From contig QHZB01000082.1 of assembly GCA_003224525.1 (NCBI GenBank), positions 1 through 35,781 on the forward strand: a stretch of DNA of 35,781 nt, in the 5' to 3' direction. Shown here one piece after another: positions 1-35,781 of the stretch (the stretch's first letter is position 1; every line of letters begins with the position of its first letter). The notes below the pieces were generated by a model. That model was not told the origin of the DNA, ran no database searches, and saw only the letters and a program-made list of their open reading frames with translations. The position numbers were made by a program, and so were the translations under genes. This DNA comes from Acidobacteriota bacterium (GTDB lineage: Bacteria > Acidobacteriota > Terriglobia > Acidiferrales > UBA7541).

Positions 1-241
1 CCGCCAGCTTGCCGTTGCGGTCCGGCACCTTCAGGGAGACGACCGCTCCGCCATAGTTGGTAATCGAGACTTCCGCGCCGCTTTTATTCGTTAGCACATA
101 AAGATCAATCGGCTGGCCGTCCGGAGTTTTCCCGAAAGACTTCTTCGTTGCGGAACCGGGCTGAGGAGTTGCTCCAATCGCCGCTAGCGTGGTCATAATC
201 ATTGCTCCCATGAAGATCATTAACATTATCATTCGTTTCAT
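1..241 (-). CDS. galM: Aldose 1-epimerase (galactose mutarotase), secreted, C-terminus cut off by window edge
   Basis: This is the first 80 codons of a gene that leaves the window on the left. The ATG at 241 has a strong GGAGGA ribosome site 6 bases upstream. The Met-rich start (MKRMIMLMIFMG, then AMIMTTLAAIG) looks like a signal peptide. It is followed by the mutarotase N-terminal pattern: FGKTPDGQPIDLY, then LTNKSGAEVSITNYGG and VVSLKVPDRNGK. Family knowledge: the enzyme interconverts alpha and beta anomers of galactose and related aldoses, feeding galactokinase. The export signal suggests it acts in the periplasm. It is the last visible gene of the minus-strand galactose/arabinose cluster, 92 bases beyond the sugar-binding protein gene. 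The catalytic His and Glu lie outside the window, so activity cannot be judged. Confidence 0.85.
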   Translation of the reverse strand, partial: MKRMIMLMIFMGAMIMTTLAAIGATPQPGSATKKSFGKTPDGQPIDLYVLTNKSGAEVSITNYGGAVVSLKVPDRNGKLA

Positions 242-333
242 TCGAATCCTCCAGCCGAAGGTCATTTCGATGGCAATTCGCAGAAGCCCCGGTAAGTTTA
301 CTTGGTGATGCGCTCTTTCGCTCGCAGAATTAT

Positions 334-1248
334 TCATCGGCGGGATCCCCGTGGAGTGAGTTTTTCGATCGCGGGGAACGGCGAGGAAGTGGTGAAGAAG
401 TGCTCCGGAACGGTGGTCCCGGAGCGCAGCGCTTGGGTCATTAAGGTCATAGCTTTTCCAGTGCTGGGCGGCACAACTACAGTGGCAGCCAATTGCCCGG
501 TGCGGACCCACGTTTGGCCCGTTGTGGGCACACCATCACAACCGGTGATGGGAATACCGAGCCAGTGATCACGGTCCTCATCGACAATGGTCTCCTCGAT
601 GGCTTTCCGCGCGCCGATGCCCATAGCATCGTTCTGCGCGACAATCAGATCAATGCGCAACCTCTGTGCGGCAGCCAAATGGAGCCAGGAGCAAACACTC
701 TGATGGGCGCTTTCCTCGGTCCAGCGGCCCCGCAGGCTGGTGACATGCACGTTGGGCGGGAGCAATTCCAGAAGTCCGGTGTGACGGTCCCGTGAGACGG
801 AACTGACAGAAGGTCCCTGAAGGAGGAGCACGGCGCCGCCCCTGGGAAGAAGAGCAGCGATCTGCCGGCCCTGAATCCGGCCAACTTCCAGCTGATCGGC
901 GCTAACGGAAAAAACGGGAGAGCGCGTGGTCCTGCGAAGTTCGCCTGCGTACTCCGCTTGCCGGCTGAGAACAGCCCAGCCGACACCGACGCTGGCGGCC
1001 GCCCCGGCAACTTGCGGAAAAGAAGTGGCCCCGACCGGCTCAATAAGGATGCCGCTTGGCCGAAGGGAGGGTTCCGTCTGGATGGCTGTGAGCACCTGAG
1101 TGCTTTGGGTGATTGGATCATCGCCGGCATAAACGATCTGAGCCTCAACGCCAAGTTCCGCAGCGAAGGATTTCGCGGCCGCGGCCTGTTCCATTTGATA
1201 GTCGTTGTCCTGGGTAATCAGCGATACCAGGAAACGCAGCTCGGTCAT
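334..1248 (-). CDS. Sugar-binding (periplasmic-binding-fold, RbsB/LacI type) domain protein without signal peptide
   Basis: A 304-residue protein of the type I periplasmic-binding fold (Peripla_BP_4 type). It opens directly with the first core strand (LRFLVSLITQDNDYQMEQ), followed by SGILIEPVGATSFPQVAGAA, GGAVLLLQGPSVSSVSRDR and a C-terminal DLIVAQNDAMGIGARKAIEE segment, all in the usual order of ribose-type binding proteins. There is no signal peptide and no helix-turn-helix domain, so it is neither a normal ABC-transporter binding protein nor a LacI repressor. No ABC permease or ATPase is nearby. The ATG at 1248 has an AGAGG ribosome site. It sits 81 bases after araB and before galM, so a sugar-sensing role in the cytoplasm is a reasonable inference. 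The exact function is unknown. Confidence 0.7.
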   Translation of the reverse strand: MTELRFLVSLITQDNDYQMEQAAAAKSFAAELGVEAQIVYAGDDPITQSTQVLTAIQTEPSLRPSGILIEPVGATSFPQVAGAAASVGVGWAVLSRQAEYAGELRRTTRSPVFSVSADQLEVGRIQGRQIAALLPRGGAVLLLQGPSVSSVSRDRHTGLLELLPPNVHVTSLRGRWTEESAHQSVCSWLHLAAAQRLRIDLIVAQNDAMGIGARKAIEETIVDEDRDHWLGIPITGCDGVPTTGQTWVRTGQLAATVVVPPSTGKAMTLMTQALRSGTTVPEHFFTTSSPFPAIEKLTPRGSRR

Positions 1249-1329
1249 CCATTGCCTCTGGGGTCCAAGAAACCCAAAATTCCCCGCGTGAAGCCGGAAG
1301 GAAGATTTGCTATTCCAGCCGTAGATAGT

Positions 1330-2913
1330 TTAGTCGGCGGCATCAGCATGCACCGACTCCGACAATTGAATCAGACCGGGGAGCAGATTTCCAAACTCGG
1401 CGCTTTGTGGCCGGCCAAAGCTAAAATAAATCTTGCTGTAGAACGCATAGAGCTTGTCGTAGACACCCTTCGCAGGGATCTCGGGTTGAAAAACTTTATA
1501 TTGAGGGCAGAGCTTGTCTTGCGCTTCCTCGATGTTCTTGAATACGCCGGCGGCAAGAAAAGCAAAAATGGCCGAACCGAGGCTGACGACGTTGCCCGCG
1601 GGAACGAGCACGGGTCTCCCCAGCACATTCGCATAGACTTGATTGAGAACATTGTTTTTCTGAGGAATGCCGCCGGCATTGATGACGCGCCGGACGATGA
1701 CGCCGTGTTCTTCCATGCGATCCAGGATGACCCGGGTGTGCAACGCGGTACCTTCGATGGCGGCGAACAATTCGTCCTGCGCGGTGGTCTGCAGATTCCA
1801 GCCGAAGGTAATGCCGCGCAGATTTGGATTTACAAGCACGGTGCGATCGCCGTTGTCCCAGGTGATGCGGAGCAGGCCGGTTTGCCCGGCGCGATAGTTC
1901 TCCAGTTCACGGGAAAGAGTTTGCACATCGGTTCCGGCGCGGGTAGCGATGGCTTGAAAAATATCGCCGACGGCGGAGAGGCCGGCTTCAATGCCGGTTC
2001 GCTGGGGATGAACGCTGCCCTGAACTACGCCGCATACGCCGGGAACCAAACGCACGGACGGAGTGATCCCGATGATGCAGGTCGAGGTTCCAACGACGTT
2101 AACGATGTCTTCGCTGCGGCAGCCGGCGCCGATGGCATCCCAGTGAGCATCGAAGGCGCCGACAGGAATGGGGATACCGGCCTTCAATCCAAGTTGTTGC
2201 GCCCAATGAGGCGAAAGCCTGCCGGCGAGCTGATCGGAAGCCGCGAATTCACCGTCGATTTTTTCGCGCACGCCCGTCAAAAGTGGATCCACCTTGACGA
2301 GAAAATCCTCTGGTGGCAGACCGCCGAGCGAGGGGTTCCACAACCACTTGTGGCCCATGGCACAGACGCTGCGCTTCACCCGCTTTGCGTCGGCGATGCC
2401 GCAGAGAGTGGCGGCGACCATATCGCAGTGTTCGAAAGCCGAGACCAATTCAGAGCGCTTCGCAGGATTGTGGCGAAGCCAATGGAGAAGTTTCGAAAAA
2501 CCCCACTCCGAAGAATAGACGCCGCCGCACCAGTCGATGGCGGAGAGTTTTTCGCGGTGTGCGGCTTCGGTGATTTCCGCAGCTTCGGCTTTGGCGCGGT
2601 GATCACACCACAAATAATATTCATCCAGCGGCTGGAGATTCTTGCCCACCGGAACGACGGAAGAACCTGTGGTGTCGAGAGCAATGGCAAGAATCTGCTC
2701 GGCGGAGACGCTGGATTTCCGGACGACTTCGCGAGTAGCGGCCGCCAGGGCGTGCATGTGCTCTTCATGCGACTGCGTGGCGTATTCGGGATCTTCGCGT
2801 TTGCGATGGAGGGGATACTCTGCGAGGGCGGAAGCGAGTAGCCCGCGCTCGCTGTCCACCACGGAAACGCGAACGCTTAACGTTCCAAAATCAACGCCAG
2901 CGACAACTGCCAT
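1330..2913 (-). CDS. araB: Ribulokinase (FGGY carbohydrate kinase)
   Basis: A 527-residue FGGY-family kinase, close to the usual length of bacterial ribulokinases. The N-terminal phosphate loop GVDFGTLSVRVSVVD, the ALDTTGSSV segment and the catalytic GAFDAHWDAIGAG motif with its base aspartate are visible. The C-terminal ATPase half carries NAGGIPQKN. Family role: ATP-dependent phosphorylation of L-ribulose to L-ribulose 5-phosphate, the step before AraD. The ATG at 2913 has a GGAGAAGG ribosome site. The gene lies 53 bases after the small membrane protein gene, in the same direction as araD and the symporter. No araA (L-arabinose isomerase) is visible; it may lie outside the window. Another FGGY substrate cannot be excluded, but the adjacent araD makes ribulokinase the best call. 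Confidence 0.9.
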   Translation of the reverse strand: MAVVAGVDFGTLSVRVSVVDSERGLLASALAEYPLHRKREDPEYATQSHEEHMHALAAATREVVRKSSVSAEQILAIALDTTGSSVVPVGKNLQPLDEYYLWCDHRAKAEAAEITEAAHREKLSAIDWCGGVYSSEWGFSKLLHWLRHNPAKRSELVSAFEHCDMVAATLCGIADAKRVKRSVCAMGHKWLWNPSLGGLPPEDFLVKVDPLLTGVREKIDGEFAASDQLAGRLSPHWAQQLGLKAGIPIPVGAFDAHWDAIGAGCRSEDIVNVVGTSTCIIGITPSVRLVPGVCGVVQGSVHPQRTGIEAGLSAVGDIFQAIATRAGTDVQTLSRELENYRAGQTGLLRITWDNGDRTVLVNPNLRGITFGWNLQTTAQDELFAAIEGTALHTRVILDRMEEHGVIVRRVINAGGIPQKNNVLNQVYANVLGRPVLVPAGNVVSLGSAIFAFLAAGVFKNIEEAQDKLCPQYKVFQPEIPAKGVYDKLYAFYSKIYFSFGRPQSAEFGNLLPGLIQLSESVHADAAD

Positions 2914-2966
2914 TTACCTTCTCCCTTGGGATGCATTGCGGTAGTTCAAGCGAGCAGCCAAAATCG

Positions 2967-3182
2967 TCATGCCTTGCGATCGGGTAAGAACTTTATGCAA
3001 TAAATCAGACCCAGAACAAGCATCAGGGCGCCCCACCACACCGGAGCGTGCAGCTCGGCTAATACTATGTCAGGGGGATGCGACCATTCCGCCAGTCCGC
3101 TGGCCAAAATCAGAAAGCCGTATACCAGCAGGAGAACGCCGACAAAGAACCAAACCTGAATGATGTGATGTTTTTCGCTCAT
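2967..3182 (-). CDS. Small two-helix membrane protein next to the sugar symporter
   Basis: A 71-residue protein with two clear hydrophobic helices (about residues 9-28, VWFFVGVLLLVYGFLILASG, and 48-64, VWWGALMLVLGLIYCIKF). They are separated by a Pro/His-containing loop, and the ends are charged and soluble. It starts 6 bases after the symporter stop codon, so the two genes are almost certainly co-transcribed and probably translationally coupled. I do not recognise a named family. The position suggests an accessory or stabilising subunit of the sodium:solute symporter, which is inference only. Confidence 0.7.
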   Translation of the reverse strand: MSEKHHIIQVWFFVGVLLLVYGFLILASGLAEWSHPPDIVLAELHAPVWWGALMLVLGLIYCIKFLPDRKA

Positions 3183-3188
3183 GGATTC

Positions 3189-4892
3189 TCACCAGAAAAT
3201 GATTTGAAGAACCGCCAAGATCACGAGGGCTGTAATTCCCCAAAAGAGCGGCCGGTGCAGAAAACTCGTGTGCCCTTCCTGCGCGACTTCCGTCAGCGCA
3301 TAGACAAGTCCCTTCAGTTCCTCATCCGGCCGCGGCTTGGTCACCAGCGTCACGAGCACGGTGACCACCACACAGGTGACGCAGGCCCACAGCGCCTGGT
3401 ACATGTCTTGCGCGAGTCCCTGGGCCTTTGGAGACAAAGCGAATATGGCAACCCAGCGATGATCCAATTTCATCAACGTAAACATTGTGACGGAAGAAAG
3501 AGTTCCCGCCAGCAGCCCACAGAACCCGGCGGCACGACTTACGCGCTTCCAAAGCATTCCGAGCAATACGGTCCCAAACAGAGGTGCGATGAAGAAGCCA
3601 AACAGCGCCTGCACGTAATCCATGATGCTCGCAAAGCCCATCGCCAGATAGGCAGTTCCGATGCTCACAATCAGGCCGATCAACGTGCACCAGCGTCCCA
3701 TGGAAACGTAGTGCTGATCGGGCGCGGTCTTGCGCAGAAATGGACGATAGATGTCGTACGTCCAAACCGTAGCAAAGGCGCTCACATTGCCCGCCATGCC
3801 CGCCATGAATCCGGCGACCAAAGCAGTGATGCCAAGCCCCAACAAGCCAGGCCCGCAGTAGCGGGCGAGCATGAGCGGGAGCACCTCATTGTAACTGTAT
3901 TGCCCGGGCTGTAAGCTGCTCGCGGGAACCAGGTGCATCGGCAGGACCGCGAGCCCGAGCAACCCAGGGAGAATCACAATTAAGGGTACAGCCATCTTGA
4001 AAAAGGAACCGATGATCGGCGCCATTTTGGCTGAGCGGATGTCCTTCGCCGAAAGCACGCGCTGCACCACAAGGAAGTCCGTGGTCCAATAGCCCATCGC
4101 CTGCACTGCGCCAAGGCCGAACACAATCCCAGTCCAGTGCATCCCCATCGGATTGTCCTGAAAGCGGCCAAGCGTGCTCCACGCGTGAGTGTAATCCTGA
4201 CCCGGGAAATTCTGCTGAATGCGCGCAACCATGCCCTTCCATCCTCCAGTTTCGATCAAACCCAGGATGGGGATGAGAAGCGCGCCGAACCAGATCAGGA
4301 AAAATTGCAAAACTTCGTTGAAGATGGCGGAAAACAGCCCGCCGGACGCAACATAAATGCCTACCGTCAGCGATGACACCCAGATGCTGAAGTTAATGTT
4401 CCAGCCGAGGACCACCTTCATCACGACGGCCATGGCGTACATGTTCACGCCGGACATGAGGATGGTCATAATCGCGAAGGTGACGGCGCTGAGCGCGCTG
4501 GTGGCCGAACCGTAGCGCAGCTGCAGATAGCCGGGGACGGAATGAGTCTTTGAAATATAGTAGAAAGGCATCATCACGATGCCCAGAAACACCATGGCGG
4601 GAATGGCGCCGATCCAATACCAGTGCGCGGCGAGGATGCCGTATTGGTAGGCAGAACCCGCCCAGCCGAGCAGCTCCAAGGAACCAAGGTTGGCCGAGAC
4701 AAAGGCCAGCCCGGCCACCCACGCGGTCATCTCGCGGCCAGCCAGGAAGAAGTCTTCGCCAGTGTTGGCGAAGCGCTTCAGATAAAAGCCGATCCCCAGC
4801 ACTAGAGCAAAATAGAAAGCGATAATGCCGAGATCCACTGCGGACAGATGTACGAGAGTTGTCGGCACAGTCCACGCCATCATGGCGGTCAT
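3189..4892 (-). CDS. Sodium:solute symporter (SSS/SGLT family), probable sugar transporter
   Basis: A 567-residue polytopic membrane protein with about 13-14 predicted helices, typical of the SSS family. It begins with a short periplasmic N-terminus, then DLGIIAFYFALVLGIGFYL and the conserved FFLAGREMTAWVAGLAFVSANLGSLELLGWAG stretch. The core sodium-site helices follow (for example ITALVAGFMAGMAGNVSAFATVWTYDIYRPFL). Family role: Na+-driven uptake of a sugar across the inner membrane. The start ATG at 4892 overlaps the araD stop (ATGA) and has an AAGGAGAAAAT ribosome site inside araD. With araD and araB on either side, the likely substrates are arabinose or galactose; this is inferred from context. 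Confidence 0.88.
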   Translation of the reverse strand: MTAMMAWTVPTTLVHLSAVDLGIIAFYFALVLGIGFYLKRFANTGEDFFLAGREMTAWVAGLAFVSANLGSLELLGWAGSAYQYGILAAHWYWIGAIPAMVFLGIVMMPFYYISKTHSVPGYLQLRYGSATSALSAVTFAIMTILMSGVNMYAMAVVMKVVLGWNINFSIWVSSLTVGIYVASGGLFSAIFNEVLQFFLIWFGALLIPILGLIETGGWKGMVARIQQNFPGQDYTHAWSTLGRFQDNPMGMHWTGIVFGLGAVQAMGYWTTDFLVVQRVLSAKDIRSAKMAPIIGSFFKMAVPLIVILPGLLGLAVLPMHLVPASSLQPGQYSYNEVLPLMLARYCGPGLLGLGITALVAGFMAGMAGNVSAFATVWTYDIYRPFLRKTAPDQHYVSMGRWCTLIGLIVSIGTAYLAMGFASIMDYVQALFGFFIAPLFGTVLLGMLWKRVSRAAGFCGLLAGTLSSVTMFTLMKLDHRWVAIFALSPKAQGLAQDMYQALWACVTCVVVTVLVTLVTKPRPDEELKGLVYALTEVAQEGHTSFLHRPLFWGITALVILAVLQIIFW

Positions 4893-5593
4893 ATTTTCTC
4901 CTTGGGCTGCCCGTAGTAGGCCGCCTTTCCATGTTTCCTAAGGTAGTGCTGGTCGTGAAGAAAGCGCCCAATAGCGGTGGCTTGCTGATTGATGCCAAGA
5001 GTGAAGTAAGCCATACGCGCGACGGATTCCAGGATGACGGCGTTGTGAGCGGATGTTGCGGGATCGCGTCCCCAGGCAAACGCTCCATGATTGGCTACCA
5101 ACACGGCTGGGACCGCGGAAGGGTCCACGCCGTCAAATGCACGCACGATGGCGTGTCCGGTGTTTTCTTCATATTTTGAGGCGATCTCAGCGTCCGTCAT
5201 TTCCTGGGTGACGGGTACCGCTCCGTGGAAGTAATCGGCGTGGGTGGTTCCCAAGCAGGGGATGGGACGGCGCGCCTGGGCCCACGCGGTCGCGTACTCC
5301 GAATGTGTATGACTGATGCCGCCGATGGAGGGAAATGTCTGATACAAGACGAGGTGCGTGGGCAAATCGGAAGAAGGGCGCAGCTCGCCTTCTATAACCT
5401 TGCCGTTCAAATCCGTGATGACCAGGTCCACAGGTCTCAATCGATCGTAAGGAACGCCGCTTGGTTTGATGACCACCAGCGATTTCTTACGAAAAATCGC
5501 GCTGGCATTCCCAAAGGTATAGAGGACCAGGCCCTTGCGCACGAGCTCAAGGTTTGCTTCCAGGACCGCTTTGCGGAGATCAGGGAGTAGCAT
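4889..5593 (-). CDS. araD: L-ribulose-5-phosphate 4-epimerase (class II aldolase/AraD family)
   Basis: Starting at the ATG at 5593, the protein is 234 residues and begins LLPDLRKAVLEANLEL, matching the AraD N-terminus; AraD is about 231 residues in E. coli. An upstream GTG at 5620 would add nine residues but touches the operator at 5621. Diagnostic segments are FGNASAIFR, the zinc-ligand HSEYATAWAQ region (SHTHSEYA), THADYFHGAVPVT and LVANHGAFAWG. Role: converts L-ribulose 5-phosphate to D-xylulose 5-phosphate, linking arabinose to the pentose phosphate pathway. Its stop overlaps the symporter start by four bases. No clear Shine-Dalgarno sequence precedes either candidate start. Confidence 0.92.
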   Translation of the reverse strand: MLLPDLRKAVLEANLELVRKGLVLYTFGNASAIFRKKSLVVIKPSGVPYDRLRPVDLVITDLNGKVIEGELRPSSDLPTHLVLYQTFPSIGGISHTHSEYATAWAQARRPIPCLGTTHADYFHGAVPVTQEMTDAEIASKYEENTGHAIVRAFDGVDPSAVPAVLVANHGAFAWGRDPATSAHNAVILESVARMAYFTLGINQQATAIGRFLHDQHYLRKHGKAAYYGQPKEKI

Positions 5594-5620
5594 CGTTTCG
5601 TTTGTGGACCCGCAAGGCAC

Positions 5621-5636
5621 GAGTAACCGTTTACTC
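5621..5636. promoter_or_regulatory. LacI/GalR-type operator 1 upstream of araD
   Basis: GAGTAACCGTTTACTC is a 16-base inverted repeat with one mismatched pair and a central CG. This is the GTAAnCGnTTAC form typical of LacI/GalR-family operators. It lies 27 bases upstream of the araD ATG, where it would block the promoter or early transcription of araD-symporter-araB. No LacI-family gene with a DNA-binding domain is in the window. Operator identity is inferred from form and position. Confidence 0.55.
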
Positions 5637-5766
5637 TAAGTCGCCGAATACTCCAAGATACTTCGCACCGCTTTGGCACTTCACGGAGATCCACGGTGCC
5701 AGCGCTACCGGCACTCTCTCAAGGGGGCAGCGCGAGACGTTAACACGTCCTCGACTGGGGTGCCAA

Positions 5767-5782
5767 GCGTAATCGCTTACGT
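5767..5782. promoter_or_regulatory. LacI/GalR-type operator 2 upstream of araD
   Basis: The core CGTAATCGCTTACG (5768-5781) has the same GTAA-nCGn-TTAC architecture as the site at 5621-5636. The two centres are 146 bp apart, close to 14 turns of B-DNA, which would put both sites on the same helix face and permit looping. It lies between the galT stop and araD. A third, weaker inverted repeat (GACGT-TAAC-ACGTC) lies between them at 5736-5749. Confidence 0.45.
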
Positions 5783-5823
5783 GGCTGTTTTTTTTTCTGG
5801 GTCTGAGGGACTCGCGATCTGAG

Positions 5824-6891
5824 CTAGTGATTTCCCATATCCGCGGCCCGGTCCAGGTAGTGCGTCTCCCCTGCTTCCACGAGGTGCGCCGCAGCGCGCT
5901 CTGGCGTGAGGTCGCGCTGAGGGGAGCCGAGAAGTTCGTAACCAACCATGAATTTCTGAATCGTGGCGGAGCGCAGGAGAGGCGGAAAGTAGTGGGCGTG
6001 CAGGTGCCATTCTTCGTAGGCCGCGCCGTCGGTGGGCTTCTGATGGAATCCCATGGAATATGGGAAAGCAGTCTCAAACAAATTGTCGTAACGAACGGTT
6101 ATGCGGCGCAGGATGTCGCCCAAGAGGTCCCGCTCCGCGCCGCTGAGTTGATCGATGGAAGCGAGATGGCGCTTGCTTAGCACGAGCGATTCGAATGGCC
6201 AAACGGCCCAGAAGGGCACGACTACGGCAAATGCATCGTTCTGGCAGACGACCCGCTCATTTAGCTCCAACTCCAACTTTAGGTAGTCGCAGAGCAGGCA
6301 AGAATGTTTTTCAGCGCGATATTCCCGGAAAGACGCCAGCTCCCGAGTTGGAATGTTCGGCTGTGATCCATTCGCCCAAATCTGGCAGTGCGGGTGGGGA
6401 TTGCTCGCGCCCATCATCTCGCCGCGATTTTCGAAAATCTGCACATGACCAATCCAGGGAATTTGCCCGAGTGCGGAGTACTGCTCGACCCAGCCATTCA
6501 CGATCCCCCGCAATTCCTGCGGGCTCATTCGGGGAACTGTGAGATCGTGACGCGGAGAAAAACACATCACGCGGCAGATTCCTTGCTCACCGTGTCCCAC
6601 GAGCAAGCCGGCCGTATCAAAATGGAGAGGCGCGATGTCCGGCAGCATCGCGGGGTAATCGTTGTCAAAAACGTAGGTTTGCGAATACCGCGGCGTCTGC
6701 GCTCCGCCCGCGCGCCGATTTCCCGGGCACAAGTAACAGTTGGGATCGAAAGTAACTGCGGGAGGCGTCTGAAGTGTTTCGACCCTCCCCAGCCACGGGC
6801 GCTGGGTCCGATGGGGAGAGACCAGAACCCACTCTCGCAGGAGCGGATTGAAACGCCGGTGTGGAACTCGATTTAGCTCGTCGAAACTCAT
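5824..6891 (-). CDS. galT: Galactose-1-phosphate uridylyltransferase
   Basis: A 355-residue Leloir-pathway enzyme. It exchanges UMP between UDP-glucose and galactose 1-phosphate, giving UDP-galactose and glucose 1-phosphate. The zinc-site CYLCPGN (Cys52, Cys55) and the catalytic NPHPHCQIW motif (His166-Pro-His168) are present. The second HIT-like half contains WHLHAHYFPPLLRS. Length matches E. coli GalT (about 348). The ATG at 6891 is preferred over an upstream TTG at 6897, which adds two residues; neither has a strong ribosome site. It follows galK by 64 bases on the same strand. Confidence 0.95.
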   Translation of the reverse strand: MSFDELNRVPHRRFNPLLREWVLVSPHRTQRPWLGRVETLQTPPAVTFDPNCYLCPGNRRAGGAQTPRYSQTYVFDNDYPAMLPDIAPLHFDTAGLLVGHGEQGICRVMCFSPRHDLTVPRMSPQELRGIVNGWVEQYSALGQIPWIGHVQIFENRGEMMGASNPHPHCQIWANGSQPNIPTRELASFREYRAEKHSCLLCDYLKLELELNERVVCQNDAFAVVVPFWAVWPFESLVLSKRHLASIDQLSGAERDLLGDILRRITVRYDNLFETAFPYSMGFHQKPTDGAAYEEWHLHAHYFPPLLRSATIQKFMVGYELLGSPQRDLTPERAAAHLVEAGETHYLDRAADMGNH

Positions 6892-6955
6892 AGGCAAGGT
6901 CGTAGCTTGACGGATCTTAGCGACTCGCTGCAGTTCCCTTCGACGCTCGTTCCTG

Positions 6956-8134
6956 TCACTTGGCGGGCTTGTTTTTCTCGAGGGCCATCTGCTGCGCGCC
7001 TTCGGACGCCGGAGAAACGTAAATCTCAGGAGTCAGACCTGTCTTGGCGGAATATTTTGCCGCCACGTTCCGCCTGAATTCGCTCACGGCCGCGGACTCC
7101 ACCAAATTGATGGTGCAGCCGCCAAATCCCCCGCCGGTCATGCGCGCGCCAATCAGGCCCGGTTGCGCCATGGCAATTTCCACCATCAGATCGAGTTCCC
7201 TGCAACTGACCTCATAGTCGTCCCGGAGACTGCCGTGCGAGTCCTGCATCAGCGGCCCGAGCGCTTTGCTCTCGCCTCTGTGAAATGCCTCGACTGCGCT
7301 TTTGACACGCGCGTTCTCGGTAATGACGTGGCGGCAGCGGGCAAACACCTTTGGGGGCAGGATTCGAACGTGCTTCTCCAACTGAGTGAGTGTGACGTCA
7401 CGAAGCGCGCGAATCTGCGGCAAGACTATCCGCAAGATTCGAACGCCTTCCTCACACTCCGCGCGTCGGGCGTTGTACTCGCCGGAAGCCAGTTCGTGCC
7501 GGACCATGGTATTGCAGATCACCAACTGGAGGTCCGGCGGGAGTTTGACGAATTCATACTGGAGCGAGCGGCAGTCCAGCAAAAGCGCATGCGACGCGCG
7601 CCCATAGCAGGAAACAAACTGATCCATGATCCCAACGCGCGCGCCTACGAATTCGTTCTCCGCTTTTTGGCAGAGTTGGGCCAGTTCCGCGCGGTCGACG
7701 GCAAGCCCGCTCTGGCTGAGCAACGCAAAACCACTTGCAACTTCAACGGCCGCCGACGAACTCAATCCGGCACCGAGCGGAACTTCGCCGGAGATATTGA
7801 GATTTGCTCCGGTGAGTGGTTTTCCCGCCTGCGCGAGTGCCCATGCAACGCCCAACGGATAATTGGCCCAGTGCTTCTTCCCTAAGGGCGACAAGGAATC
7901 GAGGCCAGCTTCGACCGTTTCATTGAAATTCTCGGAATGGATGACCAGCTTCCGGTCGCGGCGTGGAGCAACTGCCGCCCAGCAATAGAAATCAATCGCG
8001 GCTGGCAGCACGAAGCCGTCGTTATAATCGGTATGCTCGCCAATCAGGTTCACGCGCCCAGGCGCCCGGTAAATGCTCGCGGCCGTGCCAAAGCGTACCT
8101 TGAATTTGTCCAGAAGTTGCAGTGGTGCTTTCAA
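6956..8134 (-). CDS. galK: Galactokinase (GHMP kinase)
   Basis: A 392-residue galactokinase with the signature APGRVNLIGEHTDYNDG at about residues 25-40, the GHMP ATP loop PLGAGLSSSAAVEV near 119-132 and the C-terminal TGGGFGGCTINLV motif. It phosphorylates galactose at C1 for GalT. The start appears to be TTG at 8134: this places the signature 25 residues in, as in E. coli GalK, and no in-frame ATG lies upstream near it. A GATAAT hexamer ends 8 bases before the TTG, so if it is a -10 element the message would have almost no leader. It is the first gene of the minus-strand Leloir pair. Confidence 0.93.
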   Translation of the reverse strand: MKAPLQLLDKFKVRFGTAASIYRAPGRVNLIGEHTDYNDGFVLPAAIDFYCWAAVAPRRDRKLVIHSENFNETVEAGLDSLSPLGKKHWANYPLGVAWALAQAGKPLTGANLNISGEVPLGAGLSSSAAVEVASGFALLSQSGLAVDRAELAQLCQKAENEFVGARVGIMDQFVSCYGRASHALLLDCRSLQYEFVKLPPDLQLVICNTMVRHELASGEYNARRAECEEGVRILRIVLPQIRALRDVTLTQLEKHVRILPPKVFARCRHVITENARVKSAVEAFHRGESKALGPLMQDSHGSLRDDYEVSCRELDLMVEIAMAQPGLIGARMTGGGFGGCTINLVESAAVSEFRRNVAAKYSAKTGLTPEIYVSPASEGAQQMALEKNKPAK

Positions 8135-8481
8135 TGAACTGCATTATCCCAGATTTGCTTTGCGATAAGTTTGAGAATTTGTGAGGGAAAGCCGAGGCGC
8201 CTGGGTCGCAGGTCAGTTTCCGATAGCGCGTTACCCGTCCCCTGCCTTCGTTGATGAAGTGGGGATTTATCAACAGTCAGCAAAGGATTTGAGCCTCCTT
8301 GAGCGTGCCACCTTCTTGCCTCAGACTTTCCTGGGCTATGAAAGCGGATTCCTAAAGATTGCTTGAGCCATCGCAGCCGAACTTGGGGCTCCATGAGAAT
8401 TTCTCTGACGGTCATCGCGCTGTTCGGGACTCTTGGTCTGCCCTCTAGGGTCGAGCGGACAACACATTTGGAGGTGGTGCC
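8135..8481. other. Intergenic region upstream of galK, no convincing gene
   Basis: This 347-base stretch separates galK (minus) from the broken secreted gene (plus). The only coding-like trace is a 30-codon frame at 8393-8485 that begins with a signal-like MRISLTVIALFGTLGLP and then loses any recognisable character. Its TGA overlaps the GTG start of the next gene. It may be the stump of a deleted secreted protein. I see no tRNA or strong terminator. Confidence 0.4.
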
Positions 8482-8982
8482 GTGAGATTTTGTGGACCCT
8501 TGTGTTTTGCATGCGTCACATCGTGCGTTGTATTAACTTCCGTTGCCGACGCAGCAGTCAACGAAACGGAAATAGCACACACGGGCACTTCCACTTTGCG
8601 CGCAACGCTGGGAGGCAAATCGCTACAAATCGCGTTTACTGCAATTCAAGTAAAGAACTCCGATCCTCGGTTCCCAATAGAACCGGACCATGCCAACGAA
8701 GTGTCTGTCATTCAGCGCATGACGATTACGGTCGACGGGCAAACTTTGTTTGTTCCACGGTCGGTATTCGCGGACTTGTTCAACGCTCGGAAGGCCTCCG
8801 TTGTTCTTAAGAAGGCCGCCTTCGTACTTTCGATAGTGGGAGCCGACGGTGCCGATCTGTAACTCGTCCGTGTCTATTTTGATGCGACCATGATTCATCG
8901 AAGAATGGTTTACGATGCATTCGATTCTAAGACGCCGGTGGAAGAGACGCGATATCGAAAAGGAGAAATTCTAGACAACTGA
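8482..8982 (+). pseudogene. Secreted hypothetical protein interrupted by one in-frame TAA
   Basis: The GTG at 8482 has a GGAGG ribosome site 7-8 bases upstream and opens a signal peptide (MRFCGPLCFACVTSCVVL, cleavage near ADA-AV). The frame runs 126 codons to TAA at 8860-8862. The same frame then stays open for 39 more codons with protein-like content (LVRVYFDATMIHRRMVYDAF, then SKTPVEETRYRKGEILDN) up to TGA at 8980-8982. A single change of a Tyr codon (TAC or TAT) to TAA would explain this. I do not recognise the family. A 126-residue truncated product is possible. The neighbouring RHS relic supports local decay. Confidence 0.6.
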
Positions 8983-8984
8983 AT

Positions 8985-9155
8985 AGAAGTCTGATCAATC
9001 GCGCCAGATACCACAACCCGCAACTGCAAGGGTTCATCAGCGAAGACCCTTTGCGCTTGAGGGGTGGGAATGCCAATTTCTACTCTTACCTTGGCAACCG
9101 CCTACATAATCGGACACTGAAGGGTTCCCGGCAGCCACGGAGCCTTGGGGGTTGA
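8985..9155 (+). pseudogene. Relic of an RHS repeat-associated core domain
   Basis: Reading in frame from about 9000, the sequence gives RARYHNPQLQGFISEDP, then a Gly-rich stretch and NANFYSYLGNRL. This is the hallmark end of the RHS core domain (family pattern RYYNP-LQRFISEDP-GG-NLYAYVGN). After LGNRL the similarity stops and a TGA follows at 9153-9155. There is no start codon or upstream RHS repeat region in frame, so this is a short scrap of a large polymorphic-toxin or wall-associated gene that has been lost. Confidence 0.7.
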
Positions 9156-9214
9156 AGTACGTTGCGGTACCCTTCTGTTGCGCCGCGCCCCCGTAAGTTG
9201 TGCCGGCCCTTAAC

Positions 9215-10564
9215 ATGAGTCTCAATGCATTTTTGTCACGACGGGTAGTGACGCCGGACGGAATCAAATCGGCGGCGGTGCTTGCCGAAGACGGACGAAT
9301 CCTCGATATTGTTCCACCGGATCAACTGCCCGCGCAGATTTCCGTGAGGGACTTTGGCGATGCCGTCATTCTACCGGGGCTGGTGGACTCTCACGTCCAC
9401 ATCAACGAACCCGGGCGGACCGAATGGGAAGGATTCCGGACGGCGACCCGCGCGGCCGCCTCTGGTGGCTATACGCTGCTGGTGGACATGCCGCTCAACT
9501 GTCTGCCGGCCACGACGACCGTGGATGCACTCGAAGCAAAACGCAAAGCCGCGACCGGCGAGTGCCGGGTGGACTGGATGGCGTGGGGCGGTGTAGTGAG
9601 CGACAACCAGGAGCACATTGAAAGTTTGGCGGCCGCGGGCGCGCCGGGATTCAAGTGCTTCCTCATTCATCCAGGCATCGACGGGTTCACCATGGTCAAC
9701 GAGCGGGAGCTCCACGCGGCCTTGCCGCATGTCGCGAAGACCGGCTTACCGCTGCTCGTGCACGCGGAACTGCCCGGGCCGGTGGACAGAGCAACGCGCC
9801 GATTGGCGCAGGCGGACTGGAGCAAGTACGCGACGTATCTGGAATCGCGGCCGGATGAAGCGGAGCTTTCCGCCATCCAGCTTATGATTTCCCTGTGCCG
9901 CGAATATCATTTCCGCCTGCACATCGTGCATCTTGCGACGGGCCGAGCACTGGGTATGTTGTGCGCTGCGAAGTCAGAAGGCCTGCCGGTGAGTGTTGAA
10001 ACTTGCCCGCATTATCTGCATCTCTCTTCCGAGAAAATCCCGGACGGCCAGACGCTGTTCAAATGCGCGCCGCCGATCCGCGGCCGGGAGAATTGCGAGA
10101 AACTGTGGCAAGGGCTTCGAGAAGGAGTCATTGATTTGGTGGCTACGGATCATTCTCCTTGCCCGCCCGAGATGAAGCGGCTCGGCGAGCGGAACTTTCG
10201 AACGGCCTGGGGAGGGATTTCCAGCCTCTCGCTGGCGCTGCCGGTGATGTGGACCGAGGCCAGTGGCCGCGGCTTCACGCTTGCGGACATCGCGCGGTGG
10301 ATGGCGGAAGGGCCGGCGCGGCTTGCCGGGTGCGAATCGCACAAAGGCCGCGTTGCCAAGGATTTCGATGCCGACTTTGTGGTGTTCGAGCCGGAAACTG
10401 AATTCACTGCGGCAGAGGAACGTCTTTTCTACCGTCACCGCGTTTCGCCCTATTTGGGAGAACGACTTCGCGGGGTGGTCAAGGCGACCTATCTGCGCGG
10501 AAGCTGCGTATTTGGGGATGGAAACTTTCCGGGAGAGCCGATTGGGCGCGAATTCCGGCGGTAA
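9215..10564 (+). CDS. allB: Allantoinase (cyclic amidohydrolase)
   Basis: A 449-residue amidohydrolase that opens the hydantoin ring of allantoin to allantoate. Metal and catalytic residues are in place: DSHVHINEPGRTEWEG (His60, His62), GFKCFLIHPG with the lysine that is carbamylated (Lys147), His183 in LVHAELPG, His239 in LHIVHLATG, and Asp312 in VATDHSPC. The ATG at 9215 gives the normal N-terminus MSLNAFLSRRVVTPDG; an upstream GTG at 9200 adds only five residues. It is the first gene of the plus-strand purine/ureide cluster and lies 75 bases before the xanthine dehydrogenase genes. No clear ribosome site or promoter is seen. Confidence 0.95.
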   Translation: MSLNAFLSRRVVTPDGIKSAAVLAEDGRILDIVPPDQLPAQISVRDFGDAVILPGLVDSHVHINEPGRTEWEGFRTATRAAASGGYTLLVDMPLNCLPATTTVDALEAKRKAATGECRVDWMAWGGVVSDNQEHIESLAAAGAPGFKCFLIHPGIDGFTMVNERELHAALPHVAKTGLPLLVHAELPGPVDRATRRLAQADWSKYATYLESRPDEAELSAIQLMISLCREYHFRLHIVHLATGRALGMLCAAKSEGLPVSVETCPHYLHLSSEKIPDGQTLFKCAPPIRGRENCEKLWQGLREGVIDLVATDHSPCPPEMKRLGERNFRTAWGGISSLSLALPVMWTEASGRGFTLADIARWMAEGPARLAGCESHKGRVAKDFDADFVVFEPETEFTAAEERLFYRHRVSPYLGERLRGVVKATYLRGSCVFGDGNFPGEPIGREFRR

Positions 10565-10639
10565 CCGGCGCTCGGAAGCCTCAAATAGAGATTTGAAACT
10601 CCTCCCTTTTCATACAGAATACGGCCAGCAAAGAAATTC

Positions 10640-12848
10640 ATGACGGTCCATCATATCGTCGGGGAATCGGTGCCGCGCAAGGAAGGCTGGGACAAAGTCA
10701 CGGGAGCGGCGCGCTACGTCGACGACATGATTCTGCCCGGCATGCTTTACGGTGCAACGGTGCGCAGCAGCGTTGCGCGCGGCAAGATCAGAAAGATTAC
10801 TTTTGATCCGCGCATTGCATGGGGCGAATTTGTCCTCGTAACCGCCAAAGACATTGGTGAATCACGCCGAAGAGCCCATTCTCCTTCTAGCCCATGCTGA
10901 GCGTCACAAGCTTCGAAGAGCGATCGATGCGATTTCCATCGAGTACGAGCCGCTCCCATCAGTGCACTCCATGGAAGAAAGCGAGCGACGATCGACAATC
11001 ATCTGGGGCACGGACAATACCTTTAAGAGCTACCTGGTTGAAAAGGGAGACGCAGACGCTGTTTGGAAAGATGCGGCGCACATCGTCGAGGGCGAGTACT
11101 TCACCGGCGCGCAGGAGCAATTGTACATCGAAAACAACGGAGTCATCGCAACGTTCGACCCCGAGAATGGAGTCACCGTTTGGGGCTCGCTGCAATGCCC
11201 ATACTACGTTCACAAAGCGCTGATGGCGCTGTGCGGCCTTTCCGAAGACAAAGTTCGCGTCGTGCAAATGGAGACCGGAGGCGCGTTCGGTGGAAAGGAA
11301 GAATATCCGTCCATGATCGCTGGTCATGCGGCGCTGCTCGCGATCAAATCCGGCAGACCGGTGAAAATCATCTACGACCGCATGGAGGATATGGCTGCCA
11401 CGACAAAGCGACATCCTTCGCGAACGCGCCATCGCACGGCGGTGAGCAAGGACGGCAAAATTCTTGGGGGCGAAATCGAGTTCGCCATCGATGGCGGGGC
11501 TTACACAACACTGTCGTCGGTGGTTTTATCGCGGGGCACGATTCACGCAGGCGGTCCTTATTACTGGCCGAGTGTGCGCATTCGAACGAAGGCGTTGGCG
11601 ACGAATACGCCGCCGCATGGCGCCTTTCGCGGATTTGGTGCGCCGCAGAGCCTTTTTGCCATGGAGCGGCACATGGATCGCATCGCCCAGGTCGTGGGAA
11701 TTTCTCCCGTCGAAATCCGCCGGCGGAATTTTCTGAAGCCCGGTCAGACGACAACTACGCAACAGGTCATCCGTGAAGAAATCAACTTGAATCATTTGCT
11801 CGACCGCGCGCTGGAACTCTCTGACTATGCCGCGAAGAAGACGCGTTTTGCGGAAGAAAATAAAGACGGAACGCGCAAAAAAGGAATCGGAATCGCCGCC
11901 TTTTTGCATGGCGCGGGATTCACGGGCTCCGGCGAACGCTATCTGAATTCGTTGGTCGGTGTGGAAGCCGGCGCCGACGGTAATGTTCGAGTGTTGGTGT
12001 CCAGCGCGGAATTCGGTCAAGGAACCAATACCGTGCTTTGCCAGATTGCCGCCGAGGCGCTGGGGCTTCCTTATGAGAACGTTTCGATCGCGCAGCCGGA
12101 CACGACCGTGGTGCCGAACAGCGGCCCGACCGTGGCTTCGCGCACGGCGATGATCGTCGGAAAACTGCTTCAGTCGGCGGCTAAGGGAATCAAGGAAACG
12201 CTCACGAAGACCGGATTTCTTGGTAACGACTTCACTCCGGAACAATTTCGCGCCGCGTGCCGGGAATACATCGCGGCGCACGAAACGCTGAAGTCGTATG
12301 CGCGGTATGAAGCGCCGGGCGATGTCTACTGGGACGATGAAAAATATCGCGGCGAGGCCTATGCGGCGTTTGCGTGGGCCGTCTACGTTGCGGAGGTCAC
12401 GGTGGATCTGCCGACTTATGCCGTGACCGTGGACGACTTCGTCGCACTGCAGGAAGTCGGCAAGGTTCTTCATCCGGTGCTCGCCGAAGGACAGATCACT
12501 GGGGGAGTGGCGCAAGCGATCGGCTTCGCGCTCTACGAGAAGGTCGTCTGGCAGGACGGCCGCATGATCAACAATCAGATGACGAATTACATCATGCCGA
12601 CTTCGGTGGACGTCCCGCCGATCCGCGTATTTTTTGAGGAGCTTGGCAACGTCCACGGCGCGCACGGCGCCAAGGGCATCGGAGAACTCGCCATGGATGG
12701 TCCTGCGCCGGCGATCGTAAACGCCGTGGAAGATGCGATCGGTGTTCGCTTCCATTCGATTCCGCTGCTGCCGGAAGATCTTTTTGAGGCTCTGCGGCCC
12801 GCGCCTCTTGAGCAAGATGCTCCTTCTTTGACGCGAGGGACAGCATGA
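10640..12848 (+). pseudogene. xdhA: Xanthine dehydrogenase molybdopterin-binding subunit, broken by an N-terminal frameshifting deletion
   Basis: Two frames together encode one large subunit (E. coli naming). The first (ATG 10640) gives VPRKEGWDKVTGAARYVDDM and runs to WGEFVLVTAKDI. The second picks up at about 10855 with VNHAEEPILLLAHAERH and continues to a normal C-terminus. Family members have about 20 residues between these segments (a stretch like PG-N-VALI-NDQP-LADG). The loss is therefore about 60 bases, and the frame change requires a length of 2 modulo 3. The rest is well preserved: METGGAFGGKEEYPSMIAGH, RGFGAPQS, QGTNTVLCQIAAEALG and GAKGIGELAMDGPAPA with the active-site Glu. The second frame has a GTG at 10854 but would lack the N-terminal domain. 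It overlaps the Fe-S subunit gene by four bases. An assembly error is possible. Confidence 0.8.
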
Positions 12849-13339
12849 CTCCCTCACCGGGGACGAACGCGAAGTGCGAGGTTTCGTTTACCGTCAACGG
12901 CGAGGCGAAGAAACTTCTTGCCCATCCCATGGAAAGATTGTTGGACGTGCTGCGGAACGACTTGAAATTGACTGGCGCGAAAGAAGGGTGTGGCGAAGGA
13001 GAATGCGGTTCGTGCTCCGTTCTGTTGGACGGCATGCTGGTGAATAGTTGTCTCGTTCCCGTGGCGCAAGTGAGCGGCGCGAGCATCGATACCATCGAGG
13101 GCATCTCGGCGCATGCCTTGATGCATCCTCTGCAAGAGGCGTTCCTGGAATGCGGTAGCGCGCAGTGCGGCATCTGCACGCCAGGGATGATTCTTGCCGC
13201 GGTGCATCTGCTGGAGAAAAAACCGGAGCCCGCGCTGGCAGAGATACGAGAGGGGCTTGCGGGCAATCTTTGCCGCTGCACCGGTTACATACAGATTTTC
13301 GATGCGGTGGCCGGAGCAGCGCGAAGAGTTGCAAAATGA
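12845..13339 (+). CDS. xdhC: Xanthine dehydrogenase 2Fe-2S subunit
   Basis: A 164-residue two-domain iron-sulfur subunit (E. coli naming). The plant-ferredoxin-type cluster ligands are in EGCGEGECGSCSVLLDG (Cys49, 54, 57) plus Cys69. The C-terminal cluster ligands are in QCGICTPGM (Cys108, 111) and NLCRCTGY (Cys143, 145). It passes electrons from the molybdenum centre to the FAD subunit. ATGA overlaps join it to the large subunit gene upstream and the FAD subunit gene downstream, indicating translational coupling. It is intact even though the large subunit is broken. Confidence 0.95.
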   Translation: MTPSPGTNAKCEVSFTVNGEAKKLLAHPMERLLDVLRNDLKLTGAKEGCGEGECGSCSVLLDGMLVNSCLVPVAQVSGASIDTIEGISAHALMHPLQEAFLECGSAQCGICTPGMILAAVHLLEKKPEPALAEIREGLAGNLCRCTGYIQIFDAVAGAARRVAK

Positions 13340-14214
13340 GAGCCGATCCAGCCGAATACAAGTTCGTGTCGCCCGGAAATCTACAGGCCGTTCTTTCCCT
13401 GCTGGCAAGCGAGCCGGCTCAATGGCTGCCCATTGCCGGCGGGACTGACGTGATGGTCTTGTACTCGGCTGGAAAGCTGCCCAACCGGAAATTGATCAAC
13501 ATCTTGAATATTCCCGAGCTTCGGCAAATCGAAGTTTTTCCGGACAGCGTCCGCATTGGCGCTGCGTGCACCTATACCGCGCTGCGCAAGCATGATAACG
13601 TTTCGCGGGAATTTCCGTTGCTGGCAACGGCTGCGTCCTGGACCGGCGGAATCGCAAATCAGAATCGCGGAACACTGGGAGGCAACATCGCGAATGCGTC
13701 TCCTGCAGCCGATTCCCTGCCCGCGTTGCTTGTGTACGACGCTGAAGTGACTCTGATATCGGCGCGCGGCGCGCGGCGGGTGGCTTATCGAAACTTTCAC
13801 TCCGGCTACAAGCAGACAGCACTGGCTGCTGACGAATTGATTCGAGATATTTCACTGCCGCGCCGATTCTCCGAATATCTTTCGCATGCGCGAAAGGTAG
13901 GGGCCCGCAACGCGCAGGCGATTTCCAAGGTTTGCCTCGCCGCTTTGGGCCAGATCGCGAACGGTGCGATTCGGGATGTGCGTCTCGCGCTGGGAAGCGT
14001 TGCGCCCGTTCCGCTTCGCTTGAATGAAACGGAGCGCGCTCTTACCGGAAAAAAGATCGAGCCACCGCTGATCGATACGGCAAGAAAGAGCGTGGTGAAG
14101 GAGATTCGCCCTATCGACGATATTCGCTCTACCGCTCGATATCGGGCTGCGGTGGCGGGCAATCTTGTCGCCGAGTTTCTCGAGAAGCTTGCCGCTGCGG
14201 GGGCGAACGCGTGA
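13336..14214 (+). CDS. xdhB: Xanthine dehydrogenase FAD-binding subunit
   Basis: A 292-residue FAD-binding subunit of the CO-dehydrogenase/xanthine-dehydrogenase medium-chain family. The FAD pyrophosphate loop LPIAGGTDVM (31-40) and the second motif GGIANQNRGTLGGNIANASP (104-123) are present. The C-terminal domain includes NAQAISKVCLA. The start at 13336 is fixed by an ATGA overlap with the Fe-S gene and gives the usual FVSPGNLQAVLSLL opening; upstream in-frame codons are not protein-like. It delivers electrons to NAD+ or another acceptor. Confidence 0.93.
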   Translation: MRADPAEYKFVSPGNLQAVLSLLASEPAQWLPIAGGTDVMVLYSAGKLPNRKLINILNIPELRQIEVFPDSVRIGAACTYTALRKHDNVSREFPLLATAASWTGGIANQNRGTLGGNIANASPAADSLPALLVYDAEVTLISARGARRVAYRNFHSGYKQTALAADELIRDISLPRRFSEYLSHARKVGARNAQAISKVCLAALGQIANGAIRDVRLALGSVAPVPLRLNETERALTGKKIEPPLIDTARKSVVKEIRPIDDIRSTARYRAAVAGNLVAEFLEKLAAAGANA

Positions 14215-14723
14215 GCGAGGTGCTCGCTCGCTGGAATGGTTTGCCGCTGGAGGAAGCTGTTTGCGAGATTCTTCCCTGCTGCGGCTCGAGAACTTGGGCC
14301 GCGAGCATGGCCTCGAAAAGACCGATCCAAGATGAAGCCTCGCTGCTCGCAGCGTCAGACGCGATCTGGCAAAGTCTAGGGAAACCGGAGTGGCTCGAAG
14401 CGTTCCGTAGTCATCCGCGCATTGGCGAGACGAGCGCGGAAAAACTTGCACCAGCGCAATCTTCAACCTGGTCCGAACAAGAACAAGAGAAGGCTGCGAC
14501 GGCCGATGAGGCTGTAAAGATGGCGCTGAAGTGGGGCAATCGTGAGTACGAGCAAAAGTTCGGACGGATTTTTATAGTTTGCGCGACGGGAAAATCGGCC
14601 AGGGAAATCCTGGAGATTCTGCGGCGGCGGTTGCACAATGATGAGGCAACGGAACTGCAGCAGGCAGCCGAGGAGCAGCGGCAAATCATGCACATCCGAC
14701 TAAGAAAATGGGTCACCGGATGA
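14211..14723 (+). CDS. uraD: OHCU decarboxylase (2-oxo-4-hydroxy-4-carboxy-5-ureidoimidazoline decarboxylase)
   Basis: A 170-residue all-helical protein that decarboxylates OHCU to (S)-allantoin. The catalytic His68 lies in RSHPRIG. The C-terminal signature YEQKFGRIFIVCATGKSA and a following EILEILRRRLHND match the family. It starts with GTG at 14211, overlapping the FAD-subunit stop (GTGA), and overlaps uraH at its own stop. Together with PuuD and UraH it completes urate to allantoin. Confidence 0.93.
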   Translation: MSEVLARWNGLPLEEAVCEILPCCGSRTWAASMASKRPIQDEASLLAASDAIWQSLGKPEWLEAFRSHPRIGETSAEKLAPAQSSTWSEQEQEKAATADEAVKMALKWGNREYEQKFGRIFIVCATGKSAREILEILRRRLHNDEATELQQAAEEQRQIMHIRLRKWVTG

Positions 14724-15064
14724 GCCAAATTTCTACTCACGTTCTGGATACGGCAAAGGGCAAACCCGCTTCTGGTGTGCCGGTGCGCCTGGAACGTCAG
14801 ATTTCTTCCGGCAAATGGGTGTTGGTTGCTTCCGCGCAAACCGATCTGGACGGAAGATGCAGCGAATTGTTGCCGGAACGTGCAACGCTCAAGGAAGGGG
14901 CGCATCGCCTGACGTTTGACGTCGCGAGCTACTTCGCCGCTTGCAGCGTGGAAGGTTTGTATACGGTTGTGGAGATCACGTTTCAAGTTCGCAGCGGTGA
15001 ATCGCACTTGCACATTCCGCTGCTGCTGAGTCCCAACTGCTACACGACGTACCGAGGAAGCTGA
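14720..15064 (+). CDS. uraH: 5-hydroxyisourate hydrolase (transthyretin-related)
   Basis: A 114-residue transthyretin-like hydrolase of 5-hydroxyisourate. The N-terminal THVLDTAKGKPASGVPV, the mid TDLDGRC and the C-terminal tetrapeptide YRGS, which separates hydrolases from transthyretins, are all present. The start ATG at 14720 overlaps the uraD stop (ATGA). An upstream ATG at 14708 would add four residues but lies deeper in uraD. Family active-site residues include the N-terminal His (His7 here) and the YRGS region. Confidence 0.95.
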   Translation: MSQISTHVLDTAKGKPASGVPVRLERQISSGKWVLVASAQTDLDGRCSELLPERATLKEGAHRLTFDVASYFAACSVEGLYTVVEITFQVRSGESHLHIPLLLSPNCYTTYRGS

Positions 15065-15065
15065 C

Positions 15066-15884
15066 ATGAGTTCGTCGATCCGAGAATGGCTGAACCTCAG
15101 CGTGCGGTGGTTTCACGTTTTCGCTGGTGTCATGTGGGTGGGACAGACGTACTACTTCACGTGGCTCGACGGCCAGTTTGGAAAGCTCGAAAAGAAAGCG
15201 GCCGCGAACGGTACGGCTTCGGCAGTGTGGATCGTGCACAGCGGAGGCTTTTACACCGTCGAGAAACAAAAGTCGCTGGGCGTGACGCCGCAGCTGGTCC
15301 ACTGGTTTCGCTGGGAAGCGTTGATGACGTGGCTGGGTGGGGTGGTTCTCCTCGTCCTTGTATATTACCTGGGGGATGGACTCATCGATCCGGACGTTGC
15401 GGACATTCCCAAGCAAGCGGGCATTGCGATCGGGTTGGGTGCCATGATGGCGGGGTGGTTCATCTACGATCTGGCGGTGCGGTCACCGCTCGGAAAGTCG
15501 CAGGCTGCGTTCGCGGGATTTGGTCTGCTGATGACGGCGGCGGCGGCCTGGGGATTGATGCACGTGTTCAGCGGGCGCGCTGCGTACATCCACGTTGGAG
15601 CGATCTTCGGCACCATCATGACTCTGAATGTGTGGATGCGCATTCTTCCCGCGCAGCGCGGGATGATTGCGGCGGCGGCAGCGGGCGAGAAGTTCGATGC
15701 GTCGCTGGGCGCGCAAGCCAAGTTGCGGTCCAAGCACAATACGTTCATGGCCGTGCCAGTCGTCTTTCTGATGTTGAGCAATCATTTTCCGGTCGCGACC
15801 TACGGAAACCGGTACGGCTGGCAGATTCTGTTGGCACTCGTTGTGGCGGGCTGGGTGGCAGCAAAGCTTATTCGGGAGTCATGA
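15066..15884 (+). CDS. puuD: PuuD-type membrane urate oxidase, lacking the fused cytochrome c domain
   Basis: A 272-residue integral membrane protein of the DUF989/PuuD family. It opens with the characteristic SVRWFHVFAGVMWVGQTYYF and continues with about seven further helices (for example WLGGVVLLVLVYYLGDG, MMAGWFIYDLAV, AAYIHVGAIFGTIMTLNVWM, VPVVFLMLSNHFPV). The family oxidises urate to 5-hydroxyisourate at the membrane. Characterised alphaproteobacterial PuuD has a C-terminal cytochrome c domain; here the protein ends after the last helix and no CXXCH motif is present. It starts one base after uraH. The position between uraH and allC supports the urate oxidase role, but the electron acceptor is unknown. 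Confidence 0.85.
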   Translation: MSSSIREWLNLSVRWFHVFAGVMWVGQTYYFTWLDGQFGKLEKKAAANGTASAVWIVHSGGFYTVEKQKSLGVTPQLVHWFRWEALMTWLGGVVLLVLVYYLGDGLIDPDVADIPKQAGIAIGLGAMMAGWFIYDLAVRSPLGKSQAAFAGFGLLMTAAAAWGLMHVFSGRAAYIHVGAIFGTIMTLNVWMRILPAQRGMIAAAAAGEKFDASLGAQAKLRSKHNTFMAVPVVFLMLSNHFPVATYGNRYGWQILLALVVAGWVAAKLIRES

Positions 15885-15923
15885 GTCCAACGAGGCGAGT
15901 GCCGCGAGCAAAGGTAGAATCCA

Positions 15924-17189
15924 GTGCAGACGACCAGTGATTTTACAAGTCTCGCGGAAAAGGTGATTGCCCGCTGCCGGAAGCTGGCGACGTTTTCCGA
16001 AGACGCAAGTGGCACGCGGCGAACTTTCTTATCGGCACCCATGCGGGATTGCCATCGGGAAATCGCGGGTTGGCTGGAACCACTTGGAGTGCAGGTTCGC
16101 GTGGATGCGGTTGGGAATTTGCGGGGATTTTATCCGGGAGCGTCGCCGGGAGCGCCGCGGATCCTGGTGGGATCACATCTGGACACGGTGCCGAATGCCG
16201 GCGCGTTCGACGGGATATTGGGAGTAGTGCTGGCGGCCGGGCTCGTGGAATCGCTCGAAGGGTTGAAGCTGCCGTTTGGGATCGAGGTCGTTGGCTTTTC
16301 GGAGGAAGAGGGAGTGCGGTTTGGAGTTCCGTTCATCGGAAGCCGCGCGCTGGTGGGCCGCGTGGATGAGGAACTTCTCGGCCGCAAAGATGAGCGCGGA
16401 ATTTCCGTTCGGAAGGCGATTCAGGATTTTGGGTTGAACCCGGATGAGATTTCTAGAGCCGCGCTGAGAGATGATGTTTTGGGATATATCGAATTTCACA
16501 TCGAGCAAGGGCCGGTGCTGGAAAATTTGGGGCGGCCGCTCGGAGTCGTGGAAGCCATCGTTGGCCAAAACCGTTTGGAGTTCACATTTTCAGGGCAAGC
16601 GAACCACGCGGGCACGACACCGATGAATCTGAGGCACGACGCGCTTGCCGCGGCTGCGGAGTGGATTCTTGCCGTGGAGAACCTGGCACAGCGCCTTCCT
16701 GGGATCGTGGCGACGGTCGGATTCGTTGAAGCAACGCCCGGCGCGATGAACGTGATTGCAGGAGAAGCACGCGCCACGCTGGATGTTCGTCAGGCTTCGG
16801 ATCGTGCGCGAACCGAAGCGCTCGATGAGTTGATTCGGCAAGCGGAGTCGAGCGGCGCGAGGCGCGGCGTGACCGTGAAGTGGCGGACTCTCCTGGCGCA
16901 ACAAGCGGTGGCAATGGATCCGTTTCTCACAGCGCAGATCGCGCAGGCCATTCAGAAAGCCGGATGCGAGCCACATCGCATGGCGAGCGGCGCGGGGCAT
17001 GATGCCATGACCCTCGCGGAACAAATTCCCGCGGCAATGATTTTTTTACGAACGCCCGGGGGCATCAGCCACGATCCGTCGGAATCGGTGCATCTGGACG
17101 ACGTCGCGAGAGCGCTCGAGTGCGGACAGCATTTGCTGACGCAGCTTGCGGCTTCGCAGGAATTCCTGGGAAGGACGTGCCGTGCATAA
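15924..17189 (+). CDS. allC: Allantoate amidohydrolase (M20 family)
   Basis: A 421-residue M20-family metallohydrolase. The metal ligands follow the Zn/Mn-dependent carbamoyl-amidohydrolase order: GSHLDTVPNAGAFDG (His85, Asp96), FSEEEGVRFG (Glu128/129), EFHIEQGP (His192) and the C-terminal SGAGHDAMTLA. The dimerisation-domain segment GQANHAGTTPM is typical of AllC and related hydantoinase-type carbamoylases. It hydrolyses allantoate to ureidoglycine, CO2 and ammonia. The start is GTG at 15924, preceded by an AAGGTAG ribosome site. The gene overlaps allE by eight bases. Distinguishing it from the second M20 gene rests on motif differences and order. Confidence 0.88.
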   Translation: MQTTSDFTSLAEKVIARCRKLATFSEDASGTRRTFLSAPMRDCHREIAGWLEPLGVQVRVDAVGNLRGFYPGASPGAPRILVGSHLDTVPNAGAFDGILGVVLAAGLVESLEGLKLPFGIEVVGFSEEEGVRFGVPFIGSRALVGRVDEELLGRKDERGISVRKAIQDFGLNPDEISRAALRDDVLGYIEFHIEQGPVLENLGRPLGVVEAIVGQNRLEFTFSGQANHAGTTPMNLRHDALAAAAEWILAVENLAQRLPGIVATVGFVEATPGAMNVIAGEARATLDVRQASDRARTEALDELIRQAESSGARRGVTVKWRTLLAQQAVAMDPFLTAQIAQAIQKAGCEPHRMASGAGHDAMTLAEQIPAAMIFLRTPGGISHDPSESVHLDDVARALECGQHLLTQLAASQEFLGRTCRA

Positions 17190-17928
17190 TCTAGGTCAAA
17201 CGCGCAGCTCTCATCAACGTAATCACCTGCTCCTCACCCCCGATACTTTTGTGCGCACTGCTCTGCCCGGCATGAAGAATGCTTCCGCGATCGTTCACGT
17301 GGGCCCCGCGCTCGGTGCGGCGTTCACCGAATACACTGCGGAATTTGAACCGAAAGGCGAGTTGGGAAATACCTCCGCGCAGCGTTTCATTTATGTTTTG
17401 GAAGGAGGTGTGACGCTCGAGGTCAAGGGAAAGCGGCATGAGCTTGGCGTGCGCGGCTATGCTTATTTGCCTGAAGATTTTTCGCACAAAGTTGTTGCGA
17501 AAGAAAAGAGCCGGGTTGCCGTTGTTGAGAAATTCTACGAGCGAATCGAGAAAACGGAGCCACCGCGCTTGATCGTTTCGAGCGAAGATTCGATATCCTC
17601 GCATGCCCTCGATGGCGATTCCGATTTGCAGGTCAAGTGCTTGCTGCCCGAGGAGCCGCAATTTGATTTTGCGGTGAATACAATGGTGTACCGGCCCGGC
17701 GCCTCGCTCAGGATGGTGGAGATGCACGTGATGGAGCACGGATTGATCATGCTCGAAGGAAGCGGCATCTACCGGCTCGATGATTCGTGGTATCCCGTGG
17801 CGGCCGGCGATTTTATTTGGATGGGACCGTGGTGCCCGCAATGGTTCGGAGCCATCGGCAGAGTGCCCGCCAAGTATTTGATCTACAAGGACTGGAACCG
17901 GCATCCACTCGGCGAACCGAAAAAATGA
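17182..17928 (+). CDS. allE: (S)-ureidoglycine aminohydrolase (bicupin)
   Basis: A 248-residue double-cupin protein. The first cupin spans about residues 45-115 (RFIYVLEGGVTLEV). The second, catalytic cupin carries the Mn-binding pattern VEMHVMEHGLIMLEGSGIYRL (Glu, His and His in an E-x-H-x3-H arrangement) and the downstream Gln in CPQWFGA, as in plant UGlyAH. It releases ammonia from (S)-ureidoglycine to give (S)-ureidoglycolate. The GTG start at 17182 has a GGAAGG ribosome site and overlaps allC. The stop overlaps the next gene (ATGA). Confidence 0.92.
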   Translation: MHNLGQTRSSHQRNHLLLTPDTFVRTALPGMKNASAIVHVGPALGAAFTEYTAEFEPKGELGNTSAQRFIYVLEGGVTLEVKGKRHELGVRGYAYLPEDFSHKVVAKEKSRVAVVEKFYERIEKTEPPRLIVSSEDSISSHALDGDSDLQVKCLLPEEPQFDFAVNTMVYRPGASLRMVEMHVMEHGLIMLEGSGIYRLDDSWYPVAAGDFIWMGPWCPQWFGAIGRVPAKYLIYKDWNRHPLGEPKK

Positions 17929-19172
17929 AATTGGAAATTGATCAGCAGCGGCTGAACTCAGAAATAGAAGCGCTGGCTGTTTTTTCGGACGCGGAGCCGC
18001 CCGCGGTGACGAGAGTTGTTTTCACACCGACGGATTTGAAAGCCCGTGCGTGGGTGATCTCGCGCTGCGAAGAAGCCGGGCTCACCGTGAGGCAGGATAC
18101 CATTGGAAACATTTTCGCGCGATGGAGCGGCGCTGATCCCGCGGCGCCTGCCGTCGGCACAGGTTCGCACATTGATGCCATACCCAATGCCGGGAAATAC
18201 GACGGCGCCGTTGGAGTTCTTGGCGGTCTCGAAGCGATCCGCGCGCTGCAGCGAAGCGGATTCCGTCCGAAGAACTCGATCGAGCTTCTCGTGTTCGCGA
18301 CGGAAGAACCAACGCGTTTCGGAATCGGATGCCTGGGGAGCCGTTTGCTTTCAGGAACGCTTTCCGCGGAAGCTGCCGCCAAATTAAGGGATCGCGACGG
18401 CGAATCGGTGGATGAAGTTCGCAAAAAAGCCGCACTCAGCGGAAATCTTCAGGATGTGAAACTTGCCGGCGGGCATTACAAGGCGTTCGTTGAATTGCAC
18501 ATCGAGCAAGGCCCGCTGCTCGAACGCGCGCGGACTTCGCTCGGAATTGTGAAGAGCATTGCGGCGCCGGCGAGTCTTCGGATTTCTATTGAAGGTGCGG
18601 GAGGGCATGCCGGCGGAGTGCTCATGCCGGACCGCAAAGACGCGCTCTGCGCGGCCGCGGAGCTGATTCTGGCTATCGAAAATGCTGCGCGTTTGAGCGG
18701 GGCGGTGGATACCGTTGCCACCGTGGGCGTTTGCGACGTTTTTCCAGGTGCGGTGAACAGCATCCCGAGCCGCGTGGGCTTGACGCTCGACATTCGCGAC
18801 ACGGATCTGGTGCGGCGCGATGGCGTGATGCAAACGATTGAGCGCGGATCGCAAAGTATTTCCAGTAAGAGACACGTTTCGATTCAATCGGAACTACTAA
18901 ATGCGGACGCGCCTGCGGATTGCGCTCCCGAGGTGCGTGGTGCGCTCGCGGATTCTTGCCGCAAGCATGGATTCGCGTTTCTGGAGATGGTGAGCCGGGC
19001 CTACCACGATTCACTTTTCGTTTCACGGATCGCGCCGACCGGGATGCTCTTTATTCCGTGCCGGAATGGATATAGCCATCGGCCGGATGAATACGCTGCG
19101 CCGGAAGATATCGCGCGGGGGGCGCTGGTGCTGGCGGAGTCGCTGGCAAAGCTGTGTAGCAGTTCTCAGTGA
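17925..19172 (+). CDS. uah: Ureidoglycolate amidohydrolase, plant-like (M20 family)
   Basis: A 415-residue M20 metallohydrolase distinct from the allC product upstream. It carries the features I recall for plant UAH: GSHIDAIPNAGKYDG (His82, Asp93), FATEEPTRFGIGCLGSRLL (Glu127/128), LHIEQGP (His192), IAAPASLRI, GGHAGGVLMP and the C-terminal SRAYHDSLF followed by GYSHRPDEYAAPEDI. Family role: hydrolysis of (S)-ureidoglycolate to glyoxylate, CO2 and two ammonia. The start ATG at 17925 overlaps the allE stop. It completes an AllC-AllE-UAH series, and the cluster ends here, facing a convergent permease gene. Confidence 0.9.
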   Translation: MKLEIDQQRLNSEIEALAVFSDAEPPAVTRVVFTPTDLKARAWVISRCEEAGLTVRQDTIGNIFARWSGADPAAPAVGTGSHIDAIPNAGKYDGAVGVLGGLEAIRALQRSGFRPKNSIELLVFATEEPTRFGIGCLGSRLLSGTLSAEAAAKLRDRDGESVDEVRKKAALSGNLQDVKLAGGHYKAFVELHIEQGPLLERARTSLGIVKSIAAPASLRISIEGAGGHAGGVLMPDRKDALCAAAELILAIENAARLSGAVDTVATVGVCDVFPGAVNSIPSRVGLTLDIRDTDLVRRDGVMQTIERGSQSISSKRHVSIQSELLNADAPADCAPEVRGALADSCRKHGFAFLEMVSRAYHDSLFVSRIAPTGMLFIPCRNGYSHRPDEYAAPEDIARGALVLAESLAKLCSSSQ

Positions 19173-19361
19173 TCAGTTGTCGCTAGAGAGTTTAGCAGCA
19201 TTCCGTGGGTGACACACCCAAATTGGTGGAGAGCGTCGGCCTGCAAGAGTGCCGCGTGAATGAATGATATTTGAGAGCGACCGGGTTGAAGGCTAATGTT
19301 GCGGCGGCCAGTGCGGGAGGACGGGCGAAGTGAACGCGCCGATCGGGGCGGCTGGATTGAT

Positions 19362-20657
19362 TTATTCAGCGGCGAGGAAGGCGTAGCGGAGGACGAAGAG
19401 GACGGAGAGGACCCAGATGAGGAGGCTGATTTCGTGGTGGCGGCCGGTGCCGAGCTTGACGAAGGTGAAGGAGAGCAGGCCGAGACTGAGGCCGGTGGCG
19501 ATGCTGAAGGTGAGGGGAGTGGCGACGAGGGTGAGGAAGGCGGGGAAGGCTTCGCTGAAATCGTCCCAGCGAACGCGGGCCACGGCGCCGCACATGAGCG
19601 CGCCCACGAGGATGAGGGCGGGAGCGGTGGCGTAGGCGGGAATGGCAGCGACGAGCGGCGCGCAAAACATCGCAACGAGAAACAGGGCCGCGATGACCAT
19701 ATTGCCGAGTCCGGTGCGCGCGCCGGCGGCGACTCCGGCGGCGCTTTCGATATAGCTGGTGACGGTGGAGGTTCCGGTGAGCGCGCCGAACATGGTGCCG
19801 AAGGCGTCGGCGAGCAACGCGCGGCTTGCGCGAGGAAGTTTCCCGTCGCGAAGGAAGCCTCCTTCTTCGCAGACGCCAACCAGCGTGCCCACATTGTCGA
19901 AGAGATCGACGAAGAAGAACACAAAGATGAGTTCGCCAAAGCCAAGTTTTGTGGCCGAGCGCAGGTCCAGCTTGAGAAAAGTGCCCGCGGGATGGGGCAG
20001 TGAGAAAAAATGGGAGGGCCAGTGACTGAGCCCGAAAGGAATGCCGGCAAGGGTGATGACGACGATACCCAGAAGAATGGCGCTGCCAACGCGCCGGGCC
20101 ATCAAGATGGCAATGAGAATGAGTCCCGCGGCTGCGAGAAGAACTTGCGGATCGGAAGTTTTGCCCAGTCCGACAAAGGTAGCGGGATTGGCCACAATGA
20201 TCTTCGCGTTGCGCAGTCCAATGAAGGCGATGAATAAGCCGATGCCTGCGGCGGTGCCGTATTTGAGGCAATTGGGAATGCCGTTGACGATCTGTTCGCG
20301 AATGTTGGTGAGCGTGAGAATCAGAAACAGCAAGCCGGAAAGAAATACGACACCGAGCGCGGTTTGCCAGGGCACGCCACGGCCGAGAACGATGGCGTAG
20401 GTGAAGTAGGCGTTGAGGGACATGCCCGGCGCAAGGGCGATCGGGTAGTTGGCCCACAATCCCATGATGAGCGTGGCGATCGCGGCGGAAATGCAAGTAG
20501 CGAAGAGAACGCCATCGACGGGCATGCCGCCTTCGGCGAGGATGCGGGGATTGACGACGACCACGTAAGCCATGGTCATGAAGGTGGTGAGGCCCGCGAA
20601 CAATTCGCGCTGCACGGTAGTCTGATTCTCTTGAAGATGAAATACGCGCTCGAGCAA
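19362..20657 (-). CDS. NCS2-family purine permease (AzgA/PbuG type)
   Basis: A 431-residue polytopic transporter of the AzgA-like branch of NCS2, which takes up adenine, guanine or hypoxanthine with protons. Recognised segments are ELFAGLTTFMTMAYVVVVNP near the N-terminus, GMSLNAYFTYAIV, FVFFFVDLFDNVGTLVG and LTGTSTVTSYIESAAGVAAG. I place the start at TTG 20657 (MLERVFHLQENQTT), because it matches the family start and has an AAGG ribosome site 8 bases upstream. An earlier TTG at 20672 would leave almost no leader from the promoter at 20688-20716. It is convergent with uah and fits purine import for the cluster. Confidence 0.9.
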   Translation of the reverse strand: MLERVFHLQENQTTVQRELFAGLTTFMTMAYVVVVNPRILAEGGMPVDGVLFATCISAAIATLIMGLWANYPIALAPGMSLNAYFTYAIVLGRGVPWQTALGVVFLSGLLFLILTLTNIREQIVNGIPNCLKYGTAAGIGLFIAFIGLRNAKIIVANPATFVGLGKTSDPQVLLAAAGLILIAILMARRVGSAILLGIVVITLAGIPFGLSHWPSHFFSLPHPAGTFLKLDLRSATKLGFGELIFVFFFVDLFDNVGTLVGVCEEGGFLRDGKLPRASRALLADAFGTMFGALTGTSTVTSYIESAAGVAAGARTGLGNMVIAALFLVAMFCAPLVAAIPAYATAPALILVGALMCGAVARVRWDDFSEAFPAFLTLVATPLTFSIATGLSLGLLSFTFVKLGTGRHHEISLLIWVLSVLFVLRYAFLAAE

Positions 20658-20687
20658 GCGGGTTCCCTTCAAATAAAAAGGTGCGTC

Positions 20688-20716
20688 ACTATAGGCCGGG
20701 AGCGTCGCGACGTCAA
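20688..20716 (-). promoter_or_regulatory. Sigma70-type promoter of the NCS2 permease gene
   Basis: On the minus strand TTGACG (20711-20716) and TATAGT (20688-20693) are separated by exactly 17 bases, five of six matches each to the consensus. Transcription would start near 20681, about 24 bases before the TTG start at 20657. Confidence 0.65.
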
Positions 20717-20783
20717 CGGCAGAAACACAGAGGGATTGACCGCCTTCGCGGGTCGCAGAAAAAACAGATGCCCCGGGCTGCAG

Positions 20784-21854
20784 CTAATGCGGAAGCGTGG
20801 ATTCGCGAGCGGCCCAATGTTCGACAATATCCCGCACCACTTTATCGCCGACGGCCTGAGCCGCTTCCAAAGCAGGAAAGTAAGCAGAGTAATTGCCGGA
20901 TACCATGGTCTTCAAGCTATCACCAAGGTTTGTCCCGGGTGGCTCGCGGTCGTAATTGCTAACCGTGCGCAGGACCAGCACGCGCTGGAGATCCACGCGG
21001 CCGGCTTGACTCAAGAACGTGAGCGCCTGCATTGTGCCAGTGTCTTCCATGGCCGAAATCATGTAATTCCCTTTGCCGGCAGTGTAATAGCGCGTCCAGG
21101 CATTGGCCCACTCATTCATTTTTGAGCCGTGCCAGAACGTGCTCGACGAGAGCGTGTCGCCCCGCGTGACGAATGGAGGCTTCAACGCATTCGGAAATCC
21201 GACGAAGCGGGCCCGCGAACCGCGCAGAGAATCGGAATCGGGAAGCGGCATATCTTTCGTCAGGCGAAATGCCCAGCTGACAAGTTCCGGATTGAGTGTG
21301 TAGACCTCGCCCTCAAGCTCCTTGCGTACCGGTTCTTCATAGGGGGTCGCTTTGCGCAACGGCACGTAGCCCGTCGGCCAATTTTCCGGAATCTGGCGCG
21401 CGTCGATCTCGTAGGCCAGATCGCCGTCGAGAACGTGATCCGCCCAAACCGTCGAGCCCAGCGATACGTCCGCGGGATCTCCGCCTCCAATTCCGGCGAC
21501 AATCCAGTACGCTTTCGTGAGATCGAATCGCGGGTCCAAACCGACGGCCATCACGGAGGCGGCTGCCTTGGCGGTTCCTACTCCGGTCAAGATGCCGAGC
21601 ACTCCATCCTTGTTCAGACGCACATGGTGATACCCGGCCGGGAGAGGAATAATTTGGTCCAGGTGCTCGCGCTCGACCCAGAGTTGGTATTCCCCGGGTG
21701 CGTCCCCGGTGTCCTCGCCGCGTTCGAACATGGCGACCACCACGACCTTGATGCGGATCGGCGTGCCGGGAGTTGTTGCTTGGGCACGAAGCAGAACGGG
21801 GAAAATTCCGAGCACGATCAACACCAGAACGAACCGCTCATGGAGCCTGCTCAT
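20784..21854 (-). CDS. Purine nucleoside permease (NUP family), with signal peptide
   Basis: A 356-residue protein of the NUP family, named after a fungal purine nucleoside permease and related in fold to nucleoside phosphorylases. The ATG at 21854 has a GGGAG ribosome site and opens a signal peptide (RFVLVLIVLGIFPVLLRAQA). Recognised segments are IKVVVVAMFERGEDTGDAPGE, GVLGILTGVGTAKAAASVMA, YWIVAGIGGGDPADVSLGS and NYMISAMEDTGTMQALTFL. The signal peptide places it in the periplasm, so it may bind or cleave nucleosides there; that is inference. It follows the secreted adenosine deaminase gene divergently and shares its upstream region. Confidence 0.85.
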   Translation of the reverse strand: MSRLHERFVLVLIVLGIFPVLLRAQATTPGTPIRIKVVVVAMFERGEDTGDAPGEYQLWVEREHLDQIIPLPAGYHHVRLNKDGVLGILTGVGTAKAAASVMAVGLDPRFDLTKAYWIVAGIGGGDPADVSLGSTVWADHVLDGDLAYEIDARQIPENWPTGYVPLRKATPYEEPVRKELEGEVYTLNPELVSWAFRLTKDMPLPDSDSLRGSRARFVGFPNALKPPFVTRGDTLSSSTFWHGSKMNEWANAWTRYYTAGKGNYMISAMEDTGTMQALTFLSQAGRVDLQRVLVLRTVSNYDREPPGTNLGDSLKTMVSGNYSAYFPALEAAQAVGDKVVRDIVEHWAARESTLPH

Positions 21855-21869
21855 AAAATCTCCCGGCCT

Positions 21870-21896
21870 CTTGATCTGCTTGATCTGGCTGATATG
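21870..21896. repeat. Three tandem 9-base repeats in the divergent NUP/adenosine deaminase control region
   Basis: Positions 21870-21878 and 21879-21887 are both CTTGATCTG, followed by the diverged copy GCTGATATG at 21888-21896. The array lies 16 bases upstream of the NUP start codon in the 147-base divergent region. It may be a direct-repeat operator or a chance repeat. Confidence 0.4.
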
Positions 21897-22001
21897 CTGT
21901 GCTGCGCGCGAATGAGACTCTATATCACAGCTTGCCGCCGCAAGAATCCAATTGTTCCGTGGCCAATCGGACCGTGCGGCGATTTTCTGGAGAAGACTTG
22001 C

Positions 22002-23609
22002 ATGAAAAACTTGAAAATAAATCATTCGCGAAGCCGCCCTTTCTCCAGGCCGTGCCGAGCTCTGGTTCTTCTGTCACTCTTCGCGTCGCCTGCTTGGACC
22101 CAAACCAAAGCTCCGCATTCTTCGGCCGTGCAAACAAGTTCAGAACAGCGCACCGAGCTCCAACTCCAAGCCGCGCGGCAGAATCCGCTTCAACTTCGTC
22201 ACTTTCTCCTCGGGATGCCCAAGGGCGCCGATCTGCATAATCATCTGAGCGGCGCTGTTTACGCGGAATCCTGGATTCGCGCCGCAGCCGAAGATCATTT
22301 GTGCGTCGATATTGCCAAGCTCGCTTTCGCGAAGCCGCAGGGCTCGTCGAGCCGCGGAACGGAGCAACCCTGCGGAGACGGGAAAGTCCCGGCGGCAGAC
22401 GCTTACAAAGACCAGCATCTCTTTGACGCGCTCGTGGATGCTTTCTCCATGCGAGGGTTTGTGCCTTCGCCAGGGGTGACCGGGCACGATCACTTCTTCG
22501 ATGCCTTCTCGAAATTCGGCGGTACCGATCATCGCCATCTCGGCGAATGGATCGATGAGGTCGCCACTCGGGCTGCCGCACAGAATGAACAGTATCTCGA
22601 GCTGATGCACACGCCAGACTTCAGTCACACCGCGGCAATCGCCAGAGAAATCGGCTGGCATGACGATTTCAACCAATTGCGCGACGAATTGCTGGCGCAC
22701 GGATTGCGCGACGACGTGGCCCTTGCCAAGACAGGCCTCGACCAGGCTGAAGCTCTCCGACTGAAGCGTGAACGCTGTGAACAGCCGGATGCGGCTTCCG
22801 CCTGCCATGTCGAGGTTCGCTATCTCTGCCAAGTTTTGCGCGGCTTCCCCAAGGAGCAGGTCTTCGCGCAAACACTGCTCTGCTTTGAGACGGCTTCGGC
22901 TGATCCGCAATTCGTGGGCATCAATCTGGTCATGCCCGAGGACGGCTACACGGCGATGGCCGACTACGCGCTGCACATGCGCATCGTCGGTTTCCTTCAC
23001 GCGTTTTACCCGAAGATTCACCTGAGCTTGCATGCGGGCGAGATTGCGCCGGGCTTTGTTCCGTATGAAGGTCTCTGCTGCCACATTCGCCTCGCCGTCG
23101 AGCAGGCGCAGGCGGAGCGCATCGGTCACGGTGTCGACATCATGTACGAGAATCATCCTCACGCGCTTTTGAAAGAGATGGCCGTGAATCACGTGATGGT
23201 GGAAATCAGCCTGACAAGCAATGACGTGATTCTCGGGGTGAGCGGCAAGGATCATCCTTTTTTGCTTTACCGGATGTTCGGCGTCCCCGTGGCGCTGTCA
23301 TCCGACGATGAGGGCGTATCGCGCATCGACCTGACGCATGAATACGTCCGCGCCGTGCAGACTTACGATCTCCACTACGCTGACCTCAAGCGGATGGTCC
23401 GCACCAGCCTGGAACACAGCTTCTTGCCCGGCGACAGTTTGTGGAACGCGCCGGATGCCTTTACTCGAGTTGTTTCCGCTTGCTCGCAGGATTCGCTGGG
23501 CGCAGACAAGTTTTCCACCCGCTGCGCAGATTTTCTCAAGTCCAGCGAAAAAGCCAGCCAGCAGTGGGAACTTGAGCGGCGCTTTCGCGCATTTGAATCT
23601 GGATTATGA
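22002..23609 (+). CDS. Secreted adenosine deaminase family protein
   Basis: A 535-residue protein with a signal peptide (RALVLLSLFASPAWTQ, after an Arg-rich N-terminus) and an adenosine-deaminase TIM barrel. The zinc and catalytic residues are visible: GADLHNHLSGA (His79, His81), SLHAGE near 342-347, ERIGHGVDI near 372-379, ISLTSN and the SSDDEGVSR segment near 434. It is longer than cytosolic Ada (about 330-350) because of an N-terminal extension and an insert (about residues 105-260), a layout like secreted ADGF-type deaminases. It would convert adenosine to inosine outside the cytoplasm. The ATG at 22002 has a GGAGA ribosome site; the open frame continues far upstream, but only as antisense of the NUP gene. 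Confidence 0.88.
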   Translation: MKNLKINHSRSRPFSRPCRALVLLSLFASPAWTQTKAPHSSAVQTSSEQRTELQLQAARQNPLQLRHFLLGMPKGADLHNHLSGAVYAESWIRAAAEDHLCVDIAKLAFAKPQGSSSRGTEQPCGDGKVPAADAYKDQHLFDALVDAFSMRGFVPSPGVTGHDHFFDAFSKFGGTDHRHLGEWIDEVATRAAAQNEQYLELMHTPDFSHTAAIAREIGWHDDFNQLRDELLAHGLRDDVALAKTGLDQAEALRLKRERCEQPDAASACHVEVRYLCQVLRGFPKEQVFAQTLLCFETASADPQFVGINLVMPEDGYTAMADYALHMRIVGFLHAFYPKIHLSLHAGEIAPGFVPYEGLCCHIRLAVEQAQAERIGHGVDIMYENHPHALLKEMAVNHVMVEISLTSNDVILGVSGKDHPFLLYRMFGVPVALSSDDEGVSRIDLTHEYVRAVQTYDLHYADLKRMVRTSLEHSFLPGDSLWNAPDAFTRVVSACSQDSLGADKFSTRCADFLKSSEKASQQWELERRFRAFESGL

Positions 23610-23744
23610 CGACTGTTTCTTCCGCGGCCACGGCAGATGCACGTTGCACTGAATCCCCAAGCCCTGTATCGTAGGCGCTTTTTGTCTCGTTCGAATTGCG
23701 TGGGAAAAAGGAACGGCCTATAAGGGAGACGACCACGCAAGCAA

Positions 23745-24074
23745 GTGCGACGGCGGCCTCTTCTGGTGGCGTTATGCATCAGCCGCTTCGCGCGCTATTC
23801 TTCTTCTCCCGGCTCGCTCTATACCTACGCGTCGATGACCCTTCCATCTTGGCTCGCGGCCACCGCCGCGTGGAGCCTGTTGCTCGCTTACATCGCCACC
23901 GGGTCGAGCGTTATCGGCGGCTTCTATCATTACGCCAACTTGCTGCTTCATGATGCCACCGGCCAAGTCACATCCGCCGTTTTCCTGGCGCTGATAGAAA
24001 CACTAGCGGTGTTGAACTCTTCTGAGGAACAAATATCCGAGCAAGAGGGCGTGAGACCAAGAGGTAGCCTCTAA
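23745..24074 (+). pseudogene. Fragment of an APC-family amino acid permease
   Basis: The frame encodes about 75 residues that match an internal segment of acidobacterial-type amino acid permeases: VALCISRFARYSSSPGSLYTY, then AWSLLLAYIATGSSVIGGFY and HYANLLLHDATGQVTSAVFL. It then runs into unrelated sequence and stops. The N-terminal helices and about 400 C-terminal residues are missing. A possible original start (ATG at 23606, overlapping the adenosine deaminase stop) leads to an early TAG. It is a relic, not a functional transporter. Confidence 0.7.
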
Positions 24075-24117
24075 CCAATTCACAGGACTGCACTTGCAAG
24101 TCGTCCGTTGCTTGCTT

Positions 24118-24136
24118 GAGCCGCGCATCGCGGCTC
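24118..24136. terminator. Perfect hairpin, possible terminator
   Basis: GAGCCGCG-CAT-CGCGGCTC is an 8-bp perfect GC-rich stem with a 3-base loop, 44 bases after the permease fragment. The following sequence (GGTTACTTCT) is only weakly T-rich, so terminator activity is uncertain. Confidence 0.35.
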
Positions 24137-24187
24137 GGTTACTTCTAACTGCCTTTGACAGCGAAGTTTCCGCCTCAGACCGGAAAG

Positions 24188-24250
24188 CCGCCTAGCTCCT
24201 ACTCCTACGTCGTCACCAGTAGTAGATGATAGGCTCAACCCGCTAGGCGG
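24188..24250 (+). other. Structured leader candidate upstream of the MFS transporter gene
   Basis: A perfect 9-base inverted repeat, CCGCCTAGC (24188-24196) with GCTAGGCGG (24242-24250), encloses a second possible stem (CTACT with AGTAG). The nested stem-loop would end about 30 bases before the MFS start codon, where it would lie in the 5' leader. I do not recognise a known riboswitch class in it. Confidence 0.35.
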
Positions 24251-24280
24251 TCTAGTAGCGCGTTTGCTGAAAGAGGCCCG

Positions 24281-25573
24281 ATGCTCACGTCCTCCGATCG
24301 GAAAGCGAAGATCTGGTCTGTGATTCGCGTTTCCGGCGGAAATTTCCTGGAAATGTACGATTTCATGGTGTTCGGATACTACGCCTCTGCGATCGGCAAG
24401 GCTTTTTTTCCAAGTAGCAGCGAATTTGCATCGTTGATGTTGTCGCTGATGACTTTCGGAGTTGGTTTTCTAATGCGGCCGCTCGGGGCCATCGTGCTCG
24501 GGGCGTACACCGATCATCATGGACGCCGCGCTGGGCTCGTGCTGACGTTGAGCCTGATGTCTGTGGGGATCCTTTCCATAGCTTGCATGCCGGGGTACGA
24601 CACGATCGGGTTGTTGGCCCCACTGCTGGTGGTAGTGGGCCGATTGCTTCAGGGATTTTCGGCAGGTATGGAATTAGGCGGCGTCTCGGTGTACTTATCC
24701 GAAATCGCGACTCCCGGTCACAAAGGGTTCTATGTCAGTTGGCAATCGGGAAGCCAGCAGTTGGCGGTCATGTTCGCAGCTCTGCTGGGGGTCGTACTGA
24801 ACTCCATTTTGACGCCCGGAAAAATGGCCTTGTGGGGATGGCGAGTCCCTCTTCTCATCGGCTGTTCCATCATTCCGTGTCTGCTGATGCTCCGGCGGTC
24901 CCTCAAGGAAACGGATGAGTTCCTCGCCCGCAAGCGACGCCCCTCGACGTCTGAAATCCTCCGCTCGCTGGCCATCCATTGGCGTGTCGTGTTCATCGGA
25001 ACCATGATGGTTACGATGACGACGGTTACGTTCTACTTCATCACCGCTTATACGCCCACGTTCGGTGCGGCCGTGCTTCATCTGAAGAACACCGACAGTT
25101 TGATTGTCACGCTGTGCGTGGGCGCATCCAATTTGCTGTGGCTCCCTGTCATGGGGGCGCTGTCAGACCGCGTCGGGCGCCGGCCCCTGTTGGTAGGCTG
25201 CACGATCTTAGCTTTGCTTACGGCTTATCCGGCGATTTTGTGGCTGGTCGCCGCAGCTTCGTTTTCGAGATTGCTTGTTCTCGAACTCTGGCTCTCCTTC
25301 TTGTATGGCAGTTACAACGGCGCCATGATCGCCTACCTGACCGAAATCATGCCAGCTAACATACGGACCACGGGCTTTTCGCTCGCTTACAGCCTGGCGA
25401 CCGCGATTTTCGGGGGCTTTACGCCCGCCATCAGCACGTATTTGATTCACGTAACTAATAACCGGGCGATTCCGGGGTTGTGGCTATCGTTCGCGGCCAT
25501 GTGCGGGGTAGTGGCGGCGATTCTCTCCAAACCGTACCGCGAGATACAGGAAACCGAAACGGCCGTGGCTTAG
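24281..25573 (+). CDS. MFS transporter, metabolite:H+ symporter (citrate/tricarballylate-like)
   Basis: A 430-residue, 12-helix MFS protein of the MHS subfamily. It opens with VIRVSGGNFLEMYDFMVFGYYASAIGKAFFP, typical of citrate and tricarballylate proton symporters. The helix 2-3 loop GAYTDHHGRRAGL and its counterpart GALSDRVGRRPLL are intact, as is the family segment GRLLQGFSAGMELGGVSVYLSEIA. It would import an organic acid with protons; the substrate is not certain. The ATG at 24281 has an AGAGG ribosome site. It stands alone between two pseudogene regions. Confidence 0.82.
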   Translation: MLTSSDRKAKIWSVIRVSGGNFLEMYDFMVFGYYASAIGKAFFPSSSEFASLMLSLMTFGVGFLMRPLGAIVLGAYTDHHGRRAGLVLTLSLMSVGILSIACMPGYDTIGLLAPLLVVVGRLLQGFSAGMELGGVSVYLSEIATPGHKGFYVSWQSGSQQLAVMFAALLGVVLNSILTPGKMALWGWRVPLLIGCSIIPCLLMLRRSLKETDEFLARKRRPSTSEILRSLAIHWRVVFIGTMMVTMTTVTFYFITAYTPTFGAAVLHLKNTDSLIVTLCVGASNLLWLPVMGALSDRVGRRPLLVGCTILALLTAYPAILWLVAAASFSRLLVLELWLSFLYGSYNGAMIAYLTEIMPANIRTTGFSLAYSLATAIFGGFTPAISTYLIHVTNNRAIPGLWLSFAAMCGVVAAILSKPYREIQETETAVA

Positions 25574-25692
25574 ATCGTTTAGTTACGACGGCTTCGGCGT
25601 TTTGTCGCCGGAAAGGAAGCACAGCTGATTTGGTTCCGATTGAAACCTCAATGATCCGTTGAAAAAATGGCCAACACAGAAAGTGAAGAATT

Positions 25693-25770
25693 CTATTTGC
25701 CCACCTGCAGGGCGATAGCCGTCCCCAGATCCTTGGTCGTCGAGGTACCTCCAAGATCCGGAGTACGAAC
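25693..25770 (-). pseudogene. C-terminal scrap of an isocitrate/isopropylmalate/tartrate dehydrogenase
   Basis: On the minus strand, 25 codons ending in TAG read VRTPDLGGTSTTKDLG, then TAIALQVGK. This is the conserved C-terminal tail of beta-decarboxylating dehydrogenases (RTPDLGG followed by a Thr/Ser-rich turn). Upstream in frame the similarity stops at once. The fragment lies beside a decayed ACS-type MFS gene, an association seen for organic-acid (for example tartrate) utilisation genes; that link is inference. Confidence 0.55.
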
Positions 25771-25799
25771 TTCTGACCAACATACTCCGCTTTTGCCTA

Positions 25800-26920
25800 T
25801 CCATAGCTCATCCTCCAAATTATCAGTGGTTGAGTGATCGACCGGTTCGGCGCGCGAATTGGGCTGATCGTCTGCGGCGTTATCTGGGCGTCCGCCACCT
25901 TGCTGACAGGTACAGTCAACAAAGACGGCAGTGCTTTTTTTTTCGTGTCATGCTTGGGTTCGGAGAGGGGGCGACGTTCCCCGTGTCGACGCGGGCGATG
26001 AGTGACTGGACCCCAAAAGAAGAACGGGCGTTTGCCCAGGAGATCACCCACGCGAGTGTGCGGCTAGGCAATGCCTTGACGCCACCTCTAGTGGCTCGGT
26101 TGATTGTAGCCGTGACGTGGCGAGGTTCATTCATTTTCCTTGGCATCATCAGCGTAGCTTGGGTCATCGCGTGGGCTTTGTATTTTCGGGACGATCCCGG
26201 TGATCACCCGGACATCACCCCCTTGAACTGGAGCGCTTGCCGAGCCATGCAGCTCGAAAGAAGGGAGAAAAAGAGACGTTGCCCTGGCTCATGCTAGCCC
26301 GTAGAATGGTTCCTGTCACTGCCTTCTATTTCTGCTACGGTTGGACGCTCTGGCTCTATTTAGGTTGGATACCATCGTTCTCTCCTCACGGCTACCGGCT
26401 CAATCTGAAGAGCTCGGCGCTCTTCTCGGCCGGCGTTTTCCTTGCTGGGGTACTGGGTAATACGCTCGGCGGAGTCGTAAGCGACCGGATTTTCGACAGG
26501 ACGGGCGACCGCAAGAAAGCGCGTCGGAATCTCGTGGTCGCAGGTTTTGTCTGCTCCGTGGCTTCGATGCTGCCGATTCTTCTGTTGCACAATCTTACGT
26601 GGTGGCCATTTTTCTGAGCCTCGCGTTCTTCTCAGGAGTTCACGATTGGGCCCATGTGGGCTATCCCGATGGACATCGCACCGCGGTTTTCCGGTTCAGC
26701 GAGCGGCCTGATGAATACCGGCTCGGCGCCGGCTGCTATAGTCTCGCCTCTGGTTTTCGGACATGTGATCGACAAGACGGGGGACTGGACGCTTCCCTTT
26801 CTCGGCACCATCGGATTGCTGTTGATTGGTGCAATGCTAGTGTTTTGGATGACACCGGACGAAGAACTCCCTGGGCAGGGATTGACCGTCCCGCTCGCAG
26901 CGAAAGCGGCAAAGCTCTAA
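25800..26920 (+). pseudogene. MFS transporter (anion:cation symporter type) with multiple frameshifts and a stop
   Basis: Across three frames one can reconstruct an MFS protein: IISG(stop)VIDRFGARIGLIV with TGA at 25831 in place of the usual Trp, then a frameshift at the nine-T run 25935-25943. It continues FRVMLGFGEGATFPVSTRAM and WRGSFIFLGIISVAWVIAW, shifts again near 26217-26226, then reads WLMLARRMVPVTAFYFCYGW and LGNTLGGVVSDRIFDRTGDR. Further shifts occur near 26600 and 26630, and it ends IGPMWAIPMDIAPRFSGSAS through VFWMTPDEELPGQGL. The N-terminal helix region is degenerate. At least five lesions show a genuine decayed gene. Confidence 0.85.
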
Positions 26921-26988
26921 AACAATCACATATGGAAACTTGTCTTTCATCTTTTTTTCTGCTCCTCTTTGATCCAGTCTAGGAAGCC

Positions 26989-29955
26989 TTGCACACACTC
27001 ACCCCATTACCGTTGAGCTCGCACGCAAAACCAGTGGACTCGTTTTCTCAAGCGTCGGAACTGGAGCAGGAACTCAAGCGAACGCTGAATGGTGAAGTGC
27101 AGTTCGATCGAGGGAGCCGGGCGCTGTACGCCACGGACGGATCGAATTACCGGCAGATTCCTATTGGCCTGGTCATGCCCCGCGATGATGCGGATGTGAT
27201 CGCAGCGGTAGCGGCATGCAGGAAGTATGGTGCTCCAGTTCTGGCGCGAGGGGCCGGCACAAGTTTGGCCGGTCAATGCTGCAATGTCGCAGTGGTAGTG
27301 GATTTCACGAAGTATATGAACCGTATTCTTGAGCTCGACAGCGACGCAAGATTCGCGCGCGTTCAGCCGGGAGTCGTTCTGGACTCCCTACGAAACCGCG
27401 CAGAAATGCATCAGTTGACTTTTGCGCCGGACCCTTCAACGCACAATCGGTGCACGATCGGTGGGATGATTGGCAATAATTCTTGCGGAACGCATTCGCT
27501 GCTTGGAGGGAAAACGGTCGACAACGTCGAAGAGCTGCGAATTCTGCTTTACGACGGTTCGCAGATGACGGTGGGCGCCACGAGCGGGGCTGAGTTCGCT
27601 CAGATCATTTCTCAGGGTGACCGCCGTAGCGAGATTTACCGCAAGTTGTACCGGATCCAGGAGCTCTACGCCAGCTTGATCCGCGAGCGCTTTCCGCAAA
27701 TTCCGCGGCGAGTCTCCGGCTACAACCTGGATGAACTGCTGCCTGAAAGAGGATTCAACCTCGCACGCGCACTCGTCGGAACAGAAGGTACTTGTGCAAT
27801 CGCACTCGAAGCTAAGTTGAAATTGATTCACAGTCCGCAGCACCGCGCCCTTGTTGGATTGGGGTATCGAGATGCGTTCTTCGCAGCCGATCATGTTCCG
27901 GAGATATTGCGGCTCCGTCCGATCGGGCTTGAAGGTTTTGAGGGAAGTATTGTCGACGGGCTCCAGAGAAAGGGAGCGCAAAACCTTGATCTTCTTCCCG
28001 CGGGTCGAGGGTTTTTGCTGGTGGAATTTGGAGCCGATGATCCGAACGAGGCTCAGCAGCTCGCCGTAGAGCTCGTCGATCATCTGAAACAAGTTAGCGG
28101 GGCACCCAACGCACGGCTGTATTCAAAGAGCGAAGCGCGGGCGGTATGGCAGATCCGCGAGGCCGGGCCACGTGCGGCTGCGTTTGCTCCCGGAGCACCG
28201 GCGGAATGGGAAGGCTGGGATGACGCAGCAGTCGCTCCGGAAAAACTGGGAGGCTACCTCAGAGACGTTCGCAAACTGATGAACGAATATCACTACCGAG
28301 GCGCATTCTATGGGCATTTTGGACATGGCTGCGTCCACATGCGTGTCAGCTTCGATCTCGAAAGTGAAAACGGGATCCGGAAATACGCAGAGTTCATCGA
28401 CCGTGCAGCCGATCTCGTAGTGGGCTATGGCGGGTCGCTCTCGGGCGAGCATGGTGATGGGCAGTCGCGGGCGGCGTTGCTTCCGAAAATGTTTGGATCC
28501 GATCTGATGAAAGCCTTCGGCGAATTCAAAACGGCCTGGGATCCAGAAAATAAGCTAAACCCGCACAAAATTGTTGGTGCTTACTTGCCTACGGAGAACT
28601 TGCGGCTGGGCGCAGACTATAAGCCACTGGAACCGGAGACTCATTTCAAATTCCCCGATGACGGCGGTTCATTTGCGAAGGCCGCACTGCGATGCATCGG
28701 GCTCGGAGCTTGCCGGAAGAGTGACGGCGGCACAATGTGCCCGAGTTATATGGTGACGCTCGAAGAAGAACACAGCACGCGGGGGCGTGCTCACATGCTT
28801 TTTGAACTTCTCCAAGGCGAGGTGCTACGCGACGGCTGGCGAGACGAACACGTTAAGGACGCACTGGAACTGTGTCTTTCGTGTAAGGCCTGCAAGTCGG
28901 AATGCCCGGCGAACGTCGATATTGCAACCTACAAGGCGGAATTTCTCTCGCACTATTACGAAAAGAAGTGGCGCCCGCTGAAAGCGTACGCCTTTGGCCT
29001 GATCGAACGATGGGCGAAGCTTGGGTCGCGAATGCCCAGAATTGCTAACTTTCTTAGCCAGGCGCCGGGACCCCGTCACCTGCTGCAAAGGTTCTTAGGG
29101 CTGGCGTCGCAGCGGCAATTGCCACGTTTGGCGCCAGTCACCTTTTGGCAATGGGCGCAAGTGCATCGGAATTCCATTTTCCGAGATGAGGACAGATTGA
29201 ATCCAGCGCCGTTGCTTAAGGAGCGACAAGTCGTTCTGTGGGTGGACACGTTCAACAACTACTTCCATCCGGAAACGTGCCGGGCCGCTCTGGAAGTGTT
29301 GGAGGAGGCGGAATTCACAGTGACGTGTTCCCGAAGACCTCTGTGCTGCGGGCGACCGCTTTATGACTTCGGCATGCTTGAGAGAGCCAAAAACTGCTTA
29401 AGCCAGATCTTGAGTGCTCTCGGTCCGCAGATTGACGCAGGGCTGCCAATTGTCGTCTTGGAGCCGAGCTGTGCTTCTGTGTTTCGCGATGAGCTGCACA
29501 ATCTATTTCCCACCGACGAGCGCGCCACCAGGCTCCGAAACCAAACATTCCTTCTCAGTGAGTTTCTGCAAAATCACGCTCCGGACTATCTTCCTCCTTC
29601 CCTCTCACGAAAAGTTATTCTTCATGGCCACTGCCACCATAAGGCGCTCATGAAAATCAATGATGAGGAGTCTTTGCTCCGGAAGATGGGCGTGGAACTG
29701 CAATCCTTGGACTCCGGATGCTGCGGGATGGCCGGGCCGTTCGGGTTTCAGAAAGATAAATTCGAGATATCGCAGGCCATAGGAGAGCGAGTTCTGCTGC
29801 CGGCAGTGCGACGCGCGGCGTCAGACACGCTGATTGTCGCGGATGGCTTCAGCTGTCGCGAACAAATACTGCAGGGCACCGGCAGGTCTGCGATGCACCT
29901 GGCCGAGGTCTTGAAGATGGCGTTGGATCGCCAAAATTCTTCCGAGGGCGGCTAA
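26989..29955 (+). CDS. FAD-linked oxidase fused to Fe-S and CCG domains (glycolate/D-lactate dehydrogenase type)
   Basis: A 988-residue fusion. Residues about 40-270 form a PCMH FAD-binding domain (VMPRDDADVIAAVAACRKYG, ARGAGTSLAGQC, IGGMIGNNSCGTHSLLGGKT). Residues about 270-530 form the FAD-oxidase C-terminal domain (HFGHGCVHMR, GSLSGEHGDGQSR). A 4Fe-4S ferredoxin part follows (CIGLGACRK..MCPSY near 568-585 and CLSCKACKSECP near 629-640). The two CCG-type repeats are at RPLCCGRP (about 784) and LDSGCCGMAGPFG (about 908). Such proteins oxidise 2-hydroxyacids and pass electrons to the respiratory chain. The start is probably TTG 26989 with AGGAAG upstream, as no early ATG exists. The substrate is unknown. 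Confidence 0.85.
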   Translation: MHTLTPLPLSSHAKPVDSFSQASELEQELKRTLNGEVQFDRGSRALYATDGSNYRQIPIGLVMPRDDADVIAAVAACRKYGAPVLARGAGTSLAGQCCNVAVVVDFTKYMNRILELDSDARFARVQPGVVLDSLRNRAEMHQLTFAPDPSTHNRCTIGGMIGNNSCGTHSLLGGKTVDNVEELRILLYDGSQMTVGATSGAEFAQIISQGDRRSEIYRKLYRIQELYASLIRERFPQIPRRVSGYNLDELLPERGFNLARALVGTEGTCAIALEAKLKLIHSPQHRALVGLGYRDAFFAADHVPEILRLRPIGLEGFEGSIVDGLQRKGAQNLDLLPAGRGFLLVEFGADDPNEAQQLAVELVDHLKQVSGAPNARLYSKSEARAVWQIREAGPRAAAFAPGAPAEWEGWDDAAVAPEKLGGYLRDVRKLMNEYHYRGAFYGHFGHGCVHMRVSFDLESENGIRKYAEFIDRAADLVVGYGGSLSGEHGDGQSRAALLPKMFGSDLMKAFGEFKTAWDPENKLNPHKIVGAYLPTENLRLGADYKPLEPETHFKFPDDGGSFAKAALRCIGLGACRKSDGGTMCPSYMVTLEEEHSTRGRAHMLFELLQGEVLRDGWRDEHVKDALELCLSCKACKSECPANVDIATYKAEFLSHYYEKKWRPLKAYAFGLIERWAKLGSRMPRIANFLSQAPGPRHLLQRFLGLASQRQLPRLAPVTFWQWAQVHRNSIFRDEDRLNPAPLLKERQVVLWVDTFNNYFHPETCRAALEVLEEAEFTVTCSRRPLCCGRPLYDFGMLERAKNCLSQILSALGPQIDAGLPIVVLEPSCASVFRDELHNLFPTDERATRLRNQTFLLSEFLQNHAPDYLPPSLSRKVILHGHCHHKALMKINDEESLLRKMGVELQSLDSGCCGMAGPFGFQKDKFEISQAIGERVLLPAVRRAASDTLIVADGFSCREQILQGTGRSAMHLAEVLKMALDRQNSSEGG

Positions 29956-30002
29956 TCTGGCCGGGTAAGCCTAAGTTCGCTTCACAGCCAAACGAGAATG
30001 TT

Positions 30003-31008
30003 CTACTTTTTCCCGGGCGATGGCACCGATCGTTGCAATTGGCCGAAATCCAGACCGGGCAAGAAGGGAGTTTTCTCAATTCTTAGGGCATCTAAGCTGA
30101 ACGGATTCAGTCCCAATGCTCTGAGGATGCTAGGGCGATTTGTCACGTTGTACAGGAAACTTGATTTCTTGACGGCGGAACCTAGGATGGTAAATGAGAA
30201 GCGGTACACCCCGATCCGTGTTCGCGTTGCCGCCATGCTCGGCGATGAACGTGCTGCCGCTATCCACGTAGGTTTGGCCTGGAGTCGGCTGAATAATGAT
30301 ATCTGGCACACGGGGGTCATTCTTGGGGTCATTGAATAGGAGCTTCAATGATTCACCGGAGTAAATTTCCTGAATGCCCGCCTCTTCCTGGATTTTTCGC
30401 AGCGCATTGACAACATCAGCGGTTCGGTCCTGATCCGACAGCCACAGTAAGGCGACACTTCCGTCCTGCTCCAAACCGGCCAACAACCTTTCGTGGACGG
30501 AAGTCACGGTTTTCGGAATGAGTTCCGGGTTGGCATGCCTGACTTCGCAGGATCAATCGGGGAGTCACCATGCTTAGCAGTGATGATAACGAGCGTTGAG
30601 TCAAGCAACTGAGGCGGGTGCCGACAAGCTGCGGTCATAGGAGTTCTCGAAAATCACTCCCGTTACATTGGGAGATCCTCCCGTCACCATGGAAAGCAGG
30701 CCGGGCCATGAATTGGAGGGGAATGACGTCGAAGCATTGCTGTAAGTGACGCCGTGCAGGCTCAATTTCGCAAGAGCCGACTCGGGCCGATACTTAATCA
30801 GACTGGCGAGATCCAGGCTGTGCATGCCATCCAGCCTAAGGAGTAGGACGTGGCGTATCGGATTTTTCCGCGGCCTCGAGCCGTTCTCATCAGAAAGTTG
30901 TGCCATTGCTTCGATTGGCCTCAATGACGATATCATGCATGCGAGAACTGCGATCAAGAGGGCTGCCACCGCGAATTCAGCGTTCCTATTATAATTCTCT
31001 GTTCTCAA
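30003..31008 (-). pseudogene. Alkaline phosphatase family (phosphodiesterase) gene with a large internal deletion
   Basis: The original start is TTG 31008 with AGGAG upstream, opening a signal peptide (EFAVAALLIAVLACMISSL). The N-terminal catalytic segment HVLLLRLDGMHSLDLASLIK and YSNASTSFPSNSWPGLLSMV is intact up to SYDRSLSAPA. It then jumps directly to LLDSTLVIITAKHGDSPIDP (near 30610). Family members carry roughly 200 residues in between. A frameshift near 30540 leads into SVALLWLSDQ, GIQEIYSGESLKLLFNDP and PDIIIQP, and further shifts near 30130-30150 lead to ILRALGLNPFSLDALRIEKT and FLPGL. Metal-site parts are missing, so it is not functional. Confidence 0.85.
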
Positions 31009-31458
31009 CTGTGTGCTCCTCGATCCGGTAATATACTTCCAATCCAACGGTGTCTTCCAATTCCTTGCGAACTTTCCAGAAAACAGCCTGGTCCATTCCC
31101 GTACCAATGCCTCTGTTTTCAGGTCGAATCTCGTTGCCGATCGTTTTTGAGTTAAACAGAAATTAATTTTGTTTTAAGTCCGCATCGCAACCAATGCTTT
31201 AAGCTTTCTCGTGCTGTCCTTTAGCAGAGGTTGAGTCGCCCTGTCGCGGCCTCTCGCTTGCCTGACTGATTTGGCGGGGGAAATCTCGGTCCGCGCCGCA
31301 GTACTTTGAAGGTAACCGGCTAGCTTTGGCGTGAAATCATCGTGGAATGACACCGCAAGTGGCCAGATAGTTCGGTGCACGGACTAGGTCGGAGCAGAAT
31401 GGAGCTGCCGCTGGCAATTTAGTTTCACGTAAGAAGCATTCCATCTTAGGGAGAGAAA
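31009..31458. other. Divergent intergenic region between phosphatase pseudogene and beta-propeller gene
   Basis: This 450-base stretch contains the 11-bp-phased TTAA element described separately. I see no other gene, tRNA or strong terminator. Short open frames here have no recognisable protein character. Confidence 0.5.
31152..31178. promoter_or_regulatory. Phased TTAA box, copy 1 (PmrA/QseB-like site)
   Basis: TTAA occurs at 31152-31155, 31163-31166 and 31174-31177, spaced exactly 11 and 11 bases. The stretch from 31153 to 31171 (TAAACAGAAATTAATTTTG) is identical to copy 2 at 34645-34663. OmpR-family regulators of the PmrA/QseB group bind TTAA half-sites with this 11-bp phase. It lies between the divergent phosphatase pseudogene and the beta-propeller gene. 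Confidence 0.6.
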
Positions 31459-32469
31459 ATGAAGAAACGGTTCTTAGTCCTTGTCGCGACTCTCATGCTA
31501 TTCGGAGTCCAAGCCCGCTGCCAAGGAGCTGCACCACTCAAGCTGATCCAAACTTTTGAGCTGCCCGTGGAGGTTAAAGGGAACTTCGACCATTTTGGAA
31601 TCGACCTGAAAGGCGGGCGGCTGTTTGCGACTCCGGAAGGCTACCACGCTGTAGTCGTGTTTGATTTGAAGACAGGCGAACTGGTTCACAAAATAGATGG
31701 AATTGGCAAGCCGCACGCTGTGCTCTATCGGGAGGATCTGAACCGCATTTACGTTACCGACGGAGATGCGGGAGACTTGAAGATCTTCGACGGCACAACG
31801 TACGGTCTCGTGTCCAGCGTGAAACTCTTAGAGGATGCGGATTCCATTGGCTACGATCCGGTCACGAAGTACCTCTATATCGACAACGGCGGCGGGGACG
31901 TTCATCAGACGTACTCGATGCTAAGCGTCATTGATACGACCGCAGGAGAGAAATTGGCCGACCTCAAGATTGAAGGAGAAACTCTCGAGGCCATGGCGTT
32001 GGAGAAGTCCACATCGAAAATGTATGTAAATAACAGAGCTAGGAACCAGGTTTCTGTTGTGGACCGGGAGAAGCGCGAACTCGTAGCGAGTTGGCCCGTA
32101 ACGCAATGCAAGCCCAACGTGGCCATGGCCCTCGACGAAGCCAACCATCGCTTGTTTGTCGCTTGCCGCAGTGGCGTGATTTCAGTGCTGGATACCAAAA
32201 CGGGCAAGGAAGTTACGTCTTTCCCCATCACCAAGGGCGTTGACGATATTACCTACGATCCGGCCAGCAAGCGTGTCTATGCCGCCTGTGATGGTGCGAT
32301 TGATATCTATGAACAATCCGGCCATGACAGTTACAGATTGCTTGGGAACGTCTCTACAGGCCCCATGGGGAGGACAGCGCGCCTAGTGCCGGAATTGAAG
32401 CGCTACTTTGTGGCCGTTCCGCAGTACGGCACTACAAGCGCTAGGGTCCTCGTATTTGATGTTCTGTAA
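31459..32469 (+). CDS. Secreted YVTN/YncE-type beta-propeller protein
   Basis: A 336-residue protein with a signal peptide (KKRFLVLVATLMLFGVQARC). It has repeated blades of the YVTN type, such as FDLKTGELVHKIDGIGKPHA, LNRIYVTDGDAGDLKIFD, SKMYVNNRARNQVSVVD, HRLFVACRSGVISVLDTKTG and SKRVYAACDGAIDIYE. A Cys at the signal end (ARCQG) is not a convincing lipobox. The ATG at 31459 has a GGGAGAG ribosome site. The function is unknown. In this cluster it sits between a phosphatase relic and a two-component system, and may be an exported binding or scaffold protein. Confidence 0.85.
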   Translation: MKKRFLVLVATLMLFGVQARCQGAAPLKLIQTFELPVEVKGNFDHFGIDLKGGRLFATPEGYHAVVVFDLKTGELVHKIDGIGKPHAVLYREDLNRIYVTDGDAGDLKIFDGTTYGLVSSVKLLEDADSIGYDPVTKYLYIDNGGGDVHQTYSMLSVIDTTAGEKLADLKIEGETLEAMALEKSTSKMYVNNRARNQVSVVDREKRELVASWPVTQCKPNVAMALDEANHRLFVACRSGVISVLDTKTGKEVTSFPITKGVDDITYDPASKRVYAACDGAIDIYEQSGHDSYRLLGNVSTGPMGRTARLVPELKRYFVAVPQYGTTSARVLVFDVL

Positions 32470-32567
32470 TGAGGCGCGTGCCTCACAATCGAAACCGGAT
32501 TCTGCGCTGAGATTGAGTCAACGCAGGCTACCATGCACCTCGTTATGAGAGAATATTGAGCGGGGCT

Positions 32568-33245
32568 ATGCGGATCCTCTTAGTCGAAGACGAACGGAAG
32601 GTCGCCAGCTTTATCGCGCGTGCCTTGAAGGAAAACACCTACGCAGTAGATGTGGCGGAAACGGGTCAGAAGGCACTCGAATTAGGTGCCGACGTCACAT
32701 ACGACGCCATTCTTCTCGATGTTCGTTTGCCCGACCTCAGCGGGATCGAAGTCTGCCGCGAGTTTCGCCAGCGAGGAATAGAAGCGCCTGTCCTCATGCT
32801 CACGGCGCGAGGTTTGATCGAGCAGCGAGTCGAAGGCTTGGATGCAGGCGCCGACGACTACCTCACGAAACCCTTCGTCTTGGCAGAACTACTTGCACGT
32901 GTGAGGGCACTCGTTCGGCGGGGCTTCCATGGCAGCAACGCAAAACTCAGCTACGCGGATTTAATGCTAGACCGTCATCGCCGCCGCGCTACGCGGGACA
33001 AAGAGACAATTCCTCTGACGTCCAGGGAATTCGCACTTCTCGAAGTGCTCTTGCTTCGCGCTCCTGAGCTTATTACCCGGAGTGAAATTGTGGAGCATGT
33101 TTGGGATTGCCATTTTGACAGCGAAACAAATCTCGTTGAGGTTTACATCAATCGGCTCCGCCAGAAGATTGATCAAGACCGCTCCGTGAAGCTGATCCAT
33201 ACCATCCGTGGAGTGGGATACCGCTTGGGGACACCGGGGTCGTGA
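32568..33245 (+). CDS. OmpR-family response regulator
   Basis: A 225-residue two-domain regulator. The receiver domain begins MRILLVEDERKVASF with the phosphoacceptor Asp51 in AILLDVRLPD, Thr79 in MLTARG and Lys101 in DDYLTKPF. The C-terminal winged helix (about 128-222) contains LTSREFALLEVLLLRAPELI and VEVYINRLRQKID, ending in the typical IHTIRGVGYRLG. The ATG at 32568 is preferred over a TTG at 32556. It overlaps the kinase gene (GTGA). The phased TTAA boxes on either side of this gene pair are candidate targets. Confidence 0.93.
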   Translation: MRILLVEDERKVASFIARALKENTYAVDVAETGQKALELGADVTYDAILLDVRLPDLSGIEVCREFRQRGIEAPVLMLTARGLIEQRVEGLDAGADDYLTKPFVLAELLARVRALVRRGFHGSNAKLSYADLMLDRHRRRATRDKETIPLTSREFALLEVLLLRAPELITRSEIVEHVWDCHFDSETNLVEVYINRLRQKIDQDRSVKLIHTIRGVGYRLGTPGS

Positions 33246-34669
33246 AAATCAGAACACTCCGTCTCCGGATGATGTTGCTTTTCTGCACCGTCGTCGGTGT
33301 ACTTCTGGCGGGGTCGTACCTGGCGTTTTGGGGCCTGTTGGCGCATGCGGTCCATGCGCAACTCAATCGTCAGCTGCTTGAGACCGCGCGCCCCATCATT
33401 TCTGATATGGTCTCCGAGCCCGAAGCGAAAGACGTAAATCGGCTGGACCTTCCAGGCGAGTTTTTTGAGCTCCTGGACCAAAATGGCCACGTCCTCCAGC
33501 AGTCCAAGAATCTCGCGGCACCAATGAAGCTAAATGGGCTAAACCTTGCCGATTCCCAGCCGACTTTCGGGATAGCCGCTCTGGAGAATGGAGAAACCGT
33601 GCGCGCGGTGCTCATTCCTTTTCGGCAAGGAAATCAGGCGCTCATTTTTGCCGTGGCCATCCCTACTTTTGGGACCAACCGAGTGCTCGACAGCTTTGGA
33701 GGCGTGGCCTTGCTGCTTTTCCCTCTAAGCCTCGTACTGACTGCCGGAATATCGGCACTATACGTCGGGAGAAGCCTTGCGCCCATCAAGGAGTTGACCA
33801 AGCACGCTGCCCTGATGGCCAAGCGTGTCACGAACCGACAAGGATTCTGGACACCTCTGCCGGTGTGTTCCCCTCATGATGAGCTTGGGCGATTGGCGCA
33901 AACGTTTAATCATCTATTGAAGAGCGTTGATTCGGCCGTTCTCCAGTTACGCCAATTTGTGACAGACGCCTCGCACGAGTTGCGCACTCCACTCGCAGTT
34001 CTTCACGGCGAGACAGAGCTGCTGCTCTCTAAACCACGAAGCCCGGAGGAATATCGCCAGACTCTTTGTGTATTCGACGATGAGTTCAAGAAACTGACGC
34101 GGATCGTGGAAGGTCTGTTCACTCTCTCGATGGCCGACGCCGGGCAACTGCATTTGATCCGGGAACCGCTTTACATCAACGAGGTTCTCGAAGAAGCTTG
34201 CTCCCTAGCCGCCTCGCGCGCACGCACGAAGAATATCTCCATCGCACGGGATTTGAGCGAGGAAGTGGCCTGGACTGGAGATGAGGCCTTCCTGCATCAA
34301 CTGTTTTTGATTTTTCTCGATAATGCGATCAAGTATTCTCCCGATGGTACGAGCATCCGCGTGACATTGGGGGTTCGAGACCGTGCGATTCAAGCGCGTT
34401 TTCAAGATCAAGGCGTCGGGATCTCACCGGAGCACTTACCGTTCATCTTTGATCGGTTCTACCGGGCCGCTCCTTTGAATAGCGGTGACACCCAGAGCGG
34501 AGGACTCGGTCTGGCTATTGCGCAGGCAATCGCTATCGCGCAAGGTGGTACCATTGAGTGTGCGAGCACAGTGGGAGTCGGTTCAACCTTCACCGTGATT
34601 TTGCCCATTACTCATCCACGGGAAGCCGTTCCCGAAGTCACAGCTAAACAGAAATTAATTTTGCGTTAA
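33242..34669 (+). CDS. Sensor histidine kinase (EnvZ/CusS-like)
   Basis: A 475-residue membrane kinase with GTG start at 33242 overlapping the regulator stop. Transmembrane helices are at about 10-33 and 152-175, enclosing a periplasmic sensor of about 120 residues. HAMP follows (176-230), then the H-box FVTDASHELRTPLAVLHGE (phospho-His245), N-box FLDNAIKYSPDG (Asn361), G1 DQGVGIS (389-395), F-box FDRFYRA and G2 GGLGLAIAQAI (420-430). It is the cognate partner of the upstream regulator. Its last nine codons contain copy 2 of the phased TTAA box. Confidence 0.93.
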   Translation: MKIRTLRLRMMLLFCTVVGVLLAGSYLAFWGLLAHAVHAQLNRQLLETARPIISDMVSEPEAKDVNRLDLPGEFFELLDQNGHVLQQSKNLAAPMKLNGLNLADSQPTFGIAALENGETVRAVLIPFRQGNQALIFAVAIPTFGTNRVLDSFGGVALLLFPLSLVLTAGISALYVGRSLAPIKELTKHAALMAKRVTNRQGFWTPLPVCSPHDELGRLAQTFNHLLKSVDSAVLQLRQFVTDASHELRTPLAVLHGETELLLSKPRSPEEYRQTLCVFDDEFKKLTRIVEGLFTLSMADAGQLHLIREPLYINEVLEEACSLAASRARTKNISIARDLSEEVAWTGDEAFLHQLFLIFLDNAIKYSPDGTSIRVTLGVRDRAIQARFQDQGVGISPEHLPFIFDRFYRAAPLNSGDTQSGGLGLAIAQAIAIAQGGTIECASTVGVGSTFTVILPITHPREAVPEVTAKQKLILR

Positions 34670-34670
34670 G
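34644..34670. promoter_or_regulatory. Phased TTAA box, copy 2, embedded in the end of the histidine kinase gene
   Basis: Half-sites CTAA (34644-34647), TTAA (34655-34658) and TTAA (34666-34669) are spaced 11 and 11 bases. The last overlaps the kinase stop codon. It shares 24 of 26 bases with copy 1 at 31153-31178. It lies 53-79 bases upstream of the TonB receptor start, a good position for activation by the adjacent response regulator. Confidence 0.65.
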
Positions 34671-34722
34671 GCAACATCCTGGACTCTGCACTAGGCTCAA
34701 CCCCAACGGTGGAGGTGATTCA

Positions 34723-35781
34723 GTGTTCTCTCGAAGAATTTCTACAATGTATTTGTATTGCCGCATCGCAGCAATTCTCTTGATGTGTGGGATTTATCTT
34801 TCAGTTCCAGCCGATGCCCAAGTGGCAGGAGGAACGCTCTCCGGCACCATCACGGACCCTTCCGACAAATTTGTACCTCAAGCTCAAATTTCGATCACCA
34901 ATGTGGCGACCGGAATTACAACGACGGCCACGACGAACTCGGACGGCTATTATACGGCCGCGAACTTGCTCCCAGGAGAATATCAAGTCACCGTTTCTGC
35001 AAAGGGATTCGCGACAGAGGTAAGAAAAGGCATCTCCCTTACCGTGGGAGCGCGGCAGATCGTTGATCTGACTCTACAAGTAGGGTCGGCAGCGAAAACG
35101 GTCGTTGAGGTGACCACGGAAGCTCCCGCCGTGCAACTCGCCAGTTCTGATATCAGTGCAGTTGTGAATGCGACCACTGTCCGTGAACTGCCTCTCAACG
35201 GTCGGAGTTGGACGGACCTGGCAGCCCTGCAGCCCGGAGTCGATACAATCCAGACACAACCGACGTTCGCAGTGGGCGCGGATCGTGGCAATCGCGGTTT
35301 CGGGCAGCAGTTGACGATTTCCGGCGCGCGGCCACAGCAGAATAACTATCGCCTCGACGGTGTCAGTCTCAACGACTATGCCAACGGGGCCCCTGGTAGC
35401 GTCCTTGGCGGAAACCTGGGTGTGGATGCCATTCAGGAATTCTCAGTTCTGACCAGCAATTACTCGGCGGAGTACGGCAAGACATCCGGAGGAGTGGTCA
35501 ACGCAATCACCCGGTCGGGCACCAATACTTTTCATGGAAGCGTCTACGAATTTCTCCGCAACAGCGCACTGGACGCGCGGAACTTCTTTGAAGACCCCAC
35601 CGCTCCGAAGGCACCATTCAAACGGAATCAGTTCGGAGGCGCGGTTGGCGGACCGATCATCAAGAACCGGACATTCTTCTTCGCCGACTTCGAAGCGATC
35701 CGGCAGTCCAAGGGCATCGCCGTAGTTGACACAGTGCCTTCCAATGCGGCACGGGCAGGGCTGATCTGCTCGAACCCCGCA
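34723..35781 (+). CDS. TonB-dependent receptor with carboxypeptidase-regulatory-like N-terminal domain, C-terminus cut off by window edge
   Basis: The first 353 codons of a large outer-membrane receptor. GTG 34723 has an excellent GGAGGTGAT ribosome site and opens a signal peptide (IAAILLMCGIYLSVPADAQ). Residues about 38-118 form a carboxypeptidase-regulatory-like beta-sandwich (GTLSGTITDPSDKFVPQAQI, NSDGYYTAANLLPGEYQVTV). The plug domain follows (VRELPLNGRSWTDLAALQPG, NNYRLDGVSLND, EFSVLTSNYSAEYGKTSGGV, VNAITRSGTNTFHGSVYEFL). This Oar-like architecture is very common in Acidobacteriota. The ligand is unknown. Confidence 0.92.
   Translation, partial: MFSRRISTMYLYCRIAAILLMCGIYLSVPADAQVAGGTLSGTITDPSDKFVPQAQISITNVATGITTTATTNSDGYYTAANLLPGEYQVTVSAKGFATEVRKGISLTVGARQIVDLTLQVGSAAKTVVEVTTEAPAVQLASSDISAVVNATTVRELPLNGRSWTDLAALQPGVDTIQTQPTFAVGADRGNRGFGQQLTISGARPQQNNYRLDGVSLNDYANGAPGSVLGGNLGVDAIQEFSVLTSNYSAEYGKTSGGVVNAITRSGTNTFHGSVYEFLRNSALDARNFFEDPTAPKAPFKRNQFGGAVGGPIIKNRTFFFADFEAIRQSKGIAVVDTVPSNAARAGLICSNPA

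Follow-up and report, generated by a model that had tools for sequence, protein, structure and literature searches.

PmrA of Klebsiella and Salmonella is an OmpR/PhoB-type regulator that, according to the available part of PMC3973317, is bound head to tail at the half-sites CTTAAT and CCTAAG (in Salmonella, CTTAAG and XTTAAT), with five base pairs between half-sites and an 11-bp period. In the portion of PMC7380067 available to us, AgrR of Cupriavidus is described as an activator, probably of type II, that regulates its own expression, and its box is the inverted repeat ATKACANNNNTGTMAT, accompanied at some operators by extra in-phase half-sites. The excerpt of PMC7763554 consulted describes an overlap of the copRS genes, not an operator lying over a stop codon. 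Our literature search, which covered its sources in part, found no paper on a regulon of the kind described below in Acidobacteria.

Here we examine a 35,781-nucleotide stretch of DNA (the window) in which two copies of a 26-bp box appear to govern a gene cluster for a nutrient receptor in soil Acidobacteria. As in the PmrA operator (PMC3973317, available part), the half-sites of the window box are of the TTAA type and 5 bp apart. In contrast to the PmrA box, it has three half-sites and, in the genus, a longer conserved core (AGAAATTAAT), and the genes behind the acidobacterial box are uptake or efflux genes. The box shares with the CzcR/CopR/SilR and AgrR systems its position ahead of RND efflux genes in other genera. 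Unlike the AgrR box, it is composed of TTAA half-sites at 11 bp and has a TonB receptor behind it in the genus; when read by eye, neither window copy contained an inverted repeat like the one given in the available text of PMC7380067.

The regulator encoded between the two boxes exhibits the OmpR/PhoB domain layout, with Pfam matches to PF00072 (REC) and PF00486 (Trans_reg_C) above their cut-offs. CzcR/CopR/SilR-type NCBIfam models are the closest for both the regulator and the kinase, yet each protein scores below the family cut-off: the best regulator model, cztR_silR_copR, gives 245.1 bits against a cut-off of 279.2, and the nearest kinase model is cztS_silS_copS. Among solved structures, PcoR is nearest to the regulator's DNA-binding domain. 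An earlier note on this DNA had named a PmrA/QseB-type regulator. As a family assignment this is not sustained by the profile scores (196 bits against a cut-off of 330 for PmrA; 172 against 345 for QseB), which place the regulator closest to CzcR/CopR, and the likeness to PmrA concerns the layout of the half-sites only.

Two phased boxes and their gene context

Table 1. Coordinates of the boxes, predicted −10 elements and genes in the window.
Feature	Position	Strand	Remarks
Box copy 1	31152..31177	+	three TTAA half-sites starting at 31152, 31163 and 31174
−10-like TAAGCT (predicted)	31200..31205	+	22 nt behind box copy 1
YncE-like beta-propeller protein	31459..32469	+	first gene behind copy 1; ORF and profile matches
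OmpR/PhoB-type response regulator, CzcR/CopR-like	32556..33245	+	REC and Trans_reg_C; ATG at 32568 may be the real start
Histidine kinase	33242..34669	+	HAMP, HisKA, HATPase_c; last codons and stop within box copy 2
Box copy 2	34644..34669	+	CTAA/TTAA/TTAA at 34644, 34655 and 34666; kinase stop codon in third half-site
−10-like TAGGCT (predicted)	34692..34697	+	22 nt behind box copy 2
TonB-dependent (Oar-like) receptor	34723..35781	+	CarboxypepD_reg/Plug; cut by contig end

The half-site starts listed in Table 1 establish an exact 11-bp spacing in both copies. This phasing, the positions of the copies, a run of 19 identical bases between them and the identities of the neighbors (propeller, OmpR-type regulator, histidine kinase and TonB receptor) are all as the earlier note had described; its count of 24 identical bases out of 26 needs correction to 23 of 26, or 24 of 27 when the following G is counted. 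Because TTAA is palindromic, the half-sites can be read as either direct or inverted. Both boxes carry a stop codon in every frame of both strands.

Three matches to the pattern YTAA-N7-TTAA-N7-TTAA lie in the window, two of them from copy 1 (one per strand) and one from copy 2 (plus strand); 100 dinucleotide-preserving shuffles of the window gave none. Across the 6.47-Mb genome, a single place beyond the window matches (contig C188), the reversed control matches once, and only three places come within three mismatches of one box consensus. No box was found at up to three mismatches before the window's YdiJ-like gene (26989-29955). In one related genome, G017, a box is located upstream of aminotransferase and YdiJ-like genes.

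Both copies are followed by a predicted −10 element at the same distance (Table 1). Among all genus matches, with none discarded and with sites preceding MmgE/PrpD-family genes included, TANNNT is present 22 or 23 nt behind the box in 50 of 57, which suggests a class-II activator site. The corresponding figure for a chosen set of sites is 58 of 60, and the genus TonB-side sites of the chosen set all have the element at 22 nt (13/13). It is missing at 22 or 23 nt from seven of the 57 genus sites and six of 19 further sites; these include the strong box G031:C212:10954 and, beyond the order, the two strong boxes at kinase tails (G351 and G192). This site layout, combining 11-bp spacing with a predicted −10 at a fixed distance, fits OmpR/PhoB half-sites in helical phase.

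Divergent control of a phosphatase gene by copy 1 was considered and rejected. Read by eye, the minus strand has no TANNNT at 22 or 23 nt from copy 1, and a −10 at the usual distance lies only on the propeller side. Furthermore, the phosphatase gene (minus strand, Phosphodiest family) is broken: tblastn with the intact protein of a relative recovers pieces in two frames, from 30018 to 30951. The single regulon envisaged in the earlier note is accordingly retained as a prediction for the propeller, regulator, kinase and TonB receptor, and is not supported for the phosphatase.

Conservation, gene context, −10 spacing and operator-like codon conservation are evident in the DNA itself, and they lead us to hold with considerable confidence that the box serves as the operator to which the regulator listed in Table 1 binds. 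The response regulator encoded between both boxes very probably binds them. Presumably in its phosphorylated form, it would occupy the 26-bp box and activate, rather than repress, transcription. At copy 1 this would drive a putative propeller-regulator-kinase operon that is positively autoregulated, and copy 2, which forms the tail of the kinase gene, would place the TonB receptor under the same control from a promoter of its own.

Occurrence of the box in related genomes

A scan of related acidobacterial genomes, as the earlier note had proposed, recovered the box in relatives. Of the order's 95 genomes, 21 contain it at one mismatch or fewer, against none for the reversed control, and all 21 have an orthologous kinase. 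At this threshold, 21 of 28 kinase-bearing genomes of the family have the box versus none of 61 kinase-less genomes, and the genus tallies are 12/12 versus 0/24; in the class, 29 of 47 kinase-bearing genomes have it versus four of 352 without the kinase. These counts come from related, not independent, genomes, and since the box and the kinase lie at one locus, part of the co-occurrence is trivial. Box sites away from this locus, on contigs that are fragments, occur in eight of the 28 kinase-bearing family genomes versus none of the 61 kinase-less ones, and two of these eight (G047 and G048) lack the −10 spacing. When two mismatches are allowed, three kinase-less genomes of the genus (G003, G023 and G025) yield one match each. 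The match in G003, a genome only 63% complete, looks real, given its location before a PrpD-type gene and the −10 sequence present there.

Such a distribution bears on the possibility that RNA polymerase itself reads the box, as a UP-element rich in A+T or as some other feature of promoters in general, and that it is not an operator of this regulator. The box is indeed A+T-rich and located directly upstream of the −35 position. Nevertheless, we reject this explanation as very improbable, given the mere three places near the consensus in the entire genome, the absence of the box, at one mismatch or fewer, from all 61 kinase-less family genomes, and the conservation of single bases rather than A+T content alone (a mean of 1.69 bits per box position over the 13 propeller-side sites of the chosen set).

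When kinase loci were fetched regardless of the box, it was often found directly behind the kinase, where in other genera it sits upstream of RND efflux genes. Four family loci with a readable kinase 3′ end have no box, and neither do eight of 19 loci outside the order, a tally that scores 19 of 20 kinase-bearing genomes and leaves out G223, whose kinase match is cut.

The earlier note had also raised the alternative that copy 1 is only a duplicated kinase tail; on this reading a rearrangement would have moved it and it would have no regulatory function. Copy 2 does consist of kinase coding sequence, and the 23-of-26 match between copies can be extended without gaps to 37 nt at 84%. However, this extension spans 2 bases before the box and about 9 behind it, and does not reach the rest of the kinase. 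Moreover, a corresponding box lies upstream of the propeller at 12 further genus loci, providing conserved non-coding copies in relatives, and the box also precedes genes with no kinase nearby. We therefore reject duplication of a kinase tail as wholly improbable; on this comparative evidence the duplicated box is a conserved promoter element.

A different transcription factor that co-occurs with the cluster, either a paralogous OmpR-type regulator or a member of another family, might bind the box instead. Box variants of the form CTAAAnAA..TTTTCA before PrpD genes in some genomes, along with four of 33 box-bearing genomes of the class that have no kinase match, are consistent with this proposal. 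We regard it as unlikely, since the box keeps adjoining the regulator-kinase pair across families, with a TonB receptor or RND efflux genes behind it, and we continue to favor binding by the cluster's own regulator.

A kinase stop codon within the proposed operator

The kinase ORF ends with copy 2: its last 26 bases, TAA included, are the box. In the family, the kinase stop coincides with a box half-site in all 23 box-bearing kinase loci, using the third half-site in 12, the second in five and the first in six. A general rule that the kinase stop always falls within the box was tried and rejected: it is true for these family loci and fails beyond the order, where 11 kinases have a candidate box and only three of them end inside it.

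An alignment of 11 kinases has 223 columns with an invariant residue, and only six of these are also invariant in codon; two of the six correspond to the box triplets AAA TTA. Likewise, among 39 invariant leucine columns the codon is invariant only at the box TTA. In other genera, the same box DNA is read in a different frame or lies beyond the kinase stop. By these measures the codon conservation across copy 2 is operator-like, which supports the earlier proposal that the last kinase codons are shaped by the operator.

We lean slightly toward an arithmetic account of this arrangement. Three TAA-bearing half-sites with an 11-bp period, which is coprime with the 3-nt codon, would place a stop in all frames of both strands, so that the operator could overlap the tail of whatever gene lies upstream and would terminate it every time. 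Within the family, the kinase stop would have shifted among half-sites between lineages while the operator remained fixed, and thus the operator would write the C-terminus of the kinase. The operator would likewise have persisted as the downstream gene changed between a role in RND efflux and one in TonB uptake. The all-frame stop property is not universal, since boxes of genus g6 with a TTCA third half-site no longer provide a stop in one of the frames.

Taken together, the two boxes would amount to a defined promoter code, open to test, through which an acidobacterial two-component system connects a single regulator with PrpD-like enzymes, propellers and TonB receptors; in relatives, RND efflux pumps are also connected with it. 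Copy 2 would represent a gene end where selection at the DNA level overrides selection at the protein level, and simple arithmetic, giving a stop in each frame, may explain why a TTAA operator phased at 11 bp can safely sit at the end of a gene.

Occurrence of the box and the kinase

The 26-bp box occurs twice in the window, at the positions given in the earlier note, and both the 19-base identical run and the exact 11-bp spacing of its half-sites stand, with the identity of the copies corrected from 24 to 23 of 26 bases. The bare spacing pattern has three matches within the window (none in 100 shuffles) and one extra place, on contig C188, in the whole 6.47-Mb assembly. A consensus search of the assembly, with up to three mismatches, recovered the two window boxes and the C188 place. 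On C188 (locus L171), box variants CTAAAnAAGAATTAATACTGTTTTCA lie at 6615 and 9497 (-) ahead of MmgE/PrpD-family genes, as do similar variants in other genomes; these are possibly a subclass of the regulon.

Features of the window
Feature	Position	Strand	Sequence
YdiJ-like gene	26989-29955		
Broken Phosphodiest-family gene	30018-30951	-	
Box copy 1	31152-31177		
Predicted -10 behind copy 1	31200-31205		TAAGCT
Propeller	31459-32469	+	
Regulator	32556-33245	+	
Kinase	33242-34669	+	
Box copy 2	34644-34669		
Predicted -10 behind copy 2	34692-34697		TAGGCT
TonB receptor	34723-35781	+	

A stricter box pattern matched 13 of 89 family genomes, and its reversed control (the pattern read backwards) none. 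Among 13 stretches fetched around such sites, window locus excluded, ten hold orthologues of both regulator and kinase; the others hold a propeller and a TonB receptor (L027), a propeller (L029) or, on C188, weak propeller similarity only (L024). A relaxed pattern gave 57 matches over 15 of 36 genus genomes at up to two mismatches (two for the control), 48 over 21 of 95 order genomes at up to one mismatch (none for the control), and matches in 33 of 399 class genomes versus one control match. Close relatives of the kinase among named records, 73-93% identical, come from Candidatus Acidiferrum typicum and from metagenome-assembled genomes of Acidobacteria group 2 (L060-L063); the remaining 73 of 77 listed loci hold remote kinases, with best segments at most 38% identical.

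Within the family the kinase (E <= 1e-60) is present in 28 of 89 genomes, including all 21 with a box at up to one mismatch, as against no box in the 61 kinase-less genomes (Fisher p 9e-15, a value inflated because box and kinase share one locus and the genomes are related by descent). At the same stringency, the box is found in 12/12 kinase-bearing and 0/24 kinase-less genus genomes. In the class (E <= 1e-90, at most four candidates scored per genome) the figures are 29/47 and 4/352, the four being G196, G229, G318 and G381, with no -10 at the sites of G229 and G318. Boxes that do not share a contig with the kinase, contigs being fragments, occur in 8/28 kinase-bearing versus 0/61 kinase-less family genomes. 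Allowing two mismatches adds a single match in each of three kinase-less genus genomes. That of G003 (63% complete) precedes a PrpD-type gene, has its -10 in place and looks genuine; those of G023 and G025, both without a -10, look like chance.

A box lies behind the kinase at 23 of 30 family kinase places. Four loci with a readable 3' end have none (L138, L141, L145, L148), two break off inside the kinase (L139, L154), and one place, a G070 match of 39% identity, is outside the fetched set. The weaker of the 23 boxes (L140, L144, L149, L152) have matrix scores of 11.4 to 18.5, against a maximum of 15.9 for the reversed control; those of L149 and L152 are also pattern matches at one mismatch, and those of L140 and L144 are not.

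Genes and promoters behind the box

Within the genus, the box precedes a propeller, regulator and kinase, with an amidohydrolase added in some loci (L017 scanned), and the kinase-end box is followed by the TonB receptor. Other first genes in the genus include an MmgE/PrpD family (a group of 11 related by blastp, one scanned), aminotransferases (a group of four), an MFS transporter and additional propellers. In other genera the kinase-end box precedes efflux genes (OEP-MFP-RND in L143, OEP in L147), and relatives of TolC and RND stand behind it in another family (L209-L211). Yet another family has the order propeller-regulator-kinase-box-TonB-PrpD, complete in L206 and spread over two contigs in L207/L208. 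Depending on the lineage, one putative operator thus fronts genes for uptake or for efflux.

Related aminotransferase genes stand behind box variants ATAAATGnAAATTAATCTG at G017:C524:12430 (L178) and G018:C366:126293 (L179). The L178 gene is BhcA-like and is followed by a YdiJ-like FAD/FeS dehydrogenase gene; a search allowing up to three mismatches found no such box before the window's YdiJ-like gene. In a second copy of the cluster, in L017 (G006:C145, 9382-11283), the kinase is broken and the start of the TonB receptor is frame-shifted, but the boxes at 6001 and 10781 are both intact. Four weak, two-mismatch boxes lie in a 4-kb stretch of L185 (G031:C380, 5208-9157), near TonB, propeller and MFS genes.

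A TANNNT element lies 22 or 23 nt behind the box at 58 of 60 chosen sites, and at 50 of 57 when all genus matches are taken. Of the other seven, one site has the element at 21 nt and one at 21 and 24 nt; it is absent from four two-mismatch sites (one each in G023 and G025, two in G035) and from the strong box G031:C212:10954. Among 19 further class and family sites it is found at 22/23 nt in 13, and the kinase-tail boxes of G351 and G192 are two of the six where it is not. Given the predicted -10, the -35 region consists of the edge of the box and non-consensus bases. For OmpR/PhoB regulators, such occupation of the -35 region is the class-II activator layout. The arrangement is as expected for such an activator, from which we infer activation.

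The kinase tail and stop codon

In all 23 box-bearing family kinase loci, the kinase stop TAA falls inside a half-site. Twelve genus loci use the third half-site, five loci of genus g6 the second, and six loci of g2, g4 and g11 the first. On the kinase tree (26 rows, four labeled 'none') these labels require five changes. Since the 11-bp spacing is not divisible by 3, the half-sites of both window boxes supply a stop in each of the three frames, on the other strand as well; boxes whose last half-site is TTCA, as in g6 and elsewhere, no longer have the third stop.

Eleven kinases have 223 columns of invariant residue, and the codon is also invariant in six, two of which are the box's AAA TTA. 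TTA makes up 32 of 718 leucine codons in kinase bodies, and at columns 467 and 474 the third base is constant though the residue varies. On this codon evidence, the kinase tail sequence in the genus is set by the putative operator, not by the protein.

Beyond the order, 19 of 20 kinase-bearing genomes were scored for a box near the kinase end. Candidates were found in 11 (scores 3.8 to 44.1, against a null of up to 10.1 over 350 windows, so that the score of the weakest, 3.8 for G148, does not exceed chance) and none in the other eight. Only three of these 11 kinases stop within the candidate box, at position 24 in G351 and at position 13 in both G306 and G148, and the others stop ahead of it. 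The overlap is therefore opportunistic rather than a rule.

The regulator and its kind of system

Most of the earlier interpretation holds, apart from two elements. The regulator is an OmpR/PhoB-type protein, as proposed, but the PmrA/QseB-type label does not fit: CzcR/SilR/CopR are nearest, below the family cut-off, PmrA and QseB are more distant, and PcoR is nearest to its DNA-binding domain among solved structures. The phosphatase, assigned to the same regulon, drops out, since copy 1 is by eye directed towards the propeller only and the phosphatase gene is broken. Pieces of an intact relative (L019, 563 aa, G008) align by tblastn to the window's Phosphodiest-family gene in two frames.

The PmrA box has TTAA-type half-sites with 5 bp between them (PMC3973317), and the box of the CzcR/CopR relative AgrR is an inverted repeat, to which some operators add a further in-phase repeat (PMC7380067). 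The orientation of half-sites in the window boxes is not readable from their letters, because TTAA is itself palindromic. Binding of the regulator to the box is a prediction.

The box system is a newly found member of an already known kind of regulatory system, and the overlap of its putative operator with a stop codon is both unusual and instructive.
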